The notes under the pieces: generated by a model | What the model was told of the DNA's origin: nothing | Seen by the model: only the letters and a program-made list of their open reading frames with translations | Database searches by the model: none | DNA from: Chthoniobacterales bacterium | GTDB lineage: Bacteria > Verrucomicrobiota > Verrucomicrobiia > Chthoniobacterales > UBA10450 | NCBI GenBank assembly: GCA_013821455.1 | Contig: JACDGS010000010.1 | Span: 1-64,000 of the forward strand | Direction: 5' to 3' | Length of the DNA: 64,000 nucleotides | Position numbers and translations under genes: made by a program | Shown here: piece by piece, positions 1 through 64,000 of the stretch | Position numbering within the stretch: position 1 is the stretch's first letter | Layout of the letters: every line of letters starts with the position of its first letter

Positions 1-7
1 CTTTTGC

Positions 8-99
8 GAGTAGCGGCCACCAGTCGTTGGGCGGAAGTTCGTTTCGGCGAGGCGCCGAAACCAGCACGCGAGGCGCGTGCGCTCCCCGGACCGCTACTC
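8..99. repeat. Family A inverted-repeat element (GAGTAGCGG outer arms)
   Basis: Outer arms GAGTAGCGG (8-16) and CCGCTACTC (91-99) bracket an inner hairpin GTTTCGGCG/CGCCGAAAC and the arm AGCACGCGAGG...GCTCCCCGG. The same arm sequence closes the elements at 28067-28183 and 33357-33474, and a variant closes 57833-57986. It is non-coding and looks like a REP or MITE-type element. Confidence 0.6.
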
Positions 100-143
100 A
101 CGCTTCAGGGGATACAGGTCACTAGCTATCTCTTAAACACGCG

Positions 144-195
144 TGTCATCCTGAGCGCAGCGTAGCGCAGTCGAAGCTTCGCTCGGGATGACAGG
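144..195. repeat. Family B inverted repeat (TGTCATCC..GGGATGACA)
   Basis: TGTCATCCTGAGCG at the left pairs with GCTCGGGATGACA at the right. The family recurs at 1990-2069, 15006-15165, 29515-29611, 37829-37862 and, as a single arm, 62708-62740. It sits upstream of the J-domain gene and would form a long hairpin in RNA. Confidence 0.65.
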
Positions 196-256
196 CATTT
201 TTATGAGATGGGTTGGAGTCTCTTTCTTAGCGGACTCTTCTGCGTAACTTTCCCGA

Positions 257-1333
257 ATGCCGCGAAGAGCTGCCACCCAAAGGAAAGGAGAGATAGCTGC
301 GATTGTTCTCATCGAGCAGGAGCCTCTGCGCGCGAAGGTCGCGGGGGCCTGCAAGGAGGTGATGGCGCGGCTCGATGACGCGCGCGTGGGATGGCATCAT
401 TTCGAGCGCAAAGATAAGCCTGCTTTCGCGCGCTGGCGGGCGCGTGAGTTTGGTGCGCTCCTAAGTGATGCGCGCGAAGTGGAAGAAAGGATTCGCGACG
501 CGCAGACCATCGTGCACGAAGTAGAGATGGAAATGCGCCGTGTCTTTCAGGATGCACATGGCGCTTATCAACGAGTCATGTTCCGCCGTGGCAATCCTAT
601 CGCCGCGGCCGAAGAAGAAGTAAGTGCGCAACGCGAAGATGGCGCCGGGAGAAAGCTAAGTGACTTCGAGAAGGAAGCTCTTTTCCAAGAGTGGGTGAAA
701 CGCTCGCTCGGCACTAACCCGGATAAGATGGACGACGAAGCTTACTCCAGTTCTTTCGAAGCTTTTAAGACACATATGTTTCGCGGACCGATGGACGAGC
801 CGCGGCCATCTCAGTCCGCGCGTCCTTCGCGCTCTACCCCACCGCGCGAGTCCGTTTCTTATTCCGAGGCAGAGGAAGATGAAGAGACTACGCCTGTCGA
901 TGCCAGAGTGAAGGAACTCTATCGTAGACTCGTTAGGCGCCTGCACCCGGACCTGCGCGCGGACGGGACGGCCGCCGTCTCCGCGCTTTGGCACGAAGTG
1001 CAGGAAGCGTATGCCGCGAGCGATGTGGCCCGATTGGAAATCCTGCTTGCGCTAAGTGACATCGAAGCCAATCGCCTCGCGGACCAGACACTTTCACAGA
1101 TGCATTTGGTCCTGGTAGAGCTGGAGCGCGCACTTTGGGCGCTAGATAAGAGTTTGCTCGAAGCAGAGAGAGAAGAAGCATGGGACTTCGCGCGTACCGG
1201 TCCTAACACAGACCTACGCGCGCAAGTGGAGCGGCAGCTCAAGAGAGACCTGACGAATCGTCAGGAGCGACTCGACCTGCTCACCAGCACGATCGCGGAA
1301 TGGGCGCGCGGTCCGCTGCGAAAGTTCGCCTAA
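257..1333 (+). CDS. J-domain (DnaJ-like) protein with long helical N-terminus
   Basis: A 358-residue protein. Residues about 1-130 are charged and helix-rich, probably coiled coil. Residues 195-225 are an acidic low-complexity linker. A J-domain-like segment follows, with LYRRLVRRLHPDL around residues 220-233; the HPD tripeptide (residues 230-232) is what J-proteins use to stimulate the ATPase of DnaK. The segment after it (VSALWHEVQEAYAASD) matches the helix that normally follows HPD. No CXXCXGXG zinc fingers or C-terminal substrate domains of true DnaJ are present, so it is a specialised co-chaperone rather than dnaJ itself. The chaperone block with dnaK lies 9 kb away on the other strand. 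The ATG at 257 is the first in frame; no strong ribosome site is visible. Function beyond DnaK partnership is unknown. Confidence 0.6.
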   Translation: MPRRAATQRKGEIAAIVLIEQEPLRAKVAGACKEVMARLDDARVGWHHFERKDKPAFARWRAREFGALLSDAREVEERIRDAQTIVHEVEMEMRRVFQDAHGAYQRVMFRRGNPIAAAEEEVSAQREDGAGRKLSDFEKEALFQEWVKRSLGTNPDKMDDEAYSSSFEAFKTHMFRGPMDEPRPSQSARPSRSTPPRESVSYSEAEEDEETTPVDARVKELYRRLVRRLHPDLRADGTAAVSALWHEVQEAYAASDVARLEILLALSDIEANRLADQTLSQMHLVLVELERALWALDKSLLEAEREEAWDFARTGPNTDLRAQVERQLKRDLTNRQERLDLLTSTIAEWARGPLRKFA

Positions 1334-1383
1334 GAGCCGGACTTACTTAGGGAAGCGCTGATTCATTAGGGAGAAGAGAATTC

Positions 1384-1475
1384 GTCCACAGATGACGCAG
1401 ATTTACACAGATTTTCTGTGGGCAAAGTGAAGGCGTTTCCAAAAATCTGCGTCAATCTGCGAAATCTGTGGATTA
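1384..1475. repeat. Family D inverted repeat (TCCACAGAT..ATCTGTGGA)
   Basis: Left arm TCCACAGATGACGCAGATTT and right arm with ATCTGCG and ATCTGTGGA are imperfect inverted copies with internal tandem ATCTGCG/CAGATT units. A second, looser copy lies at 52800-52934. It lies in the gap between two convergent genes and touches the stop codon of the cupin gene, so it may act as a bidirectional terminator. Confidence 0.6.
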
Positions 1476-1937
1476 AATCAGCGGTTCCTTAGCGGGATTT
1501 ATCCTAACTGCTTCTTTGCGGTCGTAGGGCACGATGTTATCCCACTCATCGGCAGACGAACGGGCCACAAAAGCGACCACTGGTTCCGTGTCACTCATGT
1601 TGAAGACTTCATGAGGGACATCGGGCTTAATATAGATAAAATCACCGGCTTGATTCTCGAGGACGTTCTTAAGACCGGGGCCGAACTCATGGCGCACCTT
1701 TCCTTCCAGGATGTACAGGATGAGCTCGAAGCCAACATGGATGTGAGCGTAAGCTACGCCACCCGGCGGAATGGTAGCGATGTTAGCCGAGAGCCTGGTC
1801 GTCCCGACATTCTTCGAGGACATACCTTGTTTGTAATGGATACCGTTCCAATCCCGACGTGCGCCGCCGCCACGAATGGTCAGGATGCCGTCATGATCTT
1901 CTACCGCGCTTAACTCAATTTTATCTTTGTCGTTCAT
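1473..1937 (-). CDS. Cupin-domain protein
   Basis: A 154-residue single-domain cupin. Cupin motif 1 is visible as PPGGVAYAHIHVGFELILYI with the two metal-type histidines in HIH, followed by EGKVRHEFG. Motif 2 is GDFIYIKPDVPHEVFN with the third histidine. The fold is a small beta-barrel, usually metal-binding and used as an enzyme, isomerase or sensor; the substrate cannot be read from sequence. No signal peptide, so cytoplasmic. A purine-rich stretch (AGGAGATC on the minus strand, about 8 bases before the ATG) is a plausible ribosome site. It stands alone; the upstream gap on its own strand holds a family B repeat. Confidence 0.75.
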   Translation of the reverse strand: MNDKDKIELSAVEDHDGILTIRGGGARRDWNGIHYKQGMSSKNVGTTRLSANIATIPPGGVAYAHIHVGFELILYILEGKVRHEFGPGLKNVLENQAGDFIYIKPDVPHEVFNMSDTEPVVAFVARSSADEWDNIVPYDRKEAVRINPAKEPLI

Positions 1938-1989
1938 GAGAGATCTCCTCTAACAAGCTGCACTATCAAAAAATGCAACCACCCGCGTT

Positions 1990-2069
1990 TGTCATTCTGA
2001 GCGGAGCGAAGAACCCCTCAACAACCCGTGTGTTGCTTGCGGGGTCCCTCGCTCCGCTCGGGATGACAA
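1990..2069. repeat. Family B inverted repeat
   Basis: TTTGTCATTCTGAGCGGAGC at the left end is mirrored by GCTCCGCTCGGGATGACAA at the right end, with GAAC/GGGGTCCC in between. It lies between two minus-strand genes and is a candidate terminator after the metallo-hydrolase gene. Confidence 0.65.
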
Positions 2070-2095
2070 TGTTTCCTGGCCCAATGAGATAGCTT

Positions 2096-2998
2096 CTAAC
2101 TACTCTTCGCATCGGATTGATGGTTTCGCCAATAACGTGCCGCCGCAGTTACAGCCATATAACTCGGATCAGCGGCTTCGTAGTCAGCCACTTGTTCGGT
2201 ACTAGCGCCACCCGCCCGCAGATCGGCCGCTTCGTATTCGGCGAAAAGCGGTTTGAGCTGTTCGACCTCTATCCCTTCGCGCAGGCGATCGCGCAACCAC
2301 TCCGACCAGCGCCGGATACGTTCGGAAAGAATGTCGAGATGCTCCTCGATCCTTCCCCTGGCCAAACCGAAGTGCGGCAGATAGAGCTTTGTCACTTGTA
2401 ACTCACGCAGCTTCGCAATCGACTCCAGCCATGACTCGATGTCTAACTCTGGCGGCACGAACGGCGGCACCGGGGGAGCACCGCCCAACTGCACTCCAGC
2501 TATGTCGCCGCCAAAGACCGAGTCATCCCACACATACACATGATGATGACTGGCATGACCAGGGGTAGCGATCGCGCGCACCTCCAAATTACCGACTCGA
2601 ATAATTTCTCCATCCTCGATAACTCGAAGCCGCTCTGCCGGCACCGGCGCGATGCGACCCCAAAGTTTATCCATCTCATCGCCAAAAATACGCTTCGCTG
2701 ACTCAATAAGTTTGCGCGGATCGAGCAGATGCGGCGCCCCACGCGGATGGACATAGGTAGTAGCTCCTAACTCAGCGAAGCGCCAGGCCGCTCCCGCATG
2801 ATCGAGATGGATGTGACTTAGGAAGACATGCCGGACGTCGTCAGGTTCGAAACCTACCTTACGCAGGCCGTCCGCTACGTTAGTGAAAGTCGATTCCGGT
2901 CCGGTATCGAAGAGGATCAATCCATCACTCGTTTCGACGGCGGTGGCGGCAATAATCCCAGGCCGGCCTAACTGCCGGGTGTCGAGAACGTGGACCAC
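2096..2998 (-). CDS. MBL-fold metallo-hydrolase
   Basis: A 300-residue metallo-beta-lactamase-fold hydrolase. The zinc-binding signature is FLSHIHLDHAG, preceded by the beta-strand LILFDTGPEST. A second histidine block ATPGHASHHHVYVWDDSVFGGDIAG supplies the remaining ligands. The C-terminal half holds a helical extension with LPHFGLARG, as seen in the large GloB/RomA-like subgroup. The substrate is not predictable; glyoxalase II-like thioester or other ester hydrolysis is typical. Its ATG lies 6 bases downstream of the tricorn-like peptidase stop on the same strand, so the two are probably co-transcribed. Confidence 0.8.
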   Translation of the reverse strand: MVHVLDTRQLGRPGIIAATAVETSDGLILFDTGPESTFTNVADGLRKVGFEPDDVRHVFLSHIHLDHAGAAWRFAELGATTYVHPRGAPHLLDPRKLIESAKRIFGDEMDKLWGRIAPVPAERLRVIEDGEIIRVGNLEVRAIATPGHASHHHVYVWDDSVFGGDIAGVQLGGAPPVPPFVPPELDIESWLESIAKLRELQVTKLYLPHFGLARGRIEEHLDILSERIRRWSEWLRDRLREGIEVEQLKPLFAEYEAADLRAGGASTEQVADYEAADPSYMAVTAAARYWRNHQSDAKSS

Positions 2999-3004
2999 TT
3001 ACCA

Positions 3005-6000
3005 CTAATGTTTATGATCCGGATTGCGATCGGGATAAGGCGGGATCGGCGGCAGGTCGTAACGCTTGGTCTTTAAGTCTATCTCGATTTCCTGGATCGC
3101 TCGATCGAGCTGCTGATCGTCACCATGAAACTCTTTCGACGGATCGTTATCGACGACGATATCAGGATCCACACCATGGCCTTCGATCACCCAGCCTTTT
3201 CCTTCCCTAGAGTAAGGCGCAAACTCCGGCTTAAAGAACTGACCACCATCAGTGAGTGGAAGCGGGTTACGAATGCCAATAACTCCACCCCAAGTGCGTT
3301 TACCAATCAACTTACCCAGCCCTAATGTCTTGAAGCGATAGGGAAAGATATCGCCATCAGAGGCCGAGAACTCATCGCAAAGCGCGACCATCGGGCCGAG
3401 GACGGTCTGTCCCGGGTCAGGTTGCGGCACGCCATTACGAGCCATTCCTATCATGACTAAAGCGCGCCGTAATCGCTCAATCACCAGCGGAGAGACAAAG
3501 CCGCCACCGTTCCCGCGAACGTCAATAATCAGAGCCTTTTTGCGAACCTGCGGAAAGAAGAGCTTGTTGAATTCGTTCAAGCCCGGCGCACCCATATCTG
3601 GGATATGCAGATAACCCACTTCGCCATTCGTCTTCTTCGAAACCTCATCAATGTTCCTCTGCACCCAGGCGAGATAGTAAAGCGGCGATTCATCCGCCGT
3701 CGGGACAACAGTCACGTCCCGCGCGCCGGTATCGTTAGCCTTTGAGTTAACTCTTAGGATAACCTGTTTGCCCGCGGTGCCGATAAGCGCATCGTAGATG
3801 TTAGCCAGTCCCGCAACCGGCGTACCATTCACGGCCAGGATATAATCGCCGGGCTTGAGATTGATTCCTATTTGAGTCAGCGGCGAACGTGTCTCCTCGG
3901 ACCAATTTTCGCCAGGCAGAATGCGATCGATCTTGTAAGCCTTGCTCGCTGGATCGCGGGATAGCTCGGCACCTAATAAACCTAACTTAATTCGCGGCGT
4001 CTCCGGTCTCTCGCCTCCACCGACATAGGTATGACCGTTATTTAACTCACCGATCAACTCGCCGATAAGATAGGTAAGATCGTTGCGATTATTCACATAA
4101 GGAAGGAGCGCGGCATACTTATCGCGCATCGCTTTCCAATCGACGCCGTTCATCGTGGGCGAATAAAAGAAGTCGCGCATCTGCCGCCAGCATTCGAAGT
4201 AGATTTGGTTCCACTCCGCATGGCGATCGAGTTGCATGTCGAAGCCTTCCATCTTTAGGATATGATCTTTAGTTTCGATCTTGTCTTTGGGCAGATCGAT
4301 CATGGCGTAGTCTTTTCCCACCTTGACCAGCATCTTCTTACCGTCATGCGTGATCTCATAAGACCCGACGTCGCCGAGCACGGTTTCCTTGCGATCTTCC
4401 AAGCTGTAGGAACAGAGATGAGATACCTGGTCGGCCGGGCCGTTGTCGTCGCCGGCGACGTCATCCGCCACAGTGCGACGCAGGTAAAAGACGCGGCCGT
4501 CCACTAACCGGATGTTGTTGTAATTGGCCGGCTGAGTTTCGAGAGCTACAAAGCGATTCTGGATGCCATCGAGATCGACCTTAACTATCACTGCCTTCTT
4601 CTTCTCATCCTTACCCTCGCCCTTCTTATCATCCGTCCCTGCGCCTTTCTTCGCGTCGGCTTCCTTGTCCTTATCCTTATCTTTGTCCTTATCCTTCTTT
4701 TCGCCTTTGCCTACTTCGTCACTTAATGGTCCCAGGGGCGACTCGGTGTCACTCGCGAGAGTAACGAGATAGATTCGCTGCATGTCGCGATAGACCGTCT
4801 CAAACTCATTCTCACTAAAGGTCGGCTTGAAGTCGCGCGCGGAGGAGAGCATGAGATATTTGCCGTCATCGCTGAAAGCAACACGACCGGAGTTATACCA
4901 ATTATCTGTGAGAGCGACCGGTTTCTTATTCGCGAGTGAAGTGAGATAGACTTTCTCGTAGCCGTTCTCCTCCGGGCGTGACCAGGCGATCCATTGACTA
5001 TCAGGCGACCAATCATAGGAGCCTATCTCGCCATACTTATCCTGATCGACTTCGGTGACGGTCTTACTCGCGACATCGACATAGCGCAGACGTTGCAGAC
5101 GGTCGCTCCACATAACCTTCTTACTATCCGGGGACCACTCAGGCTGGTAGTAATAGGTATCGGCGCCTTTAGTGAGTTGCTGGGGCTCGCCTTTCCCATC
5201 CTGCGCGCGCACGTAGAGCTCGTTCTCACCCGTGGCGTCGGAGTTATAAGCGATCCACTTACCGTCGGGCGACCAGATGGCGTCGCGCTCATGCGCATTG
5301 GAAGTCCTGCTTAGGTTACGCGGCGTGCCGTTCTTGGCCGGGATGGAATAGAGATCGCCTCGCGCCACTGCGATCACGCGCGCGCCATCGGGCGCACTCG
5401 TGACCGATTCGAGATGCTTCGAGGCATCGACCATACCAGAGCGACCGCTATCGAGGTCTTCCTTGATCTCGATCGGCAGCGGCGTGACCTGGCCATTGGC
5501 CATGTCATAACGCCAAATATAACCCGCCTGTTCGAATACAATCGTATCCTTGCCCATGGAAGGGAACTTAATGTCGTAGTCTTTGAAATGGGTGAGCTGC
5601 TTGGTTTCTTTACTCGTTAGGTCGATCGAGTAGAGATTCATCCGGTTATCGCGATCGGAACTAAAGTAAACCTTATTATCCGGCCCCCACATCGGGCAGA
5701 TATCCTGGCTGGGGTCATTCGTCAGGTTGGTTGTCTCGCCAGTTTTGAAATCGAAGATCCAGACATCATCGGCCATGCCGCCGCGATAATGTTTCCAGGT
5801 GCGGAACTCGCGGAAGACGCGGTTGAAAGCCATCTTCGAATCATCCGGCGAGAAGGAAGCAAAGCCGCCGCGAGGGAGCGGGAGCTGAGCCGGCAACTCC
5901 GCGTCGAGACCTACCGTGTATAACTCACCGTTAAATGAGTTATAGGACTTCTTGCGCGAACGAAAGACGACCAGCGGCTTCGTATTCTCCCAGGTCATAA

Positions 6001-6394
6001 CCAGGTTATTCGGTCCCATGCGATCCGAAATATCGTCGCGGCCGAGGGTAGCTGTAGTCGTTAGGCGTTTGGGCGCGCCGCCGTCGCCGGGCATGACATA
6101 GACCTCCGTGTTGCCGTCATATTGTGAAGTGAAAGCGAGCTGACTGCCGTCAGGCGAAAAGCGCGGGAAAGAACTATAACCCGGCCCACTTGTTAGGCGA
6201 CGCGCGGTCCCGCCTTCCTTATCGGCCGTGTAAAGCTGGCCGGCGTAACAAAAGACGACCTGCTTGCCGTTGGTCGTCGGAAAACGCAGGAGGCGCGTGG
6301 TCTTAGGTAACTCCTGGGCGGAAACAAAACTGGCCGCGAAGATCGCGGCCAGAGAGAGAGACAGGAAAGGAAAGAAACGAGTTTTGATTCGCAT
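3005..6394 (-). CDS. Tricorn-like S41 peptidase, secreted
   Basis: About 1129 residues from the chosen ATG at 6394, which begins a clean signal peptide (MRIKTRFFPFLSLSLAAIFA, then ASFVSAQ). An in-frame ATG 27 bases upstream is possible but would bury the signal. The N-terminal 500-600 residues carry TolB/WD-like propeller repeats (FSPDGSQLAF, WSPDGKWIAY, WSPDSKKVMW). A Lys/Asp run (KDKDKDKDKDK) separates propeller and peptidase parts. The C-terminal part has a PDZ segment (INLKPGDYILAVNGTPVAGL) and an S41 domain with GYLHIPDMG, DVRGNGGGF and the serine block CDEFSASDGDIFPYRF, as in archaeal tricorn protease. Expected role: degradation of peptides in the periplasm. The KD-rich stretch is an exact short tandem repeat in DNA (TCCTTA/TCTTTG units near 4665-4695). 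Confidence 0.88.
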   Translation of the reverse strand: MRIKTRFFPFLSLSLAAIFAASFVSAQELPKTTRLLRFPTTNGKQVVFCYAGQLYTADKEGGTARRLTSGPGYSSFPRFSPDGSQLAFTSQYDGNTEVYVMPGDGGAPKRLTTTATLGRDDISDRMGPNNLVMTWENTKPLVVFRSRKKSYNSFNGELYTVGLDAELPAQLPLPRGGFASFSPDDSKMAFNRVFREFRTWKHYRGGMADDVWIFDFKTGETTNLTNDPSQDICPMWGPDNKVYFSSDRDNRMNLYSIDLTSKETKQLTHFKDYDIKFPSMGKDTIVFEQAGYIWRYDMANGQVTPLPIEIKEDLDSGRSGMVDASKHLESVTSAPDGARVIAVARGDLYSIPAKNGTPRNLSRTSNAHERDAIWSPDGKWIAYNSDATGENELYVRAQDGKGEPQQLTKGADTYYYQPEWSPDSKKVMWSDRLQRLRYVDVASKTVTEVDQDKYGEIGSYDWSPDSQWIAWSRPEENGYEKVYLTSLANKKPVALTDNWYNSGRVAFSDDGKYLMLSSARDFKPTFSENEFETVYRDMQRIYLVTLASDTESPLGPLSDEVGKGEKKDKDKDKDKDKEADAKKGAGTDDKKGEGKDEKKKAVIVKVDLDGIQNRFVALETQPANYNNIRLVDGRVFYLRRTVADDVAGDDNGPADQVSHLCSYSLEDRKETVLGDVGSYEITHDGKKMLVKVGKDYAMIDLPKDKIETKDHILKMEGFDMQLDRHAEWNQIYFECWRQMRDFFYSPTMNGVDWKAMRDKYAALLPYVNNRNDLTYLIGELIGELNNGHTYVGGGERPETPRIKLGLLGAELSRDPASKAYKIDRILPGENWSEETRSPLTQIGINLKPGDYILAVNGTPVAGLANIYDALIGTAGKQVILRVNSKANDTGARDVTVVPTADESPLYYLAWVQRNIDEVSKKTNGEVGYLHIPDMGAPGLNEFNKLFFPQVRKKALIIDVRGNGGGFVSPLVIERLRRALVMIGMARNGVPQPDPGQTVLGPMVALCDEFSASDGDIFPYRFKTLGLGKLIGKRTWGGVIGIRNPLPLTDGGQFFKPEFAPYSREGKGWVIEGHGVDPDIVVDNDPSKEFHGDDQQLDRAIQEIEIDLKTKRYDLPPIPPYPDRNPDHKH

Positions 6395-6618
6395 AAGGTT
6401 GGTAGATGAAACGGGCAACAAAGCTGCCGCTTAATGGAAAGCGTGCAACTGGGATTTTAGCGGTAGGCGAATTACCGTACCCAGATATTCTTTTCGTCTT
6501 CGCGTCAAAATATCTCGCTGGTCAACGCAGACCTCACACGAATGATCTCACATCGAGAAATATGAAGACGAGCAAGTGCCGGAGTTAGCCAGCTAACTAG
6601 CCATTGAGGGACGAGAAA

Positions 6619-6696
6619 GAGGTCGTTGCGGAACTAACGATCTCGAGCTCTGACTCTCGTCCTCGCTCGTTGATTGGCGACGAAAGCAACGACCTC
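6619..6696. repeat. Inverted repeat GAGGTCGTTGC/GCAACGACCTC in a gene-poor gap
   Basis: Perfect 11-bp arms at 6619-6629 and 6686-6696, extended by GACGA/TCGTC. It lies in the 6422-6816 gap, which otherwise holds no supportable gene: the short open frames there have no recognisable domain or ribosome site. Confidence 0.55.
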
Positions 6697-6816
6697 GTCA
6701 TAGCGTCGGCTCGGAGCGGAGCAAAGGGTTTCACTCCAGTCGAATCCTTCTTTTTCGAGTGCCAGCAACCAAGCCAAGTAACCCAACAGGCGGAGCCGGC
6801 TACCTCGGCCTGCTTA

Positions 6817-7432
6817 CTACCCTAAGCCTAGTAAGTCTACCAGCATGTCTCGAAACACTGGAACCATCGCATCAGACTGCCCCGCCATTCCCGCGGCGGC
6901 GGCTTCGGCGTAAGCCATGCCTGCGGGCCGCGGCCTTAGCCGAACAAATGGAGCCAGGCCATAGCGCATTGCTATCCAATTGGCCCATAGTCGCGCTGTC
7001 CGTCCGTTGCCATTCGCAAAAGGGTGAATTCGCGCCCATTCGTTGTGCGCCCAGCTCATTAACCAGTATCATCTTCAAGTCATCCCCGCTTGGTGGTCCT
7101 ACTTCGGCTACTCTGCGGTCAAGCATTTCTACGGCGGCTTGGAGCCGCTCTTCAAAGCTTCTCAATTCCGCTTCCACATCGCTTGGATCGACACCATAGG
7201 TATCGCCGATCCCTACGACGACATGCTCCATTCCTCGCTCTCCGCGGAAGCGCCCGATCCACGAGATATTTCCCGGTGGCGAGACATCGAGCCCATTCAT
7301 CATTCCCGCGTGCCAGCCGCGTGCTAGCTCGCGAGTAGGAAGCAAGTGAGCACGCGCATGGTCGCGCGCTCCTCTTAGAACATGAGTCAGGTTCTCGGCC
7401 AGACGCGAGCTATTCGCGTCCCAGTCAGCCAC
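6817..7432 (-). pseudogene. Fic-family protein, frameshifted
   Basis: The 5' part (GTG at 7432, VADWDANSSRLAENLTHVLRG) reads as the N-terminus of a Fic protein, through DDLKMILVNELGA. The Fic active-site motif HPFANGNGRTAR, however, is in another frame (WAHNEWARIHPFANGNGRTA, from about 7056 to 6817). A single indel near 7048-7058 would join the two into one protein of about 205 residues ending FRDMLVDLLGLG. Fic domains transfer AMP or similar groups to target proteins, and the motif is complete (His, Asn, Gly, Arg present). The chosen GTG overlaps the stop of the upstream small gene by 8 bases, suggesting translational coupling. Either a real frameshift pseudogene or a sequencing error; the intact motif says the event is recent. 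Confidence 0.7.
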
Positions 7433-7697
7433 CGCGAAGAACCTTGCGAAGCTCTGCCAGTGCGGCCGGGTCCTCCGCGAAATCAATCGCCTTGCCTTCG
7501 AGAGGATCTTCCTCGTTTACCTCGGCCTCAGCTAAGGCCGCGATCGCACGTTCGAAGTTAGGATCGCTCTGATTATAGCGCCGAAGTCCTTCGGCAGAAA
7601 TACCCCTCAGCGAAATCGAGACCTTGGTTCCTTCTGGCAGGTTCATGGCCGGCTCCAGAATAACTACGCCATTTCGAACTACACCGGCGAGATTCAT
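7425..7697 (-). CDS. Small antitoxin-like protein upstream of fic
   Basis: A 90-residue protein beginning MNLAGVVRNGVVILEPAMNLPEGTKVSI. This start resembles the AF2212/AbrB-like antitoxin fold (NGVV-LEP-LPEGT-V). The C-terminal half is acidic (AEAEVNEEDPLEGKAIDFAEDP). It overlaps the Fic start by 8 bases on the same strand, the arrangement of a toxin-antitoxin or partner pair. The inhibitory FicA-type motif (S/T-x3-E-G/N) is not clearly present, so a regulatory role over Fic is inference from position only. No other match is recognised. Confidence 0.55.
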   Translation of the reverse strand: MNLAGVVRNGVVILEPAMNLPEGTKVSISLRGISAEGLRRYNQSDPNFERAIAALAEAEVNEEDPLEGKAIDFAEDPAALAELRKVLRGG

Positions 7698-7919
7698 GAT
7701 TAGTAGAATAGGGCTTTTACTATTTCAGGTCAACATTCAAGACCTAAACAAAGGAAGAATAGGGTAACTTTTCATGTCAATGGAAGGAATTTCTGACTAA
7801 ACCGCTCAGGCGCTTGCGCACCAAGAATAGCGTTGAAGAGCGGCTCCAGGTTTTTGGTGGTTAACAAATACGCAGTCGTGAGAGCCATAGTTTGTCTTTC
7901 ATAAGGCTAATGACCAAAA

Positions 7920-7947
7920 CAGCCGGGCTCCTTTCGAAGCCCGGCTG
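7920..7947 (-). terminator. Rho-independent terminator of groEL
   Basis: Perfect 10-bp stem CAGCCGGGCT / AGCCCGGCTG with an 8-base loop. Read on the minus strand it lies 37 bases after the groEL stop and is followed by a T-run (TTTTGG). The flanking gap 7698-7984 holds no other feature. Confidence 0.8.
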
Positions 7948-7984
7948 CTGTTGATTGTTTAGAGTTAGCTTGTAGCTCTTCGAC

Positions 7985-9649
<1,665 letters not shown>

Positions 9650-9683
9650 TTACTTACTTTTCTAGGTTGAGATTTATAATGAT

Positions 9684-9767
9684 GAATCTGGAAACCAGGA
9701 ATCCAGGAAAAAACAGGCAGTAAGAATGATTACTCATTTCTCCTTCCTGGCTTCTTGGTTTCCTGAT
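9684..9767. repeat. Family C inverted repeat (ATCTGGAAACCAGGA)
   Basis: Arms built from AATCTGGAAACCAGGAATCC and CCTGGCTTCTTGGTTTCCTG, joined by an A/T-rich spacer. Sister copies lie at 26814-26887 and 34391-34487. This one sits between groES and groEL and would form a strong hairpin in the transcript, so it may lower groEL expression relative to groES or process the message. Confidence 0.75.
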
Positions 9768-9777
9768 TAATTCTGGG

Positions 9778-10071
9778 TTAGCCGATGATGCCGAGGATAT
9801 CGTCCTCGCGCATGATCAAGTAGGACTCACCGTCCACTTTGATCTCGGTGCCGCCGTATTTGGAGATAAGGACTTTGTCGCCCTTCTTCACGGTGAACTC
9901 CACTTTCTTGCCGTTATCATCGAGCTTGCCGGTGCCAAGGGCCACGACTTTGCCTTCCTGCGGCTTTTCTTTGGCGGTATCAGGGATAATGATGCCGCCC
10001 TTTTTAGTTTCTTGCTCTTCGAGCGGTTGCACGAGCACCCTGTCTCCAAGCGGTCTTACGTTAATTGCCAT
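9778..10071 (-). CDS. groES: Co-chaperonin GroES (10 kDa)
   Basis: A 97-residue lid of the GroEL chamber. It shows [14 protein letters not shown] at the N-terminus, the mobile loop region [28 protein letters not shown], and [30 protein letters not shown] at the C-terminus, all canonical. Start ATG at 10071 follows a ribosome site AGGAGTAAG. It precedes groEL and follows dnaK, the three forming a chaperone block. Confidence 0.97.
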
Positions 10072-10103
10072 ATGTGTTGACTTACTCCTTCTTGTTGGTT
10101 GCT

Positions 10104-10140
10104 GCCGGTTGCTACACGGGACTTACGGGCAGCAACCGGC
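10104..10140. terminator. Hairpin between dnaK and groES
   Basis: Perfect 10-bp inverted repeat GCCGGTTGCT (10104-10113) and AGCAACCGGC (10131-10140). It lies just past the dnaK stop on the minus strand. No strong T-run follows, so it may attenuate rather than end transcription into groES. Confidence 0.5.
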
Positions 10141-10153
10141 AAATTCTAGTTAG

Positions 10154-12175
<2,022 letters not shown>

Positions 12176-12307
12176 TTAGACGAAATGCGAAGCCAACGGT
12201 TGAGGAATTATCGGGCCACGATGTCCCGACAAAAGTCCGAATATCATGTGGATTGGAGCCAGGATGTCTCCACGCGGGATGGTATGGCGGTTGCTTGTTT
12301 ATCATAG

Positions 12308-12667
12308 ATGCCATCCGCCGTCGTAAGCGATCTCTTCTTCCAGTGCGAGCATTGCGGGACTTCCTTAGTGGTCGATCGCGTGGCCGCGGGAATGGCACTC
12401 GCCTGCCAAAGCTGTGGGGCAGATGTCACCGTGCCCCAGGCAAAAGAGGACTTGGCGATAGCAAGTGGAGTTTCTCCTTCGTCAACAGAAAGGAAGAGCG
12501 AGCTTCAACGCCACCTGAAGGAAAATGAATCGCAGCGCACCGAAATTACAGGTTACATCAATCAGTTAACCATCCAACTGCATCGGTGGCAGCTTCGCCT
12601 CCAGACACTCACCGAACGCCGGACCGAACTAAGCGCGGAACTGGCCAGCCTGAGTGGGGAAACCTAA
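12308..12667 (+). CDS. Zinc-ribbon plus coiled-coil hypothetical protein
   Basis: A 119-residue protein. Residues 10-45 form a zinc ribbon with two CXXC knuckles, FQCEHCGTSLVVDRVAAGMA then LACQSCGADVTVPQ. Residues 60-115 are a heptad-like coiled coil (LQRHLKENESQRTEITGYIN). Such N-terminal ribbons are common in uncharacterised verrucomicrobial and planctomycete proteins. No enzymatic motif. It is divergent from dnaK; 200 bases of non-coding sequence between them must hold both promoters, but no clear -35/-10 pair was recognised. Confidence 0.6.
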   Translation: MPSAVVSDLFFQCEHCGTSLVVDRVAAGMALACQSCGADVTVPQAKEDLAIASGVSPSSTERKSELQRHLKENESQRTEITGYINQLTIQLHRWQLRLQTLTERRTELSAELASLSGET

Positions 12668-12714
12668 TCACGCCGAATAGCTTGTCGGCCTGCGCGTGAG
12701 AGCTAGCTTGCGGG

Positions 12715-13524
12715 ATGCCGCCCGACGCCAGCACCGCTCAGAAGCTAGGCGCGCTGCGCGAACTTTTGTGGGAGCACCGGCCGCTTCTGATCGCCTACTC
12801 GGGTGGTGTCGATAGCTCCTTTCTCCTGGCCACTGCGGCCGAGGCGGTAGGCTCGGACTGTCTTGGAGTTATTGCGGACAGTCCGAGTTTGCCCCGCGCC
12901 GCGCTGCAGGATGCACTGCAGTTAGCGCAGTCGTTAGGCATCACGGTCGAAGTCGTCGCCACCAGCGAAATGGATGATTCTAATTATACGAGCAATCCGA
13001 TAAATCGCTGTTACTTCTGCAAGGCGGAACTTTTTCGCAGGCTCGACTTATTGGCCGAAGAAAGAGGGTTCCGCGCCATAGCATACGGGGAAAATGCGGA
13101 TGACGCGCGGCAGGTTCGTCCCGGCCGGCAAGCAGCTTCGGAGTTTCGAGTCCTGGCGCCGCTAAGAGCAGTTGGCCTAACGAAAAGCGAGATTCGCGCA
13201 TTGTCGAGAACGATCCATTTGCCGACGGCTGAAGCGCCCGCGCAACCGTGCCTGAGTTCCCGGATACCACATGGGACACCGGTTACGCCCATGGCTTTGG
13301 GCATGATTGAACGCGCGGAGGAAATCGTACGCGACTTCGGCTTTCGCGTCTTTCGTGTGCGGCACCATGAGAGTGCGGATCGGCTGCAAGCCCGGGTGGA
13401 GATTTTGCCTAACGAGATGGCATTGCTCAATGGTCTCGCTGAGCAGCTCTGCGCGGCGCTGCAGAGTGTCGGTTACGATGAAGTTCTCATCGATCCAAAA
13501 GGCTATCGGTCCCCGCTTTCGTAG
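12715..13524 (+). CDS. larE: ATP-dependent sacrificial sulfur transferase LarE-like
   Basis: A 269-residue PP-loop enzyme. The adenylation loop is LIAYSGGVDSSFLL near the N-terminus. The block NPINRCYFCKAELF carries cysteines aligned with the sulfur-donating cysteine of LarE, and AYGENADDARQVRPGRQAA plus PCLSSRIPHGTPVTP match the family. In lactobacilli LarE sulfurises the pincer pyridinium cofactor precursor used by nickel racemases. In many bacteria, as here, larE stands without visible larA, larB or larC partners, so the substrate is uncertain. It ends with GYDEVLIDPKGYRSP, the usual LarE C-terminus. Confidence 0.85.
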   Translation: MPPDASTAQKLGALRELLWEHRPLLIAYSGGVDSSFLLATAAEAVGSDCLGVIADSPSLPRAALQDALQLAQSLGITVEVVATSEMDDSNYTSNPINRCYFCKAELFRRLDLLAEERGFRAIAYGENADDARQVRPGRQAASEFRVLAPLRAVGLTKSEIRALSRTIHLPTAEAPAQPCLSSRIPHGTPVTPMALGMIERAEEIVRDFGFRVFRVRHHESADRLQARVEILPNEMALLNGLAEQLCAALQSVGYDEVLIDPKGYRSPLS

Positions 13525-13867
13525 CGGGAACTCTTTGGGGCGCGAAGATGGCAAGGCCGTCGTAACTTGTTCGGGAACTTTGGATAATTCGTCCGATGAT
13601 CCTAATCCAGAGAATCCAGTAGGACCTTCACCTATGGGCTGCTAACGATGACGCTTTCCCCTTGGGCGGGTAGCTTAAACTGCCTTTGGCAACATAGGCT
13701 CGGCGCGCTTTATCGTATTCTGTTGGACTCCGACCTTTTCGAGAGTCCGTCTAGTTTTTGTTAGGTAAGAACTTGGCGATCCCAGATCTATTTTGGAGCG
13801 GCACTTTGTCAGCGCCGGGACTTAGGCTGCGAGTTTGCCCTCGGCGGTTACAAACCGCCGCTCCGAT
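13525..13867. other. Non-coding gap with hairpin CGGCGGTT/AACCGCCG
   Basis: No gene is supportable in this 343-base gap between larE and tdh (convergent). Near its right end is a perfect 8-bp hairpin, CGGCGGTT (13842-13849) and AACCGCCG (13853-13860) with a 3-base loop. It could terminate tdh on the minus strand, although no T-run follows. Confidence 0.5.
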
Positions 13868-14911
13868 TTAATTTTTGCTCCAATCGAGCACGATCTTGCC
13901 GGAGTTACCCGACTTCATCAGTTCGATTGCTTCTTTAAAGTCAGTGTAGGGAAACCGATGAGTGATCACGGGTGAGATATCAAGTCCGCTTTGGATCATG
14001 GCGGTCATCTTATACCAGGTCTCATACATTTCGCGGCCGTAGATTCCTTTAATCGTTAGGCTGTTAAAGACGACAATGTTCCAGTCGATCGCCGCGCTAT
14101 CGGGCATGATACCTAACAAGGCAATTTTCCCGCCGTGAAACATCGCGGGCAGGAGATCAGCCATGGCTTTCGGGTTACCGGACATTTCCAAGGCAACATC
14201 GAAACCTTCTTTCATCCCCAGCTCTTTCATCGCATCGGCCAAAGTAGCTTTGCGGACGTCGAGCGCGAGGGTGGCGCCGAGCTTCTTTGCCAGGTCGAGG
14301 CGATAGGGGTTAATATCGGTAATGACGACATTGCGCGCGCCGGCGTGCTGGCAAATAGCTACCGCCATACAGCCGATAGGTCCCGCGCCCGTGATAAGAA
14401 CATCTTCGCCGAGTAAGTCGAAGGAGAGCGCGGTGTGGGTAGCGTTGCCTAACGGATCAAAGCAGGAAAGGACTTCGAGCGGGATATGTGGGTCGGCGTG
14501 CCAGACGTTTGACATCGGGATGGAGAGATACTCCGCAAAGGCGCCCTGACGGTTTACACCTACCCCCTGAGTGTTAGGACAGAGATGGCGGCGGCCGGCG
14601 AGGCAGTTACGACAATGGCCGCATACGATGTGACCTTCGCCGGTGACGAGATCGCCGGGGGCGAAGCCTCGCACGCGGTCACCTACCCGCTCGACGACGC
14701 CGACAAATTCGTGCCCGACCACCATCGGGACCGGGATGGTTTTTTGCGACCAAGCGTCCCAGTTATAAATGTGGACATCAGTCCCGCAGATCGATGTTTT
14801 TTTTATCCGGATAAGAACGTCATCGTCGCCCACTTCCGGCACTGGCACTTCTTCCAGCCAAAGCCCGGGTTTCGCCTCTTTTTTTACCAGCGCCTGCATC
14901 GTTTTTTGCAT
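13868..14911 (-). CDS. tdh: L-threonine 3-dehydrogenase
   Basis: A 347-residue zinc-dependent medium-chain dehydrogenase that oxidises L-threonine to 2-amino-3-ketobutyrate with NAD. Catalytic zinc ligand context [16 protein letters not shown] and MVVGHEFVG are visible. The structural zinc cluster is [20 protein letters not shown]. The NAD-binding Rossmann motif is [15 protein letters not shown], followed by [37 protein letters not shown] matches Tdh specifically. The usual partner kbl is not adjacent. A second Met at residue 5 is an equally possible start. Confidence 0.93.
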
Positions 14912-15005
14912 GGGAGAAAATTAGACCGTCTGATGAGACGGGAAAGCAGGAAATAGAGTGCGTATTATTATGCCGGGAATATCACCGTAACAGCACTTGC
15001 CCGTC

Positions 15006-15165
15006 AGCCCGAGCGCAATGGAGCGCAGCGGAATGAAGTCGAGGGATCCCGCGGAGTTGGCGAGAAGATCCGCTGCGTGGAGATCGCTGCATGTGAGTGT
15101 GTGCAGGAGCTTCCCGGTTGCGCCACGGGATCCCTCGACTGCGCTTCACTCCGCTCGGGATGACA
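15006..15165. repeat. Family B inverted-repeat element, long copy
   Basis: Arms AGCCCGAGCGCAATGGAGCG...GAGGGATCCCG and CGGGATCCCTCGACTGCGCT...CGGGATGACA bracket a spacer. This fills most of the 14912-15247 gap between tdh and cdsA (divergent). No gene is visible in the rest of the gap. Confidence 0.7.
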
Positions 15166-15247
15166 ACGGGGTTCCATTCCGTTGTTTCCAGCGCTATGTG
15201 ACAACTCGTTGGACAAAGCGCTCGTGCTTGGGAAAGATGCAGCCGCC

Positions 15248-16162
15248 ATGTCCGTTTCCGTCGAGCGCGCTTCCAACAAACCGGCGACCGCTCGCCTCAC
15301 TTTTGTGCTCCGCTTTGCCAGCACTCTCGTGCTTTGGTCGGTGGCCCTCTTTATCGTCTTTGCCGGTTATGAGCTGGGATTTTATGCGCTGATCAGCCTG
15401 GTGGGAATGATCGCGCTGTGGGAGTTCTATGGAATGCTCGATCACCGCGGGCTACCGAATTTCAAGATCACCGCGATGATCTGCGGGGCAACCATGTTAG
15501 TGGGAAGTTTTTATTACTTCTCGCACTACGGCCCGGCGCGCTCTTACGACTTCGAGACCGCGGTCCTGCTCTTTTTTCTACTCACCGTCTTTACCCGGCA
15601 GATGTTTGACAGCCTGCGCGACGACGAGCCGCTCAAGACGATGGCTTATACGCTTTTCGGTCTGCTCTATGTGCTTTGGCTTTTTAACTTCGTTACCAAA
15701 ATCGTCTATGTCACCCCGCGTTTGGCCGATGGCAGTGTGACCGGGCAGTTCTACGTCTTTTACTGCATCGCGATCACAAAATTTAGCGATATGGGCGCGT
15801 ATCTAACTGGAAGCCTGCTAGGCCGGCATCAGCTGGTGCCGCATATCAGCCCGAAGAAGACTTGGGAAGGGTTCGTTGGCGCACTCGGGTTTTCGCTGCT
15901 CGCGAGTGTGGGACTCTTCAAGTTGATGCCGGGACATTTCTCGGTCCTGACCATGACTCATGCGGTGGTGCTCGGGCTGTTACTTGGCTTCGCGGCGGTG
16001 ATCGGCGATCTGGCGGAGTCGATCATCAAGCGCAGCACGGGAGTAAAGGATTCCGGGGATTTGTTGCCGGGAATCGGCGGCGCACTGGATCTGATCGACA
16101 GCTTACTCTTTACCGTGCCGTTGTTGTTTTTCTATCTGCGGCTGGTGATAAAGGTGCCGTAA
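15248..16162 (+). CDS. cdsA: Phosphatidate cytidylyltransferase
   Basis: About 304 residues from the ATG at 15248. The enzyme makes CDP-diacylglycerol from phosphatidate and CTP at the inner membrane, the entry to phosphatidylglycerol, cardiolipin and phosphatidylethanolamine. Around eight hydrophobic helices are seen. The C-terminal signature reads ESIIKRSTGVKDSGDLLPGI followed by GGALDLIDSLLF. The family consensus is S-K-R-K-D-PGHGG-DR-D; here the His of GHGG is Ile and the Arg of DR is Leu, while Lys, Asp and the final Asp are kept. This variant is common in PVC bacteria and probably active. It is first in the block cdsA-dxr-rseP. Confidence 0.9.
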   Translation: MSVSVERASNKPATARLTFVLRFASTLVLWSVALFIVFAGYELGFYALISLVGMIALWEFYGMLDHRGLPNFKITAMICGATMLVGSFYYFSHYGPARSYDFETAVLLFFLLTVFTRQMFDSLRDDEPLKTMAYTLFGLLYVLWLFNFVTKIVYVTPRLADGSVTGQFYVFYCIAITKFSDMGAYLTGSLLGRHQLVPHISPKKTWEGFVGALGFSLLASVGLFKLMPGHFSVLTMTHAVVLGLLLGFAAVIGDLAESIIKRSTGVKDSGDLLPGIGGALDLIDSLLFTVPLLFFYLRLVIKVP

Positions 16163-16168
16163 AGTAGA

Positions 16169-16232
16169 GACAGGATTAAGAGGATTTTCTGGATTAAGAA
16201 GATTCTGAAAATCCTGGTCAATCCTGTCCTGT
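16169..16232. repeat. Family E inverted repeat (GACAGGATT..AATCCTGTC)
   Basis: GACAGGATTAAGAGGATTTT on the left is mirrored by ATCCTGGTCAATCCTGTC on the right. It fills the cdsA-dxr gap and ends 5 bases before the dxr ATG, so it covers the ribosome-binding region. A sister copy lies at 55501-55597. Confidence 0.65.
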
Positions 16233-16236
16233 TTTT

Positions 16237-17472
16237 ATGAAGCGCAAACGCATCGTCGTCCTCGGCGCGACCGGCTCGATCGGCGAGAGCACGTTGAAGG
16301 TGGCACGCGATATTCCGGAACGGCTCGAGATTGTCGGACTGGCGGCGAAATCAAATGCGAAAAAGCTCGCGGCGCAGGCTAATCTCGTTAGGCCAGAAGC
16401 TATCTGTTTGGTTGACGAAGAAAAGCTCGGAGAGCTGGGCGCTAACCTGCAATACAAGCCGAAGATTTTCTCGGGCGAAAACGGTTTGGAAGAGATCGCC
16501 TGCCTAACGAGTGCGGAGATGGTGCTGGTGGCGGTAGTCGGGACGGGTGGTTTGCGGCCGGCTTTGGCGGCGCTGGAGGCGGGGAAAGATCTCGCGGTGG
16601 CCAGCAAGGAGATCCTGGTGATGGCGGGCGAGGCGGTGATGAGCGCGGCGGCGCGGAAAGGCGCGCAGATTTTGCCGGTCGATTCGGAGCACAACGCGAT
16701 CTTTCAGTGTTTGGAAGGGAAACGCTCAACGCTCAACGCTCAACGCTCAACGTCCAAATCGGAACGTTCAACGTTGAACGTTGAACGTTGGACGTTGGAC
16801 GTTTCAGATCTCCGCCGCATTATACTGACAGCCTCAGGCGGTCCCTTTCGCCAAACGCCTAACGATCAATTCGCTGCGATCACGCCGGAGCAGGCGCTGA
16901 AACATCCGACTTGGAACATGGGTCCAAAAGTCACGATTGATTCCGCGACGCTTTTCAACAAAGGCCTCGAGATGATCGAGGCGCATTGGCTTTTCGGGGT
17001 GGAAATGGCGCGCGTCGATGTTGTCATCCATCCGCAGAGCATCGTGCACTCGATGGTCGAGTTCGCGGATGGCTCGGTCCTCGCGCAGCTCTCGCATTCG
17101 GACATGTGTTTTCCGATTCAATACGCCGTTACCTGGCCCGATCGCGTCGCGAACACTTTGCCGCCGCTCGATTTCGGGAAACTCCAGAAGCTGGAATTCG
17201 AGACCCCGCGTTTCGACGATTTTCCCGCGCTCCACCTGGCGCGCCGCGCGGGCGAGACGGGCGGCACTTTGCCTGCTGTGATGAACGCCGCCAATGAAGT
17301 CGCTGTCTCAGCTTTCCTCGACCGCCGGATCGCTTTCCCGCGCATCTGGCAATTGGTCGAGGAGACGATGAATCGCCACGACTCCGTTGCCAAGCCGACC
17401 CTCGCTGCCATATTGGACGCCGACCGCTGGGCGCGAGAAATGGCGGTCACGCTCACTGATCAACCCGCATGA
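16237..17472 (+). CDS. dxr: 1-deoxy-D-xylulose 5-phosphate reductoisomerase with in-frame repeat insertion
   Basis: A 411-residue MEP-pathway enzyme converting DXP to 2-C-methyl-erythritol 4-phosphate with NADPH. Seen: the Rossmann motif VLGATGSIGESTLKVA, ASKEILVMAGEAV, the metal and substrate block PVDSEHNAIFQCL, LTASGGPFRQT, NMGPKVTIDSATLFNKGLE and HPQSIVHSMVEF. Between FQCLEG (residue about 161) and SDLRRIILTAS lie 28 extra residues (KRSTLNAQRSTSKSERSTLN and on) encoded by an 84-base tandem/inverted repeat. Without it the enzyme would be about 383 residues, normal for the family. The insert falls in a surface loop of variable length. The stop overlaps the rseP ATG (ATGA). Confidence 0.95.
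   Translation: MKRKRIVVLGATGSIGESTLKVARDIPERLEIVGLAAKSNAKKLAAQANLVRPEAICLVDEEKLGELGANLQYKPKIFSGENGLEEIACLTSAEMVLVAVVGTGGLRPALAALEAGKDLAVASKEILVMAGEAVMSAAARKGAQILPVDSEHNAIFQCLEGKRSTLNAQRSTSKSERSTLNVERWTLDVSDLRRIILTASGGPFRQTPNDQFAAITPEQALKHPTWNMGPKVTIDSATLFNKGLEMIEAHWLFGVEMARVDVVIHPQSIVHSMVEFADGSVLAQLSHSDMCFPIQYAVTWPDRVANTLPPLDFGKLQKLEFETPRFDDFPALHLARRAGETGGTLPAVMNAANEVAVSAFLDRRIAFPRIWQLVEETMNRHDSVAKPTLAAILDADRWAREMAVTLTDQPA
16721..16804. repeat. Family G AACGTT/CAACGCT repeat inside dxr
   Basis: 84 bases: four CTCAACG-type units, then TTCAACGTTGAACGTTGAAC and TTGGACGTTGGACGTT. The two halves are partly inverted to one another (CAACGTCCAA against TTGGACGTTG). The length is a multiple of three and no frame-breaking stop appears in the dxr frame. 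Confidence 0.8.
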
Positions 17473-18881
17473 TTTTCCATATCGCTCGCGTCGTTTTCCT
17501 CATTCTCGAGGTCGTCGTCCTCTTTAATTTGCTCATCGGCGTGCATGAGTTGGGGCATTTCCTAGCGGCAAAATGGCGGGGGCTTTACATCGAGCAATTC
17601 GGCATCTGGTTCGGCAAACCGATTTGGCAGAAAAAAATCAACGGTGTGCTCTATAGCGTTGGGAGCATTCCGGCTGGTGGCTTTGTGAAATTGCCGCAGC
17701 TCGCGCCGATGGACATCATCGAGGGCGAGGCCGATGTCGATCGCGCCAAACTGCCGCCGATTTCCGCGCTCGATAAGATCATCGTCGCGATTGCCGGTCC
17801 GGTCTTCAGCGTGCTGCTCGCGCTCGCTTTTGCTTGCATCGTTTGGGCAGTTGGCCGGCCCATCGGGGAATCCGACGCGACCACGACGATCGGTTACGTC
17901 ATTCCTGATTCATCGGCAGCGCAAGTCGGCTTACGGGCGGGCGACAAAATCGTCGCGGTCGATGGCAACAAGGTCACGCGCTTCCTCGGCATGAACGATA
18001 GTGTGAGCTGGAACGTCGTGCGCAGTGAAGGCGAGACGGTAGCCGTGGAATTTGTGCGCGACGGAAAAGCACACACGGTTCAAGTCACGCCTTACAAGCC
18101 GACTACGACCAAGTGGCATCGCCAAAGTATCAGGCAATTGCTCATCCTGCCGGCGGAGACCGCGGTAATCGAAAAAGTGGAACCGAAAACACCGGCTGCG
18201 GCCGCCGGCTTACAGCAGCACGATGTCGTTACGGCTTTCAATGGCACGCGCATCTTTAGCCCGTATGCGCTCGCCGATTACATCGAAAAACATCCGACCG
18301 AGCTGCTCGCGCTCACGGTGCAGCGCGGCGATCGCACCATGATGGTCCGCGTCACGCCGGTCCTGCTCCTGACCGAGGGAAAGATGAAACCGCGCATCGG
18401 CATTGGATGGGATTCAGATGGGAAAAAGATCATCGCTCATACCAATCCGTTCGAGCAGGTTTACAAAAGCGTCACCGGCACTCTCGAAACCCTCGGTGCC
18501 GTCGCCTCGCCGAAGTCCGATGTGAAGCTGCAGCACATGAGCGGTCCGATCGGCATCGGTCATATCTATTACCTGCTCTTCGAGAACGAGCGCGGCTGGC
18601 AGTTGGCGCTTTATTTTAGCGTCATCCTCAACGTCAACCTCGCGATTCTAAATATGCTTCCTATTCCGGTGCTGGACGGCGGGCATATCGTGCTCGCAAT
18701 TTTGGAATCGATTCGCCGCAAGCCGATCAACCTCCGCATCCTTGAATACGTCCAGACCGGCTGCGCGGTCATGATCATTGGTTACATCTGCTACGTGAGC
18801 TTTTTCGACATCGGCGATTTCTTTGGCTCGAAGAGCGAGCCCAATTTGCCGAAGGCGACGCCCGCCGCGGCGAAGCCGTAA
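17469..18881 (+). CDS. rseP: RIP zinc metalloprotease RseP (site-2 protease)
   Basis: A 470-residue membrane protease that cuts transmembrane anti-sigma factors. The zinc motif HELGH is at residues 26-30 in the first helix, and [14 protein letters not shown] near the C-terminus supplies the third ligand (LDG motif). Two PDZ segments lie between: [20 protein letters not shown] and [20 protein letters not shown]. Several hydrophobic helices are evident ([28 protein letters not shown]). The gene overlaps dxr by 4 bases, the classic dxr-rseP coupling. Confidence 0.95.
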
Positions 18882-18930
18882 CCACGCGACGCAGCTTTGC
18901 GTCCAGCGGCGTCGCCGTTATAAAAGGGGC

Positions 18931-19272
18931 ATGCAAACTTCGATGACGACCACCGCGTTCGAGCTGCAAGGTTTTCGTGTCGTGAAAACCTTCGGCGTCG
19001 TTCGCGGAATTATTGTGCGCTCGCGCTCCATCTTCGGAACGATCGGCGCCGGATTGCAAACTCTTGTCGGCGGCAACATCACAATCCTGACCAACCTCTG
19101 CGAAAAAACGCGGCAGGACGCGCTCGAACAGGCCATCACACACGCGCAAGAACTGGGCGGGAACGCGATCATCGGTTTACGCTATGACGCGACTGAAATC
19201 ATGCAGGGCGTGACTGAAGTCCTTTGTTACGGGACAGCAGTTTTGGTGGAACCGCATTTGCCGGCGAACTAA
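18931..19272 (+). CDS. YbjQ-family (UPF0145) protein
   Basis: A 113-residue protein from the ATG at 18931; the frame is open further upstream, but that part is basic and unlike the family. It shows the YbjQ fold: [20 protein letters not shown], a [20 protein letters not shown] helix, [15 protein letters not shown] and [12 protein letters not shown]. The family forms ring-like pentamers of unknown function, at times noted as heavy-metal binding. Its stop overlaps the ispG start (TAATGA), so it is in the same operon. Confidence 0.8.
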
Positions 19273-21068
19273 TGAAATACTGCGCGAGCGCATTCAGCTA
19301 CCAGCGGCGTGTTTCACGCGAGGTCATGGTCGGGCATGTCGGCGTCGGCGGCGAGAATCCCATCCGGGTGCAGTCGATGATCACCTGCGATACGATGGAC
19401 ACCGAGGCCTCGATCGCGCAGACGATGGAGCTTGCGGCCGTCGGCTGTGAGATCGTCCGCATCACCGCGCCGACGGTGAAGGATGCGGCCAACTTGCAGC
19501 ATATCGTTAGGGGATTACGCGAGCGCGGTTGCGAAGTTCCAATCGTGGCTGACATCCACTTCAAACCCGACGCGGCGATGGAAGCGGCGAAATGGGTCGA
19601 GAAAGTGCGGATCAATCCCGGCAATTACGCCGATTCGAAGAAATTTAAGATCGTCGAATACACCGATGAGCAATACGCTGCCGAGCTCGCACGCATCCGG
19701 GAGCGCTTCGCGCCACTCGTTAGGCTGAGCAAGGAGCGCGGGATTGCGATGCGCATCGGCACCAATCATGGCTCCCTCAGCGACCGGATCATGAATCGCT
19801 ACGGTGACACGCCGCTCGGGATGGTCGAAAGCGCGCTCGAGTTCGCCCGCATTGCGCGCGAGCTGGATTATCACGCGCTCATTTTTTCAATGAAATCGAG
19901 CAACCCGAAAGTGATGATCGCGGCTTATCGATTGCTCGTCGCGCGGTTGAACGAAGAAGGTGCGGACTGGAATTATCCGATCCATCTCGGCGTCACGGAA
20001 GCCGGCGAAGGCGAAGACGCGCGCATCAAAAGCGCGATCGGCATCGGCTCGCTTTTGCGCGACGGGATTGGCGATACGATCCGCGTTTCATTAACGGAAG
20101 ACAGCATTCACGAAATTCCCGTCGCCCGCGCGTTGGCCGAGTCGACAGACCCGCACGGCACCGTATCGGATAGCCTAACGTCCAGCCTTTCCTACGATCC
20201 GTTCTCCTATCAAAGACGCGCATCTGAGGCGATCTCCATCGCCGACGTTCGTATGGGCGGCGAGGAGCTGGTCCGGGTGGCGATTCGTCAAGAAGCTTAC
20301 GACAAAATCGCCCACAAAGTAGATCGGATGGGAGACTATAAACCCGAGTTTGTTTACGAATCGGCAAAGGTCGCCGAAGTCGATCCTCGCGATGATTCCG
20401 CGATCGCGGCCCTGAACGCCGAGGCGCAGGCTCGCTTGGTCGCTGTTGCCGATGGCGTCGATCTGCCGGTGATCGCAGCTTATCGTCTCCTCGCGGCGAA
20501 GCTGGAATCGCGTCACCCAATTTTACTGAAAGACAGCCTAACGATCTCGCAGAATCCCGCAGCGGAGTTTCTCCCGACGCTTTTGCAGGCCGCGACAAAC
20601 ATCGGGTCTCTTCTCTGCGACGGCATTGGCGATGCGATCCTCGTCCAGGGCGAACATGGTCCGAGTCAGGCGTTGCGGTTGTCCTACAATATTTTGCAAG
20701 CCGCAGGCACGCGGATTTTCAAGACCGACTATGTGGCGTGCCCCTCCTGCGGACGAACCCTTTTCAACCTGCAAACCACCACGGCTCGAATCAAAGCCGC
20801 CACGGTGCATCTCAAAGGCGTAAAGATCGCGATCATGGGCTGCATCGTGAATGGCCCCGGGGAAATGGCCGACGCGGATTTCGGCTATGTCGGTGGCGCG
20901 CCCGGTAAAATTAATCTCTACGTCGGCAAGACGGCGGTGAAGTTTAATATTCCTGAAGGGGAAGCGGTCGATCGCCTGAAGGACCTGATTCGCGGACACG
21001 GCAAATGGGTTGAGCCCGCACTGGAAGCCGAGAGCGGCGAGCCGCTGACCGCTGGCGCAGTTCGTTAG
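19272..21068 (+). CDS. ispG: 4-hydroxy-3-methylbut-2-en-1-yl diphosphate synthase, long form
   Basis: 598 residues from ATG 19272. It catalyses the penultimate MEP step, reducing ME-cPP to HMBPP with a 4Fe-4S cluster. The TIM-barrel half shows NPIRVQSMITCDTMDTEASI, VPIVADIHFKPDAAMEA and RINPGNYADSKKFK. The cluster half carries CPSCGRTLFNLQ and IMGCIVNGPGEMADADFGYV with the three cysteines. About 230 extra residues lie between the halves (roughly 280-510), the A* insert of the long-type enzyme seen in plants, Chlamydiae, Bacteroidetes and PVC bacteria. The stop TAG is part of a TCGTTAGGC motif. Confidence 0.95.
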   Translation: MKYCASAFSYQRRVSREVMVGHVGVGGENPIRVQSMITCDTMDTEASIAQTMELAAVGCEIVRITAPTVKDAANLQHIVRGLRERGCEVPIVADIHFKPDAAMEAAKWVEKVRINPGNYADSKKFKIVEYTDEQYAAELARIRERFAPLVRLSKERGIAMRIGTNHGSLSDRIMNRYGDTPLGMVESALEFARIARELDYHALIFSMKSSNPKVMIAAYRLLVARLNEEGADWNYPIHLGVTEAGEGEDARIKSAIGIGSLLRDGIGDTIRVSLTEDSIHEIPVARALAESTDPHGTVSDSLTSSLSYDPFSYQRRASEAISIADVRMGGEELVRVAIRQEAYDKIAHKVDRMGDYKPEFVYESAKVAEVDPRDDSAIAALNAEAQARLVAVADGVDLPVIAAYRLLAAKLESRHPILLKDSLTISQNPAAEFLPTLLQAATNIGSLLCDGIGDAILVQGEHGPSQALRLSYNILQAAGTRIFKTDYVACPSCGRTLFNLQTTTARIKAATVHLKGVKIAIMGCIVNGPGEMADADFGYVGGAPGKINLYVGKTAVKFNIPEGEAVDRLKDLIRGHGKWVEPALEAESGEPLTAGAVR

Positions 21069-21405
21069 GCCAAACGCGTCGCTGACCAGCCGTTTGGTTA
21101 AGTCCGCAGTTCCTGGCGTTAAGTGTCTGCGATTCCAAGCCGATGCCGCGAATGAAACGACGGGCAAGAACCTTCGCTGCTCTAGGAAAATTCTCCGCCC
21201 AACTCGGGAATTATCTTGACTAAAGCGACCGAATCCTCTTTCATCCAACTCGCTGATTTTCTCGCTTCTTCGAACGCTACCCGATGTTCGCTGCGGAAGA
21301 TTGGCTTGCCTCAGTCTTACGAATCTGTAATACTCCGCACTCGCCATAGTTTCTCCCAACTCGGGCGTCGGATTCACCTCAACTAGAAACGAAAACAGTC
21401 CATAT
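21069..21405. other. Non-coding gap upstream of secreted peptidase
   Basis: 337 bases with no supportable gene on either strand. It begins with the end of a TCGTTAGGC copy and should hold the promoter of the peptidase gene at 21406. No clear terminator hairpin after ispG was seen, and no strong Shine-Dalgarno before the ATG. Confidence 0.5.
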
Positions 21406-24378
21406 ATGAAATACACGTCATCTCGGTTTACCACGTCGAAGCAGATGAGGCGCTTGGGCGTCACGTCCGCTTCGCTTTGCGTGGGCCTGCTCGCCGCTTC
21501 GCTGCAAGCGCGACCAGTCCCGCAAAATCTCTCCGGCGGTCTCGGTGCGCTCGTCGAGAGCAATATCGCTCTGAAAAGTCAGAACGGCACCAAGGACGCG
21601 CAGACCAACTCCACCCTCAACGGCTACGCGAACGCGCAGGCGGCTTCTTACGCCGATCTCGCGATTCAGGATGAATCGACTGGCCGCTTCCTCGTGGACA
21701 TTCATCCGCGTAGCGCTGACGTAAACGCGGAAAAGCTCGTGACTCTTCTCCAGAAGCGCTTTCCGTCGTTCACCATGACCGCGATGGATAAGAAGTATCA
21801 CGGCGTTGGCGTCGTGGAAGGCTTCATCTCGCTCGATGACGTGCCCGCTTTGGGTAATATGCGCGAGGTTCGTTCCGTGCAGCTCGGCATTAAGCCTGAG
21901 TTGAATCGCCGCACTCGCAGCATTCAGGTCGGCACCACTTTGCCGCTACTCGGCACGGCTTTCGACCAGGGCGTCTACCAACATCAGGTCGATCAGATTA
22001 ATAAGTTCTACAATCCTAGCGCCCGCCTCGACCTCGAAGGTCAGGGCATGAGCATCGGTTTCATTTCGGATAGCTACGGCAGCGCTACTACTGACGTAAC
22101 GAATTTCGATCTTCCGGGCGCCGGCAACAACCCGGTGAACACTCAGCCGGTAGTCGTGCTTCAGGACACCGCGGGCACGAACGAAGGCCGCGGTATGGTG
22201 CAGATCGGCTACAAGATGGCTCCGAAAGCGCGCCTCGCCTTCGCGACCGCTAACTTCGGTGAAGTGGGCTTCGCCAATAACATTCGCGCCTTAGCCGGGT
22301 TGGCTGGATTCGTTTATCCGCCCGCTATCCAGCAAGGTTTCAAAGGCGACGTCATCTGCGACGACGTTGGCTACAGTGACGAGCCTTTCTTTGAGGATGG
22401 CATCATCGGTCAAGCCGTGGACGACGTTTTCAATGCGGGCGTGAGTTACTTCTCCTCCGCGGGTAACGACATTGGGACCTACGATTACGATTCCGATTAT
22501 CGCAACGTGCCGAATGGCCCGGGTGCATTGACCGGCACGAACATCAACCTCGCGGGTGTGCCGACCAACCTTTATCAGGGTGGTTTCCACAACTTCAATC
22601 CGAATGCCGGCCAGCAGGACATCGCCCAGACGGTGAACGTTCTCGCTTCCGGCGAGCCGGCCACGAACTTCCAATGGACCGATCCCTACAATCAGGTCCT
22701 GCAGTTCAATCCGACTCCGATCTTCACCGCGCATGCCGTTTACAGCAACACCCCGTTGACCTTTACGACTCCTAGCCTCAAGGCTGGTCGTAACTATGTC
22801 ATCACGGTGACCGCTGACACTGGCAGCACCTTCGATGCGATCGTGACGGTAAAAGATCCTAACGGCAACATCGTGGTGAACGCACAGGACACCGGCACCG
22901 ATGAGACGATCAATCTCTTCCCGCCTGTCACTGGCGTTTACACCATCATCGTCATGAACTTCGGTGGAACGACCGGAGCCTTTACGGTGAATATTTACAA
23001 CGGCAATAACCCGGCGATCTCGACCGACTTCAACCTCCTCGTTTTCGACAAGGAAGGTAATTACCTATCAGGCAGCTCGCTGACCGCGAATAACATCGCC
23101 AATAACATCCCGTTCGAATTCGGTGTCACCGCTCCTAAGTCTGGTGAGACTCAGGTTCAGTATGTGATCGCGCGTTCGAGTGTGCCGACCCAAAATCCAG
23201 CCGCGGGGCACTTCCGCTATATCATTCGCGGAAACGGCCTTTCGGGCATCGGACCGGCCGAGTATTTCACCTACAATACTCCGAACACCAAGGGCCACGC
23301 GATGGCTAACGGTTGCAATGGCACTGCCGCTTACAGCGTCTTCCGCCAGAGCATTCCGGAATCCTTCACTTCGCCGGGACCTGCCACGGTCTATTTCGAT
23401 ATCACGGGCACCCGCCTTACCACTCCTGAAGTGCGCCTCCAGCCCGGTGTGGCGGCGGCTGACAACGCGAATACTTCCTTCTTCGGTGGGGACGACGTGG
23501 GCGACTTGGATACCAAGCCGAACTTCGCCGGCACCAGTGCGGCTTCACCGCATGCCGGAGCTATCGCGGCTCTCGTCCTTCAGAATCATGGCGGACCTGG
23601 CAGCGTAACTCCGTCGCAGATGATGACGATTCTCCATCAAAGCGCCTTCTCGCACGACTTGGATCCGAATGCCGTTACCGGCACGGCTAAGTCGACCGAC
23701 GGCGCCACGATTACCTTCACCGCCCTGCTCGACATCGGCTTGAACCCAAGCGCAGGTGTGAACGATCCTAACTCACTCACGGTGAGCTATCGTGGTCATG
23801 GAAACCTAACGAGTCTTGTCTTCAATCCGGCTGGAACGGCTGCGACCGGTGGTAACACCACGAGCGGTAACAACGGTTTGGATCTGACCTATACCTACTT
23901 CGACAACGTCTATCCTGGCTTGGTCTTCGAACCGAATACGAAGCCCTTCACGCTGGGTAACTCCACTGGCCTAACGACCGGCGATGTGACCACGTCCTTC
24001 AGCAACCAGGCGCCTCTGCCCTCGGTCGCTGGACAATGGTGGACCATGTCGCTCGCGTTCCCGAATGGGAATTTCACGAATGGCAAAGTTCTGCGTTTCA
24101 CCATCGGCCACGGCCCGCAGCATAACCGCATCGTCACCAACGGCATCGGGCCGGACGGCGGCGCGACCTCGACTGCCTTTGTCATGGGTGACCTCTTCGG
24201 TGGCAGCACTCTGCTACCTGAGGGCACTGGTAGCGGCAGGGGTATGAGCTTCAGCGGCACGACCTCTGGCGGCACCTTCACCGGCACGATCAACAACAAG
24301 CTCGGCGTAGGCTGGTCGAAAACCGATGGCTACGGATTCATCAACGCGCAGACCGCGGTTGGTCTCCCGCTGCCGTAA
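21406..24378 (+). CDS. Secreted S8-fold serine peptidase with altered triad and PPC domain
   Basis: 990 residues with an N-terminal signal (GVTSASLCVGLLAASLQA). A subtilase-type core is recognised: the Asp block IGFISDSYGS (about residue 220), oxyanion Asn in SYFSSAGNDI, and the serine block FAGTSAASPHAGAIAALVLQ (about residue 711). Where subtilisin has HGTHVAG, this protein reads TNEGRGMVQIGYKMAPKARL, so the catalytic His is missing and a Glu stands close by. A similar replacement is common in large secreted peptidases of this type and may work like the Ser-Glu-Asp triad of sedolisins. A PPC-like beta domain (FTTPSLKAGRNYVITVTADT) is inserted around residues 445-525. A C-terminal beta-rich region ends GYGFINAQTAVGLPLP. 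Confidence 0.82.
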   Translation: MKYTSSRFTTSKQMRRLGVTSASLCVGLLAASLQARPVPQNLSGGLGALVESNIALKSQNGTKDAQTNSTLNGYANAQAASYADLAIQDESTGRFLVDIHPRSADVNAEKLVTLLQKRFPSFTMTAMDKKYHGVGVVEGFISLDDVPALGNMREVRSVQLGIKPELNRRTRSIQVGTTLPLLGTAFDQGVYQHQVDQINKFYNPSARLDLEGQGMSIGFISDSYGSATTDVTNFDLPGAGNNPVNTQPVVVLQDTAGTNEGRGMVQIGYKMAPKARLAFATANFGEVGFANNIRALAGLAGFVYPPAIQQGFKGDVICDDVGYSDEPFFEDGIIGQAVDDVFNAGVSYFSSAGNDIGTYDYDSDYRNVPNGPGALTGTNINLAGVPTNLYQGGFHNFNPNAGQQDIAQTVNVLASGEPATNFQWTDPYNQVLQFNPTPIFTAHAVYSNTPLTFTTPSLKAGRNYVITVTADTGSTFDAIVTVKDPNGNIVVNAQDTGTDETINLFPPVTGVYTIIVMNFGGTTGAFTVNIYNGNNPAISTDFNLLVFDKEGNYLSGSSLTANNIANNIPFEFGVTAPKSGETQVQYVIARSSVPTQNPAAGHFRYIIRGNGLSGIGPAEYFTYNTPNTKGHAMANGCNGTAAYSVFRQSIPESFTSPGPATVYFDITGTRLTTPEVRLQPGVAAADNANTSFFGGDDVGDLDTKPNFAGTSAASPHAGAIAALVLQNHGGPGSVTPSQMMTILHQSAFSHDLDPNAVTGTAKSTDGATITFTALLDIGLNPSAGVNDPNSLTVSYRGHGNLTSLVFNPAGTAATGGNTTSGNNGLDLTYTYFDNVYPGLVFEPNTKPFTLGNSTGLTTGDVTTSFSNQAPLPSVAGQWWTMSLAFPNGNFTNGKVLRFTIGHGPQHNRIVTNGIGPDGGATSTAFVMGDLFGGSTLLPEGTGSGRGMSFSGTTSGGTFTGTINNKLGVGWSKTDGYGFINAQTAVGLPLP

Positions 24379-24400
24379 TCAGCTCAAGTTAAAATTGCGA

Positions 24401-24436
24401 AACGGCAGGCCAGCAATGGCCTGCCGTTTTTGCTTT
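24401..24436 (+). terminator. Rho-independent terminator of the secreted peptidase gene
   Basis: Stem AACGGCAGGCCA / TGGCCTGCCGTT (12 bp, perfect) closed by a GCAA tetraloop and followed by TTTGCTTTT. It begins 22 bases after the stop codon. Confidence 0.92.
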
Positions 24437-24576
24437 TAGTGCACCCTCGCCCTCCCAGCCCGGTTGACGCGTGAAGTGGTCGCATCCATATTCGCGCTCC
24501 CCAAACCCAGGCGACCACGCCGGTTGCCACCTCCGCCCGGCAAGCGGCCACTGCCTTGCCAGTTTCAGAATCACTC

Positions 24577-26391
24577 ATGGATAAAATCCGCAACATCGCC
24601 ATCATTGCCCACGTCGATCACGGCAAGACCACGCTCGTCGATCAACTCCTCCGGCAATCCGGCACCTTTCGCTCCAACCAGAAAACCGAGGAGCGGATGA
24701 TGGACTCGATGGATCTCGAGCGCGAAAAGGGGATCACCATCCGCGCGAAGAACGCCGCCTTTAATTGGAACGGCTACCGCATCAACATCGTCGACACGCC
24801 TGGCCACGCCGACTTCGGCGGCGAAGTGGAACGGATCATGAAAATGGTCGACGGCGTCCTCCTCGTAGTCGACGCGCACGACGGCCCGCAGGCGCAGACC
24901 CGGTTCGTTCTAAAGAAGGCGCTCGAGAACAAGGTCAAACCGATCGTCGTGATCAATAAAGTCGATCGCGAAAACGCACGCCCACACAAGGTGCTCGACA
25001 TGGTTTTCGATCTTTTCGTTGAGCTGAAAGCTAACGACGAGCAACTCGATTTTCCGATCGTTTACGCGAGCGCGAAGAACGGTTTCGCGATGCGGGAAGT
25101 GCACGAGGACAGCCAAGACATGACTCCGCTCTTCGAGGCGATCGTGCAATACATCCCCGCGCCCACGATTGCGACCGAGCCCTATTTTCAAATGCTCGTC
25201 TCGAACCTGCACTACAGCGATTACCTCGGCCGCATCGCGTTAGGCCGCATCGTCAGCGGCCGCGTTACCGTCGGGGATGCCATCGTTTGCATTCATCGCG
25301 ATGGACGCCGCGAGCGCAGCAACGTCACCGCGCTCTTCACTTACGCCGGGATGGCGCAGGTCGAGACGCAGCACGCCAGCGCCGGCGATATCGTCGGCCT
25401 CTGCGGGTTTGAGGAAGTTTTCATCGGCGAAACGCTGACCGATCGCGAAGAGCGCACTGCGCTCCAGTTCGTCGACATCGATCCGCCAACCATCAGGATG
25501 CGCATCCTCGTCAACGACTCCCCGTTTGCCGGACGCGAAGGCAAATTTGTCACCGCCCGCCACGTCCGCGAGCGCCTCATCCGCGAGACGCGTGGCAACG
25601 TTTCTCTCGCGGTCAAAGACACGGAATCCTCCGGCGCTTTCGAAGTGAACGCCCGCGGTGAGATGCAGATCGCGGTCCTCGTCGAACAGATGCGCCGCGA
25701 AGGATTTGAAGTCATGGTCTCCCGGCCGGAAGTCATCTTCCAGCACGCCGAAAACGGCGGTTTGCTCGAGCCGATCGAAACGCTTTACGCCGAAGTGCCT
25801 AACGACAACTTGGGCGACGTCCTGCAGGCGCTTGCGGGCCGCAAAGGTGAAATCGTTGGCATGGATCACCACGCCACTCGCGTCAGCGTCGAGGCGATCA
25901 TCCCCACCCGCGGCCTGATCGGTTTCGAGAGCGACCTGGTCAACCTGACCCGGGGCGAAGGCATCATGAGCCACATTTTCCGCGAGTATGCTCCCTTCAA
26001 AGGCGAACTCGAAGGCCGCAATCGTGGGGTGATGGTTTCGATGGAAGCTGGCACGAGCAAGGCCTATTCACTGAACAACATTCAGGCGCGCGGCAAACTC
26101 TTCATCGGACCGCAGGAGGAAATTTATGCGGGGATGATCATTGGCGAAAATGCGCGTCCGGAGGATCTCCCGGTTAATCCTTGCAAGGCGAAAAACCTCA
26201 CCAACATGCGCAGCCAGGGTGACGGCAAAGGCATTCAATTGGAAGCGCCCTTAAAGATGACCTTAGAGCGTGCGATCGAGTACATCGGAGCGGATGAATA
26301 CGTGGAAGTGACTCCGAAGTCCCTCCGCCTGCGCAAGCGCGTGCTCGACGCTAACGCCCGCAAACGAGCCGCCAACGCCGTCGCCGCCTAA
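24577..26391 (+). CDS. typA: GTP-binding protein TypA/BipA
   Basis: 604 residues from the ATG at 24577 ([20 protein letters not shown]); a TTG 21 bases upstream is a poorer choice. It is a ribosome-associated translational GTPase related to EF-G, acting in ribosome assembly and stress. G1 is AHVDHGKTT, switch I contains [16 protein letters not shown]3 is [15 protein letters not shown] and G4 is INKVDRENA. The C-terminal domain shows [20 protein letters not shown] and the family tail [20 protein letters not shown]. Length is standard. The stop TAA is inside a GCCTAACGA motif. Confidence 0.96.
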
Positions 26392-26435
26392 CGAGTCGGG
26401 ATGTCTGCCGTGCGTGTTACTCGGCCCGCTGTAGC

Positions 26436-26455
26436 GTCCGCTGTCCTCAGCGGAC
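26436..26455. terminator. Hairpin after typA
   Basis: Perfect 8-bp stem GTCCGCTG / CAGCGGAC with a TCCT loop, 45 bases past the typA stop. There is no T-run, so it may be a short dispersed hairpin rather than a true terminator. Confidence 0.5.
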
Positions 26456-26565
26456 ATTCCGGTCGCTAAGCCAAGTACGCATCGCGCAGAAAGCGGCGCG
26501 CCCTACATGATCCCCATTAGCGTCCGCAAAAAACTCGCCGATAATCGCTCGGGGAAAGGAGCACG

Positions 26566-26805
26566 ATGAAAAGCGAAATCCGAATCGAGTATTGCGTCGT
26601 TTGAGACTACACACCCAAGGCCGTCAGTTTGGCGACCAAAATTCTCGAACTACGCGATCGGGTCTCGTCGCTCACCCTGGTTCCTTCCGGTGGCGGCGCC
26701 TTCGAAGTCAGCGCCAATGGAAAACTGCTCCACTCCAAGCTCGCCACCCACGAATGGCCAGAGTTCGACGCCATCGTTAGGCAAATCAAGGCGCTGCGAG
26801 CCTAA
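26566..26805 (+). CDS. SelW-like (Rdx family) selenoprotein, UGA = selenocysteine 13
   Basis: 79 residues when the in-frame TGA at 26602-26604 is read as Sec: MKSEIRIEYCVVU, then DYTPKAVSLATKILELRDRV and on. It matches the Rdx/SelW thioredoxin-like fold: IEYCVVU-DY is the redox CXXU motif, LVPSGGGAFEVSANGKLL is the G-x-FEV strand pair, and HEWPEFDAIVRQI is the C-terminal helix. Reading stops only at TAA 26803-26805, itself inside a GCCTAACGA motif. Ribosome site AAAGGAG lies 5 bases before the ATG. A hairpin at the right spacing follows the UGA. It is the first gene of the selC-selD-selA-selB cassette. Standard gene callers would miss it because of the UGA. It is likely a thiol-redox protein; the substrate is unknown. 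Confidence 0.9.
26619..26637 (+). promoter_or_regulatory. Candidate bacterial SECIS hairpin of the SelW-like gene
   Basis: GGCCGTCA (26619-26626) pairs with TGGCGACC (26630-26637) with one C-A mismatch, closed by a GTT loop. The loop G lies 22 bases after the UGA, inside the 16-37 base window required for SelB-dependent decoding. Confidence 0.65.
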
Positions 26806-26813
26806 CGATAAGA

Positions 26814-26887
26814 AATCTGGAGACCAGGAAGCTAGGAAAAAACGGAAAGCGCCTGGATCTTTTTCCTGGTTTCCTGGCTTCCAGATT
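26814..26887. repeat. Family C inverted repeat
   Basis: AATCTGGAGACCAGGAAGCT and CCTGGTTTCCTGGCTTCCAG are inverted copies with TTTTT/AAAAA inside. It fills the gap between the SelW-like gene and tRNA-Sec, ending 10 bases before the tRNA. Confidence 0.8.
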
Positions 26888-26897
26888 CCTTCTTCAG

Positions 26898-26988
26898 GGA
26901 GAGTGAAGGGTGCCTGGTGGCCCTCGCGATCTTCAAAATCGCCGTCGATCCGCAAGGACCGAGGTAGGTTCGATTCCTATCCTCTCCG
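26898..26988 (+). tRNA. selC: tRNA-Sec (anticodon TCA)
   Basis: A 91-base tRNA. Anticodon stem GCGAT/ATCGC (26926-26930, 26938-26942) holds the loop CTTCAAA with anticodon TCA at 26933-26935. The long variable arm TCGATCC-GCAA-GGACCGA has seven positions with one A-C mismatch. The T loop is TTCGATT with stem GTAGG/CCTAT. Acceptor GGAGAG (26898-26903) pairs with CTCTCC (26982-26987), discriminator G at 26988, then CC but no encoded A. The D arm AGGGT/GCCCT has 5 pairs. From the T loop to the discriminator there are 12 stem bases, not the 13 of E. coli tRNA-Sec, and one T-C mismatch at acceptor position 7. Its 3' end overlaps a GCCTAACGA motif. It supplies Sec for the SelW-like protein and FdhA. 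Confidence 0.93.
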
Positions 26989-27009
26989 CCTAACGAACCA
27001 GGGAGGCGC

Positions 27010-28050
27010 ATGATCAAGCTCACCTCGCTCTCCTCCTGCGCCGGGTGCGCGGCGAAGCTTCCGCAGGAAGCGCTCCGAGAAGTCCTGCGCGATCTCCCGC
27101 AATTCAAGAACCGCAACCTCCTCGTCGGCTCCTCGACCGCCGACGACGCCGGCGTTTTTCGCATCGATCGCGATCGCGCCCTCGTGCAGACGGTTGATTT
27201 CTTCACCCCGATCGTGGACGACCCATTTTCCTATGGGCAAATCGCGGCGACGAACGCGATCTCCGACGTCTATGCGATGGGCGGTCGTCCGCTCACCGCG
27301 CTGAACTTGTTAGGCATTCCGGCTGATAAAGTGTCGCCGAAAATCGTGCAGCAAATTCTGCGTGGGGGAATCGAGAAAGCGCACGAGGCAAAGTGCGTTG
27401 TCCTCGGCGGGCACACCATCCGCACGCCCGAGCCACTTTACGGCATGGCTGTCACCGGAATCGTCTCGCCGAAAAATATGCTGACGAATGCGAAAGCGCG
27501 CGCCGGCGATCTGCTCGTCCTGACCAAACCGCTCGGCACCGGCATTGTCACCACCGGAATCAAACGCGGCCTAACGAGTGCCGCGCTGGCAAAGAAGGCG
27601 ATCGCGCTCATGAGTCGCTTGAATTCGTTAGGCGCAACCGTCGCCGAGAGCGGGCTGGTGCGCACCGCGGTTGACATCACCGGGTTCGGCTTGCTCGGGC
27701 ATCTTGCCTCGATGTGCCGCGCCAGCGAAGTCAGCGCGGAGATTTCGCCAAGCGCCGTCCCGGCAATCAGCCGCGAGATTTTTGCGCTCATCGAGAAAGA
27801 CTGCATACCCGGTGGCAGCCGGCAAAATCTCGAAACCGCCAACAAAAATATCGACTGGGATAAGACTCCACCCGCGCGGCGTTTTCTTCTCACCGACGCC
27901 CAAACGAGCGGCGGCCTTTTGCTCGCGATTCCGCCAAAAAATCTCGCGCTTGTCCTGCGCTTGCTGAGTCAACAAAAGGCGCTCTGCCGCGCCATCGTCG
28001 GAAAAATCGTCAGGCAACGTCAGCCGCTCATCCGCGTCATCTCCCCATGA
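27010..28050 (+). CDS. selD: Selenide, water dikinase
   Basis: A 346-residue enzyme making selenophosphate from selenide and ATP. The N-terminal block TSLSSCAGCAAKL aligns with the HGAGCGCK site of E. coli: Cys13 matches catalytic Cys17 and Lys16 matches Lys20; the second cysteine of that site is Ala. ATP/metal blocks follow: STADDAGVF, QTVDFFTPIVDDPFSYGQIA, ATNAISDVYAMGGRPLTALN, GGHTIRTPEPLYGMAVTG and DITGFGLLGHL, then LTDAQTSGGLL. It is the Cys form, not itself a selenoprotein. Ribosome site GGGAGG is 4 bases before the ATG, directly after tRNA-Sec. Confidence 0.96.
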   Translation: MIKLTSLSSCAGCAAKLPQEALREVLRDLPQFKNRNLLVGSSTADDAGVFRIDRDRALVQTVDFFTPIVDDPFSYGQIAATNAISDVYAMGGRPLTALNLLGIPADKVSPKIVQQILRGGIEKAHEAKCVVLGGHTIRTPEPLYGMAVTGIVSPKNMLTNAKARAGDLLVLTKPLGTGIVTTGIKRGLTSAALAKKAIALMSRLNSLGATVAESGLVRTAVDITGFGLLGHLASMCRASEVSAEISPSAVPAISREIFALIEKDCIPGGSRQNLETANKNIDWDKTPPARRFLLTDAQTSGGLLLAIPPKNLALVLRLLSQQKALCRAIVGKIVRQRQPLIRVISP

Positions 28051-28066
28051 CCGCGGCGCTAATACT

Positions 28067-28183
28067 CCGGGGAGCGCACGCGCCTCGCGTGCTGGTTTCG
28101 GCGCCTCGCCGAAACCTTCTTTGCCTAACGAAACCATTGCCTGCTGAAAAAGTCCGCGGCGGCGAGGCGCGTGCGCTCCCCGG
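28067..28183. repeat. Family A inverted-repeat element abutting selA
   Basis: Perfect 22-bp terminal arms: CCGGGGAGCGCACGCGCCTC (28067-) and GAGGCGCGTGCGCTCCCCGG (-28183), with an inner hairpin GGTTTCGGCG/CGCCGAAACC and an internal GCCTAACGA. The right end directly abuts the selA ATG, so the selA leader is repeat-derived. Confidence 0.85.
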
Positions 28184-29575
28184 ATGAGCGCGCGCCGCGC
28201 CATCCCTGCGGTCGGGCAGATACTCTCAGCGCTCGGTCTCCAAGACCTGCCGCGACCAATCGTCACTCAACTCGTTAGGCAACATCTGGCGCAACTTCGG
28301 CTCGCCGAGCGCGCCACGCCTTTCGATAAAATCCTCTGCGATTTGCGCGCTGCGCTCGATCACCTCGCGCGCACTCGTCTTCAGCCGCTGATCAACGGCA
28401 CCGGCGTCATTCTCCACACAAATTTCGGCCGCGCGCCGCTCAGCCCGGCCGCGACGCGCGCCGTCGGCGCGATCGCCTTGAGCTACAACAACCTCGAATA
28501 CGATCTCGAAACCGGCGGGCGCGGAAAACGCGGCGCCTTTCTCGAGACCAGCCTCGCGCTGCTTTGCGGCAGTGAAGCCGCCACCGTCGTGAACAACTGC
28601 GCAGCGGCGCTCGTTCTCATCGTTAGGCATTTCACCCGGAGAAAACCGGAGGTCATCATCTCACGCGGCGAGTTGGTCCAAATCGGCGGCGGTTTTCGCA
28701 TTGGCGAAATCATCACAGCCAGCGGCGCGCGCCTGCGCGAAGTCGGCGCCACGAACAAGACAAACCTGGAAGATTACGCCGACGCGATCGGTTCCGAGAG
28801 CGGACTCATCCTGCGCGTGCACCAAAGCAATTTCTTCATGGGCGGTTTCACCGCCGCGCCGCCTAACGATGAACTGGCGAAGCTCGCGCACGCCCGGCGC
28901 GTCCCTTTCGCGGTCGACCTTGGCAGCGGCGCGCTTGTCCCCACGGAAAAATTCGGTCTCGCGGAGCACGAGCCAACTCCCGACGAAACGCTCAAGGTTG
29001 GCGCCGATCTCGTTTGCTTCAGCGGCGACAAATTGTTCGGTGGGCCACAAGCGGGAATCATCGCGGGAAAATCGCGTCTCGTCGCCGCACTCAAACGCGA
29101 GCCGCTTTTTCGCGCGTTGCGCTGCGACAAGCTCGTCTTCGCCGCGCTCGAAGCGACCGCCGATGCGCACCTGCGCAAGGCCTGGGATGAAATTCCGGTC
29201 CTCACGCTCCTGCGGACGCCGGTGGAACAGTTGCGCGCGCGCGCGGAGATTCTCGTTAGGCAACGGGAGACTGCGGAGCTTGGCCTGCGCGTCGTCGAGA
29301 GCGAAGCGGAGATCGGCGGCGGCGCGCTGCCGCGCTCGGTGATTCCTTCGATCGCGCTCGAATTTAGCAGCACAACTTTTTCGCCTAACGAACTTGCGTT
29401 TCGATTTCGTCGAGCGGGGATTATTGGCTATATCGCGAAAAGCGCGTTTCGGCTCGATCTTCGCACGATTTTTCCCGCTCAGGATGACCGGCTGATCGAA
29501 GTGCTCACACAAATTGTCATCCCGAGCGAATGCGAGGGACCTCGCAAGCGGCCTGTGGGACCACAACGCCGATAG
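28184..29575 (+). CDS. selA: L-seryl-tRNA(Sec) selenium transferase
   Basis: A 463-residue PLP enzyme that turns Ser-tRNA-Sec into Sec-tRNA-Sec using selenophosphate. Seen: the N-terminal tRNA-binding region IPAVGQILSALGLQDL, LINGTGVILHTNFGRAPLS, YDLETGGRGKR, and the PLP lysine block LVCFSGDKLFGGPQAGII. The last about 20 residues (VIPSECEGPRKRPVGPQRR) are translated from a family B repeat, not from conserved SelA sequence; homologs would be expected to end near DRLIEVLTQI. The ATG at 28184 abuts a family A element and lacks a clear ribosome site, so translation may be coupled to or initiated by the hairpin context. Confidence 0.95.
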   Translation: MSARRAIPAVGQILSALGLQDLPRPIVTQLVRQHLAQLRLAERATPFDKILCDLRAALDHLARTRLQPLINGTGVILHTNFGRAPLSPAATRAVGAIALSYNNLEYDLETGGRGKRGAFLETSLALLCGSEAATVVNNCAAALVLIVRHFTRRKPEVIISRGELVQIGGGFRIGEIITASGARLREVGATNKTNLEDYADAIGSESGLILRVHQSNFFMGGFTAAPPNDELAKLAHARRVPFAVDLGSGALVPTEKFGLAEHEPTPDETLKVGADLVCFSGDKLFGGPQAGIIAGKSRLVAALKREPLFRALRCDKLVFAALEATADAHLRKAWDEIPVLTLLRTPVEQLRARAEILVRQRETAELGLRVVESEAEIGGGALPRSVIPSIALEFSSTTFSPNELAFRFRRAGIIGYIAKSAFRLDLRTIFPAQDDRLIEVLTQIVIPSECEGPRKRPVGPQRR

Positions 29576-29611
29576 TGGCTTGTGAGGTCCCTCGCTTGGC
29601 TCGGGATGACA
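29515..29611. repeat. Family B inverted repeat spanning the selA 3' end
   Basis: TTGTCATCCCGAGCGAATGC and GGCTCGGGATGACAA are the outer arms, with GAGGGACCTCGCAAGC / GCTTGTGAGGTCCCTC inside. The left arm encodes the C-terminus of SelA, and the selA TAG lies in the loop. Confidence 0.85.
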
Positions 29612-29622
29612 AATAGCGCACC

Positions 29623-31518
29623 ATGACTCCGCAAAACTTTATCCTCGCCACTGCAGGTCACGTGGATCACGGGAAGACGGCCCTGGTCAAAGCACTCACC
29701 GGCACCGACACCGATCGCCTGCCGGAAGAAAAAGCGCGCGGAATGACGATCGATCTCGGCTTCGCGCATCTCTCGCTCCCCGGCTTTTCGTTAGGCATAA
29801 TCGACGTCCCCGGACACGAAGATTTCGTGCGCAACATGATCGCTGGTCTCGGCGCGATTGACCTCGTGCTCTTCGTCGTGGCCGCCGACGACGGTTGGAT
29901 GCCGCAATCGGAAGAGCATCTGCAAATCCTCGATTACCTCGGGATTCAACACGGCGTCGTCGCGATTACGAAATGCGATCTCGGCGACGCGAACCGGATC
30001 GAGGAGGAAGTGCGGCAGCAACTGCGAGGAACATCGTTAGGCAAAAGTCCCGTCGTTTTGACCTCAGTGAGGAACTCGTTAGGCATCGATCACCTTTGCG
30101 AGGAGCTGGCCCGGCAATGCGCGCAGATTCCGGCGTCACGCGATGTGGGGAAGCCACGGCTCTTCGTCGATCGCGCCTTCTCGATTCGTGGTTCGGGCAC
30201 GGTCGTCACCGGCACGCTCATTGGCGGTCATCTGACCCGCGGCGATACGCTGGTAGTTCAACCGCAGGATTCTCCTGTCCGAATCCGCGCAATTCAGAGC
30301 CACAACGAAGCAGTCGAGACAGCAGCACCCGCCACCAGGGTCGCGCTCAATCTGCCCGACCGGCGCGTGGAGGATATTCCGCGAGGGAGTTTGCTGACGA
30401 CCATCATGCCGGGAACGGTCGGGCGCGCGGTAGATGTTTTGCTTACGCGCTCCGCGCGTCTCTCCCCGGTCACCCGCGCGCTGAAGAGCGGCGCTCTGTT
30501 TCAATTTTATCACGGCAGCGCACGCCACAAGGCGCGTGTCACTTTGCTTGAGCAGCGGGAATTGAAGCCAGGCGAGCGAGCCGTCGCCCGGATGGTTTTT
30601 GCAGAACCGATCCATGCTTACGCCGGCGATCGTTTCATCCTGCGCGATTCCTCGGAGCGACATACGGTCGCAGGTGGGTTGATTCTCGATCCGGACGCGG
30701 CCGGAACGAAATTTCGCTCGGTGGCGCAGCGCCATTTTCTTGACGCGCGGGCGGTGGCGCCTAACGACCCCAACATTCTGCTCGAAACACAGCTTGCGCG
30801 CGACGGCTGGGCAAAAGAGGAAACGTTGCTGCTCAAATCGGATCTGAGTCGGGATGAAATCGAAGCAGTCGTTGCAGAGCTCGTGCGGGCTCAGAAAATT
30901 TTTCGCGCGAAAGGAATCGTGGCCGAGGCCGCGTGGTGGCTGGATCTTTGCGATCGTGCGCAAAAGCTCATCGATGCCGCACATCGCCAGCATCCGCAGC
31001 AGGCTGGATCGGAATTAAGTGCAACGCGTTCAGCGTTGCAGATCGAGGATACGCAGTTGTTCGACGCACTCGTTAGGCACCTTTGTGCGCATGGTTTCGA
31101 GCGTGTGGGCAACGCGATTCGGCGGCGCGGTCACCGGCCCGCATTGCCGCCACAACTGCAACGCGCCGGTGCAGAAATTCGTGCGGCCCTGGCCGCGCAG
31201 CCTTTCGATCCGCCCTCGCGCAAGCAACTCATCCGCGACGCCGCCGCGCGCGAGGCGCTGCGTTTTCTCGCGGAAACCGGCGAGGTCGTCCTGCTTGGCG
31301 ACGATGTTCTTTTGGGTGCCGCGACATTCGTGGAAATGAAGAGCCGCATCCAGCAGTCGTTAGGCACGAAGGGACCGGCAACGGCGAGCGAGCTGCGCCA
31401 ACTCCTCGGCACTTCGCGACGCATCCTTATCCCGTTGCTCGAGCACCTCGATCGCGTTGGCCTGACGGTTCGCCAGGGCGATCGGCGCGCCCTGCGCCAA
31501 AGCGCGCCAGCTCGTTAG
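29623..31518 (+). CDS. selB: Selenocysteine-specific elongation factor SelB
   Basis: A 631-residue translation factor that carries Sec-tRNA-Sec to UGA codons marked by a SECIS hairpin. The EF-Tu-like G domain shows TAGHVDHGKTALVKALTG (G1), KARGMTIDLGF (switch I), DVPGHEDFVRNM (G3) and AITKCDLGD (G4). Domain II/III carries DRAFSIRGSGTVVTGTLIGG. The C-terminal third holds winged-helix repeats (SSRKQLIRDAAAREALRFLA and GPATASELRQLLGTSRRILI) that bind SECIS RNA. The stop TAG lies in a TCGTTAGGC copy that also supplies the stop of the convergent formate-channel gene. Confidence 0.96.
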   Translation: MTPQNFILATAGHVDHGKTALVKALTGTDTDRLPEEKARGMTIDLGFAHLSLPGFSLGIIDVPGHEDFVRNMIAGLGAIDLVLFVVAADDGWMPQSEEHLQILDYLGIQHGVVAITKCDLGDANRIEEEVRQQLRGTSLGKSPVVLTSVRNSLGIDHLCEELARQCAQIPASRDVGKPRLFVDRAFSIRGSGTVVTGTLIGGHLTRGDTLVVQPQDSPVRIRAIQSHNEAVETAAPATRVALNLPDRRVEDIPRGSLLTTIMPGTVGRAVDVLLTRSARLSPVTRALKSGALFQFYHGSARHKARVTLLEQRELKPGERAVARMVFAEPIHAYAGDRFILRDSSERHTVAGGLILDPDAAGTKFRSVAQRHFLDARAVAPNDPNILLETQLARDGWAKEETLLLKSDLSRDEIEAVVAELVRAQKIFRAKGIVAEAAWWLDLCDRAQKLIDAAHRQHPQQAGSELSATRSALQIEDTQLFDALVRHLCAHGFERVGNAIRRRGHRPALPPQLQRAGAEIRAALAAQPFDPPSRKQLIRDAAAREALRFLAETGEVVLLGDDVLLGAATFVEMKSRIQQSLGTKGPATASELRQLLGTSRRILIPLLEHLDRVGLTVRQGDRRALRQSAPAR

Positions 31519-32330
31519 GCGTTTTCGGTGCTGGCGATGTGCTCGGCGTGCGCGAGCGCCGCGACGATGGACGTACCGCCGATGATGTTGCCGAGCAGAA
31601 TTGGGAACATGTAGCCAAAATACTCGGCGACCGATTTCACGCCGGTGACGACGAGATAAAACCCATCCACCGACCCGGCGATGATGTGCGAGAAGCCGCC
31701 TAACGACACGATGTAAGTGATGATGATGATGACCCAAACCCGCGCCGTTTCCGCGAAGGGCAGCAGCCAAACCATGAGCGCGATGAGCCAGCCCGCGAAA
31801 ATTCCGCGCAGGATAAGTTCGCCGAAAGTGTGGTTCATACTTTCGGCGCCCAACTGGCTCATTGTTTGTTGAATCGCGGGCTCGAGCACGTTGGTTTTTC
31901 CCAGGACAAGCGCGATCAGAAACGCGCCGACCAAATTCGCGACGAGAATAATCGCCCATAGCCTAACGACGTTGCCGAAAGTGCGCAGATCCTTTTTGCG
32001 CAGGAGTGGCAGGATGACGGTGAGCGTGTTCTCGGTGAAAAGCTGTTGCCGTCCGAGGACGACGACGAGAAAACCGATGCAGTAACCGAACTTCGCGATC
32101 AGCGGCCGCCACGGCGCGTCGGGCAGATGGCTGCGGAGCAGGGCTTCGCTCACCAGCGAAAAACCCATCGAGAGTCCGGCCGCCAAACCCGACCACGCCA
32201 GGGCCGAGGTCGATCGCTCCAGCTCATGTTCGCCCTCTTTATGAACGGCCTCGTAAACAATCTGGCCTCTCGGCGAAGACCGCTGCTCGACTTCTTCGGC
32301 CTTTTTCGCTTCCTCTTTTTCGGTCGCCAT
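31515..32330 (-). CDS. Formate/nitrite transporter (FNT) family channel
   Basis: A 271-residue membrane protein with about six hydrophobic helices. After a charged N-terminus it shows LAAGLSMGFSLVSEALLRSH, GFLVVVLGRQQLFTENTL and VGAFLIALV, then LRGIFAGWLIALMVWLLPF and HIIAGSVDGFYLV. The TEN in FTENTL and the later conserved His of HIIAGS fit the FNT pore region. It lies last in a minus-strand run after the formate dehydrogenase subunits, so formate is the likely substrate, moved across the inner membrane. It ends in a 4-base overlap with convergent selB. Confidence 0.85.
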   Translation of the reverse strand: MATEKEEAKKAEEVEQRSSPRGQIVYEAVHKEGEHELERSTSALAWSGLAAGLSMGFSLVSEALLRSHLPDAPWRPLIAKFGYCIGFLVVVLGRQQLFTENTLTVILPLLRKKDLRTFGNVVRLWAIILVANLVGAFLIALVLGKTNVLEPAIQQTMSQLGAESMNHTFGELILRGIFAGWLIALMVWLLPFAETARVWVIIIITYIVSLGGFSHIIAGSVDGFYLVVTGVKSVAEYFGYMFPILLGNIIGGTSIVAALAHAEHIASTENA

Positions 32331-32347
32331 AAGCGTTGATCGGCTCG

Positions 32348-33331
32348 TTAGCGCTGCGACGCAAAGACCGCTTCCGGGTCGCGGCCCGAGACGCGGCCGG
32401 CCGCAATCCAGCCGAAGCGACTGCAGAGCGCGCCGAGTAAAAACGAAATCGCGGCGAGCGGAACCAGGTTCGTTAGGCGAAAAATAATCGACAAGGGTCC
32501 GGAAAGAATCTCGCCGGCGCGAATGAGCCAGCCCGAGCCGCCACGATGCAGCGCGCGATCAGCCGCGCCGTGTTTGTCGATCTCGAGCCAGATCCAAAGA
32601 AGCGCCTCGACGATCGCGGCCAACATTCCAAGCACGAACAGCGGACGAGTTTGAAAACCGAGGAGCTCGAGAATCGCGGCGGCGCAACCGAGGCCGGCGG
32701 TGCCGAAATGAATCGGCAGAAGTGTGCGATGCAAAAACCATGCGGGGATCGCGGTCGCGCCTAACAATACGCCGGTGTAGGTCGCGAGGCCGAGTCCGAA
32801 CAGCGCCGCGCCGAAGCAGAGCAGCCCGCATAAAATGAGGACCAGGGTAGCAATCGAAGGCGCGAAGGCATCGCGCAGGTACAGCTCGAAAATCAGGCAC
32901 GCCGGAACTGCAAAACTGCTGAAGGCCGAGAGAATCCAGGCGCCGACCGACATCGGTGAACGGTGTTTGAAAACGCGCAGCATGTTCAGGAAAAGCATCG
33001 GGCGGCCCAGATCCATGATGAGAAGAACTGGCGAAAGAAGCGCGCCCGCGGCCATGATCCAAAGCGCGCCACGTGCGAGCTCGATTTGCCTAACGAGAAG
33101 CGCGGCGACGGCAATCAGGGGAGCCATTCCGCTGGCGCCGCCAAGGAAAAAGTAGAGGGGAATTTCCCACGTCCAAACCGGCGGCTTAACGACCGCTTCG
33201 CCGTAATAGCCGGGCAAGCGCGGAATCGGTCCGCCGGAAATATCGACGCCGCGCCCGGTGACCGCGCCGCCATGCTTCGCCCCTTTGCGGAGCGAATCGA
33301 GACGATCTTCGAAATTGCGATCAGCGTTCAT
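32348..33331 (-). CDS. NrfD-type membrane subunit of formate dehydrogenase
   Basis: 327 residues with eight or more hydrophobic helices. The N-terminal region has PPVWTWEIPLYFFLGGASGM, typical of NrfD/PsrC quinone-interacting membrane subunits. LIMDLGRPMLFLNMLRVFKH and SPMSVGAWILSAF match the family core. It passes electrons between an iron-sulfur subunit and the quinone pool. Here it follows the ferredoxin-like subunit and the Sec-containing catalytic subunit, so the complex should be a membrane formate dehydrogenase that uses NrfD rather than a cytochrome b gamma subunit. Confidence 0.88.
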   Translation of the reverse strand: MNADRNFEDRLDSLRKGAKHGGAVTGRGVDISGGPIPRLPGYYGEAVVKPPVWTWEIPLYFFLGGASGMAPLIAVAALLVRQIELARGALWIMAAGALLSPVLLIMDLGRPMLFLNMLRVFKHRSPMSVGAWILSAFSSFAVPACLIFELYLRDAFAPSIATLVLILCGLLCFGAALFGLGLATYTGVLLGATAIPAWFLHRTLLPIHFGTAGLGCAAAILELLGFQTRPLFVLGMLAAIVEALLWIWLEIDKHGAADRALHRGGSGWLIRAGEILSGPLSIIFRLTNLVPLAAISFLLGALCSRFGWIAAGRVSGRDPEAVFASQR

Positions 33332-33356
33332 AAAGCGACCGGCATCGAGGAAAATT

Positions 33357-33474
33357 CCGGGGAGCGCATGCGCCTCGCGTGCTCCGTTACGCGCCTCGCG
33401 GAACGGTCTTCACACGCGCCGAGGGTTTTCGGCGAGGCGCCGAAAACAGCACGCGAGGCGCATGCGCTCCCCGG
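33357..33474. repeat. Family A inverted-repeat element
   Basis: Perfect 27-bp terminal arms, CCGGGGAGCGCATGCGCCTC plus GCGTGCT (33357-33383) and the reverse complement at 33448-33474, with an inner TTTTCGGCG/CGCCGAAAA hairpin. It lies between the iron-sulfur and NrfD genes and could uncouple their expression. Confidence 0.9.
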
Positions 33475-33506
33475 GCACTTTGTCGCCGCGCTCGTTAGGC
33501 AATTCA

Positions 33507-34379
33507 TCATGCAAAAAAGGCGAAGGCGGCGCCAACAGCGAGAACGGCGCCGAGGGCGGCGACAGCGGCAGCGCTCCAGGACGATTTCAAATAGATCGTC
33601 GGGATCTCCGGTTTCGGCGGAAGGCCATAAGCCTCCGCTTCGCCTAACAATAGGAACAAGGCGTGAATTCCACCGACGGAGGTTTCGGTCGGATCGTAGA
33701 TCTGCGCGTCGTCGTAGCCGCTCGCGCGCAAGGTCTCCACGCGCTTCCGCGCCAGCGCTCGCACATCATCGAGCCGGCCGAAGACGATCGATTCGGTCGG
33801 ACAAACTTTCGCGCACGCGGGGGTGAGTCCGCTCTTTTGGCGGTCGTAACAGAAGGTGCATTTGAAGGCGCCGCCCGCGTCAGGCAAAGGTTCCGGCCGG
33901 CGGTCGATGACGCCGAAGGGACACGAGACCACGCAATAACCGCAGCCGTTGCAGACATCGTTTTGCACGAGGACGGAACCGACTTCCGTGCGCACAATCG
34001 ATCCGGTCGGGCACGCTTCGAGGCAGCCCGCGTTCTCGCAATGTTTGCAAACGTCCGACAAAAAAATCCAGCGAAACGGATCGTCGTCGCCATCCTTGCC
34101 TAACGAGTGCGTGCCAACGACTTGTTTTCCCTTTTGCTGGTCTTGCTCGACGAACAGGACGTGGCGCCAGGTCGAAGCTCCGAGGTGGCCGGTGTTGTCG
34201 TAGGAATTTCCTGTCCAGGTGTAGCCGTCATCGGGGACGTCGTTCCATTCCTTGCAGGCGACTTCACACGCTTTGCAACCGATGCAGACGGTCGGGTCGG
34301 TGAAGAATCCGACTTCGACGCGATCTTCCACGAACGAATGCCGGCGCTGATTCGTACTCTGGATGCCTTCGCCGATCAT
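33507..34379 (-). CDS. Formate dehydrogenase iron-sulfur (beta) subunit
   Basis: A 290-residue ferredoxin-like subunit with four 4Fe-4S clusters. Cysteine groups: CIGCKACEVACKEW, then CKHCENAGCLEACP, CNGCGYCVVSCPFG and CTFCYDRQKSGLTPACAKVC. The C-terminal 25 residues (SAAAVAALGAVLAVGAAFAF) form a membrane anchor, as in FdnH-type subunits. There is no Tat or Sec signal. It relays electrons from the molybdenum/tungsten catalytic subunit to NrfD. It lies 117 bases downstream of fdhA, across a family C repeat. Confidence 0.93.
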   Translation of the reverse strand: MIGEGIQSTNQRRHSFVEDRVEVGFFTDPTVCIGCKACEVACKEWNDVPDDGYTWTGNSYDNTGHLGASTWRHVLFVEQDQQKGKQVVGTHSLGKDGDDDPFRWIFLSDVCKHCENAGCLEACPTGSIVRTEVGSVLVQNDVCNGCGYCVVSCPFGVIDRRPEPLPDAGGAFKCTFCYDRQKSGLTPACAKVCPTESIVFGRLDDVRALARKRVETLRASGYDDAQIYDPTETSVGGIHALFLLLGEAEAYGLPPKPEIPTIYLKSSWSAAAVAALGAVLAVGAAFAFFA

Positions 34380-34390
34380 GGGAGAAAATT

Positions 34391-34487
34391 AATTTGGAAG
34401 CCAGGAAACCAGGAAAAAAAGGAGACAGTTATGCCGCAGACTCTGGCGAAATTCTTTTCCCTTCCTGGTTTCCTGGCTTCCAAATTC
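34391..34487. repeat. Family C inverted repeat between fdhA and its iron-sulfur subunit
   Basis: AATTTGGAAGCCAGGAAACC and GGTTTCCTGGCTTCCAAATT are exact inverted copies (20 bp and more), so the hairpin in the mRNA would be very stable. It could be a processing or stability site between the two subunit cistrons. Confidence 0.85.
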
Positions 34488-34496
34488 ATCCTCTGC

Positions 34497-37400
34497 TTAT
34501 TCCGACGTTCCGTGCTGGCCGTGGCCGGATTGATGTTTGCCGCCTTCGGGCGCACCGGGCGCCGGTTGCTCGGGATGCAAATTCTCCGGGCCAGCTTGCG
34601 ACGCGTATTTATTGAGGAATGGGAGATACGCTGGGCCCCTCGGCAACTTGCCCGGGACGATGTTGCAAACGAGCGCCTTCGTTTCCATGATCGTAACGTT
34701 CGGTTCGCCGGAGATGGCCATGAGATCGTTCGCCACGTCGCCGCGCAACGGTCCGGCCGAGCCCCAATGAAATGGCATGGCCACTTGGTGGATGATGCGG
34801 CCGTCAAAATGCAACGGGCGCAGCCGGCGACTAACGAGTGCGCGCGCGCCGATCGCCGCGCGCAGATTCACCACGCAAACGTCGTCGCCGTTTTTGATTC
34901 CCAGCTCGGTGGCGAGCTCGCGCGAAAGCTCGACAAACATTTCCGGCTGCAGTTCGGCGAGGTGCGGCAGGAAACGGCTCATCCCGCCAGCGGTATGGTG
35001 TTCCGTTAGGCGATACGTCGTTAGAATGTAGGGAAAACGCGGGTCGTTAGGCGGCGCGAAACGATTCGTCGCGCGGGTGAACCAATCGACCACCGGATTG
35101 GTGTCGCGCGGATAGAGCGCGTTGTGCATGGGCGATTCGAGCGCTTCGAAATGCGTCGGCATCGGCCCGTCCTGCAAACCTTTCGGCACATGCAGCCAGG
35201 CGAGACCGTCTTCGTGCAAAATGAAGGGCGCGTCGCCCGGCTGCGCGGCGAGGCCTTCGCGATGTCCGTTAGGCTGATAATTGGGCGGTTTGTCTTTTTG
35301 AAAATCGGGCACGTCGTAGCCGGTCCAGGATTCGTTAGGCGCGTCCCACCAGACGAGTTTCTTGCGCTCGCTCCAAGGCGAACCATCGGGAGCCGCGCTC
35401 GCGCGGTTGTAGATGATCCGGCGATCCGCCGGCCAGGCAAAGCCCCAGCCGTGGCCGAGATAATCCCGCGACTCACGAGCGAGCGCTTTGTTCTTGCCGT
35501 CGCTCGGAAAAATGCCGGAGTAGATCCAGCAGCCGCAGGCGGTCGAGCCATCGTCTTTCAGGTCGTTGAAGCCGTCGAGTTGCGCTTCCACACCGTAACG
35601 AAAAATGGATTCGTTAGGCGCAGGCTCGCTCGAAATTTTCCAGCCGTTAATTTCCGCGAGAACGGCTTCCATCTTGGGCTCGCCGTGCTCGTCCTCGGGA
35701 TACCACCAGTCGAGCGCGCGCAGCGGTTCATCGAGCGGGTCGTTGGAGGCGTGCGCTTTGGCGATGAGGCGTTTTGCGAGCTGATGCATGAACCAGCTTT
35801 CGCTCCGCGATTCCCCGGGCGGATCAACGGCTTTCTCGCGCCATTGTACGAGCCGTTGAGTCTGAGTGAACGACCCTTCTTTTTCCGCATGGCCGGCGAC
35901 GGGAAAAAGAAAAACTTCCGTTTCGATTTCTTCGGTTTTGAGTTCGCCGCGCTCGATCTCGGGCGAGTCGTACCAAAACGATGCGGTCTCGACTTCGACG
36001 AGATCGCGCACGACGAGCCACTGCAACCGCGCGAGGGCTTTGCGCTCGAGGCGCGCGTTCTGCGCGCCGACGGCGGGGTTTTGTCCCATCACGAGCATGC
36101 CTTCCATTTTGCCGTCGAGCATGTCGTAAAGGAATTCGAAGAAGCTGTGATCGCCGGTGATTTTCGGCATCCAATCGTAACCGTAATCGTTCTCTTTCGT
36201 CGCGCGCGCGCCGTAGTAAGCCTTGAGCAGACTGATGTAATACTTCGGATAATTCGCCCAAAGACCGGTCGGCTTGGTGTTTTTCTTCAGATGATCGCCT
36301 AACGAGTGCTCGTCTTTTGAGGCACTCGGCATGTTGAGATAACCGGGGAGAATGTCGTAGAGCGTGGGGATGTCGGTCGAGCCCTGGATCGAGGCGTGAC
36401 CGCGCAGGGCGAGGATGCCGCCGCCGGGCCGGCCGATGTTGCCTAACAATAACTGCAAAATCGCCGCGGTGCGGATGATCTGGACGCCTTTGGAATGTTG
36501 CGTCCAACCGACCGCGTAACAGATCGCGGCGGTTTTTTCCGGACCCGAGCAGCTCGTTAAGTGATCGGCCACTTGCAGGAAAAGTTCCGGCGGAATGCCG
36601 CAAACTTTCGCGACCATTTGGGGCGTGTAGCGCGAGAAGTGGCGCTTCAGTTTTTGGAAAACGCAGCGCGGATGCTGCAGGGAAAGATCGCGTCGCGGGA
36701 AGCTGAGGTTGTCCTCGCCTTCGTAGGCCCAGGTTTTTGGATCATAGAAGCGCTCCGCTTCGTTCCAACCCGAAAAATAAGCGTCGCCGTTATCTTCCGT
36801 GTCGCGGAAATCTTCGCGCAAAATGCACGAGGCATTCGTGTAATGGACGACGTATTCGCGGAAGAATTTTTCCTCCGTTAAAACATGCCTAACGAGTCCG
36901 CCGAGAAAGGCAATGTCAGTCCCGGCGCGGATCGGCACCCAGATATCCGCGAGCGCACTCGTGCGCGAAAAACGCGGATCGACGTGAATGATGGTCGCGC
37001 CCTTTTCCTTCGCCTTCATGACCCAGCGGAAGCCGACCGGATGCGCCTCGGCCATGGAGGAACCTTCGATTAAAATGCAGTCAGCGTTCGCGAGATCTTG
37101 TTGCGCGGTCGTAGCTCCGCCCCGGCCAAAGCTGGTGCCCAGACCGGGCACCGTGCTGCTGTGTCATATCCGCGCCTGGTTGGAAATGCAGACCATTCCC
37201 AGGCCTCCGGCGAAGAGTTTCTTGATGAGATAATTTTCCTCGTTGTCGAGGGTGGCGCCGCCGAGATGGGCGATCGCTTTGGTGCGGTTGAGGACGACGC
37301 CGTCCTGCTCGTGGATGAAGGTGCGTTTGCGCGATTCCCAAATGCGATCGGCGACCATCGACATGGCGCGATCGAGCGAAATTTCGCTCCACGACTTCGC

Positions 37401-37730
37401 GCGCGGGGCGCGATATTTCACCTTCAACTCACGGCGCGAGTGGGTGAGGAGTTGGAATGAGGCCGCGCCCTTTGGGCAGAGATTTCCCTGGCTGATCGGC
37501 GACTCGGGATCGCCCTCGATCGAGACCAATTTGCCGTTTTTGTGATAGATCAGCTGACCGCAACCGACCCCGCAATAAGGACAAATCGAGCGCGCCACTT
37601 TTGCGTCGTCGATGCGCGCGTGCAGCGCGCGCGTTTTATCGGACATCGACTCGAGGCCGGTGCCGTCTTTGCGTCCGAGGATTTGCCTAACGAGCGGCCA
37701 CTTCAGGAAAAGGTCGACCGGCGAATCCAT
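34497..37730 (-). CDS. fdhA: Formate dehydrogenase alpha subunit, selenocysteine at residue 189
   Basis: 1077 residues when TGA at 37166-37164 is read as Sec. Around the site it reads CISNQARI-U-HSSTVPGLGTSFGRGG, matching the VDNQARV-U-HGPTV context of FDH-N. The N-terminus carries the 4Fe-4S motif SICPYCGVGCGQL with LCPKGAAS, and there is no Tat signal (it begins MDSPVDLFLKWPLVRQILG), so it probably faces the cytoplasm. The molybdopterin domain continues through PDGKMEGMLVMGQNPAVGAQ-like segments (MLDGKMEGMLVMGQNPAVGA) and the C-terminal MGD-binding region (YRLTEHHTAGGMSRFLPHLA). Oxidises formate to CO2. A naive annotation splits this gene at 37164. It is followed by the iron-sulfur, NrfD and FNT genes on the same strand. 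Confidence 0.95.
37134..37152 (-). promoter_or_regulatory. Bacterial SECIS hairpin of fdhA
   Basis: On the minus strand, GGTGCCC-GGTCT-GGGCACC: a perfect 7-bp stem with a GGUCU loop. The loop begins 19 bases after the UGA. E. coli fdhF uses the same GGUCU apical loop to bind SelB, so this is strong evidence that the UGA is decoded. Confidence 0.93.
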
Positions 37731-37828
37731 CGCTGGAAGCTAGCACGAGTGACGATTTTTTGCCGGAAGTGGCGCCCGTTTATCGAGAAACGCGCGGCAT
37801 TTTGTTTCGAAGTATCGCCCAGTGAGAG

Positions 37829-37862
37829 CTTGCGGGGTCCCTCGCTGCGCTCGGGATGACAA
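37829..37862. repeat. Family B arm with two TCGTTAGGC copies nearby
   Basis: GCTTGCGGGGTCCCTCGCTG then CGCTCGGGATGACAA is a single arm of family B. The gap 37731-37890 between porin and fdhA also carries TCGTTAGGC at 37864 and 37883, only 10 bases apart. Confidence 0.6.
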
Positions 37863-37890
37863 GTCGTTAGGCTGCGACATCCTCGTTAGG

Positions 37891-39336
37891 CTAGAAGAGC
37901 ACCTGGAGACGCAGGATCAATTCGTCAAAATTACTGTCACCGAAGCTCGGATTAGCATCGCGGAAATCCGACCAGGTGTGGATGTAATTCGCCATCAACT
38001 TCACGTTGTCGGAGTGGACGTAGTAGTTCAGCCCGCCGGTGAAAGACTCGATGCCGTCGTTCGCGACCTGGCCGGGATTCAGGTGTTCCCATTTCGCCAC
38101 CGCCTGCAGTTTTTTCGGCACGATGAAGTAGCTGGCCTGCACGTAGTAGCCATTCGTGGTGAAGTCGGGAAACGCCGTCGGTCCGCGGCCATTGACATCC
38201 TCATTGAGATACTCGGCGATGAGATCGAACGGCCCGACCTTTAGCCAGGCATCGAAGCTGAAGGCATTGCGCTCAGCGGGGCTAGTGAGCACATATGAGG
38301 TGAGCGAGCCGTCCGGATTGACCCGCAGGTTGAGCGACGGAGAAATGTTGGTGCCGGTCTCGTCGCGGCTGTGGAAAAAATCGCCGCCGAGTTTGAGGCT
38401 CGCTTCCTGGCCCATGAGCTTTCCTTTGAAAGGCAAAAGCTCGAGCCGGCCGACGTAAAGAAACTCGTTGTTATCGTTGTTATTAAAGTTGCGGCCGTTG
38501 CCGTTAAAGACGCCGCCATAGTAAGTGACCAGGTCTTTGAGATCCGGCACGGCGTTCGTTAACGGTTTGCCCCAGATCATCGCGCCGATCTGCCGCTCGG
38601 GAACGATCGCGCCTGTCGGCAGGCTGCGTTCGATCGTGTAAATGAGCGTGTCGGGCGTCAGGTTTTCCAACCCGAAGGGCGCCTTCCATTGCCCGACGCG
38701 CACATTCGCTTCTGGAATTCCGTGCCAGTTGATGAAGACGTCAGTGGCGGAAAATTGCGTGCGATTGGAAGTCGAGGTCGTCGAGGTCGTGACCACCCCA
38801 TTAGTGAGCGTTACTTTATTGACCGCAGTGACCGCGGCATCGCTCTGTTCGAAGTCACCTTCGATTTTGAAATCGAATTGCTCGGCGAAATCGCCGACTA
38901 AATTGATCCGCGCGCGGCGAAGGCGGAAGCGATCTTTCAGCGCGGTCGTGCCGAAGCGACCTTCGAAAGCGGAGACATCGCCATCTTCAAAGTTCGCCTG
39001 AATATAACCGCCTAGAGTCAGCTTATATTCGGAGCCGCCGGGGTGAACATTGACTGGCGGTGGAGTCGGCGCGACGAAGACAGTTTTATTGTCATTGCCC
39101 GGAACCGGTTTCGCTTCTCCTCCCGAAATAATCGGGGCGAAGGGACTCTTCGCTCTGAGTTGCTGGACTTGATTTTCCAAGTCGGAGTTGCGCTGTTGGA
39201 GTTTCTGCACGGCCTGCTCCAGTTTTTTCAAACGCTCATTTTCGGAACCGCCCACCGCGTCCTGCGCGCGCAAAGGCTGTCCGACGAAAAGGAGCAAGCT
39301 GATCCCGACGAGAGAGAAAGTTTTCATAAGGTTCAT
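37891..39336 (-). CDS. Porin, phosphate-selective O/P-like
   Basis: A 481-residue outer-membrane porin. Signal peptide MKTFSLVGISLLLFVGQPLR-AQ (the Met at residue 4 may be the start). Residues about 30-65 form a coiled coil (NERLKKLEQAVQKLQQRNSD), as in OprO/OprP-like and verrucomicrobial porins. The barrel begins LTLGGYIQANFEDGDV and carries FRLRRARINLVGDFAEQFDF and the family-typical FKIEGDFEQSDAAV. It ends in Phe (LILRLQVLF), the usual signal for barrel assembly. It is the first gene of the minus-strand formate run, so it may bring formate or another small anion into the periplasm; this is inference. A GCCTAACGA motif follows its stop directly. Confidence 0.8.
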   Translation of the reverse strand: MNLMKTFSLVGISLLLFVGQPLRAQDAVGGSENERLKKLEQAVQKLQQRNSDLENQVQQLRAKSPFAPIISGGEAKPVPGNDNKTVFVAPTPPPVNVHPGGSEYKLTLGGYIQANFEDGDVSAFEGRFGTTALKDRFRLRRARINLVGDFAEQFDFKIEGDFEQSDAAVTAVNKVTLTNGVVTTSTTSTSNRTQFSATDVFINWHGIPEANVRVGQWKAPFGLENLTPDTLIYTIERSLPTGAIVPERQIGAMIWGKPLTNAVPDLKDLVTYYGGVFNGNGRNFNNNDNNEFLYVGRLELLPFKGKLMGQEASLKLGGDFFHSRDETGTNISPSLNLRVNPDGSLTSYVLTSPAERNAFSFDAWLKVGPFDLIAEYLNEDVNGRGPTAFPDFTTNGYYVQASYFIVPKKLQAVAKWEHLNPGQVANDGIESFTGGLNYYVHSDNVKLMANYIHTWSDFRDANPSFGDSNFDELILRLQVLF

Positions 39337-39444
39337 TTCAGTGGGGCGTGACTACATGAACTGCTGGCTCGGGTAAATAAAAAATGTTGTTACAATCAGG
39401 TGACTTTTGCATCCGTTGTTTGACGCAATCCGATTTTCTAGAGG

Positions 39445-40800
39445 ATGGGTTTTTTCGACCGCGACCGCACCATCGCGGGCCCGGGCTTTAGCCGCTGGCT
39501 CGTTCCACCTGCCGCTCTCGCCGTGCACCTCTCGATCGGGCAGGTTTATGCCTTCAGCGTTTTCAAGCTCCCGCTGACGAAGCTGATCGGCCTGACGAAA
39601 TCTGCGCCTAACGATTGGACGCAGCCGCAGGTCGCCTGGATTTTCAGCCTCGCGATTTGTTTCCTGGGATTGTCGGCCGCGGTTTTTGGTCGCTGGGTGG
39701 AAAGGGTGGGTCCCCGTAAAACGATGGCGATGGCGGCGGTTTGTTTTGGCGGCGGATTTGTTATTTCGGCGTTCGGCGTTTGGTGGCATCAACTCGCTCT
39801 CATCTATCTCGGCTACGGCGTGCTCGGAGGATGCGGGCTGGGGCTGGGTTACATCTCGCCGGTTTCGACGCTCGTAAAATGGTTTCCCGATCGGCCGGGC
39901 ATGGCGACTGGGATGGCGATCATGGGCTTTGGTGGCGGAGCTTTTATCGGTTCGAATCTGAGTCTGCTGCTGATGGACAATTTCAAAACCGCAAGCAGCG
40001 TCGGTGTCGGCAAAACCTTCATCGCGCTCGGGATTATTTATTTTTGCTACATGCTGTTCGGCTCGTTCATCGTGCGTGTGCCGGCGGAGAATTGGAAACC
40101 CGCCGGCTACATTCCGCCGACGCATTCGCATAGTCTTATTACGACAGGAAATGTGCTCGTCGCGCAGGCTTTTCGGACGCCGCAGTTCTGGCTGCTCTGG
40201 ATCGTTCTTTGCTTCAACGTCACCGCCGGCATCGGCATTCTCGAGCAGGCTTCGCCAATGATTCAGGAAATGTTTCCCGGCAAAATTCTCGCCCCGGCCG
40301 CAGGCGGGTTTGTGGCGCTGCTTAGCCTGTTTAATATGGCGGGCCGTTTCATCTGGTCTTCCACCAGCGACTACACCGGCCGCAAAACGATCTACATCGT
40401 TTACTTATTGTTAGGCGCTCTTCTCTATTGTCTGATTCCGTTCGCTGGCCGCAGCGGGAACGTGATCTTTTTCGTCTCCGTTTGCGTGGTGATTCTCAGC
40501 ATGTACGGCGGCGGCTTCGCGACCATTCCGGCTTACTTGAAAGATCTTTTCGGCCCGATGCAGGTCGGTGCCATTCACGGGCGGCTGCTTACGGCATGGT
40601 CGGTCGCGGGGATTCTGGGACCGGTGCTCGTGAATTATATTCGCGAGTATCTCAAGAATCGCGGCGCAAGCGGCGTCGCGCTCTACGCGCCGACGATGTA
40701 TCTCATGGCTGGGTTGCTGGTGATCGGATTGATCTGCAACCTCTGCGTGCAGCCGGTGGCGGAGCGGTATTATTTCAAGGGCGATTCCCCCGGGAAATGA
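39445..40800 (+). CDS. OFA-family (oxalate/formate antiporter-like) MFS transporter
   Basis: A 451-residue major facilitator with about 12 helices. The start PGFSRWLVPPAALAVHLSIG-QVYAFSVF is the OFA family signature region. RPGMATGMAIMGFGGGAFIG and GRFIWSSTSDYTGRKTIYIV (MFS loop 8-9) are clear. OFA members exchange oxalate and formate or move related monocarboxylates. It diverges from the porin-formate dehydrogenase run with 108 bases between, so both may respond to the same signal. A small membrane protein gene follows 12 bases later. Confidence 0.85.
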   Translation: MGFFDRDRTIAGPGFSRWLVPPAALAVHLSIGQVYAFSVFKLPLTKLIGLTKSAPNDWTQPQVAWIFSLAICFLGLSAAVFGRWVERVGPRKTMAMAAVCFGGGFVISAFGVWWHQLALIYLGYGVLGGCGLGLGYISPVSTLVKWFPDRPGMATGMAIMGFGGGAFIGSNLSLLLMDNFKTASSVGVGKTFIALGIIYFCYMLFGSFIVRVPAENWKPAGYIPPTHSHSLITTGNVLVAQAFRTPQFWLLWIVLCFNVTAGIGILEQASPMIQEMFPGKILAPAAGGFVALLSLFNMAGRFIWSSTSDYTGRKTIYIVYLLLGALLYCLIPFAGRSGNVIFFVSVCVVILSMYGGGFATIPAYLKDLFGPMQVGAIHGRLLTAWSVAGILGPVLVNYIREYLKNRGASGVALYAPTMYLMAGLLVIGLICNLCVQPVAERYYFKGDSPGK

Positions 40801-40812
40801 GCGAGGAAACAA

Positions 40813-40938
40813 ATGACGACGGAAACTGAAACGAGCAGCAACGGGCTGATGCTTTTTGTGTCGTGGGTGGTTGTAGGCGTGCCTTTGGTTTGGGGCGTTT
40901 ACAACACGCTGCTGAAATTGCCGGCGTTGTTCCGGTAG
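40813..40938 (+). CDS. MFS transporter small subunit (41 residues)
   Basis: A 41-residue protein: MTTETETSSNGLMLFVSWVV, then VGVPLVWGVYNTLLKLPALFR. One transmembrane helix (LFVSWVVVGVPLVWGVYNTL) is clear. A short protein of this form regularly follows OFA-type transporters and is called the MFS transporter small subunit. Ribosome site GAGGAAAC lies 4 bases before the ATG. The spacing of 12 bases from the transporter stop says they are co-translated. The TAG stop overlaps the start of a REP element. Confidence 0.8.
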   Translation: MTTETETSSNGLMLFVSWVVVGVPLVWGVYNTLLKLPALFR

Positions 40939-41047
40939 GAAGTCAGCCATCTTGGGTGACTCGGCGGGCGGGCTTCCAGCCTGCCGGATGCTAAGAGCCG
41001 ACCGGCTGGAAGCCCGTCGGCCGAGTCAGGCTGGAAGCCTGACTTCC
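40938..41047. repeat. Family F REP hairpin at the carB 3' end
   Basis: GGAAGTCAGCC and GGCTGGAAGCCTGACTTCC ends with inner GGCGGGCTTCCAGCC / GGCTGGAAGCCCGTCGG arms. The same sequence flanks the RAYT insertion inside carB. In carB it encodes the last 18 residues ([18 protein letters not shown]) and the stop. Confidence 0.88.
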
Positions 41048-44000
41048 ATGATATTCCTGCAGGCTCTTCACCGTCATCGGCGCTTTTTGCAGGGAGCGAA
41101 TTCCTTTCGCGCTCGCTTCCGCGGCCCGCAGGGTGGTCATGATCGGGATGCGCTGCGCGAGCGCGGCGGTGCGGATTTTCACCTCGTCTTCCCGCGGGAT
41201 CTTCCCGCTCGGCGTGTTGATGATGAATTGAATCTGACTGTTCTTCACAAAATCGAGAACGTTAGGGCGGCCCTCGGCGATTTTGAAAACCTTCGTGACC
41301 TCTACCCCGTGAGCGGCGAGAGCGGCAGCCGTGCCGGAAGTGGCGATAATCCCGAAACCAAGCTCGGCAAATTCGCGCGCGACAGCGACGGCGTTTCGCT
41401 TGTCGCCGTCTTTCACGCTCACGAAAACATTACCCGCGCGCGGCAGCGGCCAACTGCTGGCGAGCTGCGACTTCGCGTAGGCCAAACCCAGATCGGCATC
41501 GATGCCCATCACCTCGCCAGTCGATTTCATCTCCGGGCCTAACGAAATGTTCACGCCTTCAAAACGCAAAAACGGAAAGACCGCTTCCTTCACCGAATAA
41601 TGTGGCGGCAGAATTTCTTCCGTGAAACCCAGTTCGCCTAACGACATTCCGGTCATCACCTTCGCGGCCAATTTCGCCAGCGGAATTCCGATCGCCTTGC
41701 TCACAAACGGCACCGTGCGCGAAGCGCGCGGGTTCACCTCGAGCACATAAAGTTTTTCGTCCTTCACTGCGAACTGCACATTCATCAGGCCGCGCACCTG
41801 CAGCTCGCGCGCCATCGCTTTCGTCGCCGCTGCGATCTCGTCGAGAATTTTTTGCGAGAGCGAAAAGGTGGGGACGACACAGGCGCTGTCGCCACTGTGA
41901 ATGCCCGCTTCCTCGATGTGCTCCATAATCGCGCCAATGACTGCGCGCTCGCCATCCGCGATGCAATCGACATCAACCTCGATCGCGTCCTCGAGAAAAC
42001 GGTCGACCAGCACCGGCCGCTCGGGACTGACCTCGATCGCGCTTCGCATGTAGCGCCGTAAGTCGTCCGCATGATAAACCAATTCCATCGCGCGGCCGCC
42101 GAGAACAAAAGAAGGCCTAACGAGAACTGGATAACCAATTCGCTCGGCGATTGCGATCGCTTCGTCTTCGCTCACCGCCGAGCCACTCGGCGTTTGCCGC
42201 AGCTCGAGCCGGTCGAGCATTTCGGCGAAAAGTTTCCGATCTTCCGCCAGCTCGATGCTTTCCGGTTGTGTGCCGATGATCGGCACGCCCGCCGCCTTCA
42301 ATCCCGCCGCAAGATTTAACGGCGTCTGCCCGCCGAACTGCACGATTACGCCTTCGGGTTTTTCTTGCTCGTAAATGTTGAGCACGTCTTCGTGCGTGAG
42401 CGGTTCGAAATAAAGTTTGTCGCTCGTGTCGTAATCGGTTGAAACCGTCTCCGGATTCGAGTTCACCATGATCGTCTCGATCCCCAGCTCGCGCAGCGCG
42501 AAGGCCGCGTGCACGCAGCAATAGTCGAACTCGATCCCCTGTCCGATCCGATTCGGCCCGCCGCCGAGGATCATGATTTTGCGCTTATCGTTAGGCCGAA
42601 TTTCATTCTCCGACCCATAAGTGGAATAATAATACGGCGTGTAAGCCTCGAACTCGGCCGCGCAGGTATCGACCAGGCGATAGGTGGGAATGACGCCGGC
42701 CGCGATCCGCTCCCGGCGAATCTCGGATTCGTTAGACCCTAACGAGTGCGCAAGCTGGCGATCGGAAAATCCAAGTCGTTTCGCGCGCCGCAGCCGGAAG
42801 TCAGGCTTCCAGCCTGACTCGGCCGACGGGCTTCCAGCCGGTCGGCTCTGTCTCCCTTCCGCCACCAGCATGCGCCTAACCTCCAATGCCACCTCTCCTT
42901 TCCGCAAACCCGCCTTCTCCGGATTGCCTGCAATGTAAGCGCGCAAACTTTCCAGATGTTCCGCGTCGCGGACGATTGTATCAAAACTCTCCTCCATCCA
43001 AACCGGGCCGCTTTGGCCACTCACACGATTAATCGCCTTGGCCGTAAACGATTTCCAAGAATGCAGAATCGCCGTCAGCGTGTGCTCGCCCAGAGGCCTA
43101 ACGATGGCGTGGACATGATTCGGCATCACCACAAACGCCTCCAGCACGTAACGCTCGGAGTCGAAATGCTTCAGAGCATCGACCACAGCAGCACTCGCCG
43201 CTGGCTCGCGCAGGACACAACGGCCGCGACCCTGATCCAGCCATGCTTCACGGCTCTCTTCGCACAGTCGGATGTAGTCTCGGGTCGTCTTCCAATCCCA
43301 CGGCAGCGGATGGAATTTTAAGAAGCGTTGCCGCTCGTCCTGCCATTGGGCGAGGACCTCGGCGGAGACGGAATCCGCGAGGCGGAAACTAACGAAATAG
43401 GTCGCACCCGGTTGCTCCCAGTGCGGGAGATGGCGGCGTGTTTGTTTGAGCGGCCCGTGCGCGTCGAACGGGCGGAAGTCGGTCATCATGGCTGACTCGG
43501 GGGGCGGGCTTCCAGCCTGTCGCCGCGTGGAGAGCCGACCGGCTGGAAGCCCGTCAGCCGAGTCAGGCTGGAAGCCTGACTTCCGCAGGTTTGCCGCCTC
43601 CGCGACGACCTGCGCAATGTTGCTCAAAAACCACGGATCGATTTTCGTTAGGCTAAAAATTTCTTCGAGCGTCATCCCATCTTGAAACGCCTGCGCCAGG
43701 TGAAAAATCCGCTGATCGTTAGGCACACTGAGTTTTCGCCGCAGCGTCTCCGCGTCCACCCGCATCTCCGCGCCATCGCCGCACAAGCCGAAACGCTTGA
43801 TCTCCAAACTCCGCAGCGCTTTTTGCAGCGCTTCCTTGAACGTCCGCCCGATCGCCATCGCCTCGCCGACACTTTTCATTTGCGTCGTGAGAGTGGCGTC
43901 GGCTTCGGGGAATTTCTCGAAGGTGAACCGCGGCACCTTGACCACGCAGTAATCGATCGTCGGCTCAAAACTCGCGGGCGTCTCGCGCGTGATGTCGTTG

Positions 44001-45010
44001 CGGATTTCGTCGAGCGTGTAACCGACCGCGAGCTTGGCCGCGATTTTCGCGATGGGAAAACCAGTCGCCTTCGACGCCAGCGCGCTCGAACGCGAGACGC
44101 GCGGGTTCATTTCGATCACGAGCATTCGCCCGTTCTCCGGATTGACCGCGAACTGAATATTCGAGCCGCCCGTCTCCACCCCGATCTCGCGGATGACGGC
44201 AAACGACGCGTCGCGCATCGTCTGATATTCGCGATCGCTCAGCGTCTGCGTCGGCGCGACGGTAATCGAGTCGCCCGTATGCACGCCCATCGGATCGAGA
44301 TTCTCAATCGAGCAGACGACGACGCAGTTATCGGCGCAGTCGCGCATCACCTCCATCTCGAATTCCTTCCAGCCTAACAATGACTCCTCGATCAACACCT
44401 CGCTCACCGGCGAGAGATCGAGGCCGCGCTCGACGATCGTCTCCAACTCTTCGCGATTGTAGGCGATGCCGCCGCCCGAGCCGCCCAGAGTAAAAGCCGG
44501 CCTAACGATAAGCGGAAAGCTGCCAATCTCCGCCGCGACCCGGGTCGCATCGTCAAGCGAACGCGCGATGCCGGAACGGGCCACCTCGAGACCGATTCGC
44601 ACCATCGCTTCCTTGAAAAGCTGCCGGTCCTCCCCTTTCGCAATTGCCTCCGCATTGGCGCCGATGAGGCGGACGTTGAGCCTAACGAGTGCGCCATTGC
44701 GGTTCAATTCCATCGCGGCGTTGAGCGCGGTCTGGCCGCCCATCGTAGGCAAAATCGCGTCCGGCTTTTCGCGCTCCAGAATGGCCTCGATCACCTCCGG
44801 TGTGATCGGTTCGATGTAGGTGCGATCGGCGAATTCCGGATCGGTCATGATCGTGGCCGGGTTCGAATTTACGAGCACGACCTTGTAGCCTTCCTCGCGC
44901 AAAGCCTTGCAAGCCTGCACGCCGGAATAATCAAATTCGCAGCCCTGCCCGATCACGATGGGACCGGAACCAATGAGCAGAATTTTGTGGAGCTGATCGT
45001 TCCGCGGCAT
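40991..45010 (-). CDS. carB: Carbamoyl-phosphate synthase large subunit with in-frame RAYT insertion
   Basis: 1339 residues from the ATG at 45010 ([21 protein letters not shown]). The enzyme makes carbamoyl phosphate for pyrimidine and arginine synthesis. Both ATP-grasp halves are intact: [29 protein letters not shown] and [17 protein letters not shown]-type block ([20 protein letters not shown]) in the first; [20 protein letters not shown] and [11 protein letters not shown] in the second; an MGS-like C-terminal domain follows. Within the central oligomerisation domain, after ...VVAEAANLR (residue 476), 265 codons are inserted that encode a full RAYT transposase and its REP flanks; the gene resumes at ...[20 protein letters not shown]. 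Removing the insert gives 1074 residues, the standard length (E. coli 1073). The C-terminus is repeat-encoded. Confidence 0.95.
42788..43583 (-). mobile_element. RAYT (REP-associated tyrosine transposase) element inside carB
   Basis: A 795-bp unit with perfect inverted ends (GGAAGTCAGGCTTCCAGCCT at 42796 onward and its reverse complement ending 43584). It is flanked by a direct repeat CTGCGG (43588-43583 and 42793-42788), consistent with a target duplication. The transposase part, from ATG 43487 to about 42853, shows [12 protein letters not shown], the HUH motif [11 protein letters not shown] and the nucleophile-region [11 protein letters not shown], all intact. It has no stop of its own and runs into carB. 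The REP flanks are translated as [16 protein letters not shown] and [17 protein letters not shown]. RAYTs are single-domain relatives of IS200/IS605 transposases that spread REP hairpins. Confidence 0.93.
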
Positions 45011-45084
45011 GCGCAGCGGGAGACTAGGCAATAATGGCGGCAGGTCGAGAAAATCGCCGTTTCGTCCCTGTGCTACGCTGCGGA

Positions 45085-45690
45085 ATGGCGTCGAAAAAAG
45101 AAAAGCCGACGGGCGCAAAAGCGGGCTGGCGGCTGCGCAAAAGCAAAGTGCGCTTTGCTAACAAGGTCTTCACTTTGCGCGAAGACAAAATCGAGTTGCC
45201 GAGCGGTAAACGGAAGCGCTTCGCTTACATGGAACGAACCGATGCGGTCATCATCGTGCCGATCACGCGCGCGGGTGAGATGGTGTTGATCGATCAATAC
45301 CGCTACACCGTGGACGAATGGTGCCTCGAAGTGCCCGCCGGCGGAACGCACGACAAGCCTAACGAGTCGCTCGCGCAGGTCGCGCGCGACGAGTTGCGCG
45401 AGGAAACGGGCGGCATCTGCGAGACGCTGACGTATGTCGATTATATTTACTCGGCCAGCTCGCTCACCGACGAGAAGTGTCATGTTTTTCTCGCGGAAAG
45501 CGTCGAGCTTTCCGAAGAACCGGAGAAAGAAGCGACCGAGAAAATCGAGGTGAAACTCGTGTCGCTAAAGAAAGCGCTCGCGCTTGTCCACGCGGGGCAA
45601 ATGAAAGACGGCCAGTGCGCGCTGGCCATCATGCTCTGCGAGCCGCTTCTACGGAAGAAAGGCTACCTGACTGGCCGAAAATCAGCCTAA
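45085..45690 (+). CDS. NUDIX hydrolase (ADP-ribose pyrophosphatase-like)
   Basis: 201 residues from the ATG at 45085; an ATG 51 bases upstream is also open. The Nudix box is [24 protein letters not shown], with REETGG conserved, preceded by [11 protein letters not shown]. Substrate region [20 protein letters not shown] resembles ADP-sugar pyrophosphatases such as NudF. It hydrolyses a nucleoside diphosphate linked to another group, probably ADP-ribose; this is family inference. It is divergent from carB, with starts 75 bases apart. A GCCTAACGA copy lies within the Nudix box (PNES) and another holds the stop. Confidence 0.85.
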
Positions 45691-45706
45691 CGAGTAAAGG
45701 ACTCGT

Positions 45707-48166
45707 CTAAGGATTCACCGGCGCAGCTTTGTTCGATTCGGCGGAGAGTTTCCGCAAAAGATCGGAGCCCTCGACCGTGAGGCGCTTTTGCGGTCCGAGG
45801 CGCATTTTCAAATCGTCATAACCGCGGCGCAATAACGGCTCGGCTTCCGCGTAATTTTTCTGCGCGAGCAGGCATTCGCCGAGGGCAATTTCCAGATTGC
45901 CAAAGGTGTGATCGAACTCCACTCGATCGACCTTTCCGCCATCAGCGAGCGCCGCCCGCAAGAAAGGTTCGCCTTCCGCCGCGCGCCCAGTGCGAGTGAG
46001 GCAAAGTCCAAGCAGGCCGCGACATTGCACGACGGTGGTTTGCCCGGGTGGATAACTGCCGGTGAGAGTTTCGAGCGCCTGCCGAAGACGAGGAATAGCC
46101 GGTGCATAATCGCCCTGCGCAAAATCGAGGCAACTGCGGACCGCGAGCGCGAGCGCGAAGGGTAATCCATGTTCGCCGACAAGCCGGCGCGTGTCCTGCT
46201 CGAGGCGATCGACCACCGGCGCGAGCGCACTCAATTTGTCCTGGTTGAAAAGAGCGATGCACAAATTGACTTGCGGCGCGATGGAATCGAGACCGCCCGG
46301 CTGCAGTTTGTCCTGTAGAACGATGAGACGGCGGAAAATCATTTCGGCCTCAGAATAATTTCGCTCCGCGATTTTAATCGTGCCCGTTTCGTTGAGCACT
46401 CGCGCATAACGCTGATCCTGTTCGCCCCACGCAGCGCGAGCCTCCGCCAGGGCTTGCTCCGAGAGCGGCTCCGCTTCGCGCGGGCGTTCTTGAGCAGAAT
46501 AGAGAAAGCTCAACGTCATCAGCGTATCGGCGAGCGCGGCGTGATCGGGCGCGGGCTGGCGGCGTTGCACCGCGAGAGCCTCGCGCAGAAGCGGCTCCGC
46601 TTCTTTGAAGTGATAACGATCGGTCAGGACATCGGCGAGGGAGAACTCGGCGTGCGCCATGGCGGAGTCGTTAGGCGAATGAAGACGATGCACGAGAGCG
46701 AGCGCCGCCCGGGCGTGCTGCTCTGCCTGCTCGTAGAGCCCTAGATGTTGATAAGCGCGGCGCAGAGTGTCGTGCGCGCGTGCGAGAAATTCCGGCTCGC
46801 CTGCCATTTCATGGTCGAGTCGTTCGCTCGCGGCATCCAGGATCGGAACGACTTTTCCATCCTTGCCCATCTTCGCGGGATCGGCGCTTGCGAGCAGATC
46901 TTCGAGGAACTGATTGAGATGATCCGCCTGAGTGCGCGATGCTTCCGCCTTGCTTTGCGCCAGCCGCGCAACACGCGCCTGCCAGGTCGCAACCACGAGG
47001 CCAGCCAACAGCGCGAGGACCGCGAGACCGGCCGCCGCGACTGCGCCGCGATGTCGCCTAACGAACTTCTGCGCGCGATAAGTTGTGGTGTCTTTGTGCG
47101 CTAGCACCGGCAAACCGGCGAGATGTCGGCGCAGGTCTTCCGAGAATTGCCCGACCGAGGAATAGCGCCGCTCCGGTTCTTTGCGCAGCGCCATGAGCAG
47201 GATGTTGTCGAGATCGCCGGCCAGCTCGCGCCGATGCTGACTCGGCCGCGCCGGCGTCGTCTCTGCGAGCGCGCGCGCGATTTCGTGCGGATGACGATTC
47301 GTTAGGCGATAAGGTTTTTCGCCGGTGAGCAACTCGTAGAGAATGACGCCAAGGCTGTAGATGTCGCTCGCCGTGGTCATGGTTTCACCGCGCGCCTGTT
47401 CCGGGCTGGCGTAGTCGGGCGTCATTGCTCCGGCCAGCGTCATCGTTTGCGCCGCGACCGTGGTCGAGTCCGGATCGAGTAATTTCGCGATCCCGAAATC
47501 GAGCAGTTTCGGTTCGCCCTCCGGCGTTAGGCGGACGTTAGCCGGCTTGAGATCGCGGTGAATGATGAGGTGCCGGTGCGCGGACGCGACGGCGGAGCAA
47601 ACCTTGCGAAATAATTCGAGACGTTCGTTAGTCGTTAGGCTGCGACGGGAGCAATAATCGTCGAGCCGTTCGCCTTCGACATACTCCATGATGAAATAGG
47701 GAACGCCCTCCGCAGTGGCCGCGACGCCGTAGAGCCGCGCGATGTGCGGATCGTTCAGGCTCGCGAGGATGCGCGCTTCCTGGCGCAAATGACGCGCCAC
47801 GCCCGCCCGGCCGAAGCTGCGATGAATGAGCTTGATCGCGACCTCACGGCCCAGCTCGGTGTCTTGCGCGAGATAGACTTCACCCATTCCCCCGACGCCG
47901 AGGAGCGAGACGATGCGGTAAACGCCTAACGACGTTCCCGCCGACAAGGTACTCTCGTCACTGGCGAGCGTGTCGGCGTGCAGCTCGAGCGCTGGTTGCT
48001 CGAGAAACCCGTTCGCCGCGCGATGTGCGCGAAGCATGCTTTCGACCTCGTCCACGAGGCCGTTATCGTCACCGCATCTCTCGCGCAGAAAGGCGGTGCG
48101 GTTCTCGACCGATTGCTCGAGGACGGCGTGGAAAATTTCCTCGACTCGTTCCCAATCCGCGCTCAT
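45707..48166 (-). CDS. Serine/threonine protein kinase with TPR domain
   Basis: 819 residues from the ATG at 48166, which overlaps the sigma-factor stop (ATGA). Kinase domain: GVYRIVSLLGVGGMGEVYLA (glycine loop), VAIKLIHRS (catalytic Lys), IIHRDLKPANVRL (catalytic loop), LLDFGIAKLL (DFG) and TPDYASPEQARGE. A transmembrane helix follows (AVAAAGLAVLALLAGLVVAT). The C-terminal half has tetratricopeptide repeats (FLARAHDTLRRAYQHLGLYE, LADTLMTLSFLYSAQERPRE), facing outside. An N-terminal 90-residue segment with a sigma-like fold (ADWERVEEIFHAVLEQ) is usual in ECF-linked kinases. It probably controls the ECF factor next door by phosphorylation or signalling. Confidence 0.92.
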   Translation of the reverse strand: MSADWERVEEIFHAVLEQSVENRTAFLRERCGDDNGLVDEVESMLRAHRAANGFLEQPALELHADTLASDESTLSAGTSLGVYRIVSLLGVGGMGEVYLAQDTELGREVAIKLIHRSFGRAGVARHLRQEARILASLNDPHIARLYGVAATAEGVPYFIMEYVEGERLDDYCSRRSLTTNERLELFRKVCSAVASAHRHLIIHRDLKPANVRLTPEGEPKLLDFGIAKLLDPDSTTVAAQTMTLAGAMTPDYASPEQARGETMTTASDIYSLGVILYELLTGEKPYRLTNRHPHEIARALAETTPARPSQHRRELAGDLDNILLMALRKEPERRYSSVGQFSEDLRRHLAGLPVLAHKDTTTYRAQKFVRRHRGAVAAAGLAVLALLAGLVVATWQARVARLAQSKAEASRTQADHLNQFLEDLLASADPAKMGKDGKVVPILDAASERLDHEMAGEPEFLARAHDTLRRAYQHLGLYEQAEQHARAALALVHRLHSPNDSAMAHAEFSLADVLTDRYHFKEAEPLLREALAVQRRQPAPDHAALADTLMTLSFLYSAQERPREAEPLSEQALAEARAAWGEQDQRYARVLNETGTIKIAERNYSEAEMIFRRLIVLQDKLQPGGLDSIAPQVNLCIALFNQDKLSALAPVVDRLEQDTRRLVGEHGLPFALALAVRSCLDFAQGDYAPAIPRLRQALETLTGSYPPGQTTVVQCRGLLGLCLTRTGRAAEGEPFLRAALADGGKVDRVEFDHTFGNLEIALGECLLAQKNYAEAEPLLRRGYDDLKMRLGPQKRLTVEGSDLLRKLSAESNKAAPVNP

Positions 48167-48765
48167 GCGGGCGAGCCCGCGCCGTTGATCGTGCGGAGCA
48201 GCCAGGCCTTCGCAAAAGTCCAATCGCGCCGAACGGTGGCTGAATTCAGTCCCATCGTTTCGGCAGTTTCCTCCACCGTCAGTCCGCCGAAGAAGCGCAA
48301 CTCCACCACGCGGCTCTTCCGCGCATCGACTACAGCCAATTCCGTGAGGGCATCATCCAGCGCAAGAAGGTTGGCGGCGCGCTCGCTCGGCGGTACCAGG
48401 GCTTCATCCAACTCGACGTGCTCAGCGCGGCCTCCGCGTTTGGCCGCCAGTTGCGCCCGCGCGTGATCGACCAGAATGCGGCGCATGAGTGTGCTCGCGA
48501 CGGCAAAAAACTGTGCGCGATTTTGCCAAGGGGCGCGCTTCTGATTTTCCAAACGGAGATACGCCTCATGCACAAGCGCTGTGGCTTGGAGAGTGTGATC
48601 GCCGCGCTCGCTCCGCAGATAAATTCGCGCGAGACGCCGGAGTTCTTCGTAAACGGTAGGCATCAATTCCTCTGCCGCCCCGGCATCGCCGTCACTCCAG
48701 CGCGAGAGTAATTGCGTGATCTCCGGGGAGATCGCTTCGCGCTCGTTTAGGGGTTTTTCACGCAT
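48163..48765 (-). CDS. ECF-type RNA polymerase sigma factor
   Basis: 200 residues from ATG 48765; the open frame extends upstream without family match. It shows region 2 (ELMPTVYEELRRLARIYLRS, then TALVHEAYLRLENQ, FFAVASTLMRRILVDHARAQ) and region 4 (LSDL-type ALTELAVVDARKSRVVELRF, FGGLTVEETAETMGLNSATV, RRDWTFAKAWL). This is the ECF-like group whose genes are translationally coupled to a Ser/Thr kinase; the stop and the kinase start share ATGA. It likely responds to an envelope or nutrient signal sensed through the kinase. Confidence 0.9.
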   Translation of the reverse strand: MREKPLNEREAISPEITQLLSRWSDGDAGAAEELMPTVYEELRRLARIYLRSERGDHTLQATALVHEAYLRLENQKRAPWQNRAQFFAVASTLMRRILVDHARAQLAAKRGGRAEHVELDEALVPPSERAANLLALDDALTELAVVDARKSRVVELRFFGGLTVEETAETMGLNSATVRRDWTFAKAWLLRTINGAGSPA

Positions 48766-48939
48766 TGCCAAAGTTTTTTCACGGCTCGTGCGCGGTTTTG
48801 CCGCGCCTTTGCGCGTTTGTTTATGAAAGCCCCGCTCTGCACAAGCCCATGCTCGAAACCGATTATGCACTTTTCACCCTTGGGAAAGCAAGGGCTTAGC
48901 CTGGTCGGGGCGCCTAACGATTCCGAAAACAAACACTCC

Positions 48940-50154
48940 ATGAAAAAACTAGCACTTACCACATTCAGCTTCTTCGCACTGACTTTGCTCGGCACCATTT
49001 CCCAGGCCGCTTCCGTCCCGATCACGAACGGCACCTTTGACGCCACGAATAACACCGCGAACGGCGGCGGGACTCTGGGATTTAATCAATACACCATCTT
49101 ATATGGCTCCGGAGTCACGGTCTTCGATGCCCTGACCGGTGCGAACCTCGGAACGGCGAATGTTCCCGGCTTCACCAACGTCGGAAACAACTTCGACGGG
49201 GTCCAATACATCGACCCGACGATGTATTTCACCCCCACTGGAGCGCCCACAACGCAACCGACCGGGAATATCACATTGAATAGCGATGTGCCGAACAAGT
49301 CGATCGCCACGAGCCCGGATAACGTTCTTTCCAATACCAATGTCGCACCAAACTCGACCTACACGCTGACCCTCGATCTTTACAAGCGCACCGATTTATC
49401 GCTGCCTGACACATTCCAAATGCAGCTCTTCGCGGGCGGCGTGGACTTGGGCGGAACGCTCACGATCGTGATGCCAACCGACACGCAACCCGGCCAGGCA
49501 AAGCTGGTGGTCACGACCGGCGCGAGCGTCAGCGGCGGAGCCCTCTCCGCGCAGCTAAGTGCCGGAGCAACGAACCCCTCCGATCTGCGACAGATTGTTC
49601 TTGATAACCTGGCGCTCGACGCGAAAGCGAATGCTTCCACGCTCGCACTCACAGATGCTGTGTCGCGCAAGATCCATGGGACCGCCGGCACTTTCGATAT
49701 CGAGCTACCGCAGAATGGCTCGGGCGTGGAATGCCGCAGCAGCAATGGCAATCACGAGTTCGTCTTCACCTTCACGAATGGAGTCGTTAGTGGCAATGCC
49801 ACTCTGAGCGCGCCTGCCGGCGGCAGCATCGCAGGGAGCCCGACCTTTGCGGGTAACACTATGACCGTAGAGCTCACCGGAGTAACTAACGATCAAACAA
49901 TCACGGTAACGTTGCACAATGTAACTGACACCTTCTCACAGGTGCTCCCAGACACAGACATCAGCGCCGGTATGTTGATCGGCGATAGCTCCGGAAACAA
50001 GACGGTCGATCTAACCGACTACAATCTCGTCAAGGCCCAAGTCGGAGCCCCAGTGACCGCGAATAACTTCCGCGAAGACCTGGATGTCAACGGCACAATC
50101 ACCCACGCCGATGGAAAGATCGTCCGGGTCTATCGTAACACCAACCTGCCCTAA
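48940..50154 (+). CDS. Secreted protein with dockerin-like C-terminus
   Basis: 404 residues from ATG 48940, with signal peptide MKKLALTTFSFFALTLLGTI-SQA. The N-terminal part (SVPITNGTFDATNNTANGGG) is a beta-rich domain of the kind seen after signal peptides in exported verrucomicrobial proteins. The middle has SRKIHGTAGTFDIELPQNGS, a conserved module in such secreted proteins. The C-terminus carries two dockerin-like calcium loops, GDSSGNKTVDLTDYNLVKAQ and EDLDVNGTITHADGKIVRVY. No enzymatic motif. It may bind a partner at the cell surface or matrix. Preceded by a GCCTAACGA copy and divergent from the ECF gene. Confidence 0.75.
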   Translation: MKKLALTTFSFFALTLLGTISQAASVPITNGTFDATNNTANGGGTLGFNQYTILYGSGVTVFDALTGANLGTANVPGFTNVGNNFDGVQYIDPTMYFTPTGAPTTQPTGNITLNSDVPNKSIATSPDNVLSNTNVAPNSTYTLTLDLYKRTDLSLPDTFQMQLFAGGVDLGGTLTIVMPTDTQPGQAKLVVTTGASVSGGALSAQLSAGATNPSDLRQIVLDNLALDAKANASTLALTDAVSRKIHGTAGTFDIELPQNGSGVECRSSNGNHEFVFTFTNGVVSGNATLSAPAGGSIAGSPTFAGNTMTVELTGVTNDQTITVTLHNVTDTFSQVLPDTDISAGMLIGDSSGNKTVDLTDYNLVKAQVGAPVTANNFREDLDVNGTITHADGKIVRVYRNTNLP

Positions 50155-50249
50155 ATCTTCCGGTCGAGACCTACTTATCGACAAGAAATACCGACTAAAA
50201 TCATTAATCCTACTCTTAGCCTAACGAGTATAACACCACCGTACAACAT

Positions 50250-52318
50250 ATGAAGCGTTATCTAACCCTAATTTTATTGGCGACCGTGATATTTTGTTGC
50301 GCCAGGCCTGTCCCTGCCCAAGTCGTTAACTTCGCCCCGCCGCCCACGGTAAAGAAGTATCCCTTCTATCCCCAGGGCGGCAATTTTTTTGGCGATCTCT
50401 TCCCGACCAATTTTGTCGATGTCAATCCAACTTCCGGGATACTCGCCTATAATAATAGTAATTACACCTACAACGGGCACATGGGGATCGACACCGCGAT
50501 TACTGGTTTTACCGCGCAGGCCATCGGCGTTCCGATTTTCGCCGCCCTCGATGGAACTGTCATTGAGACGCACGACGGTGAGTTCGACATGAATACAAGC
50601 TTCGGCAGCCCGAACCAGGTCTCCAATTTCGTCAAGATCGATCACGGCAATGGTCAGACAACGATGTACGATCATATGAGGAAGGGCAGCGTGGCCGTCG
50701 TCATGGGACAGCAGGTCACCGCCGGTCAGCAAATTGGCCTGACCGCGAGCAGCGGTTACAGCACTGCGCCGCATCTGCATCTCCAGTCGGAAGTGAATGG
50801 CATGGTCTTCGAGCCTTTCTCCGGCCCAGCCCGGCCAGGTATCTCGGGATGGGTTTCGCAACCACCCTTCCGCACCGATATCTATATTGAGCAATTCGTC
50901 ATCACAGACCAGGACTTATCGACCTTTGCCGGACCTCCGTTCGATACCACGCGCAAAGGAAGTTTCATCACAGGAGTCAGGACGTTTAATACTTGGTTCC
51001 AATTTGCAAACGGTGAAGGAATCAAGAATATCACGGTGAGCATTCTTCGCCCGAATGGCACCATCGATTTCACTACCACCTCACCTATCAGCGGTTTTCC
51101 GCGCAATGGTTATGTGACTTACAATTTCAATCAGAATCTCGATGTCGTAGGAACCTGGAAGATTCAAGTTAAGGTTAATGGGACAGTCATAGCGGCCGCG
51201 CCATTCATGGTCCTTGCGGCCGGCTCTAAAATAGTGAATCACGCGCCGGCTGCGATCGAGGCCGTCTTCGATCCTGCGCAGCCGAATTTTGTGACTGCGA
51301 CTTTCTGCCGCATCACTTCACCAACACTCTTCCTCGACCCGGACTACGATTTCGTCCGCTACCATTATGTCTGGACAGTTAATGGCGCCGTTGTCCGTAA
51401 TGTGATGAGCGCAGGAAAGGCCGATGCCATTCCCAATAACCTCGGACATCCGGGCGATGTGCTTACGTGCGTTGTCACGCCGAGTGACGGGACCGCGAAT
51501 GGTCCTGCCACAACAGTTACTACCGCCGTGGCGAGCCCCCAAATCCTACTCAACATCTCTACCCGACTCAACGTGCTGACAGGAGAGAATGTCCTCATCG
51601 GCGGCTTCATTATTACCGGAAACGACCCCAAGAAGGTCATCGTGCGTGCTTTGGGTCCCTCCCTGACGAATCAGGGAGTTAGCGGCGTGCTCGCCAATCC
51701 AGTGCTGGAATTACACAAGCCCGACGGCTCGGTCATAACTAACGACAATTGGAAATCACCCAGGAAACCGCGATCATTGCTAGCACTGTTCCTCCCCCTA
51801 ATAACCTCGAATCCGCCATCGTCGCCACGCTCGCCCCAGGGAGTTACACTGCGATCGTGAGCGGAAAGAATGGCGGCACCGGGGTAGGCTTGATTGAGGT
51901 CTATGACTTGGATCACAACATCGGCGCGCTCGGCAACATTTCGACGCGAGGCTTTGTCGATACGGGTGATAACGCGCTCATCGGCGGATTCATTATCGGC
52001 AATGGCCCCGATGGGACGACAGCCAACGTCCTCGTGCGCGCGCTCGGGCCAAGTCTTACTCAGGCTGGTGTTACTAATGCGTTACAGGATCCAATTCTGG
52101 AGTTACACGACGCTGACGGAAACCTGCTCAAGACTAACGATAATTGGATGGCGACCCAGAAAGCCGCGATTGAAGCAACGGGCGCGCCGCCGACGAACGA
52201 CAAAGAATCCGCGATCGTGGATACGATTCCGCCAGGAAGTTATACCGCGATCGTCCGCGGGAAAAATGGCGGCACTGGAGTTGGGCTGGTGGAGGTTTAC
52301 AATCTGCCGCCAGAGTAG
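50250..52318 (+). pseudogene. Secreted M23 metallopeptidase with tandem C-terminal repeats, frameshifted
   Basis: N-terminal signal MKRYLTLILLATVIFCCARP-VPA. The M23/LytM peptidase core has NGHMGIDTAI, VKIDHGNGQTTMYDHM and the HLH motif STAPHLHLQSEV, so it could cut peptidoglycan cross-bridges. After an Ig-like linker come two tandem copies of a 120-residue domain: ENVLIGGFIITGNDPKKVIV and NALIGGFIIGNGPDGTTANV, each ending SYTAIV-GKNGGTGVGL-EVY. The first copy is broken after ITNDNWK near 51755-51760: the frame turns into SPRKPRSLLA and stops at 51860, while the family sequence continues in the next frame (TQETAIIASTVPPPNNLESA) to 52318. One base loss explains it. Real gene decay or an assembly error; the catalytic part is unaffected. 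Confidence 0.8.
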
Positions 52319-52334
52319 CGACTGATCGAATTCG

Positions 52335-52790
52335 TTAGGCAGCCGCGGCCGCGCGCTGGCGATCAAGGTAAACTTTGCAGATGCCTTTGATTCGCGTGAG
52401 CACGTAGTAGGTCGTCTGGCTGCGGACCCTGACGAGTTCCGCGCCGACGATCCGAGTCACAAAGTCGCTCGGGAGATCGAGGATTTCCTGCGGCGTCGCG
52501 CCGTCGAGTCCTTTGCACAAGATAGACGTCATGGCGCGGGTGAGCGTTTGCACTTCGGGACCGAGGCTCATGCGCAGATGCGCGCGGCCTTCTTTATCGA
52601 CCTGCAGGTAAACGCCAACCTTATCCGCGCATTCCTCGTCTTTGCGCACATCTTCGAGATCGAACTTCTCGTTAGGCCGCGGTTCCTGCCTGGGCGCGCT
52701 CTCGGCATAGTTCACGAGCGTCTCGCGACGCTCGACTTCGGGCAGTGTCTCGAATAGTTCGATGATGTTATTCAGCTTCGGCGGATACAT
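52335..52790 (-). CDS. SufE-like Fe-S assembly protein
   Basis: 151 residues from ATG 52790 (MYPPKLNNIIELFETLPEVE). SufE family features: the helix LNNIIELFETLPEVERRETL, the cysteine loop KDEECADKVGVYLQV in place of the VPGCQSQVW loop, HLRMSLGPEVQTLTRAMTSI and GLDGATPQEILDLPSDFVTR. SufE accepts sulfur from cysteine desulfurase SufS and passes it to the scaffold. The variant cysteine context means it may serve a different acceptor. A rhodanese gene lies next on the same strand, pointing to sulfur handling. The stop TAA is inside a GCCTAACGA motif. Confidence 0.75.
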   Translation of the reverse strand: MYPPKLNNIIELFETLPEVERRETLVNYAESAPRQEPRPNEKFDLEDVRKDEECADKVGVYLQVDKEGRAHLRMSLGPEVQTLTRAMTSILCKGLDGATPQEILDLPSDFVTRIVGAELVRVRSQTTYYVLTRIKGICKVYLDRQRAAAAA

Positions 52791-52799
52791 CGGAAAAAC

Positions 52800-52934
52800 T
52801 TCCACAGATTTGAAAGCCCGGCCTCGCAATTTTCATTGCTCGTTACGGCACCGATTTTCACACATTGATGAAGGGAACGTCGGGCGCCGGAACGGGTCCT
52901 CCCCAATCTGGGTCAATCTGCGTAATCTGTGGAC
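52800..52934. repeat. Family D repeat, second copy
   Basis: CCACAGATTT at the left and AATCTGCGTAATCTGTGGA at the right are the arms, as in 1384-1475, around a divergent spacer. It fills the gap between rhodanese and SufE-like genes. Confidence 0.5.
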
Positions 52935-52938
52935 GAAA

Positions 52939-53805
52939 CTAACTGCTCTTCTCGATCGGCGCGCCGACTTTGTTGCCCCACTCCGTCCAGGAGCCGTCGT
53001 AGTTGCGCACATTGTCGAGGCCCAGGAGATAAGTCAGGACAAACCAGGTATGACTCGAACGTTCACCGATGCGGCAGTAAACTACCGTATCGACGTCCGG
53101 TCTTACGCCCGCGTCTTCAAAGTAAATCTTTGCTAACTCAGGCGCTGACTTAAAGGTGTTGTCATCCTTCGTCGCCGTCTTCCAAGGGACACTCTTAGCG
53201 CCTGGGATATGTCCGCCACGCAGGACACCTTCCTGCGGATACTCCGCCATGTGAGTGATCTCGCCTTTAAATTCGCCCGGCGAACGCACGTCGATGAGCG
53301 GCTTCTTCGCTTTGCTTTGCGCGAGCGCTTCATCGGCAAAGGCGCGAATCTCCTTATCGCGCCGTTCGTTAGGCACAGGATAATCACTCGCCGGGTATTT
53401 GGCCACTTCGCGCGTCATAGGCCGGTTCTCGGCTTTCCACTTATCGCGGCCGCCATTCAGAACTTTCACGTTCTTGTGACCGAACAAACGAAAAGCCCAG
53501 AGCGCGTAGCAAGCCCACCAGTTGGCTTTGTCGCCATAAAAGATACAGGTCGTGTCCGGCCCGATGCCGTTGCGGCGGCATAGCTCCGCGAACTTATCCG
53601 GCGCGATATAGTCGCGAATGACTGCGTCCTGTAAGTCGGAACGCCAATCGATATGCACCGCTCCCGGGATGTGGCCGGTATCGTAGAGAAGGATGTCTTC
53701 GTTCGATTCGACGATGCGAATGCTTTTGTCGCTGAGATGCTGCTCGAGCCAATCCGTTTCCACCAGCGCTTCCGGGTGCGCGTATTCCGTAGGATAAGTG
53801 TTCAT
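52939..53805 (-). CDS. Thiosulfate/3-mercaptopyruvate sulfurtransferase
   Basis: A 288-residue two-domain rhodanese. Domain 1 has [20 protein letters not shown] and [10 protein letters not shown], domain 2 has [20 protein letters not shown] and [12 protein letters not shown], with the active-site loop [14 protein letters not shown] (Cys in CRIGERS). CRIGER loops are typical for thiosulfate sulfurtransferases. It transfers sulfane sulfur to cyanide or thiols; cytoplasmic, since no signal is seen. The upstream gap (53806-53901) holds nothing recognisable. Confidence 0.9.
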
Positions 53806-53901
53806 GCAGGAATGATCGACCGGTCAGTCGCCGCCGCAACCGAACTCCGAATCGATATGTCTCCGAGCAGGGCCGGAGGGCGCTCCGGACTCCTTTACTC
53901 G

Positions 53902-54300
53902 TTAGGTTAACGCGATGGCTTTGAACGAGCTGACCACATCGTCCGGACCCGCTTCGGTGAAGAAGCTTTCGTAGAAGCCGGGGCCGAGATCCCAGTGATC
54001 GCCCTTGTAATGATCGTCGCGATAGAAACGCCAAACGCCGCTGACCACGATGAGCGAGCTGATGCGATCGTTCCAAAAATCGCCCAGGAAATGGAAGCTC
54101 AGGTTGGTGCGGGCGTAGGCGCCGCGGAAGCCGGCGTGATCGTAGATGATCACCTCGGGTAGCTGGAGGTTGCCGGCCACCGGGGGTGCATCGGCTTTGC
54201 CGACCGCGGACGCGTGGTAGCGAAACGGCTCCACAATCCACTTCGTGTCGATGATCGCGCCATTCTCTGGCGATAGTTCGGTTTTGAATACTTGTCTCAT
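53902..54300 (-). CDS. Beta/gamma-crystallin-fold protein
   Basis: 132 residues. It carries two crystallin Greek-key motifs: EVIIYDHAGFRGAYARTNLS followed by FHFLGDFWNDRISSLIVVSG, and VWRFYRDDHYKGDHWDLGPG followed by FYESF. The paired DRISS-type pattern after each Y/F-E-x-x-x-Y/F-x-G corner is the calcium-binding motif of microbial crystallins. No signal peptide. Role unknown; such proteins often work in stress or dormancy. The stop is followed by a TCGTTAGGT near-motif. Confidence 0.75.
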   Translation of the reverse strand: MRQVFKTELSPENGAIIDTKWIVEPFRYHASAVGKADAPPVAGNLQLPEVIIYDHAGFRGAYARTNLSFHFLGDFWNDRISSLIVVSGVWRFYRDDHYKGDHWDLGPGFYESFFTEAGPDDVVSSFKAIALT

Positions 54301-54374
54301 AAGCGGGGTTTGTTTTTCTCAGTTGAACAGGTGATCTCGCGCCTGTCGAGTCGGTTCTTTCTCTAACCAAAAAG

Positions 54375-55409
54375 TTACAAGCCGTGTTCGCGATTGGTGG
54401 AACGCAGCCGGATCGTTTTGCTTTGCAGGTCGTGATTGGCGCGAATGAAACGCACGGTTTTGCTTTTCGCGCGCATCAGGACGGAATGGGTGATCGCGTT
54501 GGGACCTTGCGCCTTCACGCCGGGTAATAGTGCGCTATCGCTGATGCCGGTCGCGCAGAAGATGATGTTCTTTCCGTTCGCGAGATCGTCGGCGAAGAAG
54601 ACCCGGCCAAGGTCGGCTTCGTGGCCGTTGGTAATGAGTTCGTCGCGTTCGTTTTCATCGCGCGGCCACATCATGCACTGCATGTCGCCGCCGAGGCATT
54701 TGATGCCGGCCGCGGCGAGGACCGCTTCGGGCGCGCCGCCGATGCCGACATACAAATCTATCCCGCTATCCGGATAGGCCGGCGCCATGGCGGCGGCAAT
54801 ATCGCCGTCGCTGATCATGCGCAGCGAGGAACCGACCCGGCGGATTTCGGCGACGATTTTCTTGTGGCGTGGACGGTCGAGCATCATCACGACCACGTCC
54901 TGGACGCGTTTGTTAAGGGCTCGAGCCACGGTGATGAGCGTTTCCTCGATGGGACTTTCGAGCTTGAGGGTTTCAATCCCCGCGATCTTCATACTGCGGA
55001 TGACGGCGGGTCCGTAGGCCAGCTTCATCATGTAGAACGAAGGAATATCGCGCAGCGCAACTTTCACTCCTTTTTCCGGGCTGGCTGCCGCGATACAGGC
55101 GATGGAGTTTGGCATCCCCTTCGAAATGTTTGTGGTGCCATCGATCGGGTCGAGCGCGATGTCGAACTGCGGCGCACCCGGCAGCCACATGCCGAGTTGT
55201 TCGCCTTTGAAAATGCCGGGCGCGTCGTCCTTGATTCCCTCGCCGATGACGACTTCGCCGCAGATGTTCATAAGATCGAACATCCCGCGAATGGCATCGC
55301 AGGCCGCGGCGTCAGCTTTTTCTTTTTCGCCGCGACCAAGCCAGGCGAGCGCGTTCAAGGCGGCGGCTTCCGTGGCGCGGACAAAATCGAATTCGATGAT
55401 GCGCTCCAT
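54375..55409 (-). CDS. glpX: Fructose-1,6-bisphosphatase class II
   Basis: 344 residues from ATG 55409 (MERIIEFDFVRATEAAALNA); an ATG 30 bases upstream is also open. It dephosphorylates fructose-1,6-bisphosphate, the gluconeogenic step. Metal and substrate motifs of GlpX: GEVVIGEGIKDDAPGIFKGE, LDPIDGTTNISKGMPNSIAC, SDGDIAAAMAPAYPDSGIDL and YVGIGGAPEAVLAAAGIKCL-GGDMQ. Length and motifs are typical of class II. The upstream gap holds a TCGTTAGGC copy and a family E repeat. Confidence 0.95.
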   Translation of the reverse strand: MERIIEFDFVRATEAAALNALAWLGRGEKEKADAAACDAIRGMFDLMNICGEVVIGEGIKDDAPGIFKGEQLGMWLPGAPQFDIALDPIDGTTNISKGMPNSIACIAAASPEKGVKVALRDIPSFYMMKLAYGPAVIRSMKIAGIETLKLESPIEETLITVARALNKRVQDVVVMMLDRPRHKKIVAEIRRVGSSLRMISDGDIAAAMAPAYPDSGIDLYVGIGGAPEAVLAAAGIKCLGGDMQCMMWPRDENERDELITNGHEADLGRVFFADDLANGKNIIFCATGISDSALLPGVKAQGPNAITHSVLMRAKSKTVRFIRANHDLQSKTIRLRSTNREHGL

Positions 55410-55500
55410 GTCGTCATAATTTTGTTTCAGGATGCGCATCGAGCCGAGACGTTCGCAAAGTTCGCCGCGCGTGACAAGCGCCAGGGTTCGTTAGGCGGAA

Positions 55501-55597
55501 GAAATAGACAGGATTTACAGGATTATCAGGATTGGGAAGCCGAAGTTGTACGACCTCTCTTCAATCCAGTAAATCCTGTTAATCCTGTCTATTTCTT
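55501..55597. repeat. Family E inverted repeat at the S9 peptidase stop
   Basis: GAAATAGACAGGATTTACAG and CTGTTAATCCTGTCTATTTC are exact inverted arms of 20 bases and more. The right arm supplies the TAG stop of the peptidase gene at 55589-55591. It should form a strong terminator-like hairpin. Confidence 0.85.
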
Positions 55598-57793
55598 CTC
55601 TGGCGGTTTTGCTTTCGCGGAGACTTCGCCTTTCGCTGCGACTTCGTATTCCGGTTTGGCGACGCCGAGGAGCCAGTGATCGAACCATCCTACAATGTGT
55701 TCGAGCCGCTCGATCCGATGCCATGGCTGGCCGCTGCGTGAGAGCTCGTGCGTTTCGTCGGGAAACTTCACCATCACCGTGGGAATCTTGCGGAACTTAA
55801 GCGCGCGAAACATCTGCTCGCCGCCCGCGCCCGGAGGAGTTCGCGTATCGCTTTCGCCCAGGACAAGCATGAGGGGCGTCTTCACGTTGTTGATATACGT
55901 GATCGGCGAACGCGCCTTGTAATCGCCTTCCGCATCGAGGAACGGCGGCGTCTTAAACCAGGTCGGGTGGAAAAGAGTGAAGTCCGCGGTGTACCACCAA
56001 TCGGCCCAACTCGCGACGTCGCGCTGCGTGACCGCGGCGGCGAAACGATCGGTGTGGCTGACGACCCAATTGGTCAGCAATCCGCCGCCGCTGCCGCCGG
56101 TCACGCCGAGTTTTTTCGTGTCCATACCGCCGCGCCTAACGAGTTCGTCCACGCCGGCCATGAGGTCCTTGAAATCGTCGCCGGGATATTTGTATTGGAT
56201 GATGTTGCCAAAAGCCTGGCCGTAGCTCGTGCTTCCGCGCGGATTCGGATAGAGCACGATGTAGCCTTTCGCGGCCATCCATTGGAATTCGTGCTCGAAA
56301 ATGTAGCCGTAAGCCGCGTGCGGTCCGCCGTGGATGTTGAGAATGAGCGGATACTTTTTTGTTGGATCGAACGCGGGCGGCTTTTGGACCCAGCACTGGA
56401 TGCGTTTTCCATCGAAACTTTCGTATCAGATTTCTTCCGGCTGCGTGAGATTGAGTTGATCGAAGAGCTTGTCGTTGGCGTGCGTCAGTTGCCGCGCTGA
56501 TGCGCCCGCTTGATCGAAGCAAAAAAGATCGTTGATGCGCGTGGGCGTGGAAATGAGGCAAACGATTTTGCTTCCATCCGCCGACGCGGAATAGCGCAAC
56601 ACGGCCTGCTTGCCATGAGTAAGAGGATTCACGCCGCCGCCCGCAACATCGAAAGAAGCGAGCTGCGTCTCCCCTTCCTTCGCATAAATCTCGAGAATGC
56701 TTTTGCCATCGGGGGACCAAATGGGAGTGTTGCCGCCGAGACCGCGCGGAGCGGCGTTGTCCCCGAAAACGTTCGCGCCGGCGTCGTAATCGAAAGCACT
56801 CGTTAGGTTGTGCGGCTGTCCGTTAGGCGTGAGATCGAGCGTCCAGAGATCGGGCTCGCTGTAGGAATTTACCGGCTCATTCGCGGAGGCGATGAAGGCG
56901 ACGCTCTTGCCGTCTGGGCTGAGCGCGAGCGGACCGGTGCCCATGGGAATGGTAAGGAGCCGCTTCGCGTCCCCGCCCTTCGCTGGCACGAGATAAAGCT
57001 CAGTCTTCGGCAGCTCGTAGTACGGCTCATCGACATGGAGCGAAGTGAAATAAATTTGCGCACCGTCCTTCGACCAAAAGGCGTCGCCCTCGTCGAAGTG
57101 GCCGTTGGTGAGCTGACGCGGCTCCGGTTTTTCGTCGGCGTTTTGCGGGACTTGGATGACCCAAAGATGCTGCGGCCGTTTCGGGTCGAGATAACCTTCG
57201 TCGTTCTCGCGATACACGGCCTGAGTGACGACGTGGACGTCGCTTTCGTGCTCGTCCTCTTCGGCTTTTGCGCCACTTTTTTTCTTCGCCTGCTTCGCCA
57301 GATCGTCGGCGTTGGAGCTGTCGCCGAAGACAATCCACTTTCCATCCGGCGACCACTTCGGATCGCTCGCACCTTTCGGCAAATCGGTAAACGAAAACGC
57401 TTCGCCGCCAGCCAAAGGCAAAAGACAAAGCTGCGGCGGTTGCGGCTTGCCATCCTTCTCCGTCGCGCGGCTAAAGACGAGGAATTTTCCATCCGGCGAC
57501 CAGCGCGCGCCGCCGTCATGCGGGCCGTGCGTAAGTTGGCGCGGCGGCTCGCTCGCATCCGTCGGCACCAGCCAGAGCGAAGTGTCGTAGCCGAGTTTCT
57601 TCTCGTTCACCGTGACGCGCACGAAGGCCACACGGGAGCCATCCGGCGAGACCTGCGGATCGCCGATCCAGACGAAATCGAAGAGGTCCTTCTCGGTGAT
57701 GTTGCGCTTCTTCTCCACGGCGGCGCGATCGTTAGGCACGATCGTTAGGCAAAGAGCGAGGAAGAGGGCGATCCGCAAGATTCGGTGCGACAT
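55589..57793 (-). pseudogene. S9 family peptidase (prolyl oligopeptidase type) with in-frame TGA
   Basis: The frame is open from ATG 57793 to 55589 except for one TGA at 56428-56426. The N-terminus MSHRILRIALFLALCLTIVP is a signal peptide, and a propeller follows (VSPDGSRVAFVRV, WSPDGKFLVFSR, WSPDGKWIVFGDSS, LSPDGKSVAFIAS). The catalytic domain after the TGA reads [55 protein letters not shown] (nucleophile Ser), [15 protein letters not shown] (Asp) and [12 protein letters not shown] (His). At the TGA the family usually has Trp or another aromatic (EEI-x-YESFDG), so TGG to TGA by one base is the simplest cause. No SECIS-like hairpin follows. Either a nonsense allele, a sequencing error, or readthrough. 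Confidence 0.8.
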
Positions 57794-57832
57794 GGGTGAA
57801 GCTGACACTTGCGACGGAGCGCGCAATTTCGC

Positions 57833-57986
57833 CCGGGTAGCGCATGCGTCTCGCGTGCTGGCGACGGTGTGTCACCGTCGCGAACTTTTTGTGCAGGAAC
57901 CGAACCGTCGTTAGGCTGCCGCGCAAAGAAAAGTTCGTCGCGCTGGAACAGCGCGACCAGCACGCGAGACGCATGCGCTACCCGGA
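57833..57986. repeat. Family A variant inverted-repeat element
   Basis: Perfect 29-bp arms: CCGGGTAGCGCATGCGTCTC... (57833-57861) and ...GAGACGCATGCGCTACCCGG (57958-57986). Inside are a GCGACGGTG/CACCGTCGC hairpin and a TCGTTAGGC at 57908. It lies just upstream of the S9 peptidase gene. Confidence 0.9.
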
Positions 57987-58018
57987 CCGCCGTGGCTTGT
58001 TTGACGCCGTGGCGCAAT

Positions 58019-58042
58019 CGTTAGGCAGACGGTTGCCTAACG
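58019..58042 (-). terminator. Inverted pair of the 9-mer motif acting as a hairpin
   Basis: CGTTAGGCA (58019-58027) and TGCCTAACG (58034-58042): a perfect 9-bp stem with a 6-base loop, made from two facing copies of the dispersed motif. It includes the TAG stop of the lipoprotein gene at 58037-58039. This paired layout is the classic terminator form of Neisseria uptake sequences. Confidence 0.7.
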
Positions 58043-58462
58043 TTTCTTCGCCGTTGGAGAGGGAGCTGGCTCGGGATTTTGGTAGATGGTAAAACTCTCT
58101 TCGCAGGAAATGAAATGTTTGTTCTCTTTCTGCAGAATAGCTCCCGGGATCGGTGGGAGCCGGAGCCGCTCTACGGCTGCGCGGGCAATCCTTTCATCTG
58201 CGGGTCCTGCATCGTTCGAGACGATTTTAAGATTGCGAACGTGACCACCGCTGGCACTTGCCTCGAAGGTCAGCTTGACCGTTCCAACCGTGCGCTTCTG
58301 ATCCGCCGCCACCATGCGATACCAGATCGGGCCGAGCCGATCTTCCATCACTTTAGTGTATCCAGCCGTCGTGGGCGGAGTGCCTTTCGGCAATGTCGGG
58401 ACATTGCTACACGCCGACATGGCGAGGGCGGCGCCGAGGAGAACGAAGCTGGGGAATCGCAT
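58037..58462 (-). CDS. Lipoprotein with TonB-like C-terminal domain
   Basis: 141 residues from ATG 58462 (MRFPSFVLLGAALAMSACSN), with lipobox AMSAC. The C-terminal half resembles the TonB C-terminal (energy-transfer) fold: TVGTVKLTFEASASGGHVRN and AAVERLRLPPIPGAILQ. Here it is on a lipoprotein, not a TonB protein, so it may be a periplasmic partner or a free-standing sensor. No TonB box partner is visible nearby. The 138 bases upstream are open in frame but show no homology. Confidence 0.65.
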   Translation of the reverse strand: MRFPSFVLLGAALAMSACSNVPTLPKGTPPTTAGYTKVMEDRLGPIWYRMVAADQKRTVGTVKLTFEASASGGHVRNLKIVSNDAGPADERIARAAVERLRLPPIPGAILQKENKHFISCEESFTIYQNPEPAPSPTAKKR

Positions 58463-58547
58463 TGAACTCCGTACGCTAAAATTCCGCTGCTTCTCCGCCA
58501 ATCTTTTTGTTGCACGCCGCGCGCGCGGGCCCTTACTCTCCAGCCGC

Positions 58548-58757
58548 ATGTTTCGCTTGCTTCCGCTCGTTGCGCTCGCCGGTTTGCTCTTCGTCTTCAA
58601 CGCCTGTGAACGGCACCACGTGGGCGAGCTGCCCGAGGTGCAAAGGGAACATCTCCATCCGCTCGATTCCGCCGCGGCGGAGACGAAGGCGAGCGAACCG
58701 ACGCCGCCGCCTACCTCGCCAACGCCGGCGAATTTTTTCCCTAACGAAAAGCCCTAA
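58548..58757 (+). CDS. Small lipoprotein (69 residues)
   Basis: MFRLLPLVALAGLLFVFNAC then ERHHVGELPEVQREHLHPLD and a Pro/Thr-rich tail ending PTPANFFPNEKP. The lipobox LFVFNAC is clear. Nothing else is recognisable. The stop TAA is inside CCCTAACGA, a one-base variant of the motif. It is divergent from the TonB-like lipoprotein, with starts 86 bases apart. Confidence 0.55.
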   Translation: MFRLLPLVALAGLLFVFNACERHHVGELPEVQREHLHPLDSAAAETKASEPTPPPTSPTPANFFPNEKP

Positions 58758-58805
58758 CGATGGCGGCCAGCGCCATTTTCGATTAGCCTAACGAGAAGCA
58801 ACGCC

Positions 58806-60227
58806 ATGGCCAAAACCGCCTACCTGCGCACGCCGCCGAACATCACGACGATGCCGCCGGGCGTGCCTTACATCATCGGCAACGAGGCGGCCGAGCGCTT
58901 CTCCTACTACGGGATGAAGTCGATTCTCGCCGTCTTCATGACGCACTACATCCTGAGCAAGACCGGCGTGCTCGATCCGATGCAGGAACACGAAGCCGAC
59001 AGTTACACTCACTATTTTGTCTCGGGTGTTTACTATTTGCCGGTGCTCGGCGCGATTCTCGCCGATGGCTGGCTCGGAAAATATTTTACCATCTTTTCGC
59101 TCTCGATCGTTTACTGCCTCGGGCATCTCACACTCGCTTTCATGGACACAACGTGGGGCATCGCGGTGGGCGAGCGAACGATGCTCGCACTCGGGCTCGG
59201 TCTGATCTGTCTCGGCGCGGGCGGGATCAAGCCCTGCGTTTCGGCGAACGTGGGCGACCAGTTTGGGGAGTCGAACAAATACCTGATCTCGAAAATGTTT
59301 GGCTGGTTTTATTTTTCGATTAATGCCGGCTCGTTCATCTCCACCATTCTCTGCCCGTGGCTGCTCTCGGATCCGAACTACGGGCCGCGCTACGCCTTCG
59401 GCATTCCCGGCATCGCCATGTTCATCGCTACAATTTTCTTCTGGGCCGGGCGCAAGAAAATGGTCCACGTCCCACCCGCCGGGCTCGGCTATTTGCGCGA
59501 GACGTTCAGCAAGGAAGGACTCATCACGCTCGGTCGCATCGCGATGGTTTACATCTTCATCATGTTTTTCTGGGCGCTCTGGGATATGAGCAATGGCGTC
59601 GAGTGGACGCTGCAGGCGCAGAAAATGGACCTGCATTTTCTTGGGCTGAATTTACAAGCCGCGCAGGTGCAGACGGCGAATCCGATTCTGATTTTGCTTT
59701 TCATCCCGCTGGTGAATTACGTCATCTATCCATTCATCGATAAATTTTTTCCGCTCACGCCGCTGCGTAAAATCGGCATCGGTCTTTACCTCACCGGCTT
59801 CTCTTTCGTTGTCATCGTTTACGCCCAGCATCTGATCGATCTCGGACAACACCCGACGATCTGGTGGCAGATGCTGGCTTACGTCATTCTCACGCTCGGC
59901 GAGGCGATGGTCTCGATCACCGGCCTGGAATTTTCCTACACCCAGGCGCCAAACTCGATGAAGAGCTCGGTCATGGCGCTTTGGCTTTTCGCGATCGCTT
60001 CCGGCAATCTTTTCGACGCGAGATTCAACAGCTGGGACGTGAAACCGGATGGGACGACGAAGCTGACGGAGTTTCAGTTCTATTCCTTTTTCACCATCGT
60101 AATGTTTGCCGCGGCGACCCTCTTCGTTTTCTTCGCGTGCTTCTATAAAGGCCGCACCCATCTGCAGTCGCAGGAACCCGGAATCCACGGGCCGCCTGAG
60201 ATGGCGACCGAGCTGGGCATGCCCTAA
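58806..60227 (+). CDS. POT-family proton-coupled oligopeptide transporter
   Basis: A 473-residue membrane protein of the PTR2/POT family, taking up di- and tripeptides with protons. The hallmark ExxERFxYY region is IGNEAAERFSYYGMKSILAV. GGIKPCVSANVGDQF matches the next POT motif, and GWFYFSINAGSFISTILCPW the third. About 12 helices are evident, ending with FFTIVMFAAATLFVFFACFY. Ribosome site AGAAGC precedes the ATG. The stop TAA lies in a CCCTAACGA variant motif. Confidence 0.9.
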   Translation: MAKTAYLRTPPNITTMPPGVPYIIGNEAAERFSYYGMKSILAVFMTHYILSKTGVLDPMQEHEADSYTHYFVSGVYYLPVLGAILADGWLGKYFTIFSLSIVYCLGHLTLAFMDTTWGIAVGERTMLALGLGLICLGAGGIKPCVSANVGDQFGESNKYLISKMFGWFYFSINAGSFISTILCPWLLSDPNYGPRYAFGIPGIAMFIATIFFWAGRKKMVHVPPAGLGYLRETFSKEGLITLGRIAMVYIFIMFFWALWDMSNGVEWTLQAQKMDLHFLGLNLQAAQVQTANPILILLFIPLVNYVIYPFIDKFFPLTPLRKIGIGLYLTGFSFVVIVYAQHLIDLGQHPTIWWQMLAYVILTLGEAMVSITGLEFSYTQAPNSMKSSVMALWLFAIASGNLFDARFNSWDVKPDGTTKLTEFQFYSFFTIVMFAAATLFVFFACFYKGRTHLQSQEPGIHGPPEMATELGMP

Positions 60228-60336
60228 CGATCGATCTCTTCCGCCGTGCGAACGTTATCACCGGCAGAAGGTGCGCTTCCTTACTGGCATGTTGCGAGAG
60301 TCGTGCGACCAGTGAAAAAAGGGAAAGCCGGCCACA

Positions 60337-62661
60337 ATGGGAGCGCCAGTTCCGCTGGCTTGCACGCTCATGTCACCGTTGCAAATCGTCCATCTTGAGG
60401 TTCGGGAATCCGATGCCGATCTCGTACGCGCGGAACTCAGGCGCAGCCAGATCGAGTGCAACATTACCCGGGTCCGTGACGGCGATGAGTTCGCGGCCGC
60501 TCTCGACGCTCCCGAAGTTGATCTGATCCTGGCCGACTGCGATTTGCCGGGGTGCGGTCTCGACCTGCTGGCGTTGTCGCAGAAGAAGCGGCCGGGGGTG
60601 CCCTTCATCTTCATTCTCGACGACCTGGATCCGCTGAAGGGCATTGATACCCTGCACGCGGGGGCGAGTGATTTCGTTCTCAAGAAATATCTCGCGAAAC
60701 TTGGGCCGGCGGTGCGGCGGGCCTTGAACGAAACGCGCGCTCAACGCGAGCTGCAAGATGTCCGGCAACATCTGCTGCAGCACGCCGAGCTGCTCGATCT
60801 CGCGAGCGACGCCATCATTATCAGCGATGCCGACGAGGTCATCACTTACTGGAACAATGGGGCGGAGCGCATCTATGGCTGGAGCCGCGACGAGGCGCTC
60901 GGCCAAAAGGTAAACGATCTGCTCAAGACTCGCGCCGCGGAAACGCTGGGCTGGCTGAGCGCGACGTTTCATACGGAAGATCGCTGGGAAGGCGAACTCT
61001 GGCAGACGCGCCGCGACGGCATCGAGATCGTGGTCGCGAGCAGTTGGACGCGGGCCGGCACGAATTGGTTACAGATCAACGCGGACGTGACCGATCGCGT
61101 GCGTTCCGCCGAAGCGCTGCGCCGCAGCGAGGAACGTTATCGGCGTTTTGTCGATGAAGCACTGACCGGCAATGTGCTCATGAAGCCGGACGGAACGGTT
61201 GTCACTTGCAACCCAGCCTTCGCCCGCATTTTCGGTTTCGCTACGATCGCTGAAGCCAAAAGCACAAATTTCATGTCGCTCCTGCGGACGAAGAAGGAAG
61301 GGCTCGATTTGGTGGCAGAGCTTCGGCCTAACGAAAGCATAGAGCGCGACGAGCTGGAAATGCGCCGGCGCGACGGCGACGCCGTGTATGTCGCGGCACG
61401 CTTCACCGGCTCGTTCGATGCGGAGGGAAAATTGACCGAGCTGAAGAGTTATCTCTTCAACGACACCAAACGCAAACGGCTCGAGCAGCAACTCATCCAA
61501 GCCCAGAAAATGGAAGGCCTCGGCATATTGGCCGGCGGCATCGCGCATGACTTCAATAACATCCTCGCGATTATCCTCGGTTACACGACGCGGATCGAGG
61601 ACGCCCACGGTCAACCTGTCCAGGTAGCCGACGCGCTCCAAGTGGTGCGCGAGGCCGTGGAACGCGGCGCCGCGCTCGTCCAGCAGCTGCTCACCTCCGC
61701 GCGCCAGACCGAGGCGCAATTTGCCGTGCTCAATCTCAACACGCTCCTCCGGGAAATGGATAACATGCTGAGCGCGACTTTCCCGAAGACGATTAATTTC
61801 GTGCTTCATTTGCATCAGAATTTCCCCCAGGTGAAAGCCGATCGCAGCCAGATCCATCAGGTGCTTTTGAACCTGTGCGTCAACGCCCGCGATGCGATGC
61901 CCGACGGCGGCACCATTACTCTCGAGAGTGGACTCACCACCGGCGCGCAACTCAGCGAATATTTCACCGGCGTTGCCGCGGAGCGCTACGCCTGCCTGCG
62001 CGTGATCGATACCGGCACCGGCATCAGCAAAGAAGTGAAGCCGCATATTTTTGAGCCGTTCTACACGACGAAGGAGCGGAGCAAAGGCACAGGGCTCGGG
62101 CTCTCGGTGGTTTACGGCGTGGTCAATAATCACCGCGGCTTCGTCCAGGTGGATAGCGAGCCCGGTTACGGCACGACCTTCAGCATTTATCTGCCGCTCG
62201 AACACGCTGCCGAAGCAGCGGACGGTGCGGGCGAGAAGGCGCCGCTCTGGCCTAACGAACCTGGCCGCACCGTTATGTTGGTGGAAGATGAAGAAATGCT
62301 GCGCGCGCTCGGCGTGCTCATGCTGGAGGGCGACGGCTACCGCGTAATTGCAGCCAAGGACGGCGTTGAAGCCGTGGACATGTTCACAGAGCACGCGAAC
62401 GAAATCGGCCTCGTCTTGTGCGATCTCGGCCTGCCTCGTCTCGGCGGGCGCGAAGTTTTCCTGAAGATGAAAGAAATCAAACCGAACGTGCGCACGATCG
62501 TGGCGAGCGGTTACCTCGAACCGAACCTGCGCTCGGAACTTCTCCGGGCCGGCGTGATCGATACCGTGCAAAAACCTTACGATTTCCGCGAGATGCTGGA
62601 GAAGATTCGCGCGGTCATCGGCCAGCCGAATCCAGACGACGATCAGCCGCAGTTGTTTTGA
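60337..62661 (+). CDS. Hybrid sensor histidine kinase/response regulator
   Basis: 774 residues. An N-terminal receiver-like domain ([20 protein letters not shown], Asp67/Asp69) is followed by two PAS domains ([20 protein letters not shown] and [20 protein letters not shown]). The transmitter has [20 protein letters not shown] with phospho-acceptor His404, then the ATPase N box [15 protein letters not shown], the G1 DTGTGIS block and [22 protein letters not shown]-terminal receiver has [20 protein letters not shown] and Asp696 in [12 protein letters not shown]. There is no transmembrane helix, so it is a cytosolic sensor. An ATG at 60370 is an alternative start. No output DNA-binding domain is present; the partner is unknown. 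Confidence 0.9.
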
Positions 62662-62707
62662 ACAGGCGGATTATTTTCACCGTCACAGGAACGCGTCGCA
62701 CAAGTTT

Positions 62708-62740
62708 CGTCATCCCGAGCGGAGCGCAGCGGAGTCGCGC
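62708..62740. repeat. Family B single arm
   Basis: GTCATCCCGAGCGGAGCGCA, then GCGGAGTCGCGC, a one-arm copy just upstream of the membrane-protein start. Confidence 0.5.
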
Positions 62741-62758
62741 TCTTAAATTGACGTTCAG

Positions 62759-63505
62759 ATGAAGCCCCCCACCCGCCAGAATCCTTTCGCCCTCGGCTGG
62801 GAAGCCGCACGCGCAAATCTTTTGCCGGCGCTGCTTATCCAAGCGCTCATGCTCGCGCTGCTCGCAGCTTATTATCTCAGCCCTGCCGCCCATCGCGCGC
62901 TTTGGGAGCTCGCCGCCTACAAGGCGCAGCAAGGCTGGAGATTTGTGCTCGTCGCGTCCGTCCTGGCGGGCGCAATTGTGCCGGAGATTTTCCTCGTTTG
63001 TTTTTTCCAGCGCGGCCGGCCGCGCCGCCAAAATCTGCACAACCTGCTTTTCACCATCCCGATTTGGGCACTCGACGGCTGGATCGTCGATCTGCTCTAC
63101 CGAGGCGAAGCAACCTGGCTGGGCGACGTCGTCACGATCCGTGTCGTGCTCGCGAAGATCTGCGTCGATCAGTTTGGCTACAATCCTTTTTTCGCCGATC
63201 CGTTTGGCGTTCTCACCTACGAATGGAAAAACCGCGGCTTCAGTTGGGAGTCGTTAGGCAGAACCTTCACCTGGCCGCATTATCGCGAGAAAATAGTGCC
63301 GACACTTTGCGCGACCTGGGTGGTTTGGATTCCGCTCATGGCCATGATCTATTCGCTCCCGCTTGCCTTGCAGTTCCCGCTCTTCAGCCTCGCACTCGTC
63401 TTTTGGGTGCTGTTGCTGACCTATATGACGAACCGCTTTGCCGCGGAAAATAGTCGCGCCGCGGACGCTCCCGCTGTCTTGTCGGTCGCAGAAACCATTC
63501 GATGA
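62759..63505 (+). CDS. Hypothetical membrane protein
   Basis: 248 residues, with about six hydrophobic stretches (LLIQALMLALLAAYYLSPAA, FVLVASVLAGAIVPEIFLVC, LFTIPIWALDGWIVDLLYRG, WVVWIPLMAMIYSLPLALQF, LVFWVLLLTYMTNRF). The segments YRGEATWLGDVVTIRVVLAK and IPEIFLVCFFQRGRP recall Mpv17/PMP22-like membrane proteins of bacteria, but the match is weak. No catalytic motif. The stop overlaps the next ATG (ATGA), so the two are co-translated. Confidence 0.55.
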   Translation: MKPPTRQNPFALGWEAARANLLPALLIQALMLALLAAYYLSPAAHRALWELAAYKAQQGWRFVLVASVLAGAIVPEIFLVCFFQRGRPRRQNLHNLLFTIPIWALDGWIVDLLYRGEATWLGDVVTIRVVLAKICVDQFGYNPFFADPFGVLTYEWKNRGFSWESLGRTFTWPHYREKIVPTLCATWVVWIPLMAMIYSLPLALQFPLFSLALVFWVLLLTYMTNRFAAENSRAADAPAVLSVAETIR

Positions 63506-64000
63506 AGTCGCACGAAATTTTCCAGCATATGTCGCCAGGTTTGTCTGCCGAGATTTTCGGCTATCTGCAAAGAGAGCAGAAGCCGGTTTTGAAGGCGGCG
63601 ATTCAGGGCTTGGCGAACCAGCGAAATCTGCGCGCGGTTTTCGTGGAACGAAAACCGCCTAACGAACGGGCCATCTGGATGCAAGCGGCGCTGAGTCGCA
63701 AAGTGAGCGACACCGTGGCGGCGCATCTTCTCCAAGCTTGGTTGCTCGGCGCCCAGAAACCGATGCTCTGCGATTTCCTCGACGCCGTCGGAATCAAGCG
63801 GGACGAGGACGGCACGGTGGAAAATCTTCCCGATTCGCCGCCAAAGGAAACCCTCACGGAAGCCATGAACCGGCTAATCGCGAAATATCCGGCGGAAGCA
63901 GTGGCGGTTTATCTGCACGCCTTCCACGACATGGACAGCGAAGTGAGCTGGGAGCCGTTAGGCGAAGTGCTGCGGGAAGACGAGCGGCTGAAGCTTGGCG
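63502..64000 (+). CDS. Hypothetical protein, cut by the window end
   Basis: Open from ATG 63502 to the last base, with no stop: about 166 residues of an unfinished protein. It begins MKSHEIFQHMSPGLSAEIFG and continues with helical segments (AHLLQAWLLGAQKPMLCDFL, ETLTEAMNRLIAKYPAEAVA). Alpha-helical, no signal, no known domain recognised. It is translationally coupled to the upstream membrane protein by an ATGA overlap. Confidence 0.6.
   Translation, partial: MKSHEIFQHMSPGLSAEIFGYLQREQKPVLKAAIQGLANQRNLRAVFVERKPPNERAIWMQAALSRKVSDTVAAHLLQAWLLGAQKPMLCDFLDAVGIKRDEDGTVENLPDSPPKETLTEAMNRLIAKYPAEAVAVYLHAFHDMDSEVSWEPLGEVLREDERLKLG

Follow-up and report, generated by a model that had tools for sequence, protein, structure and literature searches.

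The window analysed here, a stretch of 64,000 nucleotides from a Chthoniobacterales bacterium (assembly GCA_013821455.1, contig JACDGS010000010.1), holds a short gene with an in-frame TGA, which we call selW-like or selW, and the genes of the selenocysteine (Sec) machinery. These lie in one direction in the order selW, selC, selD, selA and selB, and the features on which the analysis draws are as follows.

26550-26565, + strand: ribosome binding site region GGGAAAGGAGCACG, read from the sequence, with AAAGGAG at the corresponding position of almost every homologue in the order
26566-26805, + strand: predicted selW-like selenoprotein gene, 79 residues, Sec at 13 (Rdx match, 49 homologues, AlphaFold model)
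26602-26604, + strand: in-frame TGA, predicted selenocysteine codon, within TGC-GTC-GTT-TGA (C-V-V-U)
26619-26637, + strand: putative bacterial SECIS hairpin GGCCGUC-AGUUU-GGCGACC with a conserved loop G; zero synonymous variation in codons 20-23, and an 8-bp stem in most relatives
26774-26808: inverted pair TCGTTAGGC / GCCTAACGA across the selW stop codon, forming a 9-bp, terminator-like hairpin
26807-26896: dispersed palindromic (REP-like) repeat that folds into an 88-nt hairpin in the selW-selC gap
26898-26990, + strand: selC, tRNA-Sec (ARAGORN; Rfam RF01852, 64.3 bits)
27010-28050, + strand: selD, selenophosphate synthetase (ORF; assigned by sequence and position, no family-library scan)
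28184-29575, + strand: selA, Sec synthase (ORF and synteny; assigned by sequence and position, no family-library scan)
29623-31518, + strand: selB, Sec elongation factor (ORF and synteny; assigned by sequence and position, no family-library scan)
34497-37619, - strand: formate dehydrogenase alpha subunit, predicted second selenoprotein of the window, Sec TGA at 37164-37166 (readthrough frame; upstream limit as read, start codon not fixed)

The selW-like Gene and Its Product

A sequence-only reading of this DNA had proposed that 26566-26805 encodes 79 residues once the TGA is taken as Sec and translation runs on to a TAA, and its coordinates proved exact: read in this way, the frame opens at ATG 26566, places the TGA (26602-26604) at codon 13 and closes at TAA 26803-26805. 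The product, MKSEIRIEYCVVUDYTPKAVSL...ALRA, carries the UGA residue as the U of a CXXU motif, and the ribosome binding site that the same reading had placed before the gene lies just upstream. With Cys put for Sec, the protein matches the Pfam Rdx family (PF10262) at 4.7e-17 (62.4 bits, cutoff 22.6), and it also exceeds the cutoff of TIGR02174 (SelT/SelW/SelH; 2.7e-13, 50 bits against 34.2). The best NCBIfam match by E-value, NF041051 (SelTWH_Campy), is full-length and reaches 68.5 bits, below the curated cutoff of 88, so that the protein is not a member by that model. The standard six-frame list of open reading frames (ORFs) contains no Rdx reading at 26566-26805, which agrees with the earlier expectation that ordinary gene calling would miss the gene.

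Structural prediction points to the same family. An AlphaFold model built from an input of seven sequences has a pLDDT of 92 and a pTM of 0.82, and the top structures returned for it by Foldseek are 2obk (2.3e-08, TM 0.89), 2oka, 2fa8, 2p0g, 3dex, 2ojl and mouse SelW (2npb, 9.4e-05). Profile matches of the protein in the PDB are all of Rdx/SelW type or MIEN1.

Conservation of the UGA Codon and of the Protein Beyond It

A protein search across 213 genomes of Chthoniobacterales, the order of this bacterium, found homologues in 49 of them, with one homologue each and exactly one in-frame TGA in each homologue. When the general Rdx profile was used, with UGA allowed as the sequence-only reading had advised, the identical 49 genomes came back, again with one TGA apiece, and no Cys copy of the gene was found anywhere in the 213. 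Position 13 is TGA in 49/49 order homologues; Cys, another sense codon or another stop occurs there in none. The three homologues found in Poribacteria and the one in Zixibacteria have TGA at the same codon, which brings the extracted genes with TGA at the aligned position to 53/53. The terminal stops differ by species and may be TAA, TAG or TGA; since the final stop is sometimes TGA, this codon still ends genes in these organisms.

The protein that follows the UGA is conserved as well. Across ten pairs, dN/dS over codons 26-76, past the hairpin, ranges from 0.05 to 0.42, values that an untranslated tail would not be expected to give and that indicate purifying selection downstream of the UGA. 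The motifs GGAFEV and SK are retained past the UGA. Relatives that lacked conservation downstream and had, at codon 13, a stop or an unrelated residue would have undone the sequence-only reading; the relatives have instead an invariant TGA and a conserved protein after it.

Elsewhere in the phylum the family takes another form. The wider phylum yielded 48 Rdx genes, eight with one TGA and 40 without any stop, and among the latter the 20 loci that were read all have Cys at the aligned position (CXXC, YCxxC); the Cys homologues that the earlier reading had suggested looking for thus exist. In a tree of 43 rows, which has few columns and is poorly resolved within groups, one branch separates all Sec from all Cys forms (support 100/98). 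The Cys-type proteins form a separate subfamily, and the split on one branch implies that the Sec form arose long ago as a subfamily of its own and not by a fresh mutation.

The Candidate SECIS Hairpin

A hairpin with its loop about 22 nt after the UGA had been proposed as a bacterial SECIS element. The hairpin exists: it starts 15 nt past the UGA, spans 15-33 nt and places its apical G 23 nt after the UGA. Taken as a single sequence it is no better than chance, for at -6.9 kcal/mol it has a z of -1.05 and 32 of 200 shuffles are as stable, and its energy was rejected as evidence for a SECIS. The published bSECIS model asks for a G within the first two loop positions, a spacing of 16-37 nt, an upper stem of 4-16 bp and an energy of at most -7.5 kcal/mol (PMC13188914). 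The window hairpin gives -6.9 to -7.2 kcal/mol for spans of 38-54 nt, and 34 of the 53 homologues reach -7.5 kcal/mol on the hairpin alone. Its stem has 5 bp above a C.A mismatch, within the 4-16 bp of the model's upper stem, and 8 bp in most relatives; the mismatch, which weakens the lower stem, is common to other homologues reading GGCGACC. An Rfam scan gave no SECIS family match at selW.

Conservation is what gives the hairpin weight. Among rows of the 49 genomes that keep the commonest residue, the codons of the upper stem and loop (codons 20-23) are GTC in 42/42, AGT in 47/47, TTG in 49/49 and GCG in 48/48, with no synonymous change despite 4- to 6-fold degeneracy (permutation p 0.0066, a value that ignores phylogeny, the sequences being related). 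Leu 38, in contrast, is also present in all 49 and yet is written with six different codons. The apical motif of the 53 homologues is AGUUU in 50, AGGUU in two and GGUCU in one, with the apical G in all 53, and loop position and spacing fit the published bSECIS pattern. The absence of synonymous variation in the apical codons is the mark of a bacterial SECIS element; the case for it is thus a comparative one, drawn from the relatives, the single-sequence hairpin being weak.

The sel Gene Block

The sel cassette setting claimed for the gene was found, with the tRNA-Sec gene following selW and selD, selA and selB after it. In relatives of the order, tRNA-Sec and selD come directly after selW in every contig long enough to show them, and selA and selB follow in those that extend further. 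Exceptions to selW-selC-selD are two contig ends, after selW in G121 and after selC in G141; in G160 (L057) only the 5' half of selC lies between selW and selD, which may reflect an assembly error or a recent loss. G268 and G545, which belong to a different class of the phylum, have selW before selC, then selA and selB, with selD further on. In G179 (L066 region), two tRNA-Sec matches of equal score (G179:C160:8152-8241 and 8417-8506) lie side by side between selW and selD.

Only tRNA-Sec matches of at least 57 bits were counted. The raw count at E 0.001 was useless, since every one of the 213 genomes, and the controls too, gave matches, presumably from ordinary long tRNAs. At the 57-bit threshold, tRNA-Sec was detected in 47 of the 49 selW genomes, the other two being the contig that ends at the gene and the genome with the 5' half of selC. 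Such a match without selW is confined, within the order, to four genomes (G070, G071, G073, G074), two of which have selC-selD-selA-selB. We propose, from these gene orders, that selW has been passed on at the head of the sel block, so that the Sec machinery is kept or lost along with at least one of its users. On this arrangement, selW may act close to selenium metabolism, or the machinery may simply be retained along with a client.

Two further genes of the window bear on Sec usage. Codon 13 of selD (27046-27048) is Cys (TGC) here and in three relatives (G113, G114, G143), and is an in-frame TGA (SCAGU) in nearly all others, an apparent exchange of Sec and Cys within one family. The readthrough frame of the formate dehydrogenase gene has 1040 residues and one TGA, as have the full-length homologues in the family; the ordinary ORF list places its start at 37151, past the Sec TGA, at which Rfam SECIS_3 matches weakly (29.5 bits, cutoff 63).

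Hairpins and a Genome-Wide Motif

The space between selW and selC is occupied by the palindromic repeat, which belongs to a family with 28 matches in the genome, strong hairpins and arms like TTTCCTGGCTTCCAGATTC. Other copies in the window lie at 34388-34489 and 9684-9774, and the repeat at 26807-26896 was not found in the compared loci of relatives. Rfam microRNA matches at two of the repeat sites are surely false.

The motif GCCTAACGA / TCGTTAGGC has 80 sites in the window against 0.5 expected (for example 26386, 26774, 26800, 26988 and 27569), and the TAA stops of a typA-like gene (26386-26394) and of selW (26800-26808) fall inside it. The 4.3 Mb genome contains GCCTAACGA 4605 times (2306 + 2299), about 1.07 per kb, against 62 for the reversed control. 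The motif is non-palindromic, is located both within and between genes, and is high in other species of the genus and in two further genera (g10, g11); the remaining members of the family have lower counts, and beyond the family it is rare. It looks like a DNA-uptake-type sequence, its density being comparable to that of such sequences; a literature search linking these to Verrucomicrobia returned no relevant paper. Paired uptake sequences can act as terminators, and the inverted GCCTAACGA pair at the selW stop is likened to them. The hairpins at 26774-26808 and 26807-26896 may end transcription and separate selW from selC in this genome.

Proposed Mechanism and Alternative Explanations

We conclude, with a probability of about 0.95, that 26566-26805 belongs to the bacterial SelW-like (Rdx, CXXU) family and functions as a selenoprotein gene, on the basis of UGA conservation, coding constraint on both sides of the UGA, constraint on the hairpin, the predicted fold and the gene order. 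Ribosomes would start at the selW ATG behind AAAGGAG, and UGA codon 13 would be decoded as selenocysteine by Sec-tRNA-Sec brought by SelB, itself held by the hairpin 15-33 nt past the UGA, with translation continuing to the TAA at 26803; co-transcription of selW with the sel genes is presumed. The product is predicted to fold like thioredoxin, its CVVU redox motif lying N-terminally between strand 1 and helix 1, and is most likely a thiol/selenol oxidoreductase, small and probably cytoplasmic, in which a selenenylsulfide would form within the CXXU pair and electrons would pass between glutathione-like thiols and a putative partner.

That a Cys-type Rdx gene has here been broken by a point mutation or an assembly error, turning TGC or TGT into TGA, would draw on the existence of uninterrupted Cys genes in the phylum. 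Such an origin does not explain an identical TGA shared by 49 species of the order and by homologues from two further phyla, purifying selection past that codon, or the well-supported branch between Sec and Cys forms; the 49 conserved TGA codons refute both the pseudogene and the assembly-error versions, which retain next to no probability. Equally slight is the chance that the UGA is read without Sec, either by near-cognate suppression or as Trp through a local change of code. Low-level UGA readthrough does occur in many bacteria, but position 13 is the redox position of the CXXU/CXXC family, the gene is confined within the order to genomes that have tRNA-Sec in full or in part or whose contig is cut short, TGA terminates some of the homologues themselves, and the hairpin codons are frozen.

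The position of selW at the head of the block, before selC and selD wherever contigs allow a view, and the dependence of UGA decoding on those very genes also fit a leader peptide, in which the 12-codon ORF MKSEIRIEYCVV ending at the UGA would sense the supply of Sec-tRNA, through termination or Sec decoding, and control the sel genes that follow, the SelW protein being secondary. The whole Rdx domain past the UGA is nonetheless conserved as protein and has a complete predicted fold, which argues that the protein itself is selected, and we regard this explanation as very improbable. The UGA may have a regulatory side role, with selW not only linked to the sel block but in control of it. Early UGA decoding in selW would then report the supply of Sec-tRNA-Sec and couple selW translation to selC-selD-selA-selB expression, making a self-sensing Sec operon, an idea that is somewhat less remote than the leader peptide and still unlikely.

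Comparison with Known Systems

SelW-like selenoproteins of bacteria have been known since 2005, when 48 genes were described whose function was unclear and whose CXXU motif suggested a redox function (PMC1088965). They are among the most widespread selenoproteins in the marine data of the GOS selenoproteome (PMC2398784), and a 2022 review lists them as SELENOW-like, Pfam Rdx, CxxU (PMC9312934). The main texts of the latter two papers make no mention of Verrucomicrobia, and none was found in the main texts of several selenoproteome papers; literature searches that paired SelW with Verrucomicrobia or selenocysteine with Chthoniobacter gave nothing relevant, and a search for linkage of selW to a sel operon found no paper describing it in the library that was searched. 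The family itself is already known, and it may be that only its tight linkage to the sel operon is undescribed. What the locus adds is a well-supported selenoprotein of a soil lineage that the standard ORF list does not contain, and a SelW-type protein that heads the sel block wherever contigs show it in the family, and also in two genomes from a different class. This position ties a redox protein to Sec metabolism and gives a definite genetic context for the search for its function.

Set against the SelW-like selenoproteins of the Sargasso Sea and GOS data, the window gene belongs to a Chthoniobacterales lineage and stands physically first in a sel block. The Cys-type Rdx proteins of the phylum, together with the structures 2obk, 2fa8, 2p0g, 2oka and 3dex, share its fold and have the redox motif in the same place; the phylum members that were read have Cys where the window protein has Sec, lie on a separate branch of the tree and have longer frames, many with a ...RDxIxPxxDLGHSD-like tail. 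A parallel in gene order is the selA-selB-selC cassette that travels with fdhA, where the machinery and its client have been argued to stay together (PMC1794560). Both are blocks of Sec machinery with a linked selenoprotein; unlike the fdhA cassette, the block in the window is linked to selW, and in most relatives also to a Sec-containing selD, while the formate dehydrogenase gene lies some kb away.
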